Part shown: positions 1 through 64,000 of the stretch, in pieces
How positions within the stretch are numbered: position 1 is the stretch's first letter
Layout: each line of letters begins with the position of its first letter
NCBI GenBank assembly: GCA_017525905.1
Contig: JAFXSD010000076.1
Coordinates: 1 to 64,000 of the forward strand
Source: Elusimicrobiota bacterium
GTDB lineage: Bacteria > Elusimicrobiota > Endomicrobiia > Endomicrobiales > Endomicrobiaceae
Length of the DNA stretch: 64,000 bases
Direction of reading: 5' to 3'
Notes under the pieces: generated by a model
What the model saw: the letters and a program-made list of their open reading frames with translations, nothing else
Database searches by the model: none
Told to the model about the DNA's origin: nothing
Made by a program: the position numbers and the translations under genes

Positions 1-281
1 AATATTCTGCCTAAAGTTTTTTCTCCTACGGGAACCGAAATAGGAGCATTTGTTCTTAAAACTTTATCCCCTCTTTTTAAACCGTCGGTAGAACCTAAAG
101 CTATTGTTCTTACTTCGAAATTGTCCATTTGGAACATTGTTTCCAAAACAAGTTTGGAACCGTTTTTCATTGTTATGTTAAGAGCTTCGTAAACTTCAGG
201 TGTTTCGTTGTTAAATCTTACATCAACAACGGCTCCTTGAACTCTGATAACAAAACCTTCACCTTTATTAATCTTTTCCAT
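1..281 (-). CDS. atpD: ATP synthase F1 beta subunit, N-terminal part (partial)
   Basis: Reading leftward from the ATG at 279-281 gives about 94 residues that continue past the window edge. The N-terminus (MEKINKGEGFVIRVQGAVVD) and the following DGLKRGDKVL and ISVPVGEKTLGRIF stretches are the beta-barrel domain of the catalytic beta subunit of F1-ATPase. The catalytic P-loop lies outside the window. It follows atpG in the usual atpA-G-D order, but a repeat-filled gap of 164 bases separates the two genes, which is wide for an atp operon. The identification is firm; only the truncation by the window limits it. Confidence 0.93.
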   Translation of the reverse strand, partial: MEKINKGEGFVIRVQGAVVDVRFNNETPEVYEALNITMKNGSKLVLETMFQMDNFEVRTIALGSTDGLKRGDKVLRTNAPISVPVGEKTLGRI

Positions 282-301
282 TTTAAAAAATACTCCGTAT
301 T

Positions 302-447
302 TTAATTTATAATTTACAATGTATAATTTATAATTTCGGTGTCCTTCGGACGAGAATTTATAGATTGCTTCACTTCGTTCGCAGTGATAACAATTGTAAA
401 TTGTCAATTATAAATTATAAATTTAAAAATTTGCCAAGCAAATTTTT
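302..447. repeat. Composite intergenic repeat inside the atp operon
   Basis: The atpG-atpD gap carries AATTTATAATTTACAAT-type arms at about 303-335 and, inverted, at about 391-422. They flank a core with GTCCTTCGGAC and CTTCACTTCGTTCGCAGTGA. A perfect palindrome, AAAAATTTGC-CAA-GCAAATTTTT, lies at 425-447 and overlaps the atpG stop codon. The same modules recur elsewhere in this window. Confidence 0.8.
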
Positions 448-1291
448 AATGTATCTGTCCGTTTGCCAAATCAAGAATTTCATTAGTAATTTTTTCTTGT
501 CTTGATTTGTTATAAATTATCGTCAATGATGCCGATATTTCTTTTGCATTTTCGTTTGCATTGCTCATTGCGGACATTCTTGCCGCCTGTTCACTTGCAT
601 AAGCATTCATCAACATATTATAGAACAAAGCTTCAAAATAATAAGGAATCAAGTGATTCAACACTTCTTTTGAAGAAGGTTCAAAAACGTGATCTCCTTT
701 GTTTACAAATTTTTCGTCTCTTTCTATAGGTGCAAGAGCTTTTGTTACAGCTTCTTGAACCAAACGATTTTTAAAGTTTGTATAAATAACATCTACTGCC
801 GATATTTCTTTTTTTTCATATAAATTTTGCATTATCTTTAACATGGGAAATATGCTTTCATATTTAGGAAAAGAAGAGCCCATATTAAAAGATGCTTTAA
901 CATTGTAACCGTTCTTTATGCAAAAGTTTTGAGCTTTTTTACCGACAGTAATAACATAATCGTCTTTTGTGACATTGGTATAAACCTGCTTGTATATATT
1001 GGCAAGCAATCCGCCGCACAAACCTTTATCGCTTGAAATAACAAAAACCAATTTTCTCTTGGAGTTTTTATTTAAACCGATAAAAGATGAACTTAAAGCC
1101 AAATCGGTGTTTTCCGCCAATATTTTTTGAACAATAAATTTTACTCTGTCGGCATAAGGCTTATTTTTTTCAACGGCAGATTGAGCTTTTTTTATTTTAG
1201 AAGCGGCAATCATTTCCATAGCTTTTGTTATTTGAGCTATGCTGTCGGCCGTTTTTATTCTTTTTTTAACTTGTTGTAAATTTTCCGCCAT
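446..1291 (-). CDS. atpG: ATP synthase F1 gamma subunit
   Basis: This is the 281-residue central rotor-shaft subunit of F1-ATPase. The N-terminal helix (LQQVKKRIKTADSIAQITKA MEMIA in sequence) is the coiled coil that turns inside the alpha3beta3 ring. The SSDKGLCGGLLANIYK motif and the C-terminal YNKSRQEKITNEILDLANG helix are family signatures. Length is normal. It starts 12 bases after atpA and shares that operon. Its stop codon is formed by the first bases of a palindromic repeat unit (425-447), so the local hairpin may affect read-through into atpD. Confidence 0.96.
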   Translation of the reverse strand: MAENLQQVKKRIKTADSIAQITKAMEMIAASKIKKAQSAVEKNKPYADRVKFIVQKILAENTDLALSSSFIGLNKNSKRKLVFVISSDKGLCGGLLANIYKQVYTNVTKDDYVITVGKKAQNFCIKNGYNVKASFNMGSSFPKYESIFPMLKIMQNLYEKKEISAVDVIYTNFKNRLVQEAVTKALAPIERDEKFVNKGDHVFEPSSKEVLNHLIPYYFEALFYNMLMNAYASEQAARMSAMSNANENAKEISASLTIIYNKSRQEKITNEILDLANGQIH

Positions 1292-1303
1292 TATATTATC
1301 TCA

Positions 1304-2815
1304 TTAAATTGTTTTTTTGCATTCCAAAATAGCATTTTTAAGTTCTGCCAATGTTTGTTCGTCCAACTTTTTGTTTTCGCCCAATTTTTTAACCAAATCT
1401 TTATAATTTAATTTTACAAACTCTATTATTTTGTTTTCGGCAGACATAATATCATCTATTTTAACATCGTCTAAACAACCCGATGTAGCTGAATATATTG
1501 CTATAATTTCTGATGCTTCATCGAACGGTTTATATTGAGGTTGTTTCAATATTTCGGTTAAAACTTTACCTCTGTTAATTTTGTTCAATGTATCTTCATC
1601 CAAATCACTTCCGAATTGAGCAAAACTTTGTAATTCTCTGAACTGTGAAAGTTCAAGTCTTACCGGTCCTGCCAATTGTTTCATAGGTTTCGTCTGTGCA
1701 GCACCGCCTACTCTGGATACCGACAACCCCACATTAAGTGCAGGTCTTACACCGGCATTGAACAAATCTCCTTCAAGGTAAATCTGTCCGTCGGTAATGG
1801 AAATAACGTTTGTAGGAATATATGCTGAAACATCGTTTCCCTGCGTTTCTATTATAGGCAATGCTGTAAGTGTTCCTCCGCCGTTTTTGTCGGAAAGTCT
1901 TACGGCTCTTTCAAGTAATCTTGAATGTAAATAGAAGATATCTCCGGGATATGCTTCTCTGCCTGCAGGTTTTTTGAGCAACAACGATATTTGTCTGTAT
2001 GCCCAAGCATGTTTTGTTAAATCGTCGTAGACAACAAGAACATCTTCGCCTTTTTCCATAAAATATTCACCGATTGCACAAGCGGCAAAAGGTGCAATGT
2101 ATTGTAAGGATGCAGGATCGGAAGCGGTTGCGGAAACTACTATTGTGTAGTCCATTGCTCCTGCTTCTTTGAGTTTTGCAACAAGTGATGCAACATTAGA
2201 TCTTTTCTGACCTATTGCACAATATATACAAATTACTCTTTTTAATCCCAAATCCAATTTTTTCTGGTTAATGATTGTATCTATTGCGATTGCTGTTTTA
2301 CCGGTATTTCTATCACCGATGATAAGCTCTCTCTGACCTCTTCCGATAGGTATCATGGCATCAATTGCTTTAATACCTGTTTTTATAGGTCTGTCTACAG
2401 GGCTTCTTTCAATAATACCGGCAGCTATTTTTTCCAACGGATAAAGTTTTCCGTCGTCTATTTTAAGTTCTTTTTCATCCAACGGTTTACATGTAGGATC
2501 TATAACTCTTCCTATCAATTTATCTGATACATTGATACCGAGAATTTTTCCTGTTGTGGAAACTTTCATTCCTCTTGTAACTTCTATATCGGAAAGTAAC
2601 ACGATATATACGGCATCTTCATCCAAATTCAAAACCAAACCTTTGGCTTTGTTTTCAAATTCAACTTCTTCCCCGTAACCTACACCGGAAAGACCGGTTG
2701 CTTTAACGATACCGTCTCCTACGGTTTCAACTGTGCCGTAGTTAACAAGTTCCGGATTAATATCTACGGAATTAAGTTTTTCTTCTATCTGTTTTATAAG
2801 TTCTTCTGGTTTCAT
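1304..2815 (-). CDS. atpA: ATP synthase F1 alpha subunit
   Basis: This is the 503-residue regulatory nucleotide-binding subunit of F1. The beta-barrel domain is followed by the Walker A loop GDRNTGKTAIAID at about residue 170. The downstream VVYDDLTKHAWAYRQ and PGREAYPGDIFYLHSRLLER blocks are alpha-subunit hallmarks, and the length matches the family. The start overlaps the atpH stop by four bases (ATGA), indicating translational coupling. Nothing unusual is seen in the sequence. Confidence 0.97.
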   Translation of the reverse strand: MKPEELIKQIEEKLNSVDINPELVNYGTVETVGDGIVKATGLSGVGYGEEVEFENKAKGLVLNLDEDAVYIVLLSDIEVTRGMKVSTTGKILGINVSDKLIGRVIDPTCKPLDEKELKIDDGKLYPLEKIAAGIIERSPVDRPIKTGIKAIDAMIPIGRGQRELIIGDRNTGKTAIAIDTIINQKKLDLGLKRVICIYCAIGQKRSNVASLVAKLKEAGAMDYTIVVSATASDPASLQYIAPFAACAIGEYFMEKGEDVLVVYDDLTKHAWAYRQISLLLKKPAGREAYPGDIFYLHSRLLERAVRLSDKNGGGTLTALPIIETQGNDVSAYIPTNVISITDGQIYLEGDLFNAGVRPALNVGLSVSRVGGAAQTKPMKQLAGPVRLELSQFRELQSFAQFGSDLDEDTLNKINRGKVLTEILKQPQYKPFDEASEIIAIYSATSGCLDDVKIDDIMSAENKIIEFVKLNYKDLVKKLGENKKLDEQTLAELKNAILECKKTI

Positions 2816-3168
2816 AAATTCTCTCTTATATCTTTCATTATTTTTACAATCATATTTGTTACAGTGTAATCTAAAATATAATCGCCAAATTCAAATCTTA
2901 TTCCCGCACCGATTTCTTTGTCGTCTCTTACATAAACAAGACTTTTGTCGGGAAACATTTTTTTTATTTTATCTTTTGTTGCTTGCGACGGATTTCCTGC
3001 ATATCTTATGGTAACTATGGAAGCTTTTAACGCACTTTCCAAATAATTTACAAAAAGCTTTAATTCGCTTTTAGATAAATTCTTGTTTATCCAATCGTAA
3101 ACGGATTGAGAAATTTCACCCGTTTCGACTATAGAAAGTGCTAATTGCTTAATTTGTTGTTTTTTCAT
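2812..3168 (-). CDS. atpH: ATP synthase delta subunit, short form
   Basis: The 118-residue product lies exactly where the peripheral-stalk delta subunit (OSCP) is expected, between atpF and atpA. The C-terminal stretch GAGIRFEFGDYILDYTV matches the delta family's conserved 'liGG-ri-gd-viD-S' segment. Usual delta subunits have about 175-185 residues, and most of the N-terminal helical bundle that grips alpha is missing here. There is no frameshift, and both flanking genes overlap it (20 bases with atpF, 4 with atpA), so this is a genuine short form and not a pseudogene. Function is assigned mainly by position plus the C-terminal motif. Confidence 0.85.
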   Translation of the reverse strand: MKKQQIKQLALSIVETGEISQSVYDWINKNLSKSELKLFVNYLESALKASIVTIRYAGNPSQATKDKIKKMFPDKSLVYVRDDKEIGAGIRFEFGDYILDYTVTNMIVKIMKDIRENL

Positions 3169-3682
3169 ATCCGCCTTGTTCTATTTTTTCCACCGCTTTG
3201 GATAAAACAGTATTTTTATCTTCTTCGGAGAAAATTTCAGATAATATTTTTGCCACTATTTTTTTAGATAAATCTATCGACATTGAGCCTACTTGTTTAC
3301 TTGCTTTTGCAAATTCGTCCTGAGCTTGTTTCTTTGCTGTATCCACAATTTCGGCAGCCTGTTTTTTTGCTTCTTCGGTAGATTTCTGTTTATATGTTTC
3401 GGAAGATGCCTTTGTGTTTTCCATAATTTTGTCGGCATCGATTTTTGCTTCTTTCAAAATCATGATTTTTTGATTATCAGCATCCGCCAAAGCTTTTTTG
3501 GCATTTTCAGCATCGTCGAGACCTTGCTTTATTTTTGCTTTTCTTTCTTCCAACATCTGTGCAATCGGTTTATATAAAAAAATCTTTAAGATAACCAACA
3601 ATATAGCAAAGTTTATTACTTGTGCTATAAAGAGTTTACCTTCCAACCCGAATAAATTTAATATATAATTTACTGTTTCCAT
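3149..3682 (-). CDS. atpF: ATP synthase F0 b subunit
   Basis: This 177-residue peripheral stalk subunit has one N-terminal membrane helix (about residues 16-37, FIAQVINFAILLVILKIFLY). A long charged Ala/Lys-rich helix follows (EERKAKIKQGLDDAENAKKA and onward) that would dimerise and reach F1. Length and architecture are typical. It lies four bases after atpE and overlaps atpH by 20 bases. Only one b-type gene is seen, so a b/b' heterodimer is not suggested here. Confidence 0.94.
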   Translation of the reverse strand: METVNYILNLFGLEGKLFIAQVINFAILLVILKIFLYKPIAQMLEERKAKIKQGLDDAENAKKALADADNQKIMILKEAKIDADKIMENTKASSETYKQKSTEEAKKQAAEIVDTAKKQAQDEFAKASKQVGSMSIDLSKKIVAKILSEIFSEEDKNTVLSKAVEKIEQGGYEKTTN

Positions 3683-3686
3683 GGAA

Positions 3687-3964
<278 letters not shown>

Positions 3965-3972
3965 TATTTATT

Positions 3973-4716
3973 TTAATGACTTTTTTCAACCATTATGCTC
4001 ATAAATGTCATTGTGAGCATAGCAAAAACAATTGCCTGAATAACGGCAACCATAAGTTCCAACATCATAAAAGGTATAGGAACACAAAAAAACGGTAAAG
4101 GTATACCAAAAACACTCATAGAAGAAATTGTTCCCATAACACTTTCACCTGCGAACAGGTTTCCAAACAGCCTGCAAGACAAAGATATAACTTTTGTAAA
4201 TTCTCCTATAAATTCCAAAATACCTACAAACAAGAATATAGGAAACATTTTAAAAGTTACAAATCTGCTTATATAACCTTTTACACCCGTATATTTTACG
4301 GAATAAAAATGACACATTATTATTGAAATTGTTGCAAAAGCAAGAGTGACATTCAAATCGCTTGTGGCAGTTCTGAATAAAGGAACACCTTCTTCCCCCG
4401 CCCCTGCGGCATGAAATCTTATTGTTTCAAAACCGGGAAACTGCCCCAATATATTCGAAATCACTATGAAAAGAAAAAACGTGATAACCCACGGATATAT
4501 GACTTCAACTTTACTTGAAACTTCTTTTGTTGCGCTGTAGAAGTATTCGTACACCATTTCCAAAAAGTTTTGAATACCTTTCGGATATAAAGTCAAACAC
4601 CTGTTAAACACTATAACAAGTGCGATTATTATTATATCCACAACGACTGTAGTAACTAATGTGTTTGTAACAGGAAAAGATCCTATATGAAACAGTATGC
4701 TTGGTGCTAATGTCAT
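3973..4716 (-). CDS. atpB: ATP synthase F0 a subunit
   Basis: The 247-residue membrane stator carries ions to the c ring. It has five to six hydrophobic helices. The conserved arginine helix is SLSCRLFGNLFAGESVMG, with Arg about residue 182, and the C-terminal helix is AVIQAIVFAMLTMTFMS. Length is normal. It is the first gene of the operon, with a promoter at 4770-4799 just upstream; a typical atpI gene is not seen before it. Confidence 0.96.
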   Translation of the reverse strand: MTLAPSILFHIGSFPVTNTLVTTVVVDIIIIALVIVFNRCLTLYPKGIQNFLEMVYEYFYSATKEVSSKVEVIYPWVITFFLFIVISNILGQFPGFETIRFHAAGAGEEGVPLFRTATSDLNVTLAFATISIIMCHFYSVKYTGVKGYISRFVTFKMFPIFLFVGILEFIGEFTKVISLSCRLFGNLFAGESVMGTISSMSVFGIPLPFFCVPIPFMMLELMVAVIQAIVFAMLTMTFMSIMVEKSH

Positions 4717-4769
4717 ATAACAAAATCCTTCTTAAAATTTCAATAAAATACTGCCAAAATAACATTGAG

Positions 4770-4799
4770 ATTTTACAACTTATTAGTCATAAAAGTCAA
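4770..4799 (-). promoter_or_regulatory. Promoter of the atp operon
   Basis: On the minus strand TTGACT (4794-4799) and TAAAAT (4770-4775) are separated by 18 bases. They sit about 50 bases upstream of the atpB ATG and downstream of tRNA-Ala. This is a good sigma-70-type match. Confidence 0.65.
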
Positions 4800-4808
4800 T
4801 AAAAAAAG

Positions 4809-4881
4809 TGGAGCTAGGGGGAGTTGCACCCCCGGCCTCTTGTATGCGATGCAAGCGCTCTGCTAACTGAGCTATAGCCCC
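4809..4881 (-). tRNA. tRNA-Ala(CGC)
   Basis: The 73-base gene folds as a complete cloverleaf with acceptor GGGGCTA/TAGCTCC, D arm GCTC/GAGC, and T arm GGGGG-TGCAACT-CCCCC. The anticodon loop ATCGCAT gives anticodon CGC (codon GCG). An A32-U38 pair is present, and C31-A39 is a mismatch next to the loop. CCA is not encoded. The gene is co-oriented with the atp operon. Confidence 0.93.
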
Positions 4882-4885
4882 AACA

Positions 4886-5019
4886 AAAATCGCCTCTGCG
4901 ATTTTGATGACCAGATGTATGGATGTATTGAGGTACGGAAACTACTTAACTACGAGACTCCGCATCAAGTGCGGGATAACAAAATGCCGTTTCTATACTT
5001 CTATCCCTCTATACCTCTA
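4886..5019. repeat. Composite intergenic repeat (tRNA-Ala to PurF-like gene)
   Basis: The element starts with the palindrome AAAATCGC-CTCT-GCGATTTT (4886-4905). It then carries GATGTATGGATGTATTGAGG, the segment ACTCCGCATCAAGTGCGGGA, and ends with CTATACTTCTATCCCTCTA, the reverse-strand form of the purine-rich module. The TAG stop of the PurF-like gene (5017-5019) lies within the last module. Confidence 0.8.
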
Positions 5020-6453
5020 TTTTTCTGTCTTTTTACAGCCTTTGCAACCGTCACCTTTTCCGTTCCAACAATATGTACAAAGATTTTCTTCAGGCAAACC
5101 GATTGCTTCTATCATATCTTCCAAAGTTTGATATTTCAAAGATGTAATGTTAAGGTATTTCCTAATCCACTCTATCATTTTAGCATATTTTTCGGTCGTT
5201 GGATCAAGATATTCGGAAATATCTTCTATATCACTGCCTTCTATTTCTCTGATTGCTCTTCTTGTTATAAGCTCACTGTTTGTTCTTGTGGAATTGCAAT
5301 ATGTGCACGGGAACATAAGAGGCGGACATGCCGGACGAACATGAATTTCTTTTGCTCCGCAATTCCAAATTTTTTCAACCGTAAAATTCTTTAACTGAGT
5401 TCCCCTTACTATCGAATCTTCCAAAAGAATAAGACTGTTACCCTCTATAACTTCTTTTATGGCTATAAGTTTCATTCTTGCGGTTAAATCTCTCAAATGT
5501 TGTGACGGAGGAGCATAACTTCTTCCGTAAGTCGGTGTATATTTTACCAATGGTCTTCTAAACGGAATACCGGATTCCATTGAATATCCTATTGCATGTG
5601 CAAGTCCGGAATCGGGAACGCCGGCAACTAAATCCGCTTTTATTCCTTTATCTCTTTTAGCAAGAAGTTTACCGCTTCTTTCTCTTATTATTTCCGAATT
5701 TAAACCTTCATAATTTGATGACGGAAAACCGGTATATATCCATAAGAAAGTACAAATTTTCTTTTCTTTGTATCCCGGTTCCAAAACTTTAACTTCCGTA
5801 TCGTTTATTAAAATGATTTCTCCCGGATTTAAATCTCTTATTGTTCTGTAACCTAAATTTGCAAAACCGCAAGTTTCGGAACATACAGCAAAAGACTCGG
5901 AATCTTGACCTAAAACAAGTGCCGTTCTTCCGAAATAATCTCTTGCGGCATAAATACCTTCTCTTGCAAGTATGAGCAAAGAACAAGATCCTTTTATTTT
6001 ATCGAACATCAATTTTATTCCGTCTTGTATCGTCTGACCTGTTGAAACTATTCTTGCTACAAGTTCGGTCATATTAACATGAGATTTACTGAATTCGCTG
6101 AAACATATTCCGGCATCCATCATCTCTTTTGCAAGTTCTTCCATATTCACTATTCTTCCGGAAGTAACAATACAAAATTCCCCCACTTTCGATTTCATGT
6201 AAATAGGTTGTTCTTCCAAATCGCTTATTACACCGATACCGCTGTGTACTTCAATATTTTTTATACTTTCAAAAAATTTATCTCTGAAATTCGCATTGCT
6301 CATCCTGTGAATGAACCTTGCAAAACCGTTATTACCCAACACTGCCAATCCGCCGTATTCAGAACCCATGTGTGCCTGATAATCCGTTCCGTAAATTAAA
6401 GAATCTATACAACTATCCTTCTTTTTTGAAACTACACCGAATAAGCCACTCAT
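5017..6453 (-). CDS. PurF-like amidophosphoribosyltransferase paralogue lacking the catalytic cysteine
   Basis: The 478-residue protein has the Ntn-type glutamine amidotransferase fold at the N-terminus and a phosphoribosyltransferase domain at the C-terminus. The PRPP-binding loop LLEDSIVRGTQL (about residues 338-350) and CPPLMFPC are typical of PurF. The invariant nucleophile after the initiator Met (MCG) is replaced by Ser (MSGLFG), so glutamine hydrolysis in the normal way is unlikely. From memory, a Bacteroidetes paralogue family starts with MGG and has the same overall layout, so this is probably a known but uncharacterised subfamily. The C-terminus adds a cysteine cluster (CTYCWNGKGDGCKGC). 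The start is supported by GGAGAT upstream. It may bind PRPP without making phosphoribosylamine, or use ammonia. Confidence 0.85.
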   Translation of the reverse strand: MSGLFGVVSKKKDSCIDSLIYGTDYQAHMGSEYGGLAVLGNNGFARFIHRMSNANFRDKFFESIKNIEVHSGIGVISDLEEQPIYMKSKVGEFCIVTSGRIVNMEELAKEMMDAGICFSEFSKSHVNMTELVARIVSTGQTIQDGIKLMFDKIKGSCSLLILAREGIYAARDYFGRTALVLGQDSESFAVCSETCGFANLGYRTIRDLNPGEIILINDTEVKVLEPGYKEKKICTFLWIYTGFPSSNYEGLNSEIIRERSGKLLAKRDKGIKADLVAGVPDSGLAHAIGYSMESGIPFRRPLVKYTPTYGRSYAPPSQHLRDLTARMKLIAIKEVIEGNSLILLEDSIVRGTQLKNFTVEKIWNCGAKEIHVRPACPPLMFPCTYCNSTRTNSELITRRAIREIEGSDIEDISEYLDPTTEKYAKMIEWIRKYLNITSLKYQTLEDMIEAIGLPEENLCTYCWNGKGDGCKGCKKTEK

Positions 6454-6462
6454 TTTTATCTC

Positions 6463-7173
6463 CTATATGAGACCATTATCTTTAAAACTGTAATAATCCG
6501 TGTCTGTAACAATTATATGATCCAACAAAAGCACAGATATTGTTTTCAATGCTTTTTGTATCGCTTCAGTTGCTATTATATCATTTTGTGAAGGTTTGCA
6601 AACACCCCCGGGATGATTATGTGCAACAATAATACTTCTTGTCCTTCCCGCATTTAATGCTTCTTTTGCAATTTCTTCAGGATATACGGCAGATCTTGCT
6701 GTCGTTCCCTTGCTTATTTTTTCAAATTTTAAAACTTTATTTGAAGCATTTAAAAATATAGCATATAAATTTTCTTCCGGGCAAAAGCCTATCTTATTTT
6801 TCAAATATTCAACAACATCCTGCGGAGAAGAAACTTTTTCTTTAGGTTTAACTTTTAATTCGGAATATTTTGTCGAAATCTCTTTTAAAAAATTAAAGCA
6901 ATATGCAGCCTGTTTGCTTACACCTTCAATTTTTTTAAATTTTTCTATCAGTTTGTTGTAGTCGGTATTTAATAGTTCTTTTAAACTGCCAAATTCTTCT
7001 ATAAGCCTTTTTGCTGTTTTTTTAGTATCCTTTCTTGATATAACAAAGAACAATGCAAATTCCAAAATTTCATAATCCTGCCAATTATCAAATCCCGTTT
7101 TTAAAAATTTTTCTTTTACTCTTTTTCTGTGATCTTTTACGAGATCGTAATCTATTTTTGTATCTTTTTCCAT
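6463..7173 (-). CDS. radC: RadC family JAB/MPN-domain protein
   Basis: The 236-residue protein has an N-terminal helix-hairpin-helix-like part (SLKELLNTDYNKLIEKFKKI then EGVSKQAAY) and a C-terminal JAB domain. The metal motif HNHPGGVCKPSQND falls at about residues 180-193. RadC proteins are named for DNA repair, but their role is unproven and some act near mobile elements. The start chosen is the ATG at 7171-7173 (MEKDTKIDY). The frame is open further upstream but would run deep into nadE; the chosen start overlaps the nadE end by 22 bases. The gene is co-transcribed with nadE and the PurF-like gene. Confidence 0.88.
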   Translation of the reverse strand: MEKDTKIDYDLVKDHRKRVKEKFLKTGFDNWQDYEILEFALFFVISRKDTKKTAKRLIEEFGSLKELLNTDYNKLIEKFKKIEGVSKQAAYCFNFLKEISTKYSELKVKPKEKVSSPQDVVEYLKNKIGFCPEENLYAIFLNASNKVLKFEKISKGTTARSAVYPEEIAKEALNAGRTRSIIVAHNHPGGVCKPSQNDIIATEAIQKALKTISVLLLDHIIVTDTDYYSFKDNGLI

Positions 7174-8762
7174 ATATATCCGTTGCTCATAGGTAAAGTA
7201 ATATCTCTTAAAAAAGCAGTTTTTGAAACTTTTGTACCGACCGGAGATTGTCTTCTTTTGTATTCCGATACAGACAAAAGTTTCCATACTTTATTCAACA
7301 CTTCTTCTTTTACTCCGCTTTCTATTATTTGAGAATATGTCATTTGTTTATCTAAAATTTTTGTTAATATACCGTCTAATATATCGTATTCCGGTAAAGA
7401 ATCGGAATCTTTTTGATTTTCTCTGAGTTCCGCCGTGGGAGGCCTTGTTATTATAAATTCCGGAATTACTTTTGATATGGTATTTCTGTATCTTGAAAGT
7501 TCATAAACTTCTTTTTTCAACAAATCCGATATCGGAGCATAACCGCCCGTAGCATCTCCGTAAAGTGTACTGTAACCTACGGCATCTTCGGATTTGTTTC
7601 CAGTACATAAAACAAAATATCCGAACTTGTTCGACAATGCCATCAAAATGTTGCTTCTTATTCTTGCCTGCAGATTTTCTTCCGTTAAATCTTGTCCTTT
7701 CCCCTCAAAAGAAGGTGTAAGAATTTTTATATAAACATCGTAAATATCGTTAATAGGAATCGTTTTTGTTTGAATATTTAAATTTTTACACAATTCCAAA
7801 GAGCAATCCGTTGATTCTTTGGATGTATATTTCGAAGGCATAAGTACACCTGTCACATTTTCGGCACCTACAGCATCCGCGGCAACAGCGGCAACCAATG
7901 CGGAATCTATTCCCCCGCTTATACCTAAAACACATTTTTTAAAATTGTTTTTTCTCATGTAATCTTTCAGGCCCAAGACCAAAACATCATACATCTCTTT
8001 GTTTTTATCGTTTTGTTTATCTTCAATATTTTGTCCGTCGGTATCAAAAATTATCAATTTTTCTTCGAAAGATTGTTCCGTTAATTTAAAGTTACCGTTT
8101 TTATCAACATATATTGCCAATCCGTCGAAAACATAGCCGTCGTTTCCGCCGAGCATATTTAAAAAACCGAAATCCGTTTTAGTCTGTACGGCAAGATTTT
8201 TCATTAAACTTTTATATTCTTCCGCTTTTCCGTAATAGTAAGGACTGCAACCGAGAATAAAAACCATATCCGGTTTTATTTTTGTTTCCTTGAAAATTGT
8301 TGCAATATTTTCATTTACGGTTTCGCAACTGTCCGTCACAACAAACATTATGTTTTTGTTTGCAATTTTAACGGCATCAACAACAGTTTTCTTTTTAAAA
8401 TACTTTTCATCGTTGAAAGCCGAATCGTTCAGTGTGTGTTTTGCGGAAACAACAGCAGAAAATTCTTTATTAAACAAAGAAACGGAATTTAAAAGACCTT
8501 CTTTATCGTCTTTGGTAATTGTTCCGCAAATTACCGGTATATTACTTTTTTTTATTATTTCGTTTGAGGCACAAATATTTTCTTCGATAAAATCCTTGTT
8601 TAAAAGTAAATCACCGCAATATCCGCCGCAGACGGCAAATTCGGGAAAAACCGTTAAATCGCATTTCTCTTTTTCCGCATTAAAGATATAATCAGATATC
8701 TTATTAAGATTATCTTTTATTTTACCTGCAGTTTGATTTATTTTTGCTAATGCTATTTTCAT
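7152..8762 (-). CDS. nadE: Glutamine-dependent NAD+ synthetase
   Basis: The 536-residue bifunctional enzyme makes NAD+ from nicotinate adenine dinucleotide, ATP and glutamine. The N-terminal nitrilase-type glutaminase has the Glu (FPEFAVCGGYCGD), Lys (SAKHTLND) and Cys (TDSCETV, about residue 141) triad positions. The C-terminal synthetase has the SGGIDSALVA pyrophosphatase loop at about residue 280 and the GNKSEDAVGYSTLYGD segment. Length is typical for the two-domain form. It overlaps the upstream release-factor-like gene by four bases and radC by 22, so it is internal to an operon. Confidence 0.95.
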   Translation of the reverse strand: MKIALAKINQTAGKIKDNLNKISDYIFNAEKEKCDLTVFPEFAVCGGYCGDLLLNKDFIEENICASNEIIKKSNIPVICGTITKDDKEGLLNSVSLFNKEFSAVVSAKHTLNDSAFNDEKYFKKKTVVDAVKIANKNIMFVVTDSCETVNENIATIFKETKIKPDMVFILGCSPYYYGKAEEYKSLMKNLAVQTKTDFGFLNMLGGNDGYVFDGLAIYVDKNGNFKLTEQSFEEKLIIFDTDGQNIEDKQNDKNKEMYDVLVLGLKDYMRKNNFKKCVLGISGGIDSALVAAVAADAVGAENVTGVLMPSKYTSKESTDCSLELCKNLNIQTKTIPINDIYDVYIKILTPSFEGKGQDLTEENLQARIRSNILMALSNKFGYFVLCTGNKSEDAVGYSTLYGDATGGYAPISDLLKKEVYELSRYRNTISKVIPEFIITRPPTAELRENQKDSDSLPEYDILDGILTKILDKQMTYSQIIESGVKEEVLNKVWKLLSVSEYKRRQSPVGTKVSKTAFLRDITLPMSNGYIWKKIQK

Positions 8763-9172
8763 TCTATAACAACCTTTTTTCTGTTTTCTTTCTTTTCCGA
8801 GTTCATTTTCTTTTGTTCTAATATTTTTTCTTTTGCTCTTTTACTTCTTTTTCTTTTTTGTCGTCTTATTTTTTCTATTTCTTTTTGTTTTTTGCTTTTT
8901 TCGCCCAACAATCTGTTTTCAACTTCTTCCGCCAACATTTTTCTTGCATAGTATCTGTTTAAAAGTTGTGTCCTTGCTTTTTGACATTTTATTTCTATGT
9001 TTAAAGGAAGATATTTCAAATATACGCAAGTTGAAACTTTATTTACATTTTGGCCGCCGTTTCCCGACGAGTGAATAAATTTTTCGACAATATCGCTTTC
9101 TTTAATATTTAATTTTATAAATCTGTCTTCAAGTTCTTTTTGTTTTGATATTGTTATACCGAAATTTATCAT
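8759..9172 (-). CDS. Class I release-factor-like (GGQ) protein, probable ribosome rescue
   Basis: The 137-residue protein carries the peptidyl-tRNA hydrolysis motif SSGNGGQNVNKVST at about residues 34-47. A CQKARTQLLNRYYAR segment and a long Lys/Arg/Glu-rich C-terminal helix follow. There is no codon-recognition domain, so it is not prfA or prfB. The layout matches small GGQ proteins such as ArfB/YaeJ or the MTRFR/C12orf65 type, which release stalled peptides. The basic tail would sit in the mRNA channel or on the ribosome. It overlaps nadE and the HAD gene by four bases each. The exact subfamily is not certain. Confidence 0.85.
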   Translation of the reverse strand: MINFGITISKQKELEDRFIKLNIKESDIVEKFIHSSGNGGQNVNKVSTCVYLKYLPLNIEIKCQKARTQLLNRYYARKMLAEEVENRLLGEKSKKQKEIEKIRRQKRKRSKRAKEKILEQKKMNSEKKENRKKVVIE

Positions 9173-9789
9173 ATTTCTATTCCGAAAGATTTCAAATCAT
9201 GTTTTAACTTTGTTATATCTTTAAAGGAAAAAGCTTGTATTCCCATAGTCTTAGCCGCAGAAATATTTTCTTCGTTATCGTCCGTAAAAAACATGTTATG
9301 CGGCTCAATATTATGATATTTTAAAACTTTTTCGTATATTTCAGCATCCGGTTTTCTTGCATTCATAAGATAAGATAAATGCAATTTTTTAAATTTTAAA
9401 AACAAACTCGAATATTTTTGATATAAAAAATTGAAATGCAAATCGTTGGTGTTCGATAACATTGCAAGTTCATATTTGTCTGATAATGAAATTATTAAAT
9501 CTATAACTTCCCTGATAGGTGTAAAAATATCGTTCCAAATGTCGGAAAATTTTTCGAAAGACAAATTTTTTATATCTAATATTTTTATTATTTCTTTATA
9601 AAAATCGGAAGAAGAGATTAAACCTTTTTCGTATTTAACGAACAAATCTTCGTTTTCAAACATAAAAGTTTCCATATTATCAAACAAAGATTTTTTAGGT
9701 GAATATTTCGATAAAGAATTTGATATTATGTTTACGTCGTAATCAAAAACTACTTTTCCTAAATCGAAGACAATAAGTTTTTTGCACAT
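9169..9789 (-). CDS. HAD-superfamily hydrolase, YihX-like
   Basis: The 206-residue protein has the first HAD motif as FDLGKVVFDYD (nucleophile Asp about residue 9), the AMLSNTND motif II region, a lysine in NARKPDAEIYEKVL, and FTDDNEENISAAKTMG as motif IV. This matches the subfamily of alpha-D-glucose-1-phosphate phosphatase YihX and related small phosphatases, but the substrate cannot be read from sequence. It sits 30 bases after the sugar ABC permease and overlaps the release-factor-like gene. It might act on a phosphosugar linked to that importer (inference). Confidence 0.83.
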   Translation of the reverse strand: MCKKLIVFDLGKVVFDYDVNIISNSLSKYSPKKSLFDNMETFMFENEDLFVKYEKGLISSSDFYKEIIKILDIKNLSFEKFSDIWNDIFTPIREVIDLIISLSDKYELAMLSNTNDLHFNFLYQKYSSLFLKFKKLHLSYLMNARKPDAEIYEKVLKYHNIEPHNMFFTDDNEENISAAKTMGIQAFSFKDITKLKHDLKSFGIEI

Positions 9790-9819
9790 AAAACCCCGAA
9801 ATATTCGGAAGAAAAAATT

Positions 9820-10659
9820 TTATCCCTTTACGGCGCCGGCAGCAATACCTTTAACGATATGCTTTTGCATAAGAAGATAAATTATTACTATAGGAACGGT
9901 AGCAATTGTAAGTCCTGCCATTAAAAGAGGATAATCCGTCATATGTGTTCCCTGGAACACCATCAAACCTCTCTGTATAGGCATTTTTGAAGGATCTTGC
10001 AAAACAACTAAAGCTAACAAAAACTCATTCCAAATATTTAAACATTGAATAATTACAAGTGTTGCAACGGCCGGTTTAGCAAGAGGAAGTGCTATTCTCC
10101 AATATATACCGAACCTAGAACAACCGTCTATTAATGCAGCTTCTTCAATTTCTCTCGGTAAATCTTCAAAGAAAGCTTTTAACAAGAACAATCCGAAAGC
10201 GATACCGCCGCTTATATAACATAATAAAAGACCTGTTCTTGTATCCAACAAATGCAAACTCTTAAGTAAAAGATACAAAGGAACAAATGCACCCGGTATA
10301 GGTATCAACAATGTTGATATAAGCAAATAAAACAAAACAGTTTTTCCCCAGAATTCAAGTCTTGCAAACGCATAAGCTGCCATGGATGTTACAAGTACTA
10401 TTGCGGAAACACCGACAACGGTATAAATAAGACTGTTTAAGAAATACATACCGAATTTAGCTTTTAACAATGCTTCGGTATAATTACTCCATTGCCAAGT
10501 CTCGGGAAACAATGTAATACTTTTAAAAATTTCTTCGTTTGTTTTTAACGAAGAAGATAACATCCAAAACACAGGGAACACACAAGTAACGGCAACAGCT
10601 ATCAAAATAAGATGCGTAATTATGTCTACTATTTTCTTTTTTGCTTTAAATGAGTTCAT
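9820..10659 (-). CDS. Sugar ABC transporter permease, MalG/CUT1 type
   Basis: The 279-residue inner-membrane permease has about six helices. The cytoplasmic EAA loop EEAALIDGCSRFGIYWRIALPLAKP (shown as EEAALIDGCS ... IALPLAKP) couples to the ATPase. An N-terminal CVFPVFWMLSSSLKTNEEIF stretch is typical of CUT1 MalG-type subunits. It pairs with the MalF-type permease 15 bases upstream. No ATP-binding gene is nearby, so a shared MsmK-like ATPase elsewhere is likely. The substrate is unknown. Confidence 0.92.
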   Translation of the reverse strand: MNSFKAKKKIVDIITHLILIAVAVTCVFPVFWMLSSSLKTNEEIFKSITLFPETWQWSNYTEALLKAKFGMYFLNSLIYTVVGVSAIVLVTSMAAYAFARLEFWGKTVLFYLLISTLLIPIPGAFVPLYLLLKSLHLLDTRTGLLLCYISGGIAFGLFLLKAFFEDLPREIEEAALIDGCSRFGIYWRIALPLAKPAVATLVIIQCLNIWNEFLLALVVLQDPSKMPIQRGLMVFQGTHMTDYPLLMAGLTIATVPIVIIYLLMQKHIVKGIAAGAVKG

Positions 10660-10674
10660 TTTATTTTCCTATTT

Positions 10675-11559
10675 TTACTTATTAAATTTTTTACTTGCAT
10701 AAAGCTGAGCTATACTTGCTATTAATAAAACCAAACCGAATATTACGGCCATAGCCGTAGAATATCCGAATTCTCCGTTATTCATAAACTGATAAATTTT
10801 CGTTATAGGAACATCGGTATGACCGGCAGGACCGCCTTGTGTCATAGAATAAATCAAATCAAATATCTGCATAGCACCCAAGATAGTTAATATTGTTACC
10901 ATTGTGAAAACAGGTATCATGGACGGAACGGTAATGTGTCTAAACTGTTGCCACTTATCTGCACCGTCAACTTCTGCCGCTTCGTACAATTCGTTGGGAA
11001 TAGTTTGAAGACCTGCAAGAAGTATTATAAAACCATAACCGAAACCTTTCCACATATGAACTACCGCAACGGAAGACAATGCTGTTTTTATTTCGGAAAG
11101 CCATGCAAAATCTTTAAAGCTTTCAAAACCCATTGAAACAAGCCAAGTATTTAAAATACCAAAATTTCCGTCGTACATAAATTTCCATATTAAACCTACG
11201 ACTATACCTGACAATACGGGAGGTAAAAAGAAAATAACTCTGTAAACGTTTTCACCTTTTATTTGTCTGTTAACCAATATTGCCAAAAGGAGCGCTAAAC
11301 CGTTCTGCAATGTTAAACATAAAATAGTAATATAAGCGGCATTCCACATTGATTTCCAGTAAGCCGGATTATTGAATATAATATGTTTATATTGAGCCAA
11401 ACCTACGAAAACCATGTTTTTATCTATACCGTTCCACTGATAAAAACTCAGTTGAAGAGTTCTTAGCAAAGGATACAAATTAAAAACCAAAAACAACACC
11501 AATGCCGGTAAAATAAACAGCATATTGAATGTTTTTTCTTTTGGGGATGCATTCATCAT
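10675..11559 (-). CDS. Sugar ABC transporter permease, MalF/CUT1 type
   Basis: The 294-residue permease has six predicted helices. The EAA motif ELYEAAEVDGADKWQQF sits at about residue 190, followed by ITVPSMIPVFTMVT. The N-terminal segment FILPALVLFLVFNLYPLLRT is typical of UgpA/MalF-like subunits of oligosaccharide or glycoside importers. It overlaps the substrate-binding protein stop by four bases. It forms the membrane channel with the downstream MalG-type protein. Confidence 0.92.
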   Translation of the reverse strand: MMNASPKEKTFNMLFILPALVLFLVFNLYPLLRTLQLSFYQWNGIDKNMVFVGLAQYKHIIFNNPAYWKSMWNAAYITILCLTLQNGLALLLAILVNRQIKGENVYRVIFFLPPVLSGIVVGLIWKFMYDGNFGILNTWLVSMGFESFKDFAWLSEIKTALSSVAVVHMWKGFGYGFIILLAGLQTIPNELYEAAEVDGADKWQQFRHITVPSMIPVFTMVTILTILGAMQIFDLIYSMTQGGPAGHTDVPITKIYQFMNNGEFGYSTAMAVIFGLVLLIASIAQLYASKKFNK

Positions 11560-12851
11560 TTTTGCACCTTCATTTGTCTTATTTTTTCTTCCTGAACTTC
11601 TCTTACTGCTCTTTCCGGATCTTTTTCACCGATTATTACAGACTGTAAATTAATGTTTATATAATTTGTTACCTGCCATGCTTCCAATTTAGGCAGATTT
11701 TCAAATGTTTTATCTATACTCTTGGAAAATTCCTGTAATATTTCAGGTAAATCGTCAGCACTGTCTTTATTTGACGGAATGTTTAATGTTTCCTTTGCCA
11801 AATAAGCTTGTTGATCTTTTTGCGTGAACCATTTTAAGAAAGCAATTGCTTTATCTTTTCTCGGAGATTCAGCATTTACAAACATTGAAGATCCGTCTCC
11901 TCCAAATACCAATAAAGGATATTTTGCATCCGGTAAAGAAGGCGGATACATTATTCCGTAATTCAATGCCGAATTCATGGATTTATAAACATTTACTCCC
12001 CAAGAACCGTTAAATGTCATTGCTGCTCTGCCTGTTGCAAATGTTCTTTCGGCATCTTTGTTTACCATTGTAACAATACCGGAAGCAAACATTTTGTTAT
12101 CTTTCATTTCTTCAAACAACTTAAATATTTTCAACCATCTTTCATCATTATAAGGAATTTTGCCGTCGATAGTATCTATTATTCCCTGTTTACCGAATAA
12201 AGACCACTGATAAGAAGAAGCAAAAGCACCTATAAGCCAAGCTTCACCGAAACCGCTTACGAAAGGTTGAATTCCGGCTTCTCTTAATTTCTTACCGGCT
12301 TCTATAAATTCAGGCCATGTTTTAGGCGGATTTTCAGGATCGAGACCTGCTTGTTTAAATAAATCTTTATTGTAATAAATCATTAAAGAGCTTACATCCA
12401 AAGGAACTCCGTAAATACCCGGTTTTACACCCCATTCATTATTTTCCTCAAAAGAGTTTGCTATTAAAGATTTTTCAAAGAAAACATCTTTCCAACCGGT
12501 ATTCATTTCGTCGGTCAAATCCGCGATATAACCTGCATTAATATATGATGCCAATTCTTTCTTGTCACTTTGAGGATTGTAAATATCCGGTAATAAATGT
12601 CCGCTTGCCGCTGCGGTTATCTTATTTTTATATACATCGGTAGGAGCATATGTTTCAAAAACTACTTTTACACCTGTTTGATCATAATAATCCTTTGCTA
12701 ATTTTTCAAAAGCTTCCTGTCTGTCTGTCATCCAATGCCAAATTTTAACTGCATCTTCGTTTTTACTGCTACCCGAGCATCCTGCAATCATAAATATTGC
12801 CAAGCATAAACAAAAAGATTGCAGAGCAATAAGAATATTTCTCTTAGACAT
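11556..12851 (-). CDS. Sugar ABC transporter substrate-binding lipoprotein
   Basis: The 431-residue extracytoplasmic binding protein has a lipoprotein signal (FCLCLAIFMIAGCSGSSK, lipobox cysteine about residue 25). The MBP-type (family 1) fold is indicated by VKIWHWMTDRQEAFEKLAKD, GVPLDVSSLMIYYNKDLFKQ and the FTQKDQQAYLAKE C-lobe. The start has a strong GGGGGAGAAAGG site. It is the first gene of the importer operon, with a promoter at 12904-12933. The ligand cannot be named from the sequence; neighbouring genes do not encode a glycosidase. Confidence 0.92.
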   Translation of the reverse strand: MSKRNILIALQSFCLCLAIFMIAGCSGSSKNEDAVKIWHWMTDRQEAFEKLAKDYYDQTGVKVVFETYAPTDVYKNKITAAASGHLLPDIYNPQSDKKELASYINAGYIADLTDEMNTGWKDVFFEKSLIANSFEENNEWGVKPGIYGVPLDVSSLMIYYNKDLFKQAGLDPENPPKTWPEFIEAGKKLREAGIQPFVSGFGEAWLIGAFASSYQWSLFGKQGIIDTIDGKIPYNDERWLKIFKLFEEMKDNKMFASGIVTMVNKDAERTFATGRAAMTFNGSWGVNVYKSMNSALNYGIMYPPSLPDAKYPLLVFGGDGSSMFVNAESPRKDKAIAFLKWFTQKDQQAYLAKETLNIPSNKDSADDLPEILQEFSKSIDKTFENLPKLEAWQVTNYININLQSVIIGEKDPERAVREVQEEKIRQMKVQK

Positions 12852-12903
12852 TTACCTTTCTCCCCCATATAAATATGTTTTTGATTTATAATTTATCCGT
12901 TGT

Positions 12904-12933
12904 ATTTTATCAAATTTTATAAAATATAGTCAA
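12904..12933 (-). promoter_or_regulatory. Promoter of the sugar ABC importer operon
   Basis: On the minus strand TTGACT (12928-12933) and TAAAAT (12904-12909) are separated by 18 bases, about 50 bases before the binding-protein start codon. Confidence 0.55.
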
Positions 12934-12988
12934 TTATAAAAAATTTACAAAGTAATTTCTCAACCGAACGGCTTAATACACCCGATAT

Positions 12989-13019
12989 TTGAACAGTTTT
13001 AAGTAAAATTTTGTATAAT
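12989..13019 (+). promoter_or_regulatory. Promoter of hydF
   Basis: A perfect TATAAT lies at 13014-13019. The best upstream match is TTGAAC at 12989-12994, with a long 19-base spacer. The site is about 50 bases before hydF and diverges from the importer promoter. Confidence 0.45.
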
Positions 13020-13069
13020 ATTCGTCATAATAAAAGAAATTCTATCAAAATAAAAAAGACGGTATATAA

Positions 13070-14299
13070 ATGGAAAACATTATTGAATTAAACACTCCGA
13101 AATCTTTAAGGTTGCATATAGGTTTTTTCGGAAGAACAAATGTAGGAAAATCAACATTGGTTAATTATATTTCCGGCCAAGAAACTTCAATAGTATCTTC
13201 CGTGGCGGGAACAACAACCGATTCCGTTTACAAAAGTATGGAACTTTCCCCTTTGGGACCCGTAACACTTATAGATACCGCCGGAATAGATGATTCTTCG
13301 AATCTTTCAAAAGAAAGAATTTCAAGAACAACAAGAGTATTTAATTTAACCGATGTCGCAATTATAGTCCTCGAGGCAAATGTATGGACAGATTTCGAAC
13401 AAAAAATAACGGAACAACTTAACACAAAAAAAACACCTTTTTTGTTCGTTATAAATAATTATAAAGAAGAATCTTTATCAGCAAATTTCCTGAAACATTT
13501 TTCACAATATAAATTTATTGAAACTCAATTATTGCAAGAAAAAACACACAGAGAAAAATTTTTGTCCGACTTAAAGCAAAATTTATTATCAATAATACCC
13601 GAAGATGTTTTAAATTTACAACCTCTTACTCAAAACATTATAAAACAATTTCAAACCGTAGTACTTGTCGTTCCTTTGGATCTGGGTGCTCCCAAAGGAA
13701 GACTTATTTTGCCGCAGGTTCAAATGATAAGAGCATGTCTTGATACAAATGCAATTGTTATAATAACAAAAGAAACTGAACTTAAACAAACACTGGAAAG
13801 ATTAAAAGACAAGCCTGATATTGTAATTTGTGACAGCCAGGTCGTAAAAACAGTTTTGAACATTATTCCCAAAGATATATTGTTTACAACTTTTTCCATA
13901 ATATTTTCGGCAAACAAATCGGATTTTAAGACTATGCTTGAAGGTATAAAGGCAATAAAGAACTTAAAACCAGAAAACAAAATTCTCATAGCCGAAGCAT
14001 GCAGTCATCATGCAAGTAAAGATGATATAGGCAGAGTTAAAATTCCCAAACTGTTAAGCAAATATTTGGGATTCGAAATAAAATTTGATGTTTCCTCGGG
14101 AATAGACTATCCCGTAAACTTAGAACAATATTCTTTAATTATACATTGCGGCGGATGTATGATTAACAAAAAACAAATGATATCAAGATTAAACTTTGCC
14201 GCAGAAAAGAATATACCTATAACAAACTACGGTATGGTAATATCTTTTGTGAATAATACTTTGGACAGAGTAACAGAACCTTTTATACAAAAAAATTAA
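13070..14299 (+). CDS. hydF: [FeFe]-hydrogenase maturation GTPase HydF
   Basis: This 409-residue scaffold GTPase carries the precursor of the hydrogenase di-iron site before transfer to HydA. The N-terminal Era-like GTPase domain has P-loop GRTNVGKST (about residues 21-29) and DTAGIDD. The C-terminal cluster domain has CSHH (about 311) and CGGC (about 360), the iron-sulfur ligand pattern of HydF. The partners hydE, hydG and hydA are not in the window. It points to hydrogen metabolism and an anaerobic lifestyle. The gene is monocistronic, between its own promoter and a convergent terminator. Confidence 0.95.
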   Translation: MENIIELNTPKSLRLHIGFFGRTNVGKSTLVNYISGQETSIVSSVAGTTTDSVYKSMELSPLGPVTLIDTAGIDDSSNLSKERISRTTRVFNLTDVAIIVLEANVWTDFEQKITEQLNTKKTPFLFVINNYKEESLSANFLKHFSQYKFIETQLLQEKTHREKFLSDLKQNLLSIIPEDVLNLQPLTQNIIKQFQTVVLVVPLDLGAPKGRLILPQVQMIRACLDTNAIVIITKETELKQTLERLKDKPDIVICDSQVVKTVLNIIPKDILFTTFSIIFSANKSDFKTMLEGIKAIKNLKPENKILIAEACSHHASKDDIGRVKIPKLLSKYLGFEIKFDVSSGIDYPVNLEQYSLIIHCGGCMINKKQMISRLNFAAEKNIPITNYGMVISFVNNTLDRVTEPFIQKN

Positions 14300-14300
14300 A

Positions 14301-14331
14301 TCGGCTTGAATATAAAAATATTACAAGCCGA
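14301..14331. terminator. Bidirectional terminator between hydF and the outer-membrane gene
   Basis: TCGGCTTG-AATAT-AAAA-ATATT-A-CAAGCCGA forms a long near-perfect hairpin just after the hydF stop. On the minus strand it is followed by a T-rich run, so it best fits the convergent gene at 14367-14915 and probably serves both. Confidence 0.75.
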
Positions 14332-14366
14332 CTTAACAGAATTTCTATAAAACTTTTCTTTCTTAA

Positions 14367-14915
14367 CTAATTAAAATAAAATCTTACACCCGCTTGAGGT
14401 AACCAATCAGCAAATATTCCGAAATCTCCCATATTGTCTCCGCCGTCGGGATTTACCGAGATATAGCGAATACCCATTTCGGTAAGTAACGACAAGCATG
14501 GAAGTACAAAAAATTCAGCACCTACACCGCCATGAATACCAAATACAGTGCAGTCAACATCATCACCGTGAGCTCCCGCATCTTTCAAAGTGTAGCTGCC
14601 GAAATTGATACCTGCCAACCAATAAACATTTAATTTTTTATATATCAAGATGTTACCTATCATGTTTGCATCCACCAAAATTCTTGTGTTTACATCTCCG
14701 GTACCGAAACCGAACCTGACATCTATACCTAAATCGTCACTGAACCAAAATCTTCCGGCAACCTGATCGATATTAACATTTCCGCCGGTATTTAAAGTTG
14801 CTTTGGAATATCCTATACCAAACTTACCGGCTGCCTCTGAATTTGATTTTGCCGCAGCAAAAGCTCCCCCGACAAACAACAACATTGACAACATAACAAC
14901 GGACAACTTCTTCAT
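14367..14915 (-). CDS. Outer-membrane beta-barrel protein (unknown function)
   Basis: The 182-residue protein has a clear Sec signal peptide (MKKLSVVMLSMLLFVGGAFA, cleavage about residue 20-21). Alternating amphipathic strands rich in Gly, Tyr and Phe follow, and the C-terminus ends in aromatic AGVRFYFN, typical of small outer-membrane barrels recognised by the BAM machinery. I do not recognise a specific family; it resembles OmpW/OmpX-like 8-strand porin-like proteins in size. It is a single gene between terminators. Its presence supports a diderm envelope. Confidence 0.7.
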   Translation of the reverse strand: MKKLSVVMLSMLLFVGGAFAAAKSNSEAAGKFGIGYSKATLNTGGNVNIDQVAGRFWFSDDLGIDVRFGFGTGDVNTRILVDANMIGNILIYKKLNVYWLAGINFGSYTLKDAGAHGDDVDCTVFGIHGGVGAEFFVLPCLSLLTEMGIRYISVNPDGGDNMGDFGIFADWLPQAGVRFYFN

Positions 14916-14972
14916 TTACTAAACTCCTCCTTTGTTTTTAATTTTTAACATTTTATAAATATATAAAATTTT

Positions 14973-16964
14973 TTACAACAAATCACTCGGATCAAGTTCT
15001 ATATTGATAAATGTTTCCGACGGTAACCTTAAAGATGAAGATGTTTGTTCCAAAATTTCTTTTAAATGTTTTCTGTCACCTTTTAATATTATTTGCCATC
15101 TGTAAGTTCCGTTTAATTTTGAAATATATGACTGTGCCGGCCCCAATAAAGCTACGGGATAATTTAATTTGTTAATTTGTTCTTCAATAAATTTATAAAC
15201 CGTTTCGGTAAATTCCAACGATTTTTTATTATCTTTGTTTCTTACCGTTATTTTTGCAATATTACAAAACGGCGGATAAGACAAGTCTTTTCTGAATTCT
15301 ATTTCCTGCTTATAAAAATCTTTATAATTATATTGTTTTGCAAATTCCAAAGCATAGTTTTCCGGATGTTTTGTTTGAACCAAAACTTTACCTTTTATTT
15401 CGGCTCTTCCGCACCTGCCCGCAACCTGAGTAATAAGCTGAAAAGTTCTCTCGGAAGAACGAAAATCCGGCAAATATAAAGATGTGTCCGCATCCACAAC
15501 ACAAACCAAAGATACTCTCGGAAAATCAAAACCTTTGGTTACCATTTGTGTTCCCAAAAGTATTGAATAATCTTCGTTTTTTATTCCTTCATATACTTCG
15601 GTATAAACTTGTTTCGACGTTGCGGTATCTCTGTCCAACCTGAAAATTTTTGTATGCGGAAACAAATTTTTTAAGTCTTCTTCCACTCTTTGGGTTGCGA
15701 CACCTATTACCTTATATTCCTGATTTGCACAATTAGGACATTTTAAAGGAAACTTTAACTGTTTACCGCAATAGTGACATTCAAGCCTTTCCGGATATTT
15801 GTGATACACCATTGCAACCGAACAGTGCGGACATTGAATAACCGTGGAACATTTTTTACATATTATAGACGGAGAAAACCCTCTCCTGTTTAAAAATATT
15901 ATTATCTGTTCTCTTCTTGCCAAAGCTCTTTTTATTGCTTGAAGCATGGGCTTTGAAAAAACGGAAACCATTGTTTTCACATTTTTTAAAGAAATCATTT
16001 TTATTTGAGGCATTTCTTTTTCATCTATTCTGTAAGGCATCTCAAGTAATTTGTATTTCTTCTCCGTTGCACCGTAATAAGTCTCTATCGAAGGTGTTGC
16101 CGAACCGAATACAGTAACTGCGGAATTATATTTTGCCCGCCAAAGTGCAATTTCTTTTGTGTCGTAAGACGGTTTGTTATTTTGTTTATATGTGTTTTCG
16201 TGTTCTTCGTCTATTATTATAAGTCCCAAATTTGTAAAAGGTAAAAATATTGCCGATCTTGCACCCACAACTATTTTGGTTTCTCCCTGTTGTATCGAAT
16301 TAAAGATTTTATATTTTTGTATTGTGGTTACTCCGCTGTGCCACAAAGCAACGATATTACCGAATCTTTTATTTAATATTGAAATAAATTGAGGTGTAAG
16401 GGATATTTCCGGCAACAAGAATATTGCGGATTTGTTGTTGTCTATAGCGGTTTGAATACTTCTTAAATATACTTCGGTTTTCCCCGAACCTGTAACCCCG
16501 TGTATCAAAAAATTTTCATTGATATTGTTTTTTAAAGCATTTTCTATTTGTTCTATTGCTTTTTTTTGATATTTGGTCATATCAAAACTTGGCTTATCCG
16601 TTTTGATTTTTATTTTTTTATTCTTTGTTGCCTTTTTAGGAACTTTTAAAGATATCGGAACTATTGTTGCCATAGCTTCGCCGACAGAGCACAAATATGT
16701 TTCGGAAAGCCATTTTGCAAGTTTAACAACTTCATCGGTAAGAATTTTTATATCGTCTATAACGGATATTACATCTTTCAATTTTATATCTTTTGTTAAT
16801 TCATAATTTTCTGTTACGGATATAACATATCCGTCGAGAGTTCTTTTTCCGAAAGGAACAGTAACTCTTTTATACTTTAACTGTTTATTATTTAATTCTT
16901 CGGGAATCGAGTAATAAAAGGATTTATTTAACGGAACAGGTAAAACAACTTCTGCAACTTTCAT
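14973..16964 (-). CDS. priA: Primosomal helicase PriA
   Basis: The 663-residue replication-restart helicase has an N-terminal DNA-binding domain, a Walker A loop HGVTGSGKTEVY (about residues 153-164) and the DEEH box (about 251). Cysteine pairs for two zinc sites (CKKCSTVIQCPHC and CHYCGKQLKFPLKCPNC) fall at about residues 365-415. QVAGRCGRAEIKGKV is motif VI. Length is slightly below the usual 730, mainly at the N-terminus. It lies three bases after the uracil-DNA glycosylase and ends the gmk-rpoZ-coaC-coaB-udg-priA run. Confidence 0.96.
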   Translation of the reverse strand: MKVAEVVLPVPLNKSFYYSIPEELNNKQLKYKRVTVPFGKRTLDGYVISVTENYELTKDIKLKDVISVIDDIKILTDEVVKLAKWLSETYLCSVGEAMATIVPISLKVPKKATKNKKIKIKTDKPSFDMTKYQKKAIEQIENALKNNINENFLIHGVTGSGKTEVYLRSIQTAIDNNKSAIFLLPEISLTPQFISILNKRFGNIVALWHSGVTTIQKYKIFNSIQQGETKIVVGARSAIFLPFTNLGLIIIDEEHENTYKQNNKPSYDTKEIALWRAKYNSAVTVFGSATPSIETYYGATEKKYKLLEMPYRIDEKEMPQIKMISLKNVKTMVSVFSKPMLQAIKRALARREQIIIFLNRRGFSPSIICKKCSTVIQCPHCSVAMVYHKYPERLECHYCGKQLKFPLKCPNCANQEYKVIGVATQRVEEDLKNLFPHTKIFRLDRDTATSKQVYTEVYEGIKNEDYSILLGTQMVTKGFDFPRVSLVCVVDADTSLYLPDFRSSERTFQLITQVAGRCGRAEIKGKVLVQTKHPENYALEFAKQYNYKDFYKQEIEFRKDLSYPPFCNIAKITVRNKDNKKSLEFTETVYKFIEEQINKLNYPVALLGPAQSYISKLNGTYRWQIILKGDRKHLKEILEQTSSSLRLPSETFINIELDPSDLL

Positions 16965-16966
16965 TT

Positions 16967-17824
16967 TTAACCTTTTTTATTAACTAATGCCATTACTTTT
17001 TGCATATCGTGCCAAACATCTCTTTTAAGTTTAGGGTTTCTTAACAATGCGGCAGGATGATATGTAGGCATTAAAGGTATTCCGTTATATTTGGTAAAAT
17101 TTCCTCTTAAATTACTTATAACATCATCGGTTTTAAGCAATGCTCTGGTTGATGAAGCACCCAATGTTACAATAACTTTAGGAGAAATTATTTTTATTTG
17201 TTCATCCAAATAAGGTTGACAAGTTTGCATTTCCTCGGGAGTAGGAGGTCTGTCATTTCCTTTAAGTTCCGGGTTTTCGGGATTTTTCATAGGATGACAT
17301 TTAACTATATTGGCAATATAAACGGTTTCTCTTTTATAACCCATGGCTTCTATAATTTTTGTTAACAAATCGCCGGCTCTTCCTATAAAAGGTTGCCCTT
17401 CATGATCTTCTTGAAAACCGGGACCTTCTCCGACAAACATAATGTTTGCATACGGATCTCCGCTGCCGCAAACCGCATTTAATCTGTGTTTACCGAGTTC
17501 ACATTTTTTACATGCGGAAATTTTATTTTTTAAATCTTCCAACTTTTGTTCGGCATTTTTAGTTTGTATATTCTTTTTAAGTACGGGCTTTTGTTTTATA
17601 TCATTTTTCATTTGAACAACTTCTTTTTTTATATTTTTTTCATCTTCTTTTTTTGGTGCTTCCTGCGTTTTTGCAGGTACGGATTTTGCTGCAAAAGTTT
17701 TTATTTCGGAAACTTGTAATTGCATTGATTTATCCAATACAAGTTCATCTTCACCCCAATTTTTATATTCATCTATTGCGGTTCTAACAAGTCTTAAGAG
17801 TTTTAAGTAATCCGATTGCTTCAT
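16967..17824 (-). CDS. Uracil-DNA glycosylase, family 4 (iron-sulfur)
   Basis: The 285-residue base-excision enzyme removes uracil from DNA. An N-terminal Lys/Glu-rich linker of about 95 residues precedes the catalytic domain. This domain starts with CKKCELGKHRL (about 103), has GEGPGFQEDHEGQPFIGRAG (about 130-149) and IVKCHPMKNP. The four cluster cysteines are CKKC, KCHPM and MQTCQPYL. The N-terminal helix SDYLKLLRLVRTAIDEYKNW is a frequent extension in this family. Its start overlaps coaB by 41 bases. Confidence 0.92.
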   Translation of the reverse strand: MKQSDYLKLLRLVRTAIDEYKNWGEDELVLDKSMQLQVSEIKTFAAKSVPAKTQEAPKKEDEKNIKKEVVQMKNDIKQKPVLKKNIQTKNAEQKLEDLKNKISACKKCELGKHRLNAVCGSGDPYANIMFVGEGPGFQEDHEGQPFIGRAGDLLTKIIEAMGYKRETVYIANIVKCHPMKNPENPELKGNDRPPTPEEMQTCQPYLDEQIKIISPKVIVTLGASSTRALLKTDDVISNLRGNFTKYNGIPLMPTYHPAALLRNPKLKRDVWHDMQKVMALVNKKG

Positions 17825-18440
17825 ATATTATCTCTTTTGCTATGTTTTCTTTTGCTGCTAATTTTATTTTTTTTGTTTTACCGTCTTTAAAAATAAGTGT
17901 CGGAGCCGAATCTTTTGAAGAAATTGTTTGCGCCCCGTTAGCAACTATCATATCTAAATTCTTTTCTTTCAGTTTTGTTTTTGCATAAGATAAAAGATTT
18001 TTTGTTTCCAATGCAAAACCTACAACGATTTTCCCTTTTTTGTGATTTGAAACATACCTTATAATATCGGGATTTTTTATAAGCTTTAAGTTTATTATAT
18101 CGCTGCCGATATCTTTCTTTTTAATTTTATTTTTTGAAATTTTAATCGGTCTGTAATCGGACACTGCCGCAGCACCGATAAAAATGTCCGCAAATTTTAA
18201 ATTTTGTTTTACTGCGGCCAACATATCTTTTGCACTTATGACAGGTACAACTTTACAATTTTTTGTTTCTTTTATATCGATAACAGAAGGTCCTTTGACA
18301 ACGATAACTTTACATTTGTTTTTCAATGCCTGCTCTGCCAATGCTTTTCCCATTTTACCCGACGAAGCATTTGATATAAATCTCACCGGATCTATATATT
18401 CTCTTGTTGGACCTGAAGTTATAAGTATTGTTATGGACAT
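17784..18440 (-). CDS. coaB: Phosphopantothenate-cysteine ligase (separate CoaB)
   Basis: This 218-residue enzyme joins 4'-phosphopantothenate to cysteine in CoA synthesis. Family motifs are TSGPTREYIDPVRFISNASS (about residues 7-26), GAAAVSDYRP and KIVVGFALETKNLL. In most bacteria this domain is fused to the decarboxylase as CoaBC; here it is a separate gene two bases after coaC. The C-terminal 13 residues are encoded in the overlap with the glycosylase gene. The nucleotide donor (CTP or ATP) cannot be read. Confidence 0.92.
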   Translation of the reverse strand: MSITILITSGPTREYIDPVRFISNASSGKMGKALAEQALKNKCKVIVVKGPSVIDIKETKNCKVVPVISAKDMLAAVKQNLKFADIFIGAAAVSDYRPIKISKNKIKKKDIGSDIINLKLIKNPDIIRYVSNHKKGKIVVGFALETKNLLSYAKTKLKEKNLDMIVANGAQTISSKDSAPTLIFKDGKTKKIKLAAKENIAKEIIYEAIGLLKTLKTC

Positions 18441-18442
18441 TT

Positions 18443-18994
18443 TTATTTTAAATGATTTTTTATTGCTTCCAAAATAGTTTCATTATCGGCAAGACAACCG
18501 TCGCCTACAACTCCGCAGGCAAGGAGTCCCGGTCTTGCATCCACTATTTCATATCCGTAACTTTTTAAGGTTTCGATATTTTTTTCAACGGCTTTATGAT
18601 GATACATATTATGGTTCATTGCCGGACAAACTATAACCTTTGCCGTTGTTGCTATTGCTGTGGATGTAACTAAATTATCCGCCATACCGTTAGCCATTTT
18701 GGCAATAGTGTTTGCCGTAGCAGGAACTATTACATAAACATCGGCCTTTTGTGCAAGTGAAATATGTTCTATTTCAAAATAAGAACTGTCGAACATATCC
18801 ACCACAACTTTATTTTTAGATAACGACTGAAAAGTTAAAGGTGTAATAAATTTTGTTGCCGCTTCCGTCATTACACAAGTAACATTAGCTTCCATTTTGA
18901 TAAGAGATCTTACCAAATCGCAAACCTTGTATATTGCAATTCCGGCACAAATACCTAAAATTACATTTTTACCTTTCAAGTTAGTTTGTTGCAT
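18443..18994 (-). CDS. coaC: Phosphopantothenoylcysteine decarboxylase (separate CoaC)
   Basis: The 183-residue flavoprotein decarboxylates 4'-phosphopantothenoyl-cysteine to phosphopantetheine. The FMN-binding N-terminus is NVILGICAGIAIYK, the catalytic His is H77 in EIEHISLAQKAD, the substrate-recognition motif is PAMNHNMYHH, and LLACGVVGDGCLAD carries the catalytic Cys (about residue 160). The reaction follows CoaB, and the two genes are adjacent. It overlaps the rpoZ stop by 14 bases. Confidence 0.93.
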   Translation of the reverse strand: MQQTNLKGKNVILGICAGIAIYKVCDLVRSLIKMEANVTCVMTEAATKFITPLTFQSLSKNKVVVDMFDSSYFEIEHISLAQKADVYVIVPATANTIAKMANGMADNLVTSTAIATTAKVIVCPAMNHNMYHHKAVEKNIETLKSYGYEIVDARPGLLACGVVGDGCLADNETILEAIKNHLK

Positions 18995-19241
18995 TTTCTT
19001 CCTGTTTCTCTTCTTTTGCAGCTTCTTTCTTCTTAATTATTTCTTCTATTTTTTCATAAGAAGCTTCACCGGACAAAACATCTCTAACTGCCTTATCCAA
19101 AAGTTCGGCTTGAGATAAATTTTTATAACCGTCATCGTTTTTCTTAACTTTTATCCAATCTATTGCAAGTTTGGTAACCTCATATTTTCCTTTACCTGAT
19201 GCAAAAAACAATTCTTCTATAGGTTTTTCTTCATTTGTCAT
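18981..19241 (-). CDS. rpoZ: RNA polymerase omega subunit
   Basis: The 86-residue protein has the omega-type core (KYEVTKLAIDWIKVKKNDDG, then AVRDVLSGEASYEKIEEI) and an acidic/Lys-rich tail. Omega helps assemble and stabilise RNA polymerase. Sequence similarity alone is modest, but the position between gmk and coaC is a widely conserved context. I place the start at 19239-19241 (MTNEEKPIEEL) because GGGGGA lies the right distance upstream; an ATG six codons earlier would place the start inside that site. Confidence 0.82.
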   Translation of the reverse strand: MTNEEKPIEELFFASGKGKYEVTKLAIDWIKVKKNDDGYKNLSQAELLDKAVRDVLSGEASYEKIEEIIKKKEAAKEEKQEENATN

Positions 19242-19843
19242 TTTACTTTTCCCCCACATATATTTTTATTTCTTTTTATAGATAATCTTTCCGCACAAAT
19301 TACGGATTTTGCATTTTCTATACTTTCATCCAACTTATCGTTTAAAATTAAATAATCGTATTTCGGCATATAAGTTAATTCTTTTTTGGCATTTTCTATT
19401 CTTGTTTTTATAACTTCCATTGAGTCTTTATTTCTCTTTATAAGTCTTTGCTTTAATATTTTTAAAGTAGGTGTTGTTATAAATATCATTAAAGCATTTT
19501 TATATTGTTTTTTTATCTTAACGGCACCTTGAACATCTATATCAAGCAAAATGTCTTTCCCTTTGTTTATTGTTTGCTCCAAAACTTTTTTTGATGTTCC
19601 GTAAAAATGGTTATGAACTTTCGCCCATTCAACAAACACATTCTTTTTAACCATTTCTTTAAACTTTTTATCATCGACAAAATAATATTCCACACCGTTT
19701 TTTTCGCCTTCCCGGGGTTGTCTTGTAGTTGTAGAAACGGAATAGACAATATTCTTGTCTTCTTTTATCAATGCGTCACAAATACTTGTTTTACCCGCAC
19801 CTGAAGGAGCAGAAACTATAATAATCATTCCTTTCTTTTTCAT
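19238..19843 (-). CDS. gmk: Guanylate kinase
   Basis: The 201-residue kinase phosphorylates GMP to GDP. The P-loop is SAPSGAGKTS (about residues 11-20). STTTRQPREGEKNGVEYYFV is the GMP-binding segment, and LLDIDVQGAVKIKKQ follows. The start is the ATG at 19841-19843 (MKKKGMIII); the open frame upstream encodes an unrelated cysteine-rich lead. It is the first gene of the run to priA, with a four-base overlap into rpoZ. Length is normal. Confidence 0.95.
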   Translation of the reverse strand: MKKKGMIIIVSAPSGAGKTSICDALIKEDKNIVYSVSTTTRQPREGEKNGVEYYFVDDKKFKEMVKKNVFVEWAKVHNHFYGTSKKVLEQTINKGKDILLDIDVQGAVKIKKQYKNALMIFITTPTLKILKQRLIKRNKDSMEVIKTRIENAKKELTYMPKYDYLILNDKLDESIENAKSVICAERLSIKRNKNICGGKVK

Positions 19844-19890
19844 AATCTTATATTTTATTAAAAAACAAACAAAAAGGCAACGATAAAACG

Positions 19891-20016
19891 GCAATTTATA
19901 ATTTACAATTTATAATTTATAATTAACGACGGAACGGCAACGGCGAACAACAGAGGTATGGATGTATAGAGGGATAGAGGTATAGAAAGGACAACGGAAA
20001 CGGCAATTTATAATTA
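19891..20016. repeat. Composite intergenic repeat, gmk-mscL gap
   Basis: AATTTATAATTTACAATTTATAATT (19892-19925) is followed by GGTATGGATGTATAGAGGGA-type purine-rich strings (about 19953-19987) and a second AATTTATAATTA arm (about 20004-20015). ACGGCAACGGC-like triplets are interspersed. These are the same modules as at 302, 4886 and 37130. Confidence 0.8.
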
Positions 20017-20023
20017 AACATAA

Positions 20024-20060
20024 ATAAAAAAAGCCGAGCAGAAAAATCTGTTCGGCTTTT
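20024..20060 (-). terminator. Terminator of mscL
   Basis: AAAAGCCGA-ACAGA-TTTT-TCTGC-TCGGCTTTTTTT on the minus strand is a 10-bp GC-containing stem with a long T run. It begins 17 bases after the mscL stop and works in the other direction less well. Confidence 0.85.
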
Positions 20061-20076
20061 GTATATTTTGTCTGTA

Positions 20077-20538
20077 TTACTTTATATCTGATGTACAATG
20101 CGGGCACTTTGTTGCTTTTATGTTTATTTCGGAAAAGCAATGCGGACATTGTTTTGTTGTAGGTGCTGCAGGTGCAGGTGCCGGTTCTTCTCTCATTTTG
20201 TTAATAGATTTTATTACCAAGAATATTGCAAAAGCTACTATCAAGAAAGAAATTATGCTGTTAATAAAAAAACCCAAATTCATCGTTACTGCTCCGGCTG
20301 CTTTAGCGGCTTCCAAAGAAGAATAAGGTGCTGCTGTTTCTGCTCCTTCTCTTAAAACAATAAACCAATTTGTAAAATCAATGTCGCCCAACAAAAGACT
20401 GATAGGAGGCATTATAATATCTGCAACCAAAGAGTTAACTATCTTTGTGAATGCAGCTCCGATAATGATACCTACTGCCATATCCATAACATTTCCTTTT
20501 GCTATGAATTTTTTAAACTCACCAAAAAAGTTTTTCAT
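20077..20538 (-). CDS. mscL: Large-conductance mechanosensitive channel MscL with a zinc-ribbon tail
   Basis: The 153-residue protein opens under membrane tension to release solutes on osmotic downshock. The N-terminal amphipathic helix ([20 protein letters not shown]) leads into TM1 ([20 protein letters not shown]). A periplasmic loop and TM2 (about residues 85-108) follow. After a proline-rich linker ([11 protein letters not shown]) the cytoplasmic end carries CPHC-CPHC, a small zinc ribbon that replaces the usual helical bundle tail. The start with AAGGAGAAAGG is preferred over an upstream start. Confidence 0.93.
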
Positions 20539-20693
20539 TCCTTTCTCCTTTTTAATTTTATTATAATCTCGCAAGTAGTATACAAAATAAAAAATCTTAA
20601 AGCAACGACAATACAACATACCAACTTCATTAACAAAATATCATAATAATTTAATATAGTCTCATATACTTTGATTTTGATGCAGAACAATGA

Positions 20694-21992
20694 CTATTTG
20701 ATAAAATCTTTTGCTCTTAATTGTTTATGAAAAGTTATTGCGAATCTGTGGGCTTCGTCTCTTATTGCCTGTAACACTCTTAATCCCAAAGAATTTCTCG
20801 GCAATTTTATTGATTTTTGTTTTCCCACCATAAAAATTTCTTCTTCTTGTTTTGCAAGAGAAATCATAGGGATGTAAATTCCTATTTCATCGAGTGCGGA
20901 TTGTGCATAAGCAAGTTGTATTTTTCCCCCGTCGATAACAATCAAATCGGGAAATTGTTCGTTTCTTCTTATAATGCCGGAATATCTTCTAAAAACCGCC
21001 TCTTTTATCATTGCAAAATCGTTTATTTGATGAACGGTTTTTATTTTGAATTTTCTGTATCCGGCTTTATTCGGTTTTGCATTTACAAACTGAACCATTG
21101 AAGCGACAGGATTTGTTCCTGAAGTATTTGAAATATCGAAACATTCCATAACGGCAGGCAACTTATGAAGTTTTAAAACTTCTCTTAATTCCTGCAAAGA
21201 ATCCGTTTTTGAAACATATTGATTAATGTCTTCTATACTTATTTCTCTTATGGCAACTCTTTGACTCATGGCTTTTATTGCAAAAAGTCTGTCTCTTACT
21301 TCTTTTGCTTTTTCAAATTCGTGTTTACTGCTGAGTTCCAACATTTCTTTTTGCCAACTGTCAGCCAATTTTTTTAATTTGCCGCTGAAAAAAGTTTCCA
21401 CTTCTTTTAAATTGTTTTTATAATCCGCAGAAGAAATTTTCCCCATACACGGACCGAAACACAAACCCGTATGATAATATAAACAAGATTTTACTTTTTC
21501 CAATTTAGGCAATTCTTTTTCGGAAAAAATTATTTTGCACGGTCTTATTTTAAAAACTTTATTTAACCACGGTATAAGTTTTTTAATATATGTTAATTGA
21601 GGATACGGACCAAAATATAAAGATCCGTCTTTTATTAATTTTCTTGTCATTACAAGTCTCGGAAAATCTTCGGATATTGTTAATTTTATGTAAGGATAAG
21701 ATTTATCATCTTTCCACATTGCATTAAAGTAAGGTTGAACCTTTTTTATAAGTTGTTGTTCGACAAGAAACGCCTCTCTTTCCGACGAGCACAATATATA
21801 ATTTATTGTTTTCATTGCACTTATTATGGAAAAAGCTTTACTGTCGGTATCGGAATGAAAATAAGAAGATATCCTGTTTTTTAAATCTTTGGCTTTTCCT
21901 ATGTATATAATATTTGCAGCGGAATCCCGCATTATATATACACCTGGAAGATGAGGAATATTTACGGTATAATCATTAATTTGTTTTTGCAT
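20694..21992 (-). CDS. uvrC: Excinuclease subunit UvrC, C-terminally short
   Basis: The 432-residue protein makes the incisions of nucleotide excision repair. The GIY-YIG nuclease (GVYIMRDSAANIIYIGKAKD, residues 17-36) does the 3' cut. A cysteine region (CLYYHTGLCFGPC), a UvrB-binding segment (about 215-250) and an RNase H-like domain follow, with MECFDISNTSG, VIDGGKIQL and RDEAHRFAITFHK carrying the 5' catalytic residues. Typical UvrC proteins are about 600 residues and end in a tandem helix-hairpin-helix. That domain is absent and not visible in any frame downstream. It overlaps murJ by 17 bases. Confidence 0.93.
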   Translation of the reverse strand: MQKQINDYTVNIPHLPGVYIMRDSAANIIYIGKAKDLKNRISSYFHSDTDSKAFSIISAMKTINYILCSSEREAFLVEQQLIKKVQPYFNAMWKDDKSYPYIKLTISEDFPRLVMTRKLIKDGSLYFGPYPQLTYIKKLIPWLNKVFKIRPCKIIFSEKELPKLEKVKSCLYYHTGLCFGPCMGKISSADYKNNLKEVETFFSGKLKKLADSWQKEMLELSSKHEFEKAKEVRDRLFAIKAMSQRVAIREISIEDINQYVSKTDSLQELREVLKLHKLPAVMECFDISNTSGTNPVASMVQFVNAKPNKAGYRKFKIKTVHQINDFAMIKEAVFRRYSGIIRRNEQFPDLIVIDGGKIQLAYAQSALDEIGIYIPMISLAKQEEEIFMVGKQKSIKLPRNSLGLRVLQAIRDEAHRFAITFHKQLRAKDFIK

Positions 21993-23535
21993 TTCTCTTT
22001 TTGTTTATGATTGATAATATTTGTTCCATCTCTTGAGATTTTAATATTTTCAGTAAAATAATAAAAGCGATTATCGAACAAAATATGGAAATTATTAATG
22101 TAAATATCATGGGTAAAAATTTTATTTTCATTATTTCGTATGCTATTATACCCATAATACCGGATGCTATCAATGCTTTTATTGAAGAAACTATTATTTT
22201 TCTTGTTCCTATTTTTCCTATTTTTTGTGTAAGTTTATAAAATAACATAAAAACATTCATATATGCACAAGCAGATGTTGCAAGAGCAAGCCCTCCGACA
22301 CCTAACGGTTTCATTAAAGCAATACATAATATTACATGAAAAATCATAACTATAAAAGCTATTTTTACTGGAGTTTTTGTATCCTGAAAAGAAAAGAATG
22401 TGTTTGCAAAAATTTTTGTTATGGCAAATGCAGGAAGCCCCAACACATAATAAAATAATGCTTTATTTGTAAGAAGAGAAGCAAAGATATCAAATTTTCC
22501 TCTCTCAAATAAAATTTGTATTATCGGTAATCCTAAAGCCATAAGCCCTATAGTTGCCGGAAGTAAAGCAATTACCGATATTCTTATTGAAAAATTTAAT
22601 GTTTCTTTCAGTTCGGTAATATCTTTCGTGGCAACTGATTTCGACATCATAGGTAATGAAACCGTTGCAAGTGCAAGGCCGAATATTGCAAGCGGTAACT
22701 GCATTAATCTGCTTGAATAATAAAGTGCCGTAATTGAACCGTTTCCCAAAAACGAAGCACATATCGTATCTACAAATGTGTTTATCTGGTCTACGGAAAT
22801 TCCTATTATTGAAGGTATCATTAAAAGGCCTATCTTTTTGATTCCGGGATGATTAAAATTAAAATCAAACTTTAAATTCCAGCCTAAATTCTTTAATGTA
22901 GGATACTGCATAAGGAAATGTCCCAATCCGCCGAAAATAACACTTATTGCAAGACCTTTTATTTGGTTTCCGGGCGATAATAAAGGTGCTAAAGCCAATA
23001 TATATATGATTTCGGCAAAACTTAAATTAGCAGGAGCTATTGCCGGAATAAAGAAAGAATTCAATGTATTTAATAAAGCCGAAAGCATTGCCGCCAAACA
23101 TATGAATAACAGAAAAGGAAACATCAGTCTTGTAAGTTCTATTGTAAGTTGTAATTTTTCAGGATCCGAAGTAAAACCGTAAGCAATTATTTTTACAAGC
23201 AGCGGTGAAAAAAATATTCCCAATATTGTTATGACACACAATATCGTAAATAATACGGTAAAGACAACATTTATTAACTTTTGAGTTTCTGATTTTGTTT
23301 TTGTATGAAGATATTCCGAAAATACGGGTATGAATGCTACGGAAAAAGAACCTTCCCCCAACATTCTTCTTAAAAGATTGGGAATTCTAAATGCCGCATA
23401 AAAAGCATCGGCAAACATTCCCGCACCGAACATATAAGCAACAAGCATATCTCTTATATATCCGAATACTCTTGATATGGTTGTTCCGGCACTTACGCTG
23501 CCGGCAGATTTTACGATTTTTTTTATTTCAATCAT
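21976..23535 (-). CDS. murJ: Lipid II flippase MurJ (MviN)
   Basis: The 519-residue MOP-superfamily membrane protein has about 14 helices and moves lipid II across the inner membrane for peptidoglycan assembly. The signature near the N-terminus is VSRVFGYIRDMLVAYMFGAG, followed by FRIPNLLRRMLGEGSFSVAF with the conserved arginines. GNGSITALYYSSRLMQLPLA and FERGKFD also match MurJ. It is downstream of rpsT beyond a terminator hairpin, and upstream of uvrC with overlap. Length is normal. Confidence 0.94.
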   Translation of the reverse strand: MIEIKKIVKSAGSVSAGTTISRVFGYIRDMLVAYMFGAGMFADAFYAAFRIPNLLRRMLGEGSFSVAFIPVFSEYLHTKTKSETQKLINVVFTVLFTILCVITILGIFFSPLLVKIIAYGFTSDPEKLQLTIELTRLMFPFLLFICLAAMLSALLNTLNSFFIPAIAPANLSFAEIIYILALAPLLSPGNQIKGLAISVIFGGLGHFLMQYPTLKNLGWNLKFDFNFNHPGIKKIGLLMIPSIIGISVDQINTFVDTICASFLGNGSITALYYSSRLMQLPLAIFGLALATVSLPMMSKSVATKDITELKETLNFSIRISVIALLPATIGLMALGLPIIQILFERGKFDIFASLLTNKALFYYVLGLPAFAITKIFANTFFSFQDTKTPVKIAFIVMIFHVILCIALMKPLGVGGLALATSACAYMNVFMLFYKLTQKIGKIGTRKIIVSSIKALIASGIMGIIAYEIMKIKFLPMIFTLIISIFCSIIAFIILLKILKSQEMEQILSIINKKRNAKTN

Positions 23536-23544
23536 TTTCCTGCA

Positions 23545-23580
23545 AATAAAAAAAGCCGATACTTTTAAATATCGGCTTTA
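23545..23580 (-). terminator. Terminator between rpsT and murJ
   Basis: AAAGCCGATA / TATCGGCTTT hairpin with an AT-rich loop lies 18 bases after the rpsT stop. A T7 run follows on the minus strand. Read-through would be needed for rpsT-driven murJ expression, as no separate promoter is evident. Confidence 0.85.
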
Positions 23581-23595
23581 AAATTCATTTTTTTA

Positions 23596-23877
23596 TCATT
23601 TAGACATAGCAGCAACTTTTTTAGACAATCTTGCTTTTTGGTTGGCTGCCGCATTTTTATGAATAACATTTTTCTTCTTTGCTTTATCCCATTCCGAGAA
23701 AGCAACTTTGAGAGCTGCATTTGCCGCTTCAACATCTTTAGCTTTTACTGCAGCTTCAACTTTTTTAGATAATGTTCTTATTTTACTTTTCATTGCTGCA
23801 TTTCTTGCTGTTCTTTTTTCTGTTTTTCTTGCTTCTTTAAGAGCAGAAGTATGTCTTCCTGTTTTTAACTTTGCCAT
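23596..23877 (-). CDS. rpsT: 30S ribosomal protein S20
   Basis: The 93-residue, Lys/Ala-rich three-helix protein binds 16S rRNA in the small subunit. TEKRTARNAAMKSKIRTLSK and the C-terminal VIHKNAAANQKARLSKKVAA are S20 signatures. It has a strong GGAGGAAT site, a consensus promoter at 23924-23952 and a terminator right behind, so it is mainly monocistronic. Confidence 0.96.
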   Translation of the reverse strand: MAKLKTGRHTSALKEARKTEKRTARNAAMKSKIRTLSKKVEAAVKAKDVEAANAALKVAFSEWDKAKKKNVIHKNAAANQKARLSKKVAAMSK

Positions 23878-23923
23878 TATATTCCTCCAAAATTCATTAC
23901 AAATTTTACATTTAAGATTATTT

Positions 23924-23952
23924 ATTTTACATTTTTATTTTAGTATCGTCAA
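23924..23952 (-). promoter_or_regulatory. Promoter of rpsT
   Basis: On the minus strand TTGACG (23947-23952) and TAAAAT (23924-23929) are separated by exactly 17 bases. The leader to the rpsT ATG is about 40 bases. Confidence 0.7.
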
Positions 23953-24034
23953 GTAAGTAAATCTTGACTGCACCCGTATGAAAAGTTCTTCTGCTTTTTG
24001 ATTTTACAACGATATTTTAATATTCCTGTTTTTT

Positions 24035-25021
24035 TTATTTTGTTGTCTTTTTACGGAATATTAATCTGTAAATTGCACTTGCCAAATTAAAGTTAATACA
24101 ACTTAGAAGTAAAAAACATTTTTGTTTAACAGCGTTATTTCCAAACAAATAATAACCTAAATTTTTTCTTGCATACTTCAATAAGATTTTTAAACTTTCT
24201 TCATTTTGTATCGGGTTTTCTTTTGCTATCCAAGATAAAAAAGTTATAACCCAATTTATTTGTCTTATTTTGTATTTTTGATATCCTATTTGCAATTTAT
24301 TTTCACTGCAATATTTAACTAACTTATCATAAAATTCTATATATTTTAAGTATTCTTTCTTGAAAAATTGTCGTCTTGTAACACTGTTTGCATTGTAGTA
24401 ATAATAATATTTAGCATCCTTACAAAAAGCAATTTTTTTTGCTTCAAAAAAAGATTCAATAACAAATAAATAATCTTCGCCAAATGACAATTTTTCATCG
24501 AAACGAATATTGCCTATTATTTTTTTACTGTATAATTTATTCCATAAATTGCCGCTGTGGCCTCTTTTTGTATTTAGTATTTCATTAACAGACAGAACTT
24601 CATTTACCGTATTATCCGAACAAGGAATATATTTTTTTTCTTTTTTATTAAATACAAAATAATCGCAACATGCAATTTCCACTTTGTTTTCTATTAACAA
24701 ATTGTACAAAACCTCATACATATCTTCTTCAATATAATCATCACTGTCAATAAAACCTATGTAATTACCTTTTGCAATTTTTAATCCTTCGTTTCTCGCA
24801 GAAGATACTCCGGAATTTTGTTTATGTATTGTTTTTATTCTGTTATCTTTTAATGCATACCCGTCACAAATTTTTCCGCTGTTATCCGTAGAACCGTCGT
24901 CTACAAGTATTATTTCCAAATTTTTATATGTTTGATTAATAACACTGTCAACACAATGTTTTAAATATTGTTCAACGTTGTATACCGGTATTATTACACT
25001 GATTAAATCTTTTTTTTCCAT
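24035..25021 (-). CDS. Glycosyltransferase family 2
   Basis: The 328-residue GT-A enzyme has the nucleotide-sugar site VSVIIPVYN-like start (ISVIIPVYNVEQYLKHCVDS), LVDDGSTDNSG and the DSDD metal motif (GFIDSDDYIEEDM, about residue 92-104). GVSSARNEGL is typical of capsule and lipopolysaccharide transferases. The C-terminal half carries basic and aromatic residues that could hold it at the membrane. It is the last gene of the glycan cluster. Donor and acceptor sugars are unknown. Confidence 0.9.
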   Translation of the reverse strand: MEKKDLISVIIPVYNVEQYLKHCVDSVINQTYKNLEIILVDDGSTDNSGKICDGYALKDNRIKTIHKQNSGVSSARNEGLKIAKGNYIGFIDSDDYIEEDMYEVLYNLLIENKVEIACCDYFVFNKKEKKYIPCSDNTVNEVLSVNEILNTKRGHSGNLWNKLYSKKIIGNIRFDEKLSFGEDYLFVIESFFEAKKIAFCKDAKYYYYYNANSVTRRQFFKKEYLKYIEFYDKLVKYCSENKLQIGYQKYKIRQINWVITFLSWIAKENPIQNEESLKILLKYARKNLGYYLFGNNAVKQKCFLLLSCINFNLASAIYRLIFRKKTTK

Positions 25022-25033
25022 TTTATTTTTATC

Positions 25034-26386
25034 TTAATTCCTCTTAACATCAATAACCTGCCCCGTTAAATTTGAAAGCAAAGTTTTTAATGATGCTTCC
25101 GCTACTTTTTCAGGTTGTAACAAACTGCCATCAGGTTCTTTTCCGAAAGCCTTAAATCTCATAGGAGTTGCCGTTCTTTCAGGATTTATTACATTTATTC
25201 TTATATTTTCACTATATAATTCTTCCGCTAATGCCTGAACTAAATTTACTATTCCGGCTTTTGTTGATGAATATGTTGAATATAATGCTCTTCCTCTTGT
25301 ATAACTGCTTGAAGCATATAGCTGCATTGAACCCTTTGATTGTTTTATATACGGTATTGCCGCTTTTACCACATTTATTGAACCGATATAATTTACACTG
25401 ATATCTTTCTGTATATCTTCTATTTCTCTTTCAACAAGTTTCCCCATACTTAATATTCCTGCGGAATTTATTACATAATCAATTATTTTTTCTTTATCAA
25501 AAATTTGTTTTAAATATTTTTCCACTTGATTATATTTTGTAATATCACAATCACTTCTTAACGATGGTGTATAAACTTTTGCATTATATTTTTTTGCAAG
25601 GTTAGCCGTTGCTTCCCCTATTCCGCTTGTTCCGCCGAATATTACTATTACTTTATCTTTTAGTTTTTCCAATTCCATGTTGTTAGGATATAAATTACTT
25701 CTTATTTGAAACAATTTATCTGCCATAAATATATCACTGGGATAAGTTACTTTTATATTTTCCGTATCACCTTCAACAACAAAAACTTTCCCTAAATTGT
25801 ATTTAACTATTAAACCGCAATCATCCGTAAAATTTTTATCATTTTTTGAAAGTTCATGTGCCTTTTTTATTAATGACAGTTTAAAACATTGCGGTGTTTG
25901 ACCTCTTCTTAACATTGATCTGTCGGGAATATTTTCAATAATGTTATCCTTTATTTTTATAATTGTATCCGCAGACGGTATTGCCACATCTATCGCATCG
26001 TACTTTTCTAAAGCTTTAACACAATCATCTATTATTCTTTGTGTTAAAAAAGGTCTTGCGCAATCGTGTATAATTACATTTGCTTGTTCTTCTTCTATTG
26101 AACTGATACCTATATAAGAACTTTCTTTTCTTGTTTCTCCGCCGTTTAATATTTTTGAAACCTTTTTATAATTATTTTTCAGTAAAATATCTTCGGCTTT
26201 AAGTCTGTATTCCGGTGTTATAACAATAATTGTTTCATCAATATTCGAAGATTTTTCAAAAATTTCAATTGTGTGTTCCAATATTGTTTTACCTGCAATT
26301 TTTATAAATTGTTTCGGTATATCCGCTCCGTATCTGCTGCCTGTTCCCGATGCTAATATTATTCCATAGTTTTTCAGTTTATTCAT
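25034..26386 (-). CDS. Bifunctional CDP-ribitol synthase (cytidylyltransferase-reductase fusion, Bcs1-like)
   Basis: The 450-residue fusion has an IspD-like cytidylyltransferase domain (ASGTGSRYGADIPKQF near the start, IIHDCARPF about residue 108, to about 230). A short-chain dehydrogenase follows (FGGTSGIGEATA about 249, catalytic YSTYSSTK about 375). The order and the C-terminal NPERTATPMRFKAFG stretch match Haemophilus Bcs1/Acs1, which reduces ribulose-5-phosphate to ribitol-5-phosphate and activates it to CDP-ribitol. A separate true IspD gene exists at 34820-35497, so this copy is not for isoprenoids. It should feed the adjacent LicD and CDP-polyol transferase. Confidence 0.9.
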   Translation of the reverse strand: MNKLKNYGIILASGTGSRYGADIPKQFIKIAGKTILEHTIEIFEKSSNIDETIIVITPEYRLKAEDILLKNNYKKVSKILNGGETRKESSYIGISSIEEEQANVIIHDCARPFLTQRIIDDCVKALEKYDAIDVAIPSADTIIKIKDNIIENIPDRSMLRRGQTPQCFKLSLIKKAHELSKNDKNFTDDCGLIVKYNLGKVFVVEGDTENIKVTYPSDIFMADKLFQIRSNLYPNNMELEKLKDKVIVIFGGTSGIGEATANLAKKYNAKVYTPSLRSDCDITKYNQVEKYLKQIFDKEKIIDYVINSAGILSMGKLVEREIEDIQKDISVNYIGSINVVKAAIPYIKQSKGSMQLYASSSYTRGRALYSTYSSTKAGIVNLVQALAEELYSENIRINVINPERTATPMRFKAFGKEPDGSLLQPEKVAEASLKTLLSNLTGQVIDVKRN

Positions 26387-26401
26387 TCTTATACTCCGAA
26401 A

Positions 26402-27667
26402 TTAAAAATTCTTACAGAAAGTATTTTCCAAATCTTCAATAATGTTGTCAGAGGCATTTCTAACAATATTTAATTCTTCCTTTAAATTTAATCTTTCTTG
26501 TTTCTTTACATCAATATTTTTTTCCAAAACATCAAATAAAATTTTTTGCAGTTCTTCTAAATCATAAACTTGATAATATGCCTTTGATATTTTATCCGTA
26601 ATTTGCGGTATACAAACAGAGTCTTTTCTTTTTAAATTTATCACCGGACTTTCAGCAGGTAAAAATTCCACTAAAAAACTTAAACAATCCGTAATCAAAC
26701 ATTTTGTTTGCTTAAACAAATCTATATAATTTCCTTCCTCATAAACAGATCCGATTTTTGCCCATTCACTATAATAAGCATCTATTTCTTCCGTATTCTT
26801 AAAAAGATTGTTTTTTAACAATTCTGTTTTTAATCTCGGATGCGGTTTGAAAACCCAATTAAAATCCGAATGTTTCTTTGCATACTCTAAAATATATTTA
26901 CCGTTCCATTCAAAAGTTCCCAACTTTAAAGATCTTTTACCAAAGGAATGGTGCGGTGCATAAATCACATATTTTTTTTCATATTTTTTATTATCCGAAT
27001 ATCGATCTAATTTTGTATAACCGACAACTTTTAAATTATTCTCTTTATAACCTTTATTTTTATATTCTTGTTCTATAAACTCATGAGAAATATATTCTTT
27101 AAAAAGCATATAATGAAAGTTATATTTAAACATATTTATTATTTCATATTCTTCAACAAAAGCATAAGGTATGTATATTGCTAAAGCATATTTACTTATT
27201 GAAAACAAATTTTGATTTTTTGCTATAAACCAAGGTTGTTGGTAAACAACAATATCAATTTTGTATTTTTCTAAATTATCAAATTGTTTTGTTTTATTAT
27301 TATAAACTATTTGAATATTATTACAATATTTATTAAAAAACTCAACATTTTTACTGTATTTTTCATCAAGTTTTTCTCTGTTAATTTCATTTAATGAAGT
27401 TAACAATATTATCGGTTCAAAATGTTTGCCTTGTTTTAATTTATCATACAAAGTTTGACAACACCATTTTTCATTTTCATTTACCAAAAATCCAATTTTT
27501 AATTTCCTTTTATTTTGCTTTGCAATTAAACATAAATTCTTGTAAACTTTCTTCTGCCTTTGTTTCACAATTAAAAATTGTAAATATTTAATAAAACAAA
27601 TAATTTGTTTATGTATAAATTTAACAAAAGGAACTTTATTCCATATAAATTCTTTTATTTTTTTCAT
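26402..27667 (-). CDS. CDP-glycerol/ribitol phosphotransferase family protein
   Basis: The 421-residue protein matches the TagB/TagF-type glycosyltransferase-B-like phosphotransferases. VIYAPHHSFGKRSLKL, a basic FKPHPRLKTEL segment (about residue 275) and LITDCLSFLVEFLPAESPVI near the C-terminus are the family's active-site blocks. These enzymes transfer glycerol- or ribitol-phosphate from a CDP-polyol to a growing polymer. The CDP-ribitol synthase 16 bases downstream suggests ribitol phosphate as the unit (inference). The N-terminal basic/aromatic helix may anchor it to the membrane. Confidence 0.86.
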   Translation of the reverse strand: MKKIKEFIWNKVPFVKFIHKQIICFIKYLQFLIVKQRQKKVYKNLCLIAKQNKRKLKIGFLVNENEKWCCQTLYDKLKQGKHFEPIILLTSLNEINREKLDEKYSKNVEFFNKYCNNIQIVYNNKTKQFDNLEKYKIDIVVYQQPWFIAKNQNLFSISKYALAIYIPYAFVEEYEIINMFKYNFHYMLFKEYISHEFIEQEYKNKGYKENNLKVVGYTKLDRYSDNKKYEKKYVIYAPHHSFGKRSLKLGTFEWNGKYILEYAKKHSDFNWVFKPHPRLKTELLKNNLFKNTEEIDAYYSEWAKIGSVYEEGNYIDLFKQTKCLITDCLSFLVEFLPAESPVINLKRKDSVCIPQITDKISKAYYQVYDLEELQKILFDVLEKNIDVKKQERLNLKEELNIVRNASDNIIEDLENTFCKNF

Positions 27668-27708
27668 CTTTCCCTGGCCACATATTATTCCGTATTTTCT
27701 TAATCATT

Positions 27709-28557
27709 TCACTTATTTGTTTCATTATTCATATATTTCGTGTATGGATTTTCCAAATCAACAATAGCCGTATTGTGTGAAATCTGTTTTTCTTTTGGAG
27801 GTAATTTCATATAATCACCGTATATTCGAGTCAAATATTTGTCGTATTCTTTCGGTGCCTTTACAGTTATGGTTTCAAATTGAAGATCTGTCCCTTCTTT
27901 AAACCATTGTATCGGTGCAACTTCTCTTTTTCTCCAAATTCCGCAATAATTTATAATTAGATGACTGTTTTTTACGGATTTTAATAATGTATTTATTTTG
28001 TTTAATAAAATATTGGAATTCGGAAATATAATTTTTAATATAACAGAAATAAACTTTTTAATTGTTTTTTTTAAAAACGGCATTTCATCAATTACATAAC
28101 AATCTTTTGTTCGTATTATAAGCATTAGACTTTTAATATACGAGTAAACTAAAAAAGATTTAATTTTACTTACAGGATAATAATCCAACGGAAAAATATC
28201 TATAAATACTCCGTGGTTTATATCTAACTTTTTAACACTCTGTTCTATAAATGTAGTTTGTGAATTTCTAATTTTTGCATAATTAAAACGAACATTTTTA
28301 TCGGTAATATAAGTTTGTAAAAAATAAGGTTCCGGTAAATGTTTTTGTGCAACATTTAAAAATCTGTCAAAATCTTTTCGCGGCATAGAAACATCAATAT
28401 CATCATCCCAAGGAATAAAACCTTTGTGTCTTACAGCACCCAACAATGTTCCGCCAACAACATAGTATTGCAGATTTTCTTTATTGCAGACATTTATAAA
28501 TTGCTTTAAAATATCAAGTTCTGCATATTGTAAATTTTTATTATAATTATTACTCAT
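27709..28557 (-). CDS. LicD/fukutin family phosphotransferase
   Basis: The 282-residue protein has the LicD core YYVVGGTLLGAVRHKGFIPW followed by DDDIDVSMPRKDF (about residues 44-75). The acidic cluster is catalytic. LicD proteins and eukaryotic fukutin/FKRP move phosphocholine or ribitol-5-phosphate from a CDP donor to glycans. Together with the CDP-ribitol synthase here, ribitol phosphate is the more likely group. I chose the start at 28555-28557 (MSNNYNKNLQ), which has AGAGG upstream and clears the preceding gene; an in-frame ATG 12 codons earlier would overlap it. Confidence 0.9.
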   Translation of the reverse strand: MSNNYNKNLQYAELDILKQFINVCNKENLQYYVVGGTLLGAVRHKGFIPWDDDIDVSMPRKDFDRFLNVAQKHLPEPYFLQTYITDKNVRFNYAKIRNSQTTFIEQSVKKLDINHGVFIDIFPLDYYPVSKIKSFLVYSYIKSLMLIIRTKDCYVIDEMPFLKKTIKKFISVILKIIFPNSNILLNKINTLLKSVKNSHLIINYCGIWRKREVAPIQWFKEGTDLQFETITVKAPKEYDKYLTRIYGDYMKLPPKEKQISHNTAIVDLENPYTKYMNNETNK

Positions 28558-28561
28558 AATT

Positions 28562-29608
28562 TTATTTATCCTCTGTTTCATAAATTGATTCAAGCGTGTC
28601 TATATATTTTTGTTTATTATTATATTCTTTAAATAAATTTACAGAATTAAGCGATAATTCGTTCAATTTATTTTTATTATTTAAAACATCAACAATAAAA
28701 TCGGCATACTCTTCATCATTATTTGACAAAAAGCCGTTTTTCCCCGGTATAACTATTTTTTTTAATCCGCCGACCATTGTACTTACAATTGGTTTTCCTA
28801 AAGATTGTGCTTCTAAAGTACACATCGGCATTCCTTCATGTACAGATGTCATAACCAATATTTTTGATTTTTTTAATATAGGATACGGGTTTTTTTGAAA
28901 ACCGTAAAAAGTAATATTATTTTCTAATTTATAATTTTTCACAAGCTCTTCGGCTTTTATTCTGTCAACACCGTCACCGACAACAGCTAAAGATATATCT
29001 TGTTTTTTTTCTTTTATTAGTTTAACTATATCTATTAAATGAAATATATTTTTCGGATATTCCAACCTGCCTAAAAATATCAAATCATATTCTTTGTTTA
29101 TGTTGTATAAATTAGATTTTTTTTCGACATCCTGTTCATTAATAATATTGTACAAAATGATACTTTTTTCTTTTACATTTTTTTTAAAGTAATATTGTTG
29201 ATATGCACTATCCGAAACCCAAATAAACTTATCCACCCTTTTTGAACAAAAATTAAACAACAATGTTTTTAAATTACAAGTTCTCATCAATATACTATTG
29301 GAATGTATGTGTGAAACGACTTTATAACTTTTGCTGAAAAACGATGCTAATACGGTAGCTTTATTGTCATGTGCATGGATTATATCCGGTTGAATTTCTT
29401 TTAATGCTTTTTTTATTTCCAACAGAGATAATTTTTTTATTGGCACATGTTTTATTGAATTATTTTTTAATACTTCTTCTATATCACCTTTTGGAGAGCA
29501 ATAATAAAATTCATATTTACTTTTTAATATATTTATTATATTGCATACAACATTTTCTGCGCCGGAATATTTATTAGTCGACAATAAATGTAATATCTTT
29601 AATTTCAT
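28562..29608 (-). CDS. Glycosyltransferase family 4
   Basis: The 348-residue GT-B enzyme begins with ILHLLSTNKYSGAENVVCNI, a glycine-containing loop for the acceptor. FLGRLEYPKNIFHLIDIV starts the C-terminal nucleotide-sugar domain. TSVHEGMPMCTLEAQSLGKP (about residue 265) holds the conserved E-x7-E motif. IIHAHDNKATVLASF is a common acceptor-side segment. It is retaining by family. Neighbours place it in surface glycan assembly; the sugar is unknown. Confidence 0.9.
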   Translation of the reverse strand: MKLKILHLLSTNKYSGAENVVCNIINILKSKYEFYYCSPKGDIEEVLKNNSIKHVPIKKLSLLEIKKALKEIQPDIIHAHDNKATVLASFFSKSYKVVSHIHSNSILMRTCNLKTLLFNFCSKRVDKFIWVSDSAYQQYYFKKNVKEKSIILYNIINEQDVEKKSNLYNINKEYDLIFLGRLEYPKNIFHLIDIVKLIKEKKQDISLAVVGDGVDRIKAEELVKNYKLENNITFYGFQKNPYPILKKSKILVMTSVHEGMPMCTLEAQSLGKPIVSTMVGGLKKIVIPGKNGFLSNNDEEYADFIVDVLNNKNKLNELSLNSVNLFKEYNNKQKYIDTLESIYETEDK

Positions 29609-29634
29609 AATACAATAGAAGCCCTTTATAAAAT

Positions 29635-30888
29635 TTAATTATTATTCTTAATTAAATCATATTTCCTATATTTAATAGCATATAAAACTATTACAAACGG
29701 TAAGACTTTTTCCCTGTGTCTCATAGATTGTCCTGAATTACTACATCCCCAACCATAAGTAAAACTAAGCAGCAGCAATACTATTAATAAGATAATTTTT
29801 AAGTTTTTATCATACGATTTATATTTGAATATATTAAAAAACAAAAAGAAATATATTGAAGAACTAAATAAACACACCAACAAAACATTAAAGGTACGAC
29901 AATCCCATATCATCGGTGATAAATAAAAATACAACATTCTCAAAGGTGTATAAAGAATTATTAGAAATTTCGAACTTATATTATTTGTAAACAGTAAATA
30001 ATCCGTACTACCGACATTAAATTTACCTGATATATCCTCCAAGTGTTCTATTCTGTCAAAGTAGGTGGTTACCGAACCTCCGAACAAATGATATGCTCCC
30101 AAAAAAGCAAAAACCAACAGAAAAATTGCAAACAGTGTCTGTTTATATATTATTATTTTTCTATATTGATGGTTATATACAACGAATGCAATAGCATATC
30201 CTAAAGCAGTTAAAAGCATTCCCGAATGGAAAACAGATGAAAAGAAAACAAATAAAAATGAAATTAAAAAATACTTTATATTGTTTTCTTTATACCATTT
30301 AATAAAACAAAATAACGAGATACAATTACAAAAAATAATTATCGGTTCTCTCAATAAAGCACTGGAAACCAACATATTTGCCGGGGCAAAACTGAAAATA
30401 CACAATGATACAAAAACTTGTTTATAGCTGGTACATATCAGTTGTAAAGTTTTTTTAAATATTACAAGCGAAAATACGGAAGCTATAATATTAAAATATT
30501 GCGCAACCGCTCTACTTTCACCCATCATAGCAAACAATATTTCAAGAAAAGATACATAATGATTCTGAAAATCTATTTGTTTTGTTGCCGCCAAATAAAA
30601 GCCATCCGAATCACCGCCGTTAAAACCGACATTATATCCTTTTAAATCAAGTATCAATGTAACATTTCTTATTAAGAAAGAAATGAAAATTACAGTATTA
30701 AGTTTTTTGTCACTATTATTACACCTGTAAAACAATAAAAAAAACACATAGAAGATATTAGTTATCATCAATGGAATCGTAATTCCTAAACCTGTCATAT
30801 CATCTAACTTAAACAAGAAACTTTCAACAACAAAAAGAAAAAGCGTAATGATAATTTTAAAATTATTTATAAAATTTGCTCTGTTCAT
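29635..30888 (-). CDS. Polysaccharide polymerase-like membrane protein (Wzy/EpsG type)
   Basis: The 417-residue protein is almost wholly hydrophobic, with about ten membrane helices. Short polar loops include a larger one near VTTYFDRIEHLEDISGKFNV (about residue 270-290). Motif support for a named family is weak. Size, topology and position between two glycosyltransferases fit an O-antigen or exopolysaccharide repeat-unit polymerase such as EpsG/Wzy. Its start overlaps the upstream glycosyltransferase by 26 bases. No Wzx flippase is nearby. Confidence 0.65.
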   Translation of the reverse strand: MNRANFINNFKIIITLFLFVVESFLFKLDDMTGLGITIPLMITNIFYVFFLLFYRCNNSDKKLNTVIFISFLIRNVTLILDLKGYNVGFNGGDSDGFYLAATKQIDFQNHYVSFLEILFAMMGESRAVAQYFNIIASVFSLVIFKKTLQLICTSYKQVFVSLCIFSFAPANMLVSSALLREPIIIFCNCISLFCFIKWYKENNIKYFLISFLFVFFSSVFHSGMLLTALGYAIAFVVYNHQYRKIIIYKQTLFAIFLLVFAFLGAYHLFGGSVTTYFDRIEHLEDISGKFNVGSTDYLLFTNNISSKFLIILYTPLRMLYFYLSPMIWDCRTFNVLLVCLFSSSIYFFLFFNIFKYKSYDKNLKIILLIVLLLLSFTYGWGCSNSGQSMRHREKVLPFVIVLYAIKYRKYDLIKNNN

Positions 30889-31999
30889 AAATTCCTTTCA
30901 TTTTTATTTCTATATTCTTTATATCAAAATCTTTTATTTTTTGCAGATTGTAATTAAGCCAACTTTGTTTTTCTATATAAGAAATATTTAAAAACATTTT
31001 AATTTTTTCTATTATATCTTCCGTATTTTTTTGATTAAATAACAAACCGCCTTTGCCATCATCTATTAAGTCTGTGTTCCCCCGAATATTACTGCACAAA
31101 ACAGGAATGCCGCTTGCCATTGCTTCCATTAATGCAACAGACAATCCTTCTCTAATAGAAGGGAAAATAAAAGCATTGGCTATTTTATAATAATTTTCAA
31201 TATCTTTAATAAAACCTAAAAATTTCACTTGTTTTGACAGACCTAAATCACACACAAATTTAATTAATTTCTCTTTTAAATTTCCCTCACCGACAACAAG
31301 ATAAAGAATATTAGGATTATTTAATTTCTTTAAAGATTTTATTACTGATATATGATTTTTATTTTTGTTTATTTCTCCGACAGATAAAAATATTATCTTA
31401 TCTTCCGAAATATTTAATTCTTTTTTTAAATCTGTTTCTTTTATTTTGTTATTATTAAATTTTTCTAAATCTACACCTATACCGTTAATATATTCTATTT
31501 TTTTTGAATAAAACTTTTGTTTAGCAAGTTGATAATCTTCCTTTGTAATAGTAATAAGAGTATCCGTAAACTTTGACAGAAATCTTTCTATAGGATAATA
31601 AATTAACCAATTTAATATCGGAGCTCCTTTATAAAAATGAAAACCGTGCGGAGTATATATAACTTTACAAGTTCCTTTTTTCCTGAAAGGAATGGCTACC
31701 AATCTTGCAATTACCGAACCCATCGGAGAATGACAATGAACAAGACTGAAATTGTTATCATTCATTATCTGTTTTAATTGTTTATATGCTTTTATATTTT
31801 TTAAAGATAACGGAAATCTATCAAAATCTATTTGATAATTTGTTGTATTATAAGTTTTAAGTTTTTCTTTAAGATATTCAAAACCGTTAAAGTTTGTTGC
31901 AACCGATACTTTATAACCCAGTTGGGTTAACAATTTTATATCGTTCAATTCAAAATTAATAAAATTTCCAAGATGAAAAACCATTAACGCTTGTTTCAT
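30863..31999 (-). CDS. Glycosyltransferase family 4, EpsD-like
   Basis: The 378-residue GT-B enzyme has FHLGNFINFELNDIKLLTQL at the N-terminus and TPHGFHFYKGAPILNWLIYY (about residue 120-140). FPSIREGLSVALMEAMASG (about 275) holds the donor-binding E-x7-E. These features resemble EpsD-type exopolysaccharide transferases. The start at 31997-31999 overlaps the rlmB stop by one base (TAATG), indicating coupled translation; an earlier in-frame ATG lies inside rlmB. It is the first glycan gene after the housekeeping block. Confidence 0.9.
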   Translation of the reverse strand: MKQALMVFHLGNFINFELNDIKLLTQLGYKVSVATNFNGFEYLKEKLKTYNTTNYQIDFDRFPLSLKNIKAYKQLKQIMNDNNFSLVHCHSPMGSVIARLVAIPFRKKGTCKVIYTPHGFHFYKGAPILNWLIYYPIERFLSKFTDTLITITKEDYQLAKQKFYSKKIEYINGIGVDLEKFNNNKIKETDLKKELNISEDKIIFLSVGEINKNKNHISVIKSLKKLNNPNILYLVVGEGNLKEKLIKFVCDLGLSKQVKFLGFIKDIENYYKIANAFIFPSIREGLSVALMEAMASGIPVLCSNIRGNTDLIDDGKGGLLFNQKNTEDIIEKIKMFLNISYIEKQSWLNYNLQKIKDFDIKNIEIKMKGIYEQSKFYK

Positions 32000-32736
32000 T
32001 AAAAAGTGCTCCATGGTTTTTGTTGTTTAAATATCTCGTATAGTATTACTGCACTGGCACAAGAAACGTTTAAAGAAGATATTGTACTCTTTTGCGGTAT
32101 GGTAATAACAAAATCGCACTTTTCTCTTATTTTCTGATGCATTCCAAAACCTTCACTGCCCATAACCAAAACAGCAGGAAAAGGAATTTTTGTGTCTGTT
32201 ATTGATTTATTTCCGTTTTCAGCACCAAGTATCCAGAAACCGTTATCTTTTAGTTTTAATATTGCTTGTGACGAATTTGTAACTCTTGCTATTTTTATAT
32301 GCTCTATGGCGCCGGCAGAAGTTCTTTCCACCGTTTCGTTTATCGTCGCACTTCTCCATTTGGGTATAATTACTCCGTCAACACCGAAACATACGGCATT
32401 TCTTATGATTGCACCTAAATTGTGAGGATCTTCGATTGAATCGAGAAGGAGTAACAGTCCGTTTTGTTTATTTTTTACCGTCCGTATTAAATCATCAAGT
32501 TCAACATAATTTGTTGCCGACACTTCGGCAACAACACCCTGAGTGTTTTCCTGTTCGAATTTATCTAACTTCTCGGGCGGAACATTATTTATAACTATAC
32601 CTTTAGCTTTGGCAAGTTTTATAATTTCACTTATACTGCTGCCGTGAGCGGTTTTAGATATAAGAATTTTATTTATTGTTCTGTTACCGGACTTTATCGC
32701 TTCAAGAACGGCATTTCTACCAAAAAGTTTGTCCAT
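31999..32736 (-). CDS. rlmB: 23S rRNA 2'-O-ribose methyltransferase (RlmB/TrmH family)
   Basis: The 245-residue SPOUT enzyme has an N-terminal L30e-like RNA-binding part (MDKLFGRNAVLEAIKSGNRT). The C-terminal knot has LLDSIEDPHNLGAIIRNAVC, VLVMGSEGFGM and PQKSTISSLNVSCASAVILY. These are motifs 1-3 of the RlmB group, which methylates G2251 of 23S rRNA in E. coli. A different TrmH-family target cannot be excluded. A repeat-filled gap separates it from cysS upstream. Confidence 0.9.
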   Translation of the reverse strand: MDKLFGRNAVLEAIKSGNRTINKILISKTAHGSSISEIIKLAKAKGIVINNVPPEKLDKFEQENTQGVVAEVSATNYVELDDLIRTVKNKQNGLLLLLDSIEDPHNLGAIIRNAVCFGVDGVIIPKWRSATINETVERTSAGAIEHIKIARVTNSSQAILKLKDNGFWILGAENGNKSITDTKIPFPAVLVMGSEGFGMHQKIREKCDFVITIPQKSTISSLNVSCASAVILYEIFKQQKPWSTF

Positions 32737-32737
32737 T

Positions 32738-32846
32738 AAAAATTACTCCGTAATTTTGATGTATGGATGTATAGAAGTATGGATGTATGGACTATAAATG
32801 CTTTGCAAAAAGTTTCCTTCCTTCTATTCCTCCATACCTCCAACTA
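32738..32846. repeat. Composite intergenic repeat, rlmB-cysS gap
   Basis: The whole gap consists of a palindrome AAAATTAC-TCC-GTAATTTT (about 32739-32757), GATGTATGGATGTATAGAAG repeated with GTATGGATGTATGG, and the reverse-strand module CTTCTATTCCTCCATACC (about 32821-32838). The cysS stop TAG lies at its right end. The two modules are roughly inverted to each other. Confidence 0.8.
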
Positions 32847-34235
32847 TATTTTTTTGACCAAAGTCGAACTTCCGTCTTTATTATCTATAATCTTATAACC
32901 AAGTTCTGAAAGTTTGTTCCTACACTCATCAGCAACCGCCCAATTTTTTTCTTTTCTTGCCTGATTTCTTTTATTTAATAATTCCTGTAAATCGGATGAT
33001 GCAGACTCTTCTTTCAATACTCTTACACCCAAAGCACCATCTAAAATATCTTCAAAAAGCCACTTTGCTTGTTTTAACAAATCTTGTTTGTCTTGTGATA
33101 AATTGTTCAAGATTATATTTTTAAGTTCGTGCAAATAAGATAATGCTCTTTCAAAATTAAAATCATCATCTAACGAATCTTTAACCTGTTTTTGTATTTT
33201 TATTAAATTTTCATCTTTTAAATTGTTATCACCGTCTTTAACTATTGCAACAAGTCTTGAATATGCTTCATCAAGTCCTTGCAATGCGGCTTTTGCACTG
33301 TTTAAATTGTCGTGTGAAAAATCTAGCGGTGTTCTGTAATGTTGTGTAAGCAAATAATATCTTACTACTCTGGGATCGTATTGTTCAAAAATATCTTTTA
33401 ATGTAAAAAAGTTTCCTAAGCTTTTAGACATTTTTTCTTTGTTTACCGTAACGAATCCGTTATGTATCCAATAATTTGCAAACTGCTGTCCCGTGCAACT
33501 TTCACTTTGCGCAATTTCGTTTTCGTGGTGCGGGAATATTAAATCTTGGCCGCCGCCGTGAATATCTATAGTGTTACCCAACAATGTCGTAGACATAACG
33601 GAACACTCTATATGCCAACCGGGTCTGCCTTTACCCCAAAAACTGTCCCAGGAAACTTCCTGAGGTTCATTTTCTTTCGTTTTTTTCCATAATATAAAAT
33701 CGTAAGGATTTTGTTTCTTTGAATCTTTTTCTACTCTTGCTCCAACTCTCATTTCTTCAAATTTTCTTTTTGAAAGTTTTCCGTAATCTTTAAATTTATC
33801 TACGGAAAAATAAACATCTCCGTCAACATTATAGGCAAAACCTTTTTCTTCAAGTTTTTTTATAAACTCCACTATTTGCGGTATCATTTTAGTAACTTGC
33901 GGATAAGTGTTTGCTTTTATAACATTAAGTTTATCCATCTGCATGAAATAATCGTCTATAAACTGTTTTGCCAAATCTATCGGCGAAATTTGTTTTTCCA
34001 AAGATCTGTTGATAATTTTATCGTCAACATCCGTAAAATTTTGAACATGATTAACCGTATATCCGCTTCTCATAAAATGTCTTTTAATAACATCAAAAGT
34101 TACATAAGCTCTTGCATGTCCCAAATGACAAACATCGTAAGGTGTAACTCCGCAAATATATATCGACACATTGTTTTCTTTTATGGGTTTAAATTCTTCT
34201 ACTCTGTTTGTTAATGTGTTATAAAATTTTATCAT
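32844..34235 (-). CDS. cysS: Cysteinyl-tRNA synthetase
   Basis: The 463-residue class I synthetase charges tRNA-Cys. [20 protein letters not shown] (about residues 28-47) includes the HIGH motif as HLGH and the first zinc cysteine. WHIECSVMS and [20 protein letters not shown] supply the other zinc ligands. [10 protein letters not shown] (about residue 270) is the KMSKS loop. Length and C-terminal DALR-like domain are normal. It overlaps ispF by 17 bases, a known neighbour in many bacteria. Its 3' end abuts a repeat element. Confidence 0.97.
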
Positions 34236-34725
34236 CTTCTTTTCCTTGTTTAACTATTTTTTTCAATGAAGAAACCGCCATTGCACAAATTCCTTCACCT
34301 CTGCCGATAAAGCCCATTTTCTCGTTAGTAGTAGCCTTTATTGCTATTCTTGCTTTAGATATACCCATTGTTTTTGAAAGAATATCTTTCATTTGATCTA
34401 TGTAAGGATATATTTTAGGCTTTTCCGCAACTATCGTCATATCCGTATTTATTATTTTAAATTTCTTTTTCTTTAAAGTTTTAACTACAATTTTTAAAAG
34501 TTCTATACTTGATATACCTTTATATCTGTCATCGTTTGTAGGGAAAAAATGTCCTATATCATTTTCTCCCGCGGCACCGAGCAAAGAATCCATTAAAGCA
34601 TGAACCAAAACATCCGCATCACTGTGTCCGTCAAGACCGTTGGTATCCGATATTTTTACTCCGCCGAGAAAAAGTTTCCTTGATTTTTTAAATCTGTGAA
34701 CATCGTATCCGAAGCCTACAAACAT
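34219..34725 (-). CDS. ispF: 2-C-methyl-D-erythritol 2,4-cyclodiphosphate synthase
   Basis: The 168-residue enzyme of the MEP isoprenoid pathway forms the cyclic diphosphate. The zinc ligands are in FGYDVHRF (Asp8, His10) and the conserved His is in [17 protein letters not shown]. The start has an AAGGAGTAAAA site. It lies between ispD and cysS, so the pathway genes are close but separated from ispD by a repeat unit of about 90 bases. Length is normal. Confidence 0.96.
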
Positions 34726-34736
34726 TTTTACTCCTT

Positions 34737-34844
34737 AAAAATTGCAAAGCAATTTTTGATATATGAATGTATGGAAATTACTATCAACAATATTTTTTAC
34801 CGTTGTCTTTTCTATACTTCTATTCCTCTACCCTTCTATCTCTC
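34737..34844. repeat. Composite intergenic repeat, ispF-ispD gap
   Basis: Palindrome AAAAATTGC-AAA-GCAATTTTT (34737-34757) is followed by GATATATGAATGTATGG. The element ends in CTATACTTCTATTCCTCTA, the reverse strand of the purine-rich module. That last module runs into the coding end of ispD, giving its terminal LRDRRVEE and stop. Confidence 0.82.
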
Positions 34845-35497
34845 AAGATTGCTTCAGCCAACTTAAAATCTATCGGTTGAGTTACTTTAAAATTTTCATA
34901 ACCGCCGTCAACCAACATTACTTTTTTACCGAACTTTTCTACAAGTTGTGCATCGTCGGTAACATTTTTCGGTATTTTATTTGAATAAACTTTTTTTAAT
35001 ATTTTCGTTTTAAACATCTGCGGAGTCTGTGCTTGCCAAATATTGTTCCTGTCGATAGATTTCGTTATATTCTTACCGTTTTTAGAAAACTTTATCGTAT
35101 CTCTTGCAACATTTGCCGCTATTGCTCCGCCGTACTTAACGGCACTGTCAAACACTTCTTTTATTATTTCAGATGTTATAAGCGGTCTTGCCGCATCGTG
35201 AACGGCAACAATATCTATGTTATCTTTAACAACTTTTAAACCGTTTTGAACGGAATTATACCTTTCTTTACCGCCGCAAACGACATCTATTTTATATAAT
35301 TTTTTATACCTTTCCATTCCCAAAAGTTTATATTCCGGAACAACAAGTATAATCTGTTTACATTCTTTAACTTTTTTAAATGCAAGTATGCTCCATATAA
35401 ACATCTTTTTTTTATTTAATAACAAAAACTGTTTCGGTTCTTTTGAACCAAATCTTTTACCTGCCCCGCCTGCAACAATAACAGCTGCAAAATTCAT
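34820..35497 (-). CDS. ispD: 2-C-methyl-D-erythritol 4-phosphate cytidylyltransferase
   Basis: The 225-residue enzyme activates MEP with CTP in isoprenoid synthesis. The nucleotide site is VAGGAGKRFGSKEPKQFLLL (residues 8-27). VAVHDAARPLITSEII (about 98-113) and DDAQLVEKFGKKV follow. It is the housekeeping copy, in contrast to the fused cytidylyltransferase at 25034-26386. The last eight codons appear to be encoded by an intergenic repeat unit, which provides the TAG stop. It is two bases from the PIN/TRAM gene. Confidence 0.95.
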   Translation of the reverse strand: MNFAAVIVAGGAGKRFGSKEPKQFLLLNKKKMFIWSILAFKKVKECKQIILVVPEYKLLGMERYKKLYKIDVVCGGKERYNSVQNGLKVVKDNIDIVAVHDAARPLITSEIIKEVFDSAVKYGGAIAANVARDTIKFSKNGKNITKSIDRNNIWQAQTPQMFKTKILKKVYSNKIPKNVTDDAQLVEKFGKKVMLVDGGYENFKVTQPIDFKLAEAILRDRRVEE

Positions 35498-35499
35498 AT

Positions 35500-36225
35500 T
35501 TACAATTTTCCTTCCAAAATATCTTCGTTCGGTATTTTACCGAACAACATTTTATTATCGGACGAATGTAACATTGATGTTATTTTTAAATTAACTCTTT
35601 TACCTACAAAGTTTTTCCCGTTTTCGGCAACAACCGTCGTACCGTCATCTAAAAATCCTATTGCCTGATTTTTGTCTCTGCCTTCTTTAACCAAAAAAAT
35701 CGTAATTTTATGTCCGGGCAAAATCGTAGGCTTTAATCTTTCATACATATCGTTTAAATCTACAACTTTTATACCTTGCATTACGGACATTTTATTCAAA
35801 TTAAAATTTAAAGTTATTATCTTTGCATTTAAAGCTTTTGCTAATTTTATCATCTTAAATTCCGATGATTTAATTTTATAATAGTTTCTATAAAGAACTT
35901 TTACCTTACTGTTTTGTTTTATTTTTTCTAAATTTTCTTCCAAATGTTTATCTTTTACCTTTTCTAATTTTGCATCTATTTCTCTTATAACAAATCTCGG
36001 TAACAAAAATTGTTGATACACATTAGAGTTTATAAAATCTATAATTCTATCATCGTTTATTACAGTCGTATCAAGCAATACAACTTCTTTATTATTACTT
36101 TTTTTTATCAAGATAAAAAGAATTACGGATAAGCAATAAGATACTATTATTGCTTTAATTGTACTTGAAACAAAAAAATATATAACTGCAGGGAATAATA
36201 TAAACAAAACTAATAATATTAACAT
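35500..36225 (-). CDS. PIN/TRAM-domain membrane protein (YacL-like, putative nuclease)
   Basis: The 241-residue protein has two N-terminal hydrophobic segments (about residues 2-17 and 22-42). A PIN domain starts at VVLLDTTVINDDRIIDF with the acidic metal residues. A C-terminal TRAM-like barrel is suggested by GHKITIFLVKEGRDKNQAIG and FVGKRVNLKITS. The usual YacL family has four membrane helices and about 350 residues, so the membrane part here is shortened. PIN domains are RNA nucleases; TRAM binds RNA. Adjacent ispD is a conserved neighbour of yacL in Firmicutes. Confidence 0.82.
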   Translation of the reverse strand: MLILLVLFILFPAVIYFFVSSTIKAIIVSYCLSVILFILIKKSNNKEVVLLDTTVINDDRIIDFINSNVYQQFLLPRFVIREIDAKLEKVKDKHLEENLEKIKQNSKVKVLYRNYYKIKSSEFKMIKLAKALNAKIITLNFNLNKMSVMQGIKVVDLNDMYERLKPTILPGHKITIFLVKEGRDKNQAIGFLDDGTTVVAENGKNFVGKRVNLKITSMLHSSDNKMLFGKIPNEDILEGKL

Positions 36226-36227
36226 TT

Positions 36228-37064
36228 TTATCTCATAAATTTTTTGATAAGGGATAAAGTCTTTTTAGTATCGGGAAATATTCCTGTCCACTTATCAAAA
36301 GAAACAGCACCTTGAAAAATTAACATTCCTTCACCGGAAAAATATTTTATTTTATTTTTTGCGGCAAATTTCTTAAACGGAGTTTCTTTGTTATATATAA
36401 TGTCATAGAAAATTATATCTTTATTAAAATCTTTTATTGCAAAAGGAAGTTTATCTTTTTTCCCCATTCCGCAAGTTGAGCAGTTAATCAAACAATTTAT
36501 ATTTTTTAAAAAATTTGCAGAAATTTTATGTATATCCAAAACAGAAATATTTTTATAATTTTCAGCTGTAAGTTTGGCCTTATCAATAGTTCTCGATGTT
36601 AAATAAATTTGTTTAACTTTTAATTTATTTAAACTATACAAAATTGCTTTTGCCGCTCCCCCTGCACCTATAACAAGTATAGTTTTATTTTTTAAAGCTA
36701 TATTTTTATATTTTAAATCCGTAATAAAACCCTGCCAATCCGTATTATATCCGTATAATTTACCTTTTTTATTAACTATTGTGTTCACACTGCCTATAGT
36801 TTTTGCGGCAATATCTATATTATCGAGATATTTCATAACTTCAATTTTATGCGGAACGGTAACATTTATACCTAAAATATTTAAAGTCTTTACAGCTTCA
36901 ACAGCAGATTTTAAATTTTCAGGCAAAATATCAAATGCACAATACAAATAATTTAATTTATATTTTTCGAACCAATTATTATGCATTACCGGTGACAAAG
37001 AATGCGAAACCGGATTACCGAAAATGCCTAAAAGTTTAGTATCTGCCGTAACATTTTTTTTCAT
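36228..37064 (-). CDS. aroE: Shikimate dehydrogenase
   Basis: The 278-residue enzyme reduces 3-dehydroshikimate with NADPH in aromatic amino acid synthesis. Substrate motifs are GNPVSHSLSPVMHN (about residues 16-29), NVTVPHKIEVM with the catalytic Lys, and NTDWQGF with the Asp partner. IGAGGAAKAILYSL is the NADP-binding loop. Length is normal. It is the first visible gene of the leftward run into ispD, ispF and cysS. Upstream is a repeat-filled divergent region shared with guaA. Confidence 0.95.
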   Translation of the reverse strand: MKKNVTADTKLLGIFGNPVSHSLSPVMHNNWFEKYKLNYLYCAFDILPENLKSAVEAVKTLNILGINVTVPHKIEVMKYLDNIDIAAKTIGSVNTIVNKKGKLYGYNTDWQGFITDLKYKNIALKNKTILVIGAGGAAKAILYSLNKLKVKQIYLTSRTIDKAKLTAENYKNISVLDIHKISANFLKNINCLINCSTCGMGKKDKLPFAIKDFNKDIIFYDIIYNKETPFKKFAAKNKIKYFSGEGMLIFQGAVSFDKWTGIFPDTKKTLSLIKKFMR

Positions 37065-37129
37065 AAATTTTCTCTCTAAGCAATAACAGGTTTATTTTAT
37101 TAAATATACACTAAAAAGGCAATAAAACG

Positions 37130-37246
37130 GCAATGTATAATTGATAATGTACAATGTATAATGTCGGTAAAAAATGCAAAGCAATTTTTTTAATTTAAGT
37201 TTTTTGCAATGCAGAAAACACATTAATTATAAATTATAAATTGAGG
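37130..37246. repeat. Composite intergenic repeat, aroE-guaA divergent region
   Basis: AATGTATAATTGATAATGTA arms (about 37131-37165) and an inverted ATTAATTATAAATTATAAATT arm (about 37222-37243) flank a core with the palindrome AAAAAATGC-AAA-GCAATTTTTT (about 37168-37188). The rest of 37065-37330 holds only the guaA promoter and ribosome site. Confidence 0.78.
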
Positions 37247-37255
37247 TTTTACTTT

Positions 37256-37284
37256 TTTACTTTATATATTTATTTTAGTATAAT
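37256..37284 (+). promoter_or_regulatory. Promoter of guaA
   Basis: A perfect TATAAT at 37279-37284 has a weak -35 (TTTACT, 37256-37261) 17 bases upstream. A strong AAAGGAG ribosome site follows just before the guaA ATG. No purine-riboswitch-like core was recognised in the short leader. Confidence 0.5.
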
Positions 37285-37330
37285 GCTTTTATTCAATGTT
37301 ATTATTCTTTACTTATAAAGGAGCAACTTT

Positions 37331-38857
37331 ATGATTTTGATTTTAGATTTCGGTTCACAATATACCCAAGTTATAGCAAGAAAAATAAGAGAATCCCAAG
37401 TTTATTGTGAAATATTCCCCGGAAATAAAAAACTTGATGAAATAGAAAATTTGAACACGGTTGAAGCAATAATTCTTTCCGGCGGTCCCGCAAGTGTTTA
37501 TGAAAAAGATGCACCTAAACCCGATTCAAAAGTATGGAAAATGAATGTTCCGATACTTGGTATTTGTTACGGTATGCAACTTATTGCTCAACAGTTGGGC
37601 GGAAAAGTTCAACATTCCAAGAACAGAGAATACGGTTTAGCAGACATAGTTATAAAATCAAAATCATTACTTTATTCGGGACTAAAAAATAAAATGCCGG
37701 TATGGATGAGCCACGGAGATAAATTAACGAAACTTCCCAAAGGTTTTAAAGTTGTTGCCAGTTCAAAAAATTGTCCCAATGCAACGATAGTAAATAATGA
37801 AGGTACAATTTACGGTGTTCAGTTCCATCCGGAAGTTCACCACTCTCCGTTCGGGAAACAAATATTGGATAACTTCCTGTTCAAAGTTTGTAAAGTAAAC
37901 AAAGATTGGACAATGAAAAACTATATAAAAGATGAAATTGCAAGAATAAAAAAACAAGTCGGCAAAGGTAAAGTTTTATGTGCATTATCCGGCGGAGTAG
38001 ATTCTTCCGTTGCGGCAATAATGATGCACAAAGCAATAGGAAAACAGTTGGTAAGTGTTTATGTGGACCACGGTTTACAAAAACTCGGTGAAACGGAGAG
38101 AGTCAGAAAAATATTCGGTAAAAAGTTCGGTAAAAATTTAATAATAGTAGATGCAAAAAAATTGTTCTTAAATAAATTGAAAGGTGTAACCGATCCCGAA
38201 CAAAAAAGAAAAATCATAGGACACACTTTTATAGATGTATTTGAAAAACAGGCAAAAAAAATAAAAGGAATATCTTTCTTGTTACAAGGTACAATTTACC
38301 CTGATGTTATAGAAAGTGCAAAAATAGGCAAAGCTGTGACGATTAAGAGTCATCACAACGTTGGCGGCTTACCGGAAAAAATGAAAATGAAATTGGTTGA
38401 ACCGTTAAAATCTTTATTTAAAGATGAAGTAAGACAATTGGGAAGAGAATTAAATATTCCTAACGAAATTATAGACAGACAACCTTTCCCGGGACCGGGA
38501 CTTGCAATAAGAACTTTAGGCGAAATAACGGAAGAAAAGTTAAGAATAGTTAAAGAAGCCGATTTAATTGTTGATCAGGAAATAAGAAAAGCGGGCTTAT
38601 ACGAAAAGATTTGGCAATCGTTTGCAATAATTCTTCCGGTAAAAACGGTAGGAGTTATGGGCGACCAAAGAACTTATGAGCACGTTATAGTTATAAGAGC
38701 CGTAAATTCCGTAGATGCAATGACTGCCGACTGGGTAAAACTGCCTTACGAAATTTTAGGAAAAATATCTTCAAGAATAATAAATGAAGTTAAAGGTGCT
38801 AACAGAGTTGTTTATGATATTTCTCAAAAACCGCCTGCGACAATTGAATGGGAATAA
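37331..38857 (+). CDS. guaA: GMP synthase (glutamine-hydrolysing)
   Basis: This 508-residue enzyme converts XMP to GMP. The class I amidotransferase domain has the nucleophile in ILGICYGMQLIAQQLGG (about residue 78) and the histidine in GVQFHPEVHHSP (about 165). The ATP pyrophosphatase loop is ALSGGVDSSVAA (about 220). The C-terminal dimer domain has RQPFPGPGLAIRTLGE. Length is typical. The stop codon TAA overlaps the first bases of a palindromic repeat (38856-38878), and a true terminator follows. Confidence 0.97.
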   Translation: MILILDFGSQYTQVIARKIRESQVYCEIFPGNKKLDEIENLNTVEAIILSGGPASVYEKDAPKPDSKVWKMNVPILGICYGMQLIAQQLGGKVQHSKNREYGLADIVIKSKSLLYSGLKNKMPVWMSHGDKLTKLPKGFKVVASSKNCPNATIVNNEGTIYGVQFHPEVHHSPFGKQILDNFLFKVCKVNKDWTMKNYIKDEIARIKKQVGKGKVLCALSGGVDSSVAAIMMHKAIGKQLVSVYVDHGLQKLGETERVRKIFGKKFGKNLIIVDAKKLFLNKLKGVTDPEQKRKIIGHTFIDVFEKQAKKIKGISFLLQGTIYPDVIESAKIGKAVTIKSHHNVGGLPEKMKMKLVEPLKSLFKDEVRQLGRELNIPNEIIDRQPFPGPGLAIRTLGEITEEKLRIVKEADLIVDQEIRKAGLYEKIWQSFAIILPVKTVGVMGDQRTYEHVIVIRAVNSVDAMTADWVKLPYEILGKISSRIINEVKGANRVVYDISQKPPATIEWE

Positions 38858-38878
38858 AATTTTGTAAAGCAAAATTTT
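38856..38878. repeat. Palindrome unit after guaA
   Basis: AAAATTTT-GTAAAGC-AAAATTTT begins inside the guaA stop codon. The same short palindrome, TAAAATTTTGCAAAGCAAAA and onward, starts in the stop codon of apt (58991) and, with a variant, of atpG (446). Confidence 0.75.
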
Positions 38879-38916
38879 GAAATATTGATGAACAGAAACT
38901 GTAAAAATAAAATAAA

Positions 38917-38950
38917 GAGCCAAGGTATAGATTTATACTTTGGCTTTTTT
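38917..38950. terminator. Bidirectional terminator of guaA and lspA
   Basis: GCCAAGGTATA (38919-38929) pairs with TATACTTTGGC (38934-38944), followed by TTTTTT on the plus strand. The lspA stop codon lies at the hairpin loop, so the terminator is partly coding for lspA. Confidence 0.85.
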
Positions 38951-39403
38951 ATTGAAGAATAAAAGAGAGATAATAAATAATGCTACACCTATACAAACAC
39001 AAGAATCGGCAACATTAAATGCCGGCCATCTGTAAACATCTTTATATCCGATATCTATAAAATCCACTACGGCACCTCTAAAAAGTCTATCGATAAGGTT
39101 ACCTGTCCCCCCTGCCAATATTAAAAGCAAAGAATGTGTTTGTAATTTTGTAAGTTCTTCTTTATTTTTAATAAGAAAATATATTACAAACAAAATTACA
39201 AAAGACACTAAAATAATAAAAAATATATTATTGTCCTGGAACATACTGAAAGCTACACCGGTATTGGATATATTTACAAGATTGAAATAATCGTTAATTT
39301 TTATAAATGACTGATACGGAATATTTTTTATAACAAGAAATTTTGTTATATGGTCTAACGCTACATAAATTAAGGGCAATAAAAAATACAAATATTTTTT
39401 CAT
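38933..39403 (-). CDS. lspA: Lipoprotein signal peptidase (signal peptidase II)
   Basis: The 156-residue inner-membrane aspartyl protease cleaves prolipoproteins before the lipidated Cys. Four hydrophobic helices are visible. The two catalytic aspartates lie in GAVVDFIDI and FNVADSCVCIG (about residues 115 and 135). NISNTGVAFS and GNLIDRL are conserved. Length is normal. It is expressed alone; its 3' end forms part of a terminator shared with guaA. Substrates here would include the lipobox proteins at 11556-12851 and 51149-51772. Confidence 0.95.
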   Translation of the reverse strand: MKKYLYFLLPLIYVALDHITKFLVIKNIPYQSFIKINDYFNLVNISNTGVAFSMFQDNNIFFIILVSFVILFVIYFLIKNKEELTKLQTHSLLLILAGGTGNLIDRLFRGAVVDFIDIGYKDVYRWPAFNVADSCVCIGVALFIISLLFFNKKAKV

Positions 39404-39425
39404 AATTTTTTCTTTTTACAAAAAC

Positions 39426-39431
39426 ATTATA
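39426..39431 (-). promoter_or_regulatory. -10 element of lspA
   Basis: A perfect TATAAT on the minus strand lies 22 bases before the lspA start. No convincing -35 is seen at the normal distance. Confidence 0.35.
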
Positions 39432-39468
39432 CTATTCTAAATCTTAATATTTTTAATGTAACAAACAA

Positions 39469-39590
39469 GGAAAAAAACTCACAAATTCAAGTGAAACAAA
39501 ATATTTTAAAATCGCAGTGTACATCAGCGAAAGCGGTACATAAGGTTTTAAAATATAAAGTTGCAGCCGAATTTATGAGTTTTTATCGTC
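39469..39590 (-). terminator. Nested inverted-repeat structure behind ileS, likely terminator
   Basis: Three nested stems are visible. The outer stem is 39475-39488 with 39569-39582 (AAACTCACAAATTC / GAATTTATGAGTTT). The middle stem is 39501-39511 with 39546-39556 (ATATTTTAAAA). The inner hairpin is 39517-39522 with 39536-39541, topped by GC-GAAA-GC (39527-39534). On the minus strand the outer stem is followed by T7, so it can end ileS transcription. The inner GNRA-capped part is more elaborate than a simple terminator. Confidence 0.6.
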
Positions 39591-39608
39591 AATATATGTA
39601 ACCTTATT

Positions 39609-42395
39609 TTACTTTGTTGCATCAGCACATCTATGGCATAAACCATCTTCGTTTATACCGTCAATATGTCTCCAACATCTTTCACATTTACCGTAAGAAG
39701 ATTTTCCCGCAACAACGGAAATTTCTTCCGCATTATCGGATTTTTCTAACTTAATATCCCAACTGCCGAATACAATGTTTATCAAATCGATATCATTCAA
39801 TGCTTTTTCATACTTTGAACCGTATTTTATTGTTAAACTTGATTCCAAGTTAGAACCGATAATCTTGTCCTTCCTTAACTTTTCCGTTTCAGCCAAAACT
39901 TGTTGTTTTATCTTTACAAGAGTTTCCCACTTTCCCAGAACATCTTTTTCCAATTTATATTCCTCATTTACCGCAGGAAAATCCACCAAAGTTACAAATT
40001 CAGGTAAATCTTGTTTAATTTTCTTTATTTCTTTCCAAGCTTCGTGCATTGTAAAAGTTAATATCGGAGACATTACTTCAACTAATGCCGTAACTATTTC
40101 AAGCATTGCGGATTGCGCACTTCTTCTTGCTTTACTGTTAACTTTATCGCAATATAAAATATCTTTTAATGCATCAAGATAAAATCCGCTTAAAAATACC
40201 GTGCAGAAATCGTTTATAACTTTAACTGTTTTATGGAACTCGTAATTTTCAAAACCGGTTTCAGCCTGTTTTACCACTTCGTTTAAAGTCCATAAAGCAT
40301 ATTTATCTATCTCGTTCATATCCGCAAATTTTACTATATCTTCTTTCTTCATATCGCTGATATTTCCGAGCATAAATCTTATTGTATTTCTTATCTTTCT
40401 GTAAGTGTCGGTATGACCTTTTATAATTTCGTCCGAAATTCTTACATCTTCTCTATAATCGCAGGAAGCAACCCACAATCTCAAAATATCCGCACCATAC
40501 TTATTTATTATTTGTAAAGGATCAAGTCCGTTACCCAAAGATTTAGACATCTTTCTGCCTTGACCGTCAACCAAAAATCCGTGAGTAAGAACTGTTTTGT
40601 AAGGTGCTCTGCCTTTTATTGCAACCGCGGGAAGTAATGAACTTTGGAACCAACCTCTGTGTTGATCGCTGCCTTCAAGATACAAATCCGCAGGAAATTC
40701 CAAAGAATCATAGTTTCCGCTCGACAATACGGCTTCACTTGATACGCCGGAATCAAACCAAACATCAAGAATATCTTCTTCTTTCTTAAATTCCGTTTTA
40801 CCGCATTTCGGACATTTTACATCGAAACCTTTAAGCCAATCCTCCGCGGATTTTTCGTACCAAATTCCCGCTCCGTGAACTTTAAATTCTTCAACAACTT
40901 TATCTATGATTTTTTTATCCAATACAGGTTCACCGCATTCTTTACAATAGAATATCGGTAACGGGACACCCCACAATCTCTGACGACTCAAACACCAGTC
41001 AGGTCTTGTTTGTATCATTCCTGTAATTCTGGATTCTCCGTATTTGGGAACCCAATTAACATTTTTAATTTCTTTAAGAAGATTTTGTCTTAAATCGTTC
41101 AAATCCACACCCATAAACCATTGAGGAGTTGCTCTGAATATCACAGGTTTTTTACATCTCCAACAATGAGGATAAGAGTGACTTATTTTTATACTTGCAA
41201 GAAGAGTTCCTTCTTTTGTAAGTTTTTCGATTATTAAAGGATTTGCTTTAAACACATTTATTCCTTCAAATTCAGGAACTTCTTTTGTAAATTGTCCTCC
41301 GTCATTTAAAGGTGAAATAATGTCAAGTTTATATGCAAGTCCCGCCTGATAATCTTCCTGTCCGTGTCCCGGAGCAATATGTACTATACCGGAACCGTCT
41401 TCCATACTAACATAATCCGCCAAAATACCGAGCGATTTTCTGTCTACTATAGGATTTTGACATTTGATATATTCCAAATCTTTGCCGTCAAAATCCGCTT
41501 TTACGGTAAAACTTTCCGCGGAAATTTTGTTCTTAACATTTTCCGCCAAATCTCTTGCGACGATTATTTTTTCAATTTTACCGTTTAATACATATTCGCA
41601 AGCAACATATTTTGCTACAGGTGAAAACGCAAGTGCCACGTTGGACGGTAATGTCCACGGAGTGGTTGTCCATATTAACACGGAATAATCTTTCAACAAA
41701 TCTTGTTTATCTTTTAATGCATCACTCAATTCAACAATTTTAAATTTTACGAATATTGAATCGGATGTAACATCCGCATATTCAACTTCCGCATCGGCAA
41801 GAGCAGTTTCGCAAGATGAACACCAATAAACAGGTTTTTTCTTTCTGAACAAATAATTTTTTTCTACAAGTTCACCGAATACTTTAACAATTGAAGCTTC
41901 ATATTTCGGATCTAATGTAAGATAAGGTTTGTCCCAATCTGCAAATACGCCCAATCTTTTAAATCCTTCTCTCTGTATTGAAACAAATCTTTTTGCAAAA
42001 TCACTTGCTTGTTGCCTGAAAACTTTTTTATCTACTTTATGTTTATCGGTTTTTAATTCTTTTAAACATTGTGTTTCTATAGGAAGTCCGTGACAATCCC
42101 AACCGGGTGTGTAAGGAGTGTCAAAACCTTTCATGTTTTTATATTTCAAAATAAAATCTTTTAAAATTTTGTTTAAAGCATGTCCGCTGTGCATATTTCC
42201 GTTGGCATACGGAGGTCCGTCGTGAAGAATAAATTTTTTCTTACCTTGATTTTTTGCTCTCATCTTCTCGTAAATTTTAGCATCGTACAATTCTTTTAAA
42301 AAGTCAGGTTCTCTCTGTGCTAAATTTGCTTTCATTTGAAAGTCTGTTTTAGGTAAATTAACAGTTTTTGAATAATCTTTTTTTTCGTTTTCCAT
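39609..42395 (-). CDS. ileS: Isoleucyl-tRNA synthetase
   Basis: The 928-residue class I synthetase has the HIGH motif in YANGNMHSGHALNK (about residues 63-76). The CP1 editing domain carries WTTTPWTLPSN (about 245). KMSKSLGN (about 604) is the second signature. A C-terminal zinc finger CERCWRHIDGINEDGLCHRC ends the protein. This is the bacterial (non-mupirocin-resistant-like) form by length and zinc finger. It is the last gene of the yggS-proC-DUF167-mtnA-ileS run, 29 bases after mtnA, which leaves no room for a T-box leader. Confidence 0.97.
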   Translation of the reverse strand: MENEKKDYSKTVNLPKTDFQMKANLAQREPDFLKELYDAKIYEKMRAKNQGKKKFILHDGPPYANGNMHSGHALNKILKDFILKYKNMKGFDTPYTPGWDCHGLPIETQCLKELKTDKHKVDKKVFRQQASDFAKRFVSIQREGFKRLGVFADWDKPYLTLDPKYEASIVKVFGELVEKNYLFRKKKPVYWCSSCETALADAEVEYADVTSDSIFVKFKIVELSDALKDKQDLLKDYSVLIWTTTPWTLPSNVALAFSPVAKYVACEYVLNGKIEKIIVARDLAENVKNKISAESFTVKADFDGKDLEYIKCQNPIVDRKSLGILADYVSMEDGSGIVHIAPGHGQEDYQAGLAYKLDIISPLNDGGQFTKEVPEFEGINVFKANPLIIEKLTKEGTLLASIKISHSYPHCWRCKKPVIFRATPQWFMGVDLNDLRQNLLKEIKNVNWVPKYGESRITGMIQTRPDWCLSRQRLWGVPLPIFYCKECGEPVLDKKIIDKVVEEFKVHGAGIWYEKSAEDWLKGFDVKCPKCGKTEFKKEEDILDVWFDSGVSSEAVLSSGNYDSLEFPADLYLEGSDQHRGWFQSSLLPAVAIKGRAPYKTVLTHGFLVDGQGRKMSKSLGNGLDPLQIINKYGADILRLWVASCDYREDVRISDEIIKGHTDTYRKIRNTIRFMLGNISDMKKEDIVKFADMNEIDKYALWTLNEVVKQAETGFENYEFHKTVKVINDFCTVFLSGFYLDALKDILYCDKVNSKARRSAQSAMLEIVTALVEVMSPILTFTMHEAWKEIKKIKQDLPEFVTLVDFPAVNEEYKLEKDVLGKWETLVKIKQQVLAETEKLRKDKIIGSNLESSLTIKYGSKYEKALNDIDLINIVFGSWDIKLEKSDNAEEISVVAGKSSYGKCERCWRHIDGINEDGLCHRCADATK

Positions 42396-42424
42396 TTTCT
42401 TGTTTAACCTTTTCTATTTAATAT

Positions 42425-43468
42425 TTATTTAATTTTTTTTAATGTAGAAATTTTGTTTGGTTTGAAAACACCTTTTTCCGTGATAATCATGGTAATATTT
42501 GATGCCGGAGTGATATCAAAACCGGGATGTCTTACCTGTGTGCCTTTAGGAGCTATATCTTTACCGTTTATTTTTATAACTTCTTCGGCAGACCTTTCTT
42601 CTATTTTTATTTTTGTTCCATATAAAGTTTGAAAATCTATCGTGGATGTAGGAGCAACGACATAAAAAGGAATTTTATGATACCTTGCAAGTATCGACAA
42701 AGAATATGTTCCTATTTTGTTTGCAACATCACCATTGGAAGAAATTCTGTCCGCACCGACAATAACGGCATCTATCTTTTCGGTTTTCATAATATATCCT
42801 GCCATATTGTCGGTAATCAAAGTATATGGAATTTTTTCCTGTTGAAGTTCCCATGCGGTAAGCCTTGCGCCCTGCAAATAAGGTCTTGTTTCATCAACAA
42901 AAACTTTTTTGATTTTTCCGTTCTTATAACCTGTCCTTATCATTCCGAGTGCTGTTCCGTAACCTGCAGTAGCAAGAGCACCGGCATTACAATGTGTAAG
43001 AACTACTGAATTTTTTTTCAATAGTCTTGCACCGAAATCGCCCATGGTTTTATTATTTTCTATATCTTCATCATAAATTTCTTTTGCAGCTGTTTCCAAT
43101 GCTGCAACAAAATTTTCCGGATTTAATTTTAAAGAACTTTCTACTATTGTACTCATTTTATCTACTGCCCATTTTAAATTAACGGCAGTAGGCCTTGCCT
43201 GTATCATTTCATCTGAAATTTTCTTTATATTTTTTACTTTTTCCGTAGGAGAAAGCTTTGCAATTTTTGTCCCGGCCAAAACCATACCGTAAGCCGCACT
43301 AACACCTATTGCAGGAGCCCCTCTTACAATCATATTTTTGATTGCTTTAATAACATCGGTATATGTTTTACATTTTCTGTATATAACTTTACCCGGAAGT
43401 TCTGTTTGATCCAACAAAAAGAGTGTTCCTTTTTCCCAATATAAAGTTTCAGATGTCTTATTGCTCAT
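42425..43468 (-). CDS. mtnA: S-methyl-5-thioribose-1-phosphate isomerase family protein
   Basis: The 347-residue aldose-ketose isomerase belongs to the MtnA/eIF2B-alpha family. IVRGAPAIGVSAAYGMVLA, THCNAGALATAGYGTALGM with the catalytic Cys (about residue 163), and IVGADRISSNGDVANKIGTY with the catalytic Asp (about 241) are all present. It acts in methionine salvage, although in organisms without the rest of that pathway it may isomerise related pentose phosphates. No other salvage gene is in the window. It lies between the DUF167 gene and ileS. Confidence 0.93.
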   Translation of the reverse strand: MSNKTSETLYWEKGTLFLLDQTELPGKVIYRKCKTYTDVIKAIKNMIVRGAPAIGVSAAYGMVLAGTKIAKLSPTEKVKNIKKISDEMIQARPTAVNLKWAVDKMSTIVESSLKLNPENFVAALETAAKEIYDEDIENNKTMGDFGARLLKKNSVVLTHCNAGALATAGYGTALGMIRTGYKNGKIKKVFVDETRPYLQGARLTAWELQQEKIPYTLITDNMAGYIMKTEKIDAVIVGADRISSNGDVANKIGTYSLSILARYHKIPFYVVAPTSTIDFQTLYGTKIKIEERSAEEVIKINGKDIAPKGTQVRHPGFDITPASNITMIITEKGVFKPNKISTLKKIK

Positions 43469-43496
43469 ATTATATCTCTTAACTGCAAATTAAATT

Positions 43497-43760
43497 TTAC
43501 GGTATTGTGTCTAAAACTTCTTCCAACTCTTCTTCCGTTCTTCCCGTAATTTCTATAGTCTTTTCTCTTCCTCTTTCACCTTTTCTTAAAAGGACATTTG
43601 ATCTATTAACATCAAAAAAATCTGATAAATAATCGCACAATTCTTCATTTGCTTTTCCTTCAACTGCCGGAGCAGCAATTTTTACTCTTAAAATAGAACC
43701 GATTCTGCTGACAACATCGTTCCTTTTTGAATTAGGAATTACCCTTACTTTAATAATCAT
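43497..43760 (-). CDS. DUF167 (YggU) family protein
   Basis: The 87-residue protein has the family pattern VRVIPNSKRNDVVSRIGSIL, then IAAPAVEGKANEELCDYLSD and LLRKGERGREKTIEI. The biochemical role is unknown. It commonly sits near yggS, proC and yggT in bacteria, and here it lies between proC and mtnA. Length is typical. The gene has a plausible GGTAAGAG site upstream. Confidence 0.9.
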   Translation of the reverse strand: MIIKVRVIPNSKRNDVVSRIGSILRVKIAAPAVEGKANEELCDYLSDFFDVNRSNVLLRKGERGREKTIEITGRTEEELEEVLDTIP

Positions 43761-43803
43761 TACTCTTACCTCTCTGCTTATACTTACTTTACTTATTTAT
43801 ATA

Positions 43804-44622
43804 TTAAAGTTCTTCTGCCCTCTGTTTTGCTTTTTCAATAGCAGAAAAAACAACTTGTTTAAAATCGCTATTTAAAAATTCTTCCATAGCTTTTTCAGTT
43901 GTTCCGCCGGGAGAAGTAACGTTTTTTCTTAAAACAGTATCATCAAGTCCGCTTTCTATAAGCATTTTGCCGGAACCGAATATAGTTTGATATACCAATT
44001 CTTTTGCCATATCGGCAGGAATACCTAAATTTTCGGCAGCCTGTCTCATAACTTCAGAAAAATAAAATACATAAGCCGGTCCCGAACCGGAAACAGCCGT
44101 TATTGCATTTATTAATTTTTCTTTTACTACAACAACTCTTCCGATAACGGAAAACAAATCTGCTATGTCATTAATATTTTCTTTTGTTGCATTTTTACCG
44201 CCGCAAACTGCCATAGCACCTTTACCGACAAGTGCAGGAGTGTTGGGCATAACTCTTATAATAACGGATTTTTTTGAAAGATAACTTTCCACAAATTCGG
44301 TAGTTATACCTGCGGCAATTGTAACTATCATTTTAGCTTTTGCAATTTTCTTACCGTATTCGCCTAAAACAGACTTGAAATTTTGAGGCTTTATCGTTAA
44401 GAAAACAATATCAGCTTTATTTAAAGCTTCATCTTTATCTTGTTGAATTGAAACCGCATACTTTTGAGCCATATATTGCAATCTGTCTCTGGAAATATCA
44501 TTACATACAATATTTGAGGCTTTTACTATATCATATTTTACAAAACCGGAAATTATGGCCTCTGCCATATTGCCCGAACCGATAAAAACAACTTTTTTAT
44601 CGTAAAACTTTTTACTTATCAT
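43804..44622 (-). CDS. proC: Pyrroline-5-carboxylate reductase
   Basis: The 272-residue enzyme reduces 1-pyrroline-5-carboxylate to proline. The dinucleotide motif is VVFIGSGNMAEAIISGF (about residues 10-26). MPNTPALVGKGAMAVCGG and AVSGSGPAYVFYF are family signatures, and the dimer helix ends with TSPGGTTEKAMEEF. The start at 44620-44622 (MISKKFYDK) has GGGGAGAG upstream; an ATG five codons earlier would place that site inside the gene. It overlaps yggS by 11 bases. Confidence 0.95.
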   Translation of the reverse strand: MISKKFYDKKVVFIGSGNMAEAIISGFVKYDIVKASNIVCNDISRDRLQYMAQKYAVSIQQDKDEALNKADIVFLTIKPQNFKSVLGEYGKKIAKAKMIVTIAAGITTEFVESYLSKKSVIIRVMPNTPALVGKGAMAVCGGKNATKENINDIADLFSVIGRVVVVKEKLINAITAVSGSGPAYVFYFSEVMRQAAENLGIPADMAKELVYQTIFGSGKMLIESGLDDTVLRKNVTSPGGTTEKAMEEFLNSDFKQVVFSAIEKAKQRAEEL

Positions 44623-45304
44623 AATTTCTCTCCCCAAATATGGCTGTTCCTACTCTTACCATATTTGAACCTTCTTGTATTGCAATTTCAAAATCATCGG
44701 ACATGCCCATCGATAATATGTTAAAATTGCCGTCATTTTTAATTTTTTTTATATTTTCAAAAACATTATAAGCTAACTTAAAATAGGGTCTAACCAACTC
44801 TTTGTCATCAAAATAAGGTGCTATAGTCATTATCCCGCAAATCAAAACATTAGGGCAATTTGCAACGCAATAATCATATATTTCATTAACCTTTTCTTTT
44901 GATGCACCGGACTTTGTTGCTTCAGTTGAAACCTTTAATTCAATTAAACATTTTTGAACCTTTCCGATATCTTTTGCATGTCTGTTTATATCTTTTGCCA
45001 AATCTATACTGTCCAAAGATTGTATTAAATCAAAGTTCAGTACAGCCTTTTTAGCTTTATTTGACTGCAAATGACCGATAAAATGCTTATTTATTCCGTT
45101 CAAACTATTTGAAAGAGCTTCAAACTTAGGTATTGCTTCCTGTATTTTACTTTCGGCAATGTCCGAAATTCCGATATCTATAGCTTGTTTTGCGCAATCC
45201 GCAGAAAAAGTCTTAGTAACGGCAATCAATGTTACTTTTTTGCCGTTTGATGTATTTTCTATTCTTTTTCTTATATCATTAATATTTTTAGCTATACTAT
45301 TCAC
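44612..45304 (-). CDS. PLP homeostasis protein (YggS/YlmE family)
   Basis: The 230-residue single-domain PLP-binding protein has the cofactor lysine in LIAVTKTFSADCAKQ (about residue 31). IGHLQSNKAKKAV and LSMGMSDDFEIAIQEGSNMV with RVGTAIFGER form the phosphate site. The family keeps free pyridoxal phosphate in balance and has no known catalytic activity. The start is GTG, since no ATG occurs in the first part. The promoter at 45318-45346 is so close that the leader would be only a few bases. It begins the operon to ileS. Confidence 0.92.
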   Translation of the reverse strand: MNSIAKNINDIRKRIENTSNGKKVTLIAVTKTFSADCAKQAIDIGISDIAESKIQEAIPKFEALSNSLNGINKHFIGHLQSNKAKKAVLNFDLIQSLDSIDLAKDINRHAKDIGKVQKCLIELKVSTEATKSGASKEKVNEIYDYCVANCPNVLICGIMTIAPYFDDKELVRPYFKLAYNVFENIKKIKNDGNFNILSMGMSDDFEIAIQEGSNMVRVGTAIFGERNYDK

Positions 45305-45317
45305 AATTTATCTTTTT

Positions 45318-45346
45318 ATTATACCATATTTTAGGAAAGTTGTTAA
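45318..45346 (-). promoter_or_regulatory. Promoter of the yggS-proC-DUF167-mtnA-ileS operon
   Basis: On the minus strand TTAACA (45341-45346) and TATAAT (45318-45323) are separated by 17 bases. The -10 element ends only 13 bases before the GTG start, implying a nearly leaderless message. Confidence 0.7.
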
Positions 45347-45433
45347 TAATGTGATTTTAAAGTTGTTCTTTTACTGTTACATAGCTTTCAGACATTGCAA
45401 TGCAGATATACTCTTTATTCTTATTTTGCTTAT

Positions 45434-45462
45434 TTGATTATATCAGAAAAATTGGTTATAAT
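45434..45462 (+). promoter_or_regulatory. Promoter of the membrane-protein gene at 45488
   Basis: TTGATT (45434-45439) and TATAAT (45457-45462) are separated by 17 bases, about 25 bases before the start codon. It diverges from the yggS promoter. Confidence 0.65.
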
Positions 45463-45487
45463 CAAAAAAAGTTTCGGGTGAAAAAAC

Positions 45488-46408
45488 ATGAAATTATTAC
45501 AAGGAACAAAAAAGAAATCTTTAGCCGTTATAATAACGGGATTTATAATATTGTCATGCTTATATTGGATTTTCTTTTCATTTAGTTTCTCAATATTGTT
45601 AAATTATATACTTCTTTCCGTATTTTATGTAACCTGTTACAGATTACGGTTAAAAACATTTGAAAAGAAAGAGCATTTATTATTTGATTACATCGAACAA
45701 TCGGCATTAATTAACACTATATTTTTATTCTTTGTTCTTATATTAAAAACCTTAACCGATACTAACGGTTATAAAAGCATAATTTGGATTTATACTTCAA
45801 TACTTATAATTTTGTTTTTATATTACATTTATAAATTGAAGAAACAAAGAAAGTCCCCGCTTCCAACACAAAAAATTTCATCAACGACAAAAGCAACAAA
45901 CATTTTAATATGTATATTTTTATTATTTGATTTTTTTGTTTACAATTCCGGGAAATTGAGTATTCAGTTGGTTTTATATATGCCTTTTTTATTCCTTATA
46001 CTCACCGTTTTACTCTTTATTTACAAAAAAGTTTTTGCTTTCAGATCTTTTTTTGCATTAATCTTGTTTTGTAATATTTATATGTGTTCAACAGGTTTTA
46101 TTGTTTTAAATTATGCTCTGAACAATTCATTTGCTTTGACAATTTTGTTCCATTTTATGCTCTTTACGGCCGCAAGTTTTATGATACATGCAAACTCGGA
46201 GTTAAGTAAAGATGATGATTTTATATATGCAAAAGAATTTATATTTTTACTTTTTATAAATATAATACTGATTTTTATATCATTAACAAATATATTTGCA
46301 TTTGTTATTCCGCAGATATTTATTAGTTATACATTCTTTATTGCAATTTTATTTATAGCTTATATTCTTTATTACAATTACAAAATTTATATAAATCAAA
46401 ATTTTTGA
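45488..46408 (+). CDS. Polytopic membrane protein of unknown function
   Basis: I do not recognise this 306-residue protein. About nine hydrophobic helices alternate with short polar loops, the largest a Lys/Ser/Thr-rich loop at about residues 118-138 (KKQRKSPLPTQKISSTTKAT). There is no signal peptide motif beyond the first helix. It has its own promoter and ends 61 bases before the DUF4011 helicase, which also has a promoter. Whether the two act together is open. It is not clearly a transporter. Confidence 0.65.
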   Translation: MKLLQGTKKKSLAVIITGFIILSCLYWIFFSFSFSILLNYILLSVFYVTCYRLRLKTFEKKEHLLFDYIEQSALINTIFLFFVLILKTLTDTNGYKSIIWIYTSILIILFLYYIYKLKKQRKSPLPTQKISSTTKATNILICIFLLFDFFVYNSGKLSIQLVLYMPFLFLILTVLLFIYKKVFAFRSFFALILFCNIYMCSTGFIVLNYALNNSFALTILFHFMLFTAASFMIHANSELSKDDDFIYAKEFIFLLFINIILIFISLTNIFAFVIPQIFISYTFFIAILFIAYILYYNYKIYINQNF

Positions 46409-46437
46409 TTGATTTTAACAAATATATTTTTTACAAT
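46409..46437 (+). promoter_or_regulatory. Promoter of the DUF4011 helicase gene
   Basis: TTGATT (46409-46414) and TACAAT (46432-46437) are separated by 17 bases and end 32 bases before the ATG. An ACAAGGA ribosome site lies between. Confidence 0.55.
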
Positions 46438-46469
46438 AAAAATAATATTAAATAAGAACAAGGATTTAT

Positions 46470-49400
46470 ATGTCTGAAACAGAAAAAAATTTAAACTCAA
46501 ACAAAGATGCAATAGAAAAAAGAATTTATAAGTGGAAAGAAAAACTTATAGATTTATCTAAAAGAAACAGATTATTAAATTTTAAATTTTCAAAAACATC
46601 AGCCCTTAGAATTATAGACGAACAACCGCCAGAAATATATAAAACATTAGTTCAAAACTTACAAACATTTGAATTTTCACCTATAAAAGAAACGGAAGAA
46701 CAAAATTCTTCAGAACAATTAAACGACTCAATGGAATTTAATGCCTCGGAATTTAAAGAACGATTAACCGAAAAACATTCCGACAAATATTTACAAACGA
46801 AACTTCCTGTTCAAGACTTAAATAAAGTTTTAAGCAAAATAAGTTCTACTGCCAAAAATACGGCTGCCGATTTAGGCTATAACGTTTTGTTTTTAGCTTT
46901 GGGAAGTATATTGTGGTATGAAAAAGATAACAGTTCGGAATGTATGGAAGCTCCTGTCCTTTTGGTTCCTGTAGAAATAAAAAGAAAATCCATAGGGCAA
47001 CCCTACACAATAAAGTATACGGAAGATTCCGTTATATTAAACCCGGCATTAATACTTAAACTGAAAAGGGAGTTCGGAATAAATTTGGAAGATATAAATC
47101 TTGAAGAAGATTTTGATCCAATCGAGGTTTTTATTAAAATTCAAAATAAAATTAAAACCAAATCCCGTTGGAAACTTCTAAACAATATATATGTAGGACT
47201 CTTTTCTTTCGCAAAATTTGTTATGTATAAAGATTTGGAAGAATATCAATACATAATAAAGCAAAATAAATTTGTGGAAACTATTTGCGGATTGAATAAT
47301 GAAAAACAAATTCCTATAGAAGATATCTGCCCTATAGAAGAACTGGACAAAATTGTTCATCCTCACGGGACATATCAAATTTTAGATGCCGATTCTTCAC
47401 AACAACAAGCAATACAAGTTGTTAAAAACGGAAATAATCTTGTAATAGAAGGTCCTCCGGGAACAGGAAAAAGTCAAACGATATCAAATATGATAGGTGA
47501 ACTTTTGGCTCAAAACAAAAAAGTTTTATTTGTAAGCCAAAAAATTGCCGCTTTGGAAGTAGTTAAAAACAGATTGACTGCAAACGGACTTGCGCCTTTT
47601 TGTTTGGAGCTGCACAGCAATAAAACAAACAGGAAAACGGTTTTGACGGAACTTTCAAATACTCTCGATTATAAATTTACGGGAAATTACGATTCTCAAA
47701 GTTTGTCAAAAATATTAGAAGATATAAAAGCTTTAAAAATTTACTCTAAAGAGTTACATGCTCCTGCGGGAACATTAAAATATTCTCCATATAAAGCAAT
47801 AGGTACAGTATTGGATAACAGCCACATTCCCGATTTCAGATATATATTTAAAGATTACGATAAATGGACAAAAGAAGATTTGTCTGCAAAAAAAGAGCTT
47901 TTTGCCAATACAACGGAAACACTGAAAAAACTTGGTAATCCCAAAGATTTTGCTTGGTATGGTACACAAATAAGAGAAATTTCTCTCGAACAAAAAATAA
48001 AATTAAAAAATGAAACGGATTCTCTTATACAAAATATCAGTGAACTGGAAAACAATATTGATTTTTTGTGTAAAGAACTTTCGTTAAATAAAGTTACAAA
48101 AATTTCGGAAACAGAAAAATTTTTAGAAACAGCATGCACAATTTTAAATATTCCCCCCTCGGTCTTACCTTACATAGAAGATAAAAATTTAAAATTGGAA
48201 GAAAATGTTAAACTTGTTTGCGAGAACACGAAACAATTTAATCTCTACAAAAACAGAATAAAAGAAAACTATAATCCAACTATTTTAAATCAAGATATAG
48301 ACGATTTAATATCAAACTTATCGTTATATAAAGATAATTTTGTAAAAAAATTATTTTTTAAATTCAGCAAAGAATATAAAACTTTTGATAAATTTTTCAT
48401 TAATGGTTACAAACCGGGTTTTAATAAACTTCTTTACGATTTAAATAATTTAAAACAGTTAAATATTTGTGCGGATAAACTTACACAATGCGACAGTATA
48501 GGAACCGTTCTTTATTCAACTTTTTGGGATAAAAATAATCCCGACGAAGAAAATATAATAAAACTCAGTAAACAGTTTTTAAATTTCAAAGAGCTTATAA
48601 GCACACAAACTGTTTTCGCACAAAACATTTTGGAAAAAATAAAAGGAAACAAAATAAATTATGTAAAGACCAAAGAAGTTATCGATTTAATAAATGTAAA
48701 GCAAACAGCAATAAAAAATAATTTCGATATTATTACCGACATATTGAAATTTGATTGGGATAAAGCTTTTTCCTGTAAATATACGGATATTGATTTTGAT
48801 ATTTTGAAGAAAAGATTTTCTTCCATATCCGAAAAAGCGGACGATTTGACACTGTGGATAAAATTCTTAAATTTAAAAGATAAAATAAAACAGGAAAACC
48901 TGCAGGAATTTTGGGACAAATGTTCTGAAGCGAACTTATCTTTAGATGATTATTCCGTTGCACTTGAAACACAATTTTTAAGAATATGGTTAACCGGATA
49001 CGTATTCGAAAACAACGAAATATTAAAACAGTTTAATTCTTTGGAACAAGACGATCTGATTAAAGAATTCAGAAATCTTGATAAACAGCAAATCGTTTCC
49101 GCAAAAGACAGACTGGCAACACAATTGGCCACAAATATAAATTATGCAAAAAGAGAATACTCTCAGGAAGTTTCCGAATTAAAAAGGCAATGCAAACTTC
49201 AACGAATAAGAAAATCTTTAAGACAAATTATCCGCACAATTCCGCATTTATTCTTGGAATTAAAACCTTGTTTAATGATGAGTCCGACAACGGTTGCACA
49301 ACTGTTAGATCCGAACATGTTTCATTTCGATGTTGTAATATTCGATGAAGCCAGCCAATTAACAACGGAAGATTGTATCGGGTCCATAATAAGAGGTTCA

Positions 49401-50564
49401 AAACTTGTTGTTACGGGAGACACAAAGCAGTTGCCGCCGACATCTTTCTTTAAAACAGTTGTTGAAAACGAAGAAGAAGAAATTGACGACGAGCAAATAC
49501 AAGAAACAGAGAGAGAAGATTTGGACAGTATTCTTGATGAATGCACAACTTCCGGGTTCCCGCAATGTATGTTGAAATGGCATTACAGAAGCAAAGATGA
49601 ACATTTAATTGCTTTTTCAAATAAACATTTATATCGTGAACTTTTTACTTTCCCTAATTGTATTGAAACATCAGACACCTTAGGTGTAAAATTCATGTAT
49701 CACCAACCCACACAGGCAACAAAAGAAGAAATGTGTTTGGAAGAAGCAAAAATAGTTGCACAAGCGGTTATGCAACATGCAAAAAAACATCCTAACATGT
49801 CATTAGGTGTTGCAACATTAAACATTAAACAAAAAAGTTTAATTGAAAATGAAATTGAAAAATTAAGAGAAGAAGATTCTTCCTGCGAAGATTTTTTTAA
49901 TAATGCGGGGCAGGAATATTTCTTTGTTAAAAACCTGGAATCCGTTCAAGGTGATGAAAGAGATGTTATTATGATAAGCGTAGGATATTTTAAAGGTAAA
50001 AACGGTATTCTTTCAATGAATTTCGGTCCTATAAATCAAGACGGCGGAGAAAGAAGACTTAATGTTTTGGTTACAAGAGCAAGATATATGATACAAGTGT
50101 TCAGCGGAATTAAAGCTTCCGATTTTAATATCGAAAAGACAAGCAGTATGGGTGTAAAACTTTTACAAGCATATTTGGATTTTGCACAAAGAGGAGAACA
50201 GGCAATTAATCAAGTTCCCAAACAAGATGATACGAATAATTTCGGTTCTCCTTTTGAAGAGTCTGTTTATAAAGCTTTGACAGAAAAAGGCTATTTAGTA
50301 ACACCTCAAGTAGGTTGTTCGAATTACAAAATAGATTTGGCCGTCAGAGATAAAAACAATCCCAATAAATTCCTGATAGGAATTGAATGTGACGGTCCTG
50401 CTTACAATTCCTGTGCAACAATAAGAGACAGAGACAGATTAAGACAAGAAGTATTGGAAAGACTCGGTTGGAAAATGTATAGAATTTGGTCTGCGGATTG
50501 GTTTAAAAACCCGAAAGCTCAATTGGAAAAACTTACAAAATTCATAGATGAAACAAAAAATTAA
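46470..50564 (+). CDS. DUF4011 superfamily 1 helicase with C-terminal Vsr-like nuclease (Hhe-like, putative defence)
   Basis: The 1364-residue protein starts with a DUF4011 signature (YKWKEKLIDLSKRNRLLNF, about residues 20-38). A superfamily 1 helicase follows: Walker A IEGPPGTGKSQT (about 326-337), a long helical insert, FDEASQLTTEDCIG (motif II) and VTGDTKQLPPTSFF (motif III). LESVQGDERDVIMISVGY and NVLVTRARYMIQVF are motifs V and VI. The C-terminus has a PD-(D/E)XK/Vsr-like nuclease: FEESVYKALTEKGY, YKIDLAVRDK, then IGIECDGPAYNS and RDRLRQEVLERLGW. The order DUF4011-helicase-Vsr matches the antiphage protein reported as Hhe. No other defence gene is adjacent. Confidence 0.88.
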   Translation: MSETEKNLNSNKDAIEKRIYKWKEKLIDLSKRNRLLNFKFSKTSALRIIDEQPPEIYKTLVQNLQTFEFSPIKETEEQNSSEQLNDSMEFNASEFKERLTEKHSDKYLQTKLPVQDLNKVLSKISSTAKNTAADLGYNVLFLALGSILWYEKDNSSECMEAPVLLVPVEIKRKSIGQPYTIKYTEDSVILNPALILKLKREFGINLEDINLEEDFDPIEVFIKIQNKIKTKSRWKLLNNIYVGLFSFAKFVMYKDLEEYQYIIKQNKFVETICGLNNEKQIPIEDICPIEELDKIVHPHGTYQILDADSSQQQAIQVVKNGNNLVIEGPPGTGKSQTISNMIGELLAQNKKVLFVSQKIAALEVVKNRLTANGLAPFCLELHSNKTNRKTVLTELSNTLDYKFTGNYDSQSLSKILEDIKALKIYSKELHAPAGTLKYSPYKAIGTVLDNSHIPDFRYIFKDYDKWTKEDLSAKKELFANTTETLKKLGNPKDFAWYGTQIREISLEQKIKLKNETDSLIQNISELENNIDFLCKELSLNKVTKISETEKFLETACTILNIPPSVLPYIEDKNLKLEENVKLVCENTKQFNLYKNRIKENYNPTILNQDIDDLISNLSLYKDNFVKKLFFKFSKEYKTFDKFFINGYKPGFNKLLYDLNNLKQLNICADKLTQCDSIGTVLYSTFWDKNNPDEENIIKLSKQFLNFKELISTQTVFAQNILEKIKGNKINYVKTKEVIDLINVKQTAIKNNFDIITDILKFDWDKAFSCKYTDIDFDILKKRFSSISEKADDLTLWIKFLNLKDKIKQENLQEFWDKCSEANLSLDDYSVALETQFLRIWLTGYVFENNEILKQFNSLEQDDLIKEFRNLDKQQIVSAKDRLATQLATNINYAKREYSQEVSELKRQCKLQRIRKSLRQIIRTIPHLFLELKPCLMMSPTTVAQLLDPNMFHFDVVIFDEASQLTTEDCIGSIIRGSKLVVTGDTKQLPPTSFFKTVVENEEEEIDDEQIQETEREDLDSILDECTTSGFPQCMLKWHYRSKDEHLIAFSNKHLYRELFTFPNCIETSDTLGVKFMYHQPTQATKEEMCLEEAKIVAQAVMQHAKKHPNMSLGVATLNIKQKSLIENEIEKLREEDSSCEDFFNNAGQEYFFVKNLESVQGDERDVIMISVGYFKGKNGILSMNFGPINQDGGERRLNVLVTRARYMIQVFSGIKASDFNIEKTSSMGVKLLQAYLDFAQRGEQAINQVPKQDDTNNFGSPFEESVYKALTEKGYLVTPQVGCSNYKIDLAVRDKNNPNKFLIGIECDGPAYNSCATIRDRDRLRQEVLERLGWKMYRIWSADWFKNPKAQLEKLTKFIDETKN

Positions 50565-50575
50565 AATTATGCTTT

Positions 50576-51076
50576 ATGAATATTAAAAATTTTGTAACAG
50601 CTATAATATTAATTATGTTTTTTGCATTGCCTGCAATGGCAGATGTTGTTTGGCCCGCTCTTTATGTTGCAAGAGGAATGTTAAGCATAAAAGTAATTAT
50701 ATTAGGCTTAATTATTGAACTGTTCTTCGTAAAATATTTCACTAAAGTTGATTGGAAACAAGCTGCAAAAGTTACAATTTTAATGAATTTAATCACAACA
50801 ATTATTGGAATAATATTTATTCCGATATCCGGCCTTGCGGCTGAACTCGTTTTTGATTTTGCATTCCATGCTTATGATAAATTCGGTATAGGAACTTTTC
50901 ATTGGAGCCATTGGCTTACCACATATTTTCTTGTTGTAATTATAAACACAATCATAGAAGGTTTATTTATAAAACTGATATTAAAAATAAAATTTACAAA
51001 AACACTCTGGTGGCTGTTAACAGCAAATGCTCTAAGTGTTTTTGTTTGTTTTTTATTTTATGTTGTAAATTTGTAA
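50576..51076 (+). CDS. Small membrane protein of unknown function
   Basis: The 166-residue protein has an N-terminal signal-like helix (VTAIILIMFFALPAMAD) and four further hydrophobic helices (about residues 38-53, 64-90, 112-135 and 143-164). I do not recognise the family. It begins 11 bases after the helicase stop, so the two are probably co-transcribed. No convincing ribosome site precedes its ATG, which hints at translational coupling. Function is not inferable. Confidence 0.6.
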   Translation: MNIKNFVTAIILIMFFALPAMADVVWPALYVARGMLSIKVIILGLIIELFFVKYFTKVDWKQAAKVTILMNLITTIIGIIFIPISGLAAELVFDFAFHAYDKFGIGTFHWSHWLTTYFLVVIINTIIEGLFIKLILKIKFTKTLWWLLTANALSVFVCFLFYVVNL

Positions 51077-51114
51077 CCTAATTACACTCCATATAAAAAA
51101 ACAAAATTTTTATG

Positions 51115-51120
51115 TATAAT
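51115..51120 (+). promoter_or_regulatory. -10 element of the lipoprotein gene
   Basis: A perfect TATAAT lies 28 bases before the lipoprotein ATG, with TTTTAGGAGAAG as ribosome site after it. No good -35 is visible. Confidence 0.4.
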
Positions 51121-51148
51121 ATCCGTTAATAAATTTTAGGAGAAGAAA

Positions 51149-51772
51149 ATGAATAAAATTATTGTAGTCACTGCATTATTTTTTGTGGCATTAACATTTG
51201 TTTCTTGCCAAAATAAACAAACAACCATTGAAGAACAAAATACAAGCTCAACTATCACAAATTCCGCAAACGAAGATGTTTCAACAACATCGGAAGTTGA
51301 AAAAGAAATAACTTATTTCCCCGCCATTGAACGATACTTGGTAAACGAATGCGGCAGCAAATATCTTGAAGGGCAATACTGTGTTCCTTTCCAAACAGTT
51401 GTTGCCGTAGATGAACGAAACGAAGAAGATATTTTGGTTTGGGGTGATTTTTGGGTTTTCAATTATAATTTAGCAGGAGATACGCTTGAAACCGTATCCG
51501 GAGGAAGTCATCCGGGCCTTATGCATATAAAGCAAACAGATACCGGTTTTGAAGTAACTGCGTTTGACCAAGTAGAAGACGGTTCAAGATATATGCCGAG
51601 CGCCAAGAGAATTTTCGGTGACAAATACGATGCATTTCAAGCTATCAACAGCGACGAAATAAGACGAGAAAAACACAGAGCTGAAGTTTTGGCGCATTAT
51701 GTAAAAAAACACGAAATTCCGGCAACAAAATATAAAGATTACGGTTGGCCGGCAAAAAACCTGGAAGAATAA
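51149..51772 (+). CDS. Lipoprotein of unknown function
   Basis: The 207-residue protein has a lipoprotein signal peptide with lipobox FVSC (Cys about residue 20). A Ser/Thr/Glu-rich linker follows (NKQTTIEEQNTSSTITNSAN). The mature domain (about 50-207) includes ILVWGDFWVFNYNLAGDTLE, SGGSHPGLMHIKQTDTGFEV and FDQVEDGSRYMPSAKRIFGD. The fold looks like a small alpha/beta NTF2-like or cystatin-like domain, but I cannot name a family with certainty. A strong AGGAGAAG site supports the start. Confidence 0.75.
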   Translation: MNKIIVVTALFFVALTFVSCQNKQTTIEEQNTSSTITNSANEDVSTTSEVEKEITYFPAIERYLVNECGSKYLEGQYCVPFQTVVAVDERNEEDILVWGDFWVFNYNLAGDTLETVSGGSHPGLMHIKQTDTGFEVTAFDQVEDGSRYMPSAKRIFGDKYDAFQAINSDEIRREKHRAEVLAHYVKKHEIPATKYKDYGWPAKNLEE

Positions 51773-51796
51773 ATACAGAAAATTTTAAAGGTAATC

Positions 51797-52744
51797 TTAT
51801 TTTTCAAATAAAGATTTGTTTGGAAAATATTGTTCCAAAAAATTTATTGCTCTTTTTCTGTCGGCATCAGTAGAAAATTCCGTATCGTTTAAGCAAAAAA
51901 GCTTAATACGGGAATTCTTTTGTACATTATATTGCTTTGCATATGACGACAAAAATTTAGAATCTCTCAGTTTGTTATAAATTTTTATTGCCAGTCTGTT
52001 TAGAAATGACGGAAGTCTGTACAAATTATAAAATTTCATTTTTGAATGACCTGTATAAAAAGAATAACAGGACCAAACAATTCTTCTTATATTATTTTTA
52101 TCTCTAAACTTACTGTAAATTGTTTTTTTAAAATCGTCTTCAAATTCTTTTATACACTTAATTACATCCGGTTTATAATAAGCATCTATATTGTGATTTT
52201 CTTTATACGGTAAACAAACATTAAATTTTTTTGAAAACTTGTCTAACGAATTTTTCACAAAAACCTCATACAAGCATTTCGGTTCTGCTTTCGGATTGAA
52301 ATTTTTTCTAAGTCTTATAATCGGATATCCTTTTTTATCGAAAAAAAAGTTTTCGGTAACTTTGTTTGCAAAAAACATATCGTCATTGGCATACAAAAAC
52401 CGATCGGATAAATTCGGTATATTCGGTATGCAGGCTTCTATAGCAAGTGTATTGAAGGTCGGTAATGCATCCGACGGAAAAATATCTTTATGATTTACAA
52501 GATTTATTTTCGGATGGTTTAAATTCAGCCATTGAGGAATTTGTCCGTTTGTAACAAGAAATATTTTATTTATAAAACCCGCATTTGTCTCTACGGATCT
52601 TAACAAATATCTAAGTTCGCCGTTATCTTTGAATCTTACATTGAACAAAGCTTGCTTATCTGTATCATCAGAACTATATTTAGCTCTTTCTTTTTGAAGA
52701 TTTTCATCTTCGCATACCCATGGAATAACCAAATCTATTTTCAT
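51797..52744 (-). CDS. Stealth-family sugar-phosphate transferase
   Basis: The 315-residue protein has the Stealth conserved regions. CR1 is KIDLVIPWVCEDE at the start, and CR2 runs from ELRYLLRSVETNAGFINKIF through FLYANDDMFFAN. A CR3-like part is NIRRIVWSCYSFYTGHSKMK. Stealth proteins transfer sugar-1-phosphates from UDP-sugars onto capsule or surface glycans. The usual WVDGxD of CR1 is WVCEDE here. It is a lone leftward gene between rightward blocks. It may decorate the glycan built by the 24035-31999 cluster (inference). Confidence 0.87.
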   Translation of the reverse strand: MKIDLVIPWVCEDENLQKERAKYSSDDTDKQALFNVRFKDNGELRYLLRSVETNAGFINKIFLVTNGQIPQWLNLNHPKINLVNHKDIFPSDALPTFNTLAIEACIPNIPNLSDRFLYANDDMFFANKVTENFFFDKKGYPIIRLRKNFNPKAEPKCLYEVFVKNSLDKFSKKFNVCLPYKENHNIDAYYKPDVIKCIKEFEDDFKKTIYSKFRDKNNIRRIVWSCYSFYTGHSKMKFYNLYRLPSFLNRLAIKIYNKLRDSKFLSSYAKQYNVQKNSRIKLFCLNDTEFSTDADRKRAINFLEQYFPNKSLFEK

Positions 52745-52916
52745 ATTTATTTTCTTTTTCCCTTACAGGAATTATACTACTTTCACCGGTTTTTGTAAAA
52801 AGTATATAAAAAAGCTCCTGTTATCGAATCTTGAATGTATAAATTTTCATTGCATTTTTTTTGTATATTTTATAAACTTATTCAACTTGATATTTTTATC
52901 AATAATAAGAGATAAA

Positions 52917-54020
52917 ATGAAAATACAAACACCTTACTATTTTATTGAAGAAAAAAAACTATTGGAAAACATGAAAAAGATCGCTTTTATAAGAGAGCAA
53001 TCCGGCGCAAAATTCGTGTTGGCTTTAAAATGTTTTTCCACTTGGTGTGTTTTTGATTTGATGTCCAAATATATGGACGGGACAACAAGCAGTGCTTTGT
53101 ATGAAGCAAAACTCGGATATGAAAAATTCGGTAAAGAAGTTCATGCTTATTCGGTTGCATACCCGAAAGAAGAAATTTTGGAATTAAAAAAGTTTGCCGA
53201 CAAAATAATTTTCAATTCGATATCTCAATTAAAAAGATTTTATCCGTTGGTAAAAAATAAAAATTTAGGAATAAGAGTTAACCCTAAAATAAGTTACAGT
53301 CATTTTGATTTGGCAGATCCTGCAAGAAAGAATTCCAGACTCGGAGTAATAAATAAAAAAGATATTTTAGACAATTTGGATAAAATAAACGGACTTATGT
53401 TCCACTTCAACTGTGAAAACGAAGATGTGGACAATTTGGAACAATCTCTAAATTACATCGGCAAAAATTATTCAAAGATGTTACAAAAAGTTGAATGGGT
53501 AAGTTTCGGCGGCGGAATTTATTTTACAAAAGATGGTTATAATATAAAAAAATTTTGTAAAATATTAAGAGATTTTTCAAAAAAATATAATGTGCAGATT
53601 TATTTGGAACCCGGTGAATCTTCGATAACGATGAGTGCAAAACTTGTTACATCCGTTTTGGATATTACACATAACGGTAAAGATATTGCGGTGATAGATT
53701 CTTCGACGGAAGCACATATGTTGGATTTGTTGACTTATCATACTCCCGCAAAAATGGCTGAGCAAAAAAATGCGAAGTATGAATATATTGTTGCCGGAAG
53801 AACCTGTTTGGCGGGTGATATTTTCGGAACATATAAATTTACAAAACCGTTAAAAACAGGCGACAAAATTATATTTGAAGATGCTGCCGGATACAGTATG
53901 GTAAAAATGAACTGGTTTAACGGTGTACCGATGCCGTCTATAGTAGTGAAAAGACTTAACGGAAAAATTGAAGTCGTAAAAAGTTTTAAATATAAAGATT
54001 TTGTAAGCAATTTATCTTGA
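52917..54020 (+). CDS. nspC: Carboxynorspermidine/carboxyspermidine decarboxylase
   Basis: The 367-residue alanine-racemase-fold PLP enzyme decarboxylates carboxyspermidine. The cofactor lysine is in FVLALKCFSTW (about residue 32). MFHFNCENEDVDNLEQSL, VSFGGGIYFTKDGYN and YLEPGESSIT are NspC signatures, and RTCLAGDIFGTYKF carries the active-site Cys. I place the start at 52917-52919 (MKIQTPYYFIEE) because AAGAGA lies just upstream; an in-frame ATG ten codons earlier adds an unrelated stretch. It is followed at once by its partner dehydrogenase. Confidence 0.93.
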   Translation: MKIQTPYYFIEEKKLLENMKKIAFIREQSGAKFVLALKCFSTWCVFDLMSKYMDGTTSSALYEAKLGYEKFGKEVHAYSVAYPKEEILELKKFADKIIFNSISQLKRFYPLVKNKNLGIRVNPKISYSHFDLADPARKNSRLGVINKKDILDNLDKINGLMFHFNCENEDVDNLEQSLNYIGKNYSKMLQKVEWVSFGGGIYFTKDGYNIKKFCKILRDFSKKYNVQIYLEPGESSITMSAKLVTSVLDITHNGKDIAVIDSSTEAHMLDLLTYHTPAKMAEQKNAKYEYIVAGRTCLAGDIFGTYKFTKPLKTGDKIIFEDAAGYSMVKMNWFNGVPMPSIVVKRLNGKIEVVKSFKYKDFVSNLS

Positions 54021-54036
54021 GGAGGCGGTGCTTGAA

Positions 54037-55272
54037 ATGAAAAGAAATGTTTTAGTTATCGGGGCCGGAGCCGTAGCACATGTGGTTTGTCATAAACTGG
54101 CACAAAACAACGATGTTTTCGGGAAACTCTTCATAGGTTCCAGAACATTGAAAAGTTGTGATGCCATATTGGAAAGTATTAAAAGAAAAAAGAATTATAA
54201 AAATCCTGATAATGAATTTTCATCCAAGCAAATAGATGTTTTTGATGTTCCCGCCTTAATAGCATTAATAAAAGATTTGAATATTACAATCGTTATAAAC
54301 GTTGCAAGTGCATTTTGTAATATGTCTATTTTGGAAGCCTGCATCCAAACCGGAGCTGCTTATATAGATACCGCAATCCATGAAGATCCTACAAAAGTTT
54401 GTGAGAATCCCCCGTGGTATGCGAATTATGAATGGAAAAGAAAAGACAGATGCTCTGAAAAGAAAGTTACCGCAATTCTCGGTTGCGGTTTTGATCCGGG
54501 AGTAGTAAATGCCTATTGTGCATTGGCGGTAAAACATCATTTTGATAAAATAGCCACAATAGATATTATGGATGTAAATGCAGGAAGTCACGGAAAATAT
54601 TTTGCCACAAACTTTGATCCTGAAATAAATTTTAGAGAATTTCATAAAGTATGGACCTGGATAGATAATCAATGGGTAGAAAAACCGGTTCATGCGGATA
54701 AACTTGTATATGATTTTCCTGTTGTCGGTTCTCAACCTGTCTATTTGACCGGACATGACGAACTTCATTCTCTTTCAAAAAATATTAAAGCAAAATCCAT
54801 AAGATTTTGGATGGGATTCAGCGACCACTACATAAATGTATTTACGGTATTAAAAAATATCGGTTTATTGTCGGAAAAGCCTGTAAAGACAGCTGAAGGA
54901 TTGGAAGTCGTTCCATTAAAAGTTGTTAAAGCTTGTCTTCCCAACCCGAAAAGTTTGGCTCCGAATTATACCGGAAAAACTTGTATAGGTTGTTTAATTA
55001 AAGGTAAAAAAGATAAGAAGAATAAAGAATTATTTATTTATAATATTTGCGATCATAAAGATTGTTATAACGAAGTTGAAGCTCAAGCTATAAGTTATAC
55101 GGCAGGAGTTCCGCCGGTAGTTGCGGCAATGCTTATAGCTAACGGAACTTGGGATGTTCATACGATGGTGAATGTAGAAGAATTAGATCCGGATCCGTTT
55201 ATAGAATTATTGGGTAAAAACGGATTATCGACCGCAGTATTGGAAAATACGCCGTCTAAAAAGTTTATTTAA
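54037..55272 (+). CDS. Carboxynorspermidine/carboxyspermidine dehydrogenase (saccharopine dehydrogenase-like)
   Basis: The 411-residue enzyme condenses aspartate semialdehyde with putrescine or diaminopropane and reduces the imine with NADPH. The dinucleotide loop is VLVIGAGAVAHVVCHKLAQ (residues 5-23). ILGCGFDPGVVNAYC and SYTAGVPPVVAAMLIANGTW match the family. The ATG at 54037 has GGAGG at a normal distance; a GTG three codons earlier is too close to it. It lies 16 bases after nspC. This route replaces S-adenosylmethionine-dependent spermidine synthase. Confidence 0.93.
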   Translation: MKRNVLVIGAGAVAHVVCHKLAQNNDVFGKLFIGSRTLKSCDAILESIKRKKNYKNPDNEFSSKQIDVFDVPALIALIKDLNITIVINVASAFCNMSILEACIQTGAAYIDTAIHEDPTKVCENPPWYANYEWKRKDRCSEKKVTAILGCGFDPGVVNAYCALAVKHHFDKIATIDIMDVNAGSHGKYFATNFDPEINFREFHKVWTWIDNQWVEKPVHADKLVYDFPVVGSQPVYLTGHDELHSLSKNIKAKSIRFWMGFSDHYINVFTVLKNIGLLSEKPVKTAEGLEVVPLKVVKACLPNPKSLAPNYTGKTCIGCLIKGKKDKKNKELFIYNICDHKDCYNEVEAQAISYTAGVPPVVAAMLIANGTWDVHTMVNVEELDPDPFIELLGKNGLSTAVLENTPSKKFI

Positions 55273-55324
55273 CATAAAAAATTTAGTAAAATTTTCAAGC
55301 AGCTTATAAGCTCAAAAGGAACCT

Positions 55325-56782
55325 ATGGATAAACACAGTAAAGTACCAATTTTTGACACACTTTTAGGACATGCAAAAAGAAATGTTACTTCATTTCATA
55401 CACCGGGTCACAAAAACGGTAAAGGGATAGATCCTGTTTTGAAAGAAGTAACCGGCGATGGACTTTATAAGTTCGATGTAACAGTATTTGATGAAGTAGA
55501 TTCTCTGCACGATCCGGTAGGACCGATAAAAAAAGCAGAAGAATTGATGGCCGAAGCTTACGGAGTAAAGCATTCGTTATTTTTGGTTAACGGGACATCC
55601 GTGGGAAATATTGCAATGTTTTTATCCGCTTGTGATCCCGGAGACTCGATTATAGTTTCAAGAAGTTCTCATAAATCAATAATGGGCGGTATTATTCTTT
55701 CGGGAGTTTGGCCTATTTGGTTACAACCTACAATAGATCAAAATTTGGATATAATTTTTAATTCAACTTATGAGGAAATTAAAAATGCTCTTGAAATGTA
55801 TCCTGAAGCAAGAGCGGTATTTCTTACAAGCCCTACATATAACGGAGTGGCAACGGAAGTTAAAAAAATTGCCGATTTATGTCACAGAAAAGGAAAGATT
55901 TTGTTGGTTGACGAAGCTCATGGTCCGCATTTAAAATTTAACGACAAATTACCGATGTCTGCCGTTGATGCAGGAGCCGATTTATGTGTTCAATCAACAC
56001 ACAAAATTCTTTCGGCACTTTCTCAAGGTTCTGTTCTTCATCATAATTCTAAGCTTGTTGATATCAACAGAGTGAAAAAAATAGTTTCAATGTTACAAAC
56101 AACAAGCCCTCAATATTTAACTCTTGCAAGTATAGATTTAGCAAGAAGACAAGCCGTTTTACACGGAAAAGAAATGTTTGATAAAGTTATTGAAGCGGCA
56201 GAATGGGCAAGAAAAGAAATAAATGAAAAAATTCCCAATATGAGATGTTTAACAAAGGCCGATATTAAAGACAGAAATTTTGATTTGGACTTAACAAAAA
56301 TTACAATAAATGTTACAAAAACAGGTCTTTCGGGGTATGAGGTAGATTCTATACTTGCAAAAGAATACAATATTCAAGTTGATTGTTCGGATACATTTAA
56401 TCTTATTGCAATTATGGGCATAGGCTCGGATATGAACGATGTTCAAAAACTTGTAGCAGCATTAAAAGATATAAGCAAGAAATATAAAGGAACTCAAAAA
56501 AATTGGATTTTAAAAATTCCTTCTCTTGCAACTGAAATGGTTATGACACCGAGAGAAGTATTTTTATCTCACGATATAAAAAAGATTCCATTGGCAAAAT
56601 CGGTAGGTCATGTTTCCGCACAAGTATTAACCCCCTATCCGCCGGGTATTCCGGTTGTTATACCTGGAGAAAGAATATCAAAAGAAATTTGTGATTATTT
56701 AGTTGAAATGGCATCCAAAGGTATAAGAATAAGCGGACAAGAAGGCGATATTTTAAAGATGGTAAAAGTGTTTGCAAATTAA
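55325..56782 (+). CDS. Orn/Lys/Arg decarboxylase (aspartate aminotransferase fold)
   Basis: The 485-residue PLP enzyme has the cofactor lysine in QSTHKILSALSQGSVLH (about residue 224). HTPGHKNGKGIDP, NGTSVGNIAMFLSACDPGD and VDEAHGPHLKF are group III features of the shorter, SpeA/YaaO-like decarboxylases. The C-terminal domain carries LTPYPPGIPVVIPGE. The substrate (arginine, ornithine or lysine) cannot be read. Its position after the carboxyspermidine genes suggests it makes the diamine or agmatine precursor. GGAACC near the start is a fair ribosome site. Confidence 0.92.
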   Translation: MDKHSKVPIFDTLLGHAKRNVTSFHTPGHKNGKGIDPVLKEVTGDGLYKFDVTVFDEVDSLHDPVGPIKKAEELMAEAYGVKHSLFLVNGTSVGNIAMFLSACDPGDSIIVSRSSHKSIMGGIILSGVWPIWLQPTIDQNLDIIFNSTYEEIKNALEMYPEARAVFLTSPTYNGVATEVKKIADLCHRKGKILLVDEAHGPHLKFNDKLPMSAVDAGADLCVQSTHKILSALSQGSVLHHNSKLVDINRVKKIVSMLQTTSPQYLTLASIDLARRQAVLHGKEMFDKVIEAAEWARKEINEKIPNMRCLTKADIKDRNFDLDLTKITINVTKTGLSGYEVDSILAKEYNIQVDCSDTFNLIAIMGIGSDMNDVQKLVAALKDISKKYKGTQKNWILKIPSLATEMVMTPREVFLSHDIKKIPLAKSVGHVSAQVLTPYPPGIPVVIPGERISKEICDYLVEMASKGIRISGQEGDILKMVKVFAN

Positions 56783-56803
56783 AAAAACATATGGAGATTA
56801 AAA

Positions 56804-57151
56804 ATGAACAAAAAGTTATTAGCACAGTTTAAAAAGACTCTAACTCAAAAAAAAGCATCCATAACAAACAAACTTAACTCGAAAAAAATTAACGAAAATG
56901 AAATTGAAACCGGTGGAGATGAAATAGATACCGCTACACAAAGTACGGAAAGAGAAATGCAGTTTGAACTCGGCGGTATCGATACAAGAATGATGCAAGA
57001 TATCGACAATGCTTTAGCAAAAATAGAAAAAAACACTTTTGGAAAATGTGAATCTTGCGGAGAAGATATCGCTCAAGCAAGACTTGAAGCAATACCTTGG
57101 GGCAGATATTGTAAAAAATGCCAAGAAGAAGCAGAAAAGAATTCAAAATAA
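56804..57151 (+). CDS. DksA/TraR family zinc-finger protein
   Basis: The 115-residue protein has an N-terminal coiled coil with conserved [17 protein letters not shown] (about residues 46-62). A C4 zinc finger [20 protein letters not shown] closes with YCKKCQEE. DksA-type proteins bind the RNA polymerase secondary channel and tune transcription, often with ppGpp; some family members are general stress or sporulation proteins. The DxxDxA coiled-coil tip motif of true DksA is not evident. It lies 21 bases after the decarboxylase. Confidence 0.87.
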
Positions 57152-57170
57152 TCCGTGGAGATTTTGCAAA

Positions 57171-57512
57171 ATGAGATTTGTATTAAGTTCAAAAATTTTT
57201 AGAGCAACAGTAACGGAAGCCAACCTTGAATATCAGGGAAGTATTACAATAGATTCCGACTTGATAGATAAAGCGGGGTTGTGGGTCGGAGAAAAAGTTT
57301 TGGTTGTAAGCAATACTTCCGGTGCAAGGCTTGAAACATATGTTATTCCCGGAAAAGCGGGTTCAGGAACTATTTGCATGAATGGTGCGGCAGCCCATTT
57401 AATAAAAAAAGGTGAAATTGTTATTATAATGGGATTTGAACTATCCGACAGGCCGATAAATGCGAAATTTGTTTTCGTTGATGAAAACAACAAGTGCATA
57501 AAGCAACTATAA
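57171..57512 (+). CDS. panD: Aspartate 1-decarboxylase (pyruvoyl enzyme)
   Basis: The 113-residue proenzyme self-cleaves at Gly-Ser in [17 protein letters not shown] (Gly24-Ser25), generating the pyruvoyl cofactor. It converts aspartate to beta-alanine for pantothenate and CoA. Arg54-like (SGARLETYV) and [17 protein letters not shown] are family motifs. The start is 57171-57173, with GTGGAG upstream; the frame is open earlier but would overlap the zinc-finger gene. It is 19 bases after the DksA-like gene. The coaB and coaC steps of the same pathway lie at 17784-18994. Confidence 0.92.
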
Positions 57513-57533
57513 AAAGGTTTAGGTTTATATAAA

Positions 57534-58478
57534 ATGACGGACGATTTATTGCAGGCTTATTTTAAACAGTTAAAAACTATAAAACCGGCAACAAAAGAAG
57601 AAGTTGAGAAACTTTGGATAAAAGCAAAAAAAGGTAATAAAAAAGCAATTAAAAGATTAGTTGAGCTTAATTATTGTTTGGTTATTCCCATAGCGAAAAG
57701 ATTTACAAAAAGAGGTGTAGATTTAATGGATCTCATCTCGGACGGCAATATAGGATTAATTAAAGCAGTTGAGAAATTCGAACCTTCAAAAAATATTAGA
57801 TTTTCAACTTATGCAACTTATTGGATAGAACAATTCATAAGAAAATCAATTGAAGATAATTCCAAAACTATTAGAATACCGTCTTATATGTACGATATCA
57901 TAAATAAATGGAAAAAGATGAGAAGTACATTGATGGCAAAATTGAATAAAGAGCCAACTGTTAAAGAAATAGCAAAGAAAATTAAAATTCCGTTGGAACA
58001 GGCAGAAGAAATAAATTCGACAATTTATTCAGTGGACAACATTTCTTCTTTAGATGTTGCAATGAGTGATGATTCCGACACACTAAAAAAAGATAACATT
58101 AAAGATACTTTAACAAAAACACCTGAAGCTATAACGGAAATTATAAGAAATGCACAAAATGTTCAAAAAGCAATAGATTGTTTACCGGAAAGAGAAGCGG
58201 AAATATTGAAAATGAGATTCGGTATAAACAACACACCGACTTATTCTTTGGATGAAATAGGTAAAAAATTTGATTTGTCGAGAGAAAGAGTAAGACAAAT
58301 CGAGTTAAAGGCTTTTCAAAGATTAAAAAGTATTTTTTTAAGATTAAAATATGCCGATCCTAAGGTTATAGATTCTTTGGTTTTAGATCAAAGAGGAACA
58401 CAATCGGACAGAAGACAAAACAGCAAGTATAATTTAAAAGAAAGAAGACAAAGTGACAGGAGAAAGGCATGGAGATAA
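57534..58478 (+). CDS. RNA polymerase sigma factor, sigma-70 family (group 2-like)
   Basis: The 314-residue sigma factor lacks region 1.1. Region 2 is DLMDLISDGNIGLIKAVEKF and FSTYATYWIEQFIRKSI (about residues 62-115). Region 3 has KEPTVKEIAKKIKIPLEQAE, and region 4 has YSLDEIGKKFDLSRERVRQI (about 240-259). Length and layout resemble RpoS or other nonessential group 2 factors rather than the housekeeping RpoD. The last 35 residues are an unusual basic tail with repeated QSDRR (TQSDRRQNSKYN and ERRQSDRRKAW). It overlaps apt by ten bases. Confidence 0.92.
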   Translation: MTDDLLQAYFKQLKTIKPATKEEVEKLWIKAKKGNKKAIKRLVELNYCLVIPIAKRFTKRGVDLMDLISDGNIGLIKAVEKFEPSKNIRFSTYATYWIEQFIRKSIEDNSKTIRIPSYMYDIINKWKKMRSTLMAKLNKEPTVKEIAKKIKIPLEQAEEINSTIYSVDNISSLDVAMSDDSDTLKKDNIKDTLTKTPEAITEIIRNAQNVQKAIDCLPEREAEILKMRFGINNTPTYSLDEIGKKFDLSRERVRQIELKAFQRLKSIFLRLKYADPKVIDSLVLDQRGTQSDRRQNSKYNLKERRQSDRRKAWR

Positions 58479-58993
58479 AAGAAGCTATTAAAAAAGCCGT
58501 TAGAGATATAGCGGATTTCCCGGTAAAAGGAGTTATATTTAAAGATATTACCCCTCTCCTTTCCGATATAAATTTATATAACAGCATAATAGATGAAATA
58601 GTTAACAAATACAAAGATAAAAATATAACAAAAGTTATCGGTTTGGAATCGAGAGGTTTTATTTTCGGTATTTCTATTGCACAAAAATTAAATGTTCCTT
58701 TCGTTCCTGTAAGAAAAAAAGGAAAATTACCTTACAAAACCATTTCGGCAACTTACAGTTTGGAATACGGAACGGCAACAGTTGAAATGCATATCGATGC
58801 ATTAAATGATAAAGATAATGTTCTTATAGTTGACGATTTACTTGCTACGGGCGGAACGGCTTGTGCTGCAATAGAATTAGTTAAAAAGATGAATGCAACC
58901 GTTGCAGCTTGTGCTTTTGTTATAGAGTTAACTTTTTTAAACGGGAAAGAACGTCTTAAAGATATAGAATATTCATCGATAGTACAATACTAA
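58469..58993 (+). CDS. apt: Adenine phosphoribosyltransferase
   Basis: The 174-residue salvage enzyme makes AMP from adenine and PRPP. DFPVKGVIFKDITPLL (about residues 17-32), GLESRGFIFG and VPVRKKGKLPYKT are Apt signatures. VLIVDDLLATGGTACAA (about 117-133) is the PRPP loop. Length is normal. It is the last gene of the nspC-to-apt run. Its TAA stop is the first part of a palindromic repeat (58992-59014). Confidence 0.96.
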   Translation: MEIKEAIKKAVRDIADFPVKGVIFKDITPLLSDINLYNSIIDEIVNKYKDKNITKVIGLESRGFIFGISIAQKLNVPFVPVRKKGKLPYKTISATYSLEYGTATVEMHIDALNDKDNVLIVDDLLATGGTACAAIELVKKMNATVAACAFVIELTFLNGKERLKDIEYSSIVQY

Positions 58994-59129
58994 AATTTTG
59001 CAAAGCAAAATTTTGAAGTATAGAAGATTGGAGGGATAGAGGAATAGAGAATACTTAATGACAATTGGTAATTAATATAAAATTGTACAATTTCCATATC
59101 TCTATACATCCATACATCTATTCTTCTGT
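58992..59129. repeat. Composite intergenic repeat, apt to tRNA-Arg
   Basis: Palindrome AAAATTTTGC-AAA-GCAAAATTTT (58992-59014) is followed by GAAGTATAGAAGATTGGAGG and GATAGAGGAATAGAG. After an AATTGGTAATTAATATAAAA spacer, the inverted module ATCTCTATACATCCATACAT ends near the tRNA. It is the clearest full-length copy with both inverted halves. Confidence 0.82.
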
Positions 59130-59136
59130 AGTTTAT

Positions 59137-59210
59137 GCCCTGATAGCTCAACTGGATAGAGCAGATCCGTCCTAAGGATAAGGTTGGAGGTTCAACTCCT
59201 CTTCAGGGCG
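59137..59210 (+). tRNA. tRNA-Arg(CCU)
   Basis: The 74-base gene folds with acceptor GCCCTGA/TCAGGGC, D arm GCTC/GAGC and T arm GGAGG-TTCAACT-CCTCT. The anticodon loop GTCCTAA gives CCU (codon AGG). The anticodon stem has a G27-A43 mismatch at its base. CCA is not encoded. It borders a phage-like gene, and tRNA 3' ends are common integration sites. Confidence 0.93.
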
Positions 59211-62200
59211 TTTTCTATATGGCAAAACCCAAAACCAAAAACACCGTCCAAAAACTAAAAATACTATGATTTTACAATATATTTTTAACCCGTACCAACC
59301 GTTCTCAACCTTTACGAACCGCCAAAGAATTTACCCAAATTTTACCCAAATCACAACTATATTATTTTAATTACATTATTATATTGTTCTACTTCTTTAA
59401 TTATTCTAAGTTCTATTTTCTGTATTTCTTTCTTAATTCTCTCTTGCTCATCTAAACTTAAATCATTCTTGTTTTCATTAAGCACTTTAGCACGTTTATT
59501 ATGTTCTTGTAAAATCTTAGAAATTTTATCTGTATAAGGCTTTGACATTCTCAAATAAGTCAACTCTTTCGAAGATAACTCAAAGCCTTGTTTTTTAGCC
59601 GAATATAACTCATCCGTCCATTTTTTGTTATCATAAAAATCTTGAATCAATCTGCCGGAGGCAAAATAAGAAAGATTTCTAAAAGTATTTATCGACGCGT
59701 CAAAATTGTCTTTTTTATTCATATCCGAAGAATACAAAACTCTTTCGGCACCTCTAATAAACATTTTTCCCATCTGTCCAAAAGTTTGATCCAAAGCATA
59801 ATCTATTCTCATGGGAGACACACCCAACTTTCCGCCTATATATTTAGCGGTTTCAGAAGTTCTGTTATTAAATCTATACTTATTAGGTAATCTTCTAATA
59901 GCCATAGGTTCTATATCTTGCAAATCCGGGAAAATTCTTTTACCTGCAACAAGTCCAAACACAGGAACAGCCGGCTGAGGAAGCCACGAAATAAATTGTC
60001 TCGAAGCACCATCAAACCCGTCTTCAGCAACCTTTGCAGCCGTAACAGCAAAGTTAAACTGATCAGGCACAACATCGGTCAAAACCTGCACCATATCCGA
60101 AAGTTTATATTTTGCATTATATTTAGCGTTTGCATAAAGCATAGCACCAAACACTCCTAAACTTGCAAAAACATTATCTACCGGAATTCTTATAAAATCA
60201 TCTTCCTTGCCTGTAGAAACATACAAATATCTCGTCAACATTTCCGGCATAATTTGCAAAAATTGCATTCTATTATACTCATCATCCGTATTATCTAATT
60301 TTCTGCGTGCAAGTTCGAAAGCTGCTAACGAAATTAATCCCAACGTAAACAAAAATTTCTTTAAAGTTTTAGGATTAGAAATACTTCTTAGATATATTTT
60401 CCCAACCTGCAACGTCGCATTTAAAAATGAATTTACTTTAATACCGCTTTTTAACAATACACTGTTAAACCACCTACCAAAATCACCAAAGGCTCCGGTA
60501 ATTTCTTCAGCAGCTCTACTGGCAGTTTTCATATCCGCCCCGGCGATTCTCATTCTAACATACTCTGCTCTTCTTGCCAAACTCTCACTAAAAGAAGACG
60601 GTGCCCCTAACACTTTTTCAACCGCTCCTAAAAATTTTTGTCCGTTACTTTCCCCTAAAGCTTTTCCCATTTCTAACGGACTAACAATATCCAAATTTCC
60701 CAACATAGTATTAGTATCACCACCAAACAAATTATCATACTCTCTTACATAAGGTTTAGCTTGTTTATTTGTAAGAATCTGTAAACTACTTATTATAGGT
60801 ATATATCCTGTTTTACTACTAACAAAAGCGGTAGCCTGATCTCTCAAGAAATTGGCAGCAGCAAACTTCCAACTTAATCCGGTAGTCAACTTTGTAAACA
60901 ACCTATTACTTGTTAAAGCCATTTTTAATAACCCATCACTAAGCCCCATATCAAACAACTCTTTAACAGTATTATAAATATTTATATCTTTAATTTTTAC
61001 AGCCACTTTTTTGTTTTTTATTCTTCCAACAAACACATCATTTGCATGTTCCATTCCATTACTATACGGAACCACTTGCATAAATTCATGCAAATGCGGT
61101 GCCATTTGCACCAATTTATTTATAACTATATATTTGTAAGCTTCTCTATAAGCCGAAGCCATAAACCTTACGGAAGACACTACAGGGCTTATAATAGCCA
61201 ATTCGCTTCCTTTGATTCTTTTTAAATTCTTTAACGGCTGGCTAACACCTTTATATTTAACAACAGTGTTTCCGGCAAGCTTTGTAACAGAACTAAAAAA
61301 GTTATTTTTATCGTCAGCATAAATCTCATCATACACATTTCTGCTAAACGGAGCATACCCGTAATTATCCAAAAACTCTTTAAAAACTTCATCCGTTATC
61401 ACTCCGGAATTATGCAATGTTTCAAGAGTTGCATTATGCAACTTATCATAAATTTCTGCCAAATTTTGGTTTATATCAGTATCTAACTCTTTAAAAGCGG
61501 TTTCTATATCTTGCCTGTTCCTGCCATTATTTTTTAGTATTGTATCAATTTTGTCGTATTCTTCTTTTACATTAGCATACAAAGCAATATAATCTTTCCA
61601 CTCATCAAACTTAGCTTTATTATTCTTATCAGCTTCAAATTCCTTTCTCGCTTGTTCAACTTTTAGTTTTAACCTACTCAATGTAACTTCATAATCGTCA
61701 AGTTTTCTATACCAACTTACAAACCGTCTTGTAACCAAATACTCATCAAAATTACTATTAGTTTTTACAACTTTCTTTAAAAAAGTCCGCCAATTGTCCC
61801 CAATATTTACTTCTTGTGCATTTCCGTCTTTATCTAAAATATAAAACATGCCGTCTTCATTATGCAAGTTCGCCCCGATAACACTACCCAAAATTTTTCT
61901 ATATCCCTTAGCGGTTAAATATAAATCATTATCCATCCATTTTAAAATCGCGTCGCTATCAAATATTGTTCTATCCAAAAACACCCAAAACGGAATTTCG
62001 TTTTTATTTTTCACTATCAACGGCTTATCATACAAAGTAGCAGAAACTTTTTCTATTGCCGTCATACCCTCATAATCCACAATAATCTGCCTTGCCGAAA
62101 CATACAAATCTTGCAACGGTGGATATTTCTGCATAACATAAGTAAACGCTTCATAAAAATTCTTTTTTACAAAAGTAGGATCAACAATTGCCATCTGTAT

Positions 62201-64000
62201 CATTGTTGCAATACCTTCAGCAGCTTGAGTCTCTACAGGTTTTCTTGCTATACTCTTAAGCCCATAATGTTTTATGGCACACTCACGCAATTGTCTTAAA
62301 ATCTCTTTTTGTTGTTTATCATTTTTTGAATTTGCAATAATATTTCTTATTATATCTTGTCTATCATCCAAAGCATGCACAACTTCATGAGTAACCGTAT
62401 CTATGTTTAACAAACTATTTACAAACACATTACCCTTTTTAGATCCGTAATCATAATACACACCTGTAGCATTTCTCGGTTTATAATTACTTTCACTTAT
62501 ACTAACTCCAAACTTTTCAGCAAGATCGTAAGTTCTCTGATATACTTTTTCTTTATTTCCGGAAACATTTTCATCCGGCTCAATTGCAAACTTTACACCA
62601 TGCGTCTCTACGGAAGCTAAATTATTTCCTTTAGTATTACTTTTTATTTTCGGTTTATTTTTATTTTTCAAAATCTTGTTGACAATTTTAATATAATCGG
62701 CTACAATATCATCGGATGGTAATGTTGCACTCAGGGTTGTCCTGATGTTTGCCGCATTACCGTCCTTTTTTTGTATCTCTATTTCGGAAATATTTGTAGA
62801 GTGTAAAGTTCTTTCACCTATACTTCCTTTAGGTTTCTTTTTACCTGCATATTGTTCGGTAACGGTAAATCTTACAAAGTATTCATCGTAACCGCCTTTA
62901 TCGTTTTGTATTTTAAATTTGTTTAAAGTGTTATGCCAAAAAGCAATATTTGTATGTTTTTTATGTTGTTTGTTTCCGGTATACTGTTTTTCTGTTGGGC
63001 TGTCTATTAAAACAGAGTTTTTATAAAGTTCCGGCAACAATCTTACAACTGTAGATGTATCAAAGCCTTTATGCCTTAATATTTTATCTACCGTTTCAAC
63101 AGAAAAATTTGTAGCTCCAAGCTCGTTATGTTCAACGGTTTTGTTGTTTCTAAAAACTTGTTCTGCGTCTTTTTTTATTAAACTCTCATGCGGTTGTATT
63201 TCAATGGTATCTTTATCTAAAAATTTAACAAATCTTTTAGCTATCTCTTTTTCTTCATCAGTTACAACATAATTATCAGAAACATCCACTAATACATTAT
63301 TCGGACTAAAAGAATTTATATGATTTCCCGAACTAATAAATTGTAACAAACCGTTTTGTTTTTCTTTTCCAATATATATACCATAAGCCGAATTATTAAT
63401 TTTATAAATATTACCCTTTACAAGCTCAAAATTATCACCGGTTACATTGTTTGGAAAATTTTTTATTATTTCCTCAACAGGTTTCCTAACTACATTTTCT
63501 AACCTTTCTCTAAGAATATCTTCTTTAACAGATCCCACTTGTTTCGTTATGTTTTCCAAAGTATCATTATAGTTTATATAATTAACACTGTTTTCGTTAC
63601 CTGTTTCAATTGCGTCATTTTCCAAATTATTGACACTCTTGCCATTTTGTCCTATAATATTCGTGCCGGTATTGTTACTCGGGACGATAGAAGATTGAAG
63701 TATTCTTCTAAAAATGTCAGGGTTAATACCGGTTTGTCTTTTGTATAAAGTTTTTGTTGTTAAAGTTTTTTTACCGGTTCTTACTTCTTCCATATAAACA
63801 GATGAGCCGTCAGGCATGTTTTTAGCATAAGCTATAATATCCAAACCTTTATCGTTTTTTAACCCGAATGCTATATAATCATAGTTTTTGGTTATATAAT
63901 TAGGCAAAGTTTTTATATCTTCATCGGTAATAGCAATTTGTCCTCTACTCTTTTCGGTTTTGACATTTCCATGATTCTTAAATATATGTCTTATTGCAGA
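59211..64000. mobile_element. Left end of a putative integrated phage-like element
   Basis: Immediately after the tRNA-Arg 3' end the gene content changes to one giant phage-type polyvalent protein that continues out of the window. The 146-base gap (59211-59356) has no gene. It carries a tandem TTTACCCAAATTTTACCCAA at 59331-59350, which could belong to an attachment region. No integrase is in view; it would be expected beyond 64000. This is inference from position and the single protein. Confidence 0.5.
59357..64000 (-). CDS. Giant phage polyvalent protein: PBECR-like nuclease, metallopeptidase and LPD38-like domains (5' end outside window)
   Basis: The frame has no start in the window: it is open to position 64000, adding at least 31 residues before the TTG at 63905-63907, including HIFKNHGN and SRGQIAITDEDI. 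This N-terminal part, with VYMEEVRTGKKTLTTKTLYK, resembles phage Barnase-EndoU-ColicinE5/D-RelE-like (PBECR) nuclease domains. About 280-390 residues from 63907, HKKHTNIAFWHNTLNKF and EYFVRFTVTEQYAG look like an LPD3-type domain. HEVVHALDD (about 505-513) with a later EGIATMIQ suggests a zinc metallopeptidase. The C-terminal half, from GLSWKFAAANFLRDQATAFV on, matches LPD38 and has a hydrophobic helix (FLFTLGLISLAAFELARR). Such proteins are thought to be injected with phage DNA. Codon use looks as AT-rich as its neighbours. Confidence 0.8.
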   Translation of the reverse strand, partial: SAIRHIFKNHGNVKTEKSRGQIAITDEDIKTLPNYITKNYDYIAFGLKNDKGLDIIAYAKNMPDGSSVYMEEVRTGKKTLTTKTLYKRQTGINPDIFRRILQSSIVPSNNTGTNIIGQNGKSVNNLENDAIETGNENSVNYINYNDTLENITKQVGSVKEDILRERLENVVRKPVEEIIKNFPNNVTGDNFELVKGNIYKINNSAYGIYIGKEKQNGLLQFISSGNHINSFSPNNVLVDVSDNYVVTDEEKEIAKRFVKFLDKDTIEIQPHESLIKKDAEQVFRNNKTVEHNELGATNFSVETVDKILRHKGFDTSTVVRLLPELYKNSVLIDSPTEKQYTGNKQHKKHTNIAFWHNTLNKFKIQNDKGGYDEYFVRFTVTEQYAGKKKPKGSIGERTLHSTNISEIEIQKKDGNAANIRTTLSATLPSDDIVADYIKIVNKILKNKNKPKIKSNTKGNNLASVETHGVKFAIEPDENVSGNKEKVYQRTYDLAEKFGVSISESNYKPRNATGVYYDYGSKKGNVFVNSLLNIDTVTHEVVHALDDRQDIIRNIIANSKNDKQQKEILRQLRECAIKHYGLKSIARKPVETQAAEGIATMIQMAIVDPTFVKKNFYEAFTYVMQKYPPLQDLYVSARQIIVDYEGMTAIEKVSATLYDKPLIVKNKNEIPFWVFLDRTIFDSDAILKWMDNDLYLTAKGYRKILGSVIGANLHNEDGMFYILDKDGNAQEVNIGDNWRTFLKKVVKTNSNFDEYLVTRRFVSWYRKLDDYEVTLSRLKLKVEQARKEFEADKNNKAKFDEWKDYIALYANVKEEYDKIDTILKNNGRNRQDIETAFKELDTDINQNLAEIYDKLHNATLETLHNSGVITDEVFKEFLDNYGYAPFSRNVYDEIYADDKNNFFSSVTKLAGNTVVKYKGVSQPLKNLKRIKGSELAIISPVVSSVRFMASAYREAYKYIVINKLVQMAPHLHEFMQVVPYSNGMEHANDVFVGRIKNKKVAVKIKDINIYNTVKELFDMGLSDGLLKMALTSNRLFTKLTTGLSWKFAAANFLRDQATAFVSSKTGYIPIISSLQILTNKQAKPYVREYDNLFGGDTNTMLGNLDIVSPLEMGKALGESNGQKFLGAVEKVLGAPSSFSESLARRAEYVRMRIAGADMKTASRAAEEITGAFGDFGRWFNSVLLKSGIKVNSFLNATLQVGKIYLRSISNPKTLKKFLFTLGLISLAAFELARRKLDNTDDEYNRMQFLQIMPEMLTRYLYVSTGKEDDFIRIPVDNVFASLGVFGAMLYANAKYNAKYKLSDMVQVLTDVVPDQFNFAVTAAKVAEDGFDGASRQFISWLPQPAVPVFGLVAGKRIFPDLQDIEPMAIRRLPNKYRFNNRTSETAKYIGGKLGVSPMRIDYALDQTFGQMGKMFIRGAERVLYSSDMNKKDNFDASINTFRNLSYFASGRLIQDFYDNKKWTDELYSAKKQGFELSSKELTYLRMSKPYTDKISKILQEHNKRAKVLNENKNDLSLDEQERIKKEIQKIELRIIKEVEQYNNVIKII

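Follow-up and report, generated by a model that had tools for sequence, protein, structure and literature searches.

Phage polyvalent proteins are widespread and, to our knowledge, almost uncharacterised. In the survey of Iyer et al. 2017 (PMC5512222), PBECR domains were proposed to act as RNases on host or defence RNA, with active members defined by a helix His and a strand Thr, an Asp three residues past HExxH was described as a feature of one phage-type MPTase group, and large polyvalent proteins were found to be mosaic across a family in Helicobacter jhp1044. Among ejection proteins, the giant virion RNA polymerase (vRNAP) of N4 is itself ejected, and DEV gp73, gp72 and gp71 are proposed equivalents of T7 gp14, gp15 and gp16 (PMC10925440). 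N4 vRNAP is ordered as cargo, HExxH domain (residues 2124-2375) and a large helical domain of unknown fold (PMC12633501), and in SU10 the proteins gp20-24, whose genes follow that of the nozzle, exit the head upon genome release (PMC9509320). The giant protein described here is a phage polyvalent protein of the kind already described by Iyer et al., with at least two unrelated domains in one polypeptide encoded among prophage virion genes. We consider it likely to serve a temperate short-tailed phage as its terminal and largest ejection protein, with exchangeable cargo, a PBECR3 RNase and a self-cutting zincin.

In the 64-kb window, the whole stretch of DNA that was analysed, the minus strand at 59357-64000 is an open frame of 1,547 codons. 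This is the 3' part of a putative ejection protein gene of 1,986 codons, which is complete in the 146,292-bp assembly contig (G000:C127), where it encodes 1,986 aa with 0 internal stops and starts beyond the window at an ATG at 65317, preceded by AAGAGG as ribosome-binding site. The initial annotation had predicted from the window that the frame would run past 64000 into a protein of more than 1540 residues and that 63907 would be an artificial start, and the extended contig bore out both points. Chance is excluded for the giant ORF and for its two Pfam domains, PBECR3 and LPD38; no family for the giant as such was found in PHROGs or NCBIfam. At its N-terminus, aa 1-41 (contig 65195-65317) form a triple repeat of about 14 aa each, DLSGLxLEKEDKN, which is kept in the sister giants of L072, L076, L079 and L097 despite divergence elsewhere and is a possible docking or packaging signal.

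The gene lies in a prophage of 35.0 kb (59198-94188) that looks intact, since a 13-bp att core, CCTCTTCAGGGCG, is present both in the 3' end of tRNA-Arg(CCT), the integration site (59136..59211, plus strand), and just past the integrase, forming a direct repeat at 59198..59210 and contig 94176-94188. A candidate integrase arm site, AATTTACCCAAAT, at 59328..59340 is repeated at contig 94148-94160, and a motif resembling it adjoins the integrase in the sister phages. The structural operon encodes a major head protein (contig 77588-78775), the terminase large subunit (contig 73764-75260), an SU10-type portal (contig 71654-73750), an SU10-type adaptor (contig 71002-71640) and a 988-aa protein matching phrog_511 'internal virion protein', followed by proteins of 192, 113, 166 and 310 aa. 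The giant is the final, co-oriented gene, 10 nt from the 310-aa gene. Beyond the operon lie replication genes (phage O-like, DnaB, SSB), a repressor-like helix-turn-helix protein, the integrase and an M15-like peptidase with a sub-threshold match. An origin in a non-phage core locus, a doubt raised by the initial annotation, is ruled out, as the gene sits right behind the structural genes within a prophage bounded by the att repeat.

The giant gene also adjoins the tRNA end of the prophage. Prophage tRNA ends often house accessory genes, as might be expected if the giant were a superinfection-exclusion or defence protein made in the lysogen and not part of the virion. We regard this as very improbable, given that the gene is co-oriented with the structural operon and separated from its 310-aa gene by 10 nt, that synteny is kept in uncultivated sister phages, and that homologues in isolated phages are encoded within the tail/ejection gene cluster. 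In other phages, too, tRNA genes are found within about 0.5 kb of the giant gene (L079:11789-11864, Glu; L022:14354-14509, Glu and Lys), which suggests that this gene is a frequent marker of the att end of a prophage. A tRNA gene is also present inside the prophage (contig 83620-83697; L003:4620-4697, minus strand; Rfam tRNA 51 bits). ARAGORN calls it tRNA-Pro(CGG), a doubtful assignment, and its anticodon loop is unusual. As the sister loci are partial as well, we did not adopt the idea of a phage-borne antidote to a tRNA-cutting PBECR3.

The first enzymatic module is a predicted RNase domain, PBECR3, at aa 421-528 (63734..64000, minus strand, on to contig 64057). It crosses the window edge, and in the full protein it matches Pfam PF18812 with 73.0 bits against a curated cut-off of 30 (E 2.3e-20). 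In an alignment of six PBECR3 sequences, His444 (63986-63988) and His449 (63971-63973) are invariant; Thr523 (63749-63751) was placed by the alignment and by the position of a Thr-containing motif. The helix His and strand Thr of active members are thus retained, in line with the PBECR-like nuclease that the initial annotation had predicted. In the AlphaFold model, this region has helices followed by strands, a BECR-like order, at a mean pLDDT of 34, and PDB sequence searches with PBECR3 gave no matches. Relatives of the domain in G022 and G118 are preceded by an RWGCQCG motif, which we take to be reminiscent of MuF-like head proteins. The RWGCQCG-PBECR3 arrangement stands in two genomes of the phylum other than ours (L020:1498-2445 and L017:1504-2040), and such proteins are possibly another head-packaged delivery form.

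The second, putative enzymatic module, at aa 924-1130 (61928..62548, minus strand), contains HEVVH at aa 977-981 (62375-62389), followed by Asp984 (62366-62368) and Glu1034 (62216-62218). An HExxH motif by itself could arise by chance, which is countered by the finding that His977, Glu978, His981, Asp984 and Glu1034 are invariant in the giant and four relatives that are 26-44% identical over the domain. As in the MPTase group of Iyer et al., the Asp stands three residues after HExxH. The domain is therefore probably a zincin, as predicted from these residues, in agreement with the metallopeptidase first proposed. In profile searches, Pfam M4 was matched below threshold in sister L070 (E 0.0019), and thermolysins were the sole PDB profile matches, weak at E 0.08-0.14. 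When the domain was aligned by hhalign to the 1,377-residue C1-C2 part of N4 vRNAP, the single match fell on the N4 HExxH (C1) domain (101 columns, E 0.003, probability 10%), compared with E 0.11 over 15-33 columns for two control targets. We read this likeness as suggestive, not as proof.

Both modules could still be catalytically dead, serving in structure or RNA binding, with the giant only a component of a DNA-ejection channel. The PBECR domain of Mu MuF was described as inactive (PMC5512222), and at mean pLDDT values of 40 and 34 the AlphaFold models leave the zincin and BECR folds unconfirmed. Set against this are the retention of His444, His449 and Thr523, the HExxH, Asp and Glu kept in all five aligned sequences, and the gain or loss of the whole PBECR3 cassette between sister phages (below), which would be unexpected for a structural part. 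Dead modules are, in our judgement, quite unlikely.

Between the two modules lies a segment at aa 684-898 (62624..63268, minus strand) that is LPD3-like by homology and below the membership threshold for LPD3 itself. The giant's own copy gave no match to Pfam LPD3 (PF18798). A relative's module that is 59% identical to it scored 25.3 bits against the cut-off of 27 (E 1.8e-5), and one that is 35% identical scored above the cut-off (35.7 bits, E 1.1e-8). The LPD3-like domain of the initial annotation is thus upheld through these relatives and lacks a direct Pfam match in its own copy. The module recurs across the giants of further short-tailed phages from this host family, at identities of 59% (G016), 50% (G021), 46% (G022) and 35% (G015). 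These giants also have ART-PolyVal, LPD22 or MuF-C domains, and the neighbours of those in G016 and G022 include a phrog_376 tail protein that is absent from our phage. In a relative, a further open frame of 935 aa, cut at its contig end (L028:3-2810), joins a sigma-70 region 4 helix-turn-helix to LPD3, ART-PolyVal and the same HExxH domain. Among 50,697 records of sequenced phages, tblastn gave no match to the LPD3 module, HExxH domain or 166-aa protein, so that these parts lack cultured relatives.

A DNA pattern for HExVHAxDD identified sister phages among uncultivated viral contigs, in which back-translated peptides from the giant and its domains had found no relatives. These are L070, cut at its contig end, L072 and L076, with identical giants of 2,149 aa, and L079 and L097, with giants of 2,153 aa. 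They are 91% identical to our phage in the portal and 88% in the adaptor; identities are 67-81% for the 310-aa gene (35% in L070), 74-81% for the 166-aa gene, 65-68% for the 113-aa gene, 54-55% for the 192-aa gene, 49-51% for the 988-aa gene and 48-49% for the integrase. Judged by these values, they are of the same phage lineage as ours. One of the source contigs, IMG/VR 3300028832_000128 (75.6 kb; L072, L097, L110, L112 and L114), has three copies of the 166-aa ejection gene, spaced 37 kb apart, and giants of two types with 80% identity, an arrangement suggestive of related prophages in tandem.

The sister giants are 29-38% identical to ours at the N-terminus, 54-69% in a conserved spacer at aa 580-683 (63269..63580, minus strand) and 29-41% from aa 924 onward. 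On either side of the spacer, the giants differ in content. The first slot holds the PBECR3 cassette (aa ~352-579; 63581..64000, minus strand, on to contig 64264), which by empty-site comparison is absent from the sisters: L076 reads ...NIVKVNSDVNIKYNDTLENITKQ..., where our giant has ~228 residues with PBECR3 between ...NIVKANRDINVETEQ and INYNDTLENITKQ. The second slot holds ~240 residues here, including the LPD3 module, which is replaced in the sisters by ~560 residues with a VDDIFTMGAN motif in L076 and by ~166 residues in L070 that are related to the first part of the L076 insert. The L076 motif weakly recalls phosphoribosyltransferases, which made up several of the top PDB matches at E 0.1-0.9, values that are not significant. 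The giant gene is not merely fast-evolving, because the whole giants of L076 and L079 are 81% identical and their neighbouring genes 59-89%; compared with these two, our giant is an outlier, as expected if it had recombined. Comparison with the sister phages at the sequence level therefore provides clear evidence that enzyme parts are exchanged at two fixed positions.

That the zincin-like domain is conserved while the surrounding cargo changes would also fit an effector that, once injected, cleaves a protein of the host, with the giant not self-processed and the nuclease acting while tethered. Consistent with such a role, N4 vRNAP is packaged unprocessed despite its HExxH domain (PMC5512222). 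We consider an effector role for the zincin unlikely, as the domain keeps the same position relative to varying cargo, in N4 as well as here, and a processing or structural role fits this better. The peptidase may well process the giant itself rather than attack the host.

From aa 1131 to the C-terminus the giant is mostly helical, and the part at aa 1239-1984 (59366..61603, minus strand) is homologous to the ejection-position proteins of Page, HTVC204P and phiARM81mr. The LPD38-like domain of the initial annotation was confirmed by a direct Pfam match (PF18857; aa 1696-1861; 59735..60232, minus strand) at 47.8 bits against a curated cut-off of 27 (E 2.4e-12). Directly before it, aa 1652-1670 (60308..60364, minus strand) are the most hydrophobic stretch of the giant and a candidate membrane-inserting helix; among the LPD38 homologues listed, all but the cut L070 have an equivalent stretch that exceeds the threshold. 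Since in HTVC204P the homologue is encoded behind the genes of tail tube B and internal virion protein, in ejection position, and that of Bacillus phage Page is located in the late gene block, we infer that the helical C-terminal part acts as a chassis.

As we infer its packaging, ejection, membrane role, RNase and protease activities and target, the giant would be packaged into the head and would leave it before the DNA, together with the two small proteins encoded upstream (166 and 310 aa). Its N-terminal and helical, LPD38-containing C-terminal parts would together serve as the chassis for delivery, docking on the inner membrane and on the remaining ejection proteins, and the PBECR3 RNase and the LPD3 module would be exchangeable cargo between these parts. 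PBECR3 would act in the first minutes, right upon entry, by cleaving host or defence RNA. The zincin domain would most likely cut the giant and release the cargo, or alternatively act on a host protein. Injection with the phage DNA to disable host functions, as the initial annotation had proposed, is suggested by the gene position and by the precedents of N4 vRNAP and SU10 gp20-24.

Of the known systems, the LPD38 giants of Bacillus phage Page, Pelagibacter phages HTVC034P and HTVC204P and Aeromonas phage phiARM81mr share a homologous C-terminal region with ours (~19-23% identity over the aligned part) and, as in our phage, an ejection or structural gene position. Pfam LPD38 was matched in Page, HTVC204P and phiARM81mr (E 1e-27 to 1e-51), and PBECR3 and LPD3 were not found by Pfam in the scanned parts of the four giants; the phiARM81mr giant, unlike ours, has ddrB-ParB and a methyltransferase. 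SU10, a Kuravirus, has related portal and adaptor families and a giant, gp24, that likewise closes the ejection gene block; no sequence similarity between gp24 and our giant was detected by HMM or hhalign.

With N4 vRNAP (gp50) and DEV gp71 of the Schitoviridae our giant shares its place as a terminal giant after small and medium ejection genes, the N4 order of 16.5 kDa, 66 kDa and vRNAP paralleling our 166 aa, 310 aa and giant. As in N4 vRNAP, which enters the cell, its HExxH domain precedes a large C-terminal domain that is mostly helical. Unlike N4 vRNAP, it is without an RNA polymerase and has PBECR3 and LPD3 in its place, and hhalign found no homology to N4 outside the HExxH domain, C2 included. 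We therefore describe it as resembling the terminal ejection proteins of the N4 vRNAP/T7 gp16 type in architecture and gene order, and do not class it as one. These parallels suggest that the block of HExxH and helical domains in N4 vRNAP belongs to a wider delivery architecture. More tentatively, terminal giants of diverse short-tailed phages could share a generic chassis (N-terminal docking, HExxH and helical C-terminal parts) with defined slots, in which phages of one host family swap PBECR RNase, LPD3, phosphoribosyltransferase-like and ART modules, and N4 would carry the best-known cargo, its virion RNA polymerase; we hold this to be possible and short of probable.

Like the phage-type polyvalent proteins of Iyer et al. 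(PMC5512222), the giant is large, multidomain and encoded in a virion-gene context, with PBECR, LPD3, LPD38 and zincin-like MPTase modules, and the LPD3/PBECR3 mosaicism across the host family matches their description of Helicobacter jhp1044. Its domain order and combination were seen in none of the relatives fetched. Here, unlike in their set, sister phages allow a direct reading of cassette gain, loss and exchange: what appears to be new is the empty PBECR3 site in the sisters, the other sequence in the LPD3 slot and the recurrence of the LPD3 module in other phages' giants. Pairs of filled and empty sites with conserved neighbours make a single injected nuclease cassette testable across otherwise similar delivery proteins. 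What this locus adds to the known polyvalent proteins is cassette gain and exchange at defined slots among sister phages, together with the parallel to N4 vRNAP.
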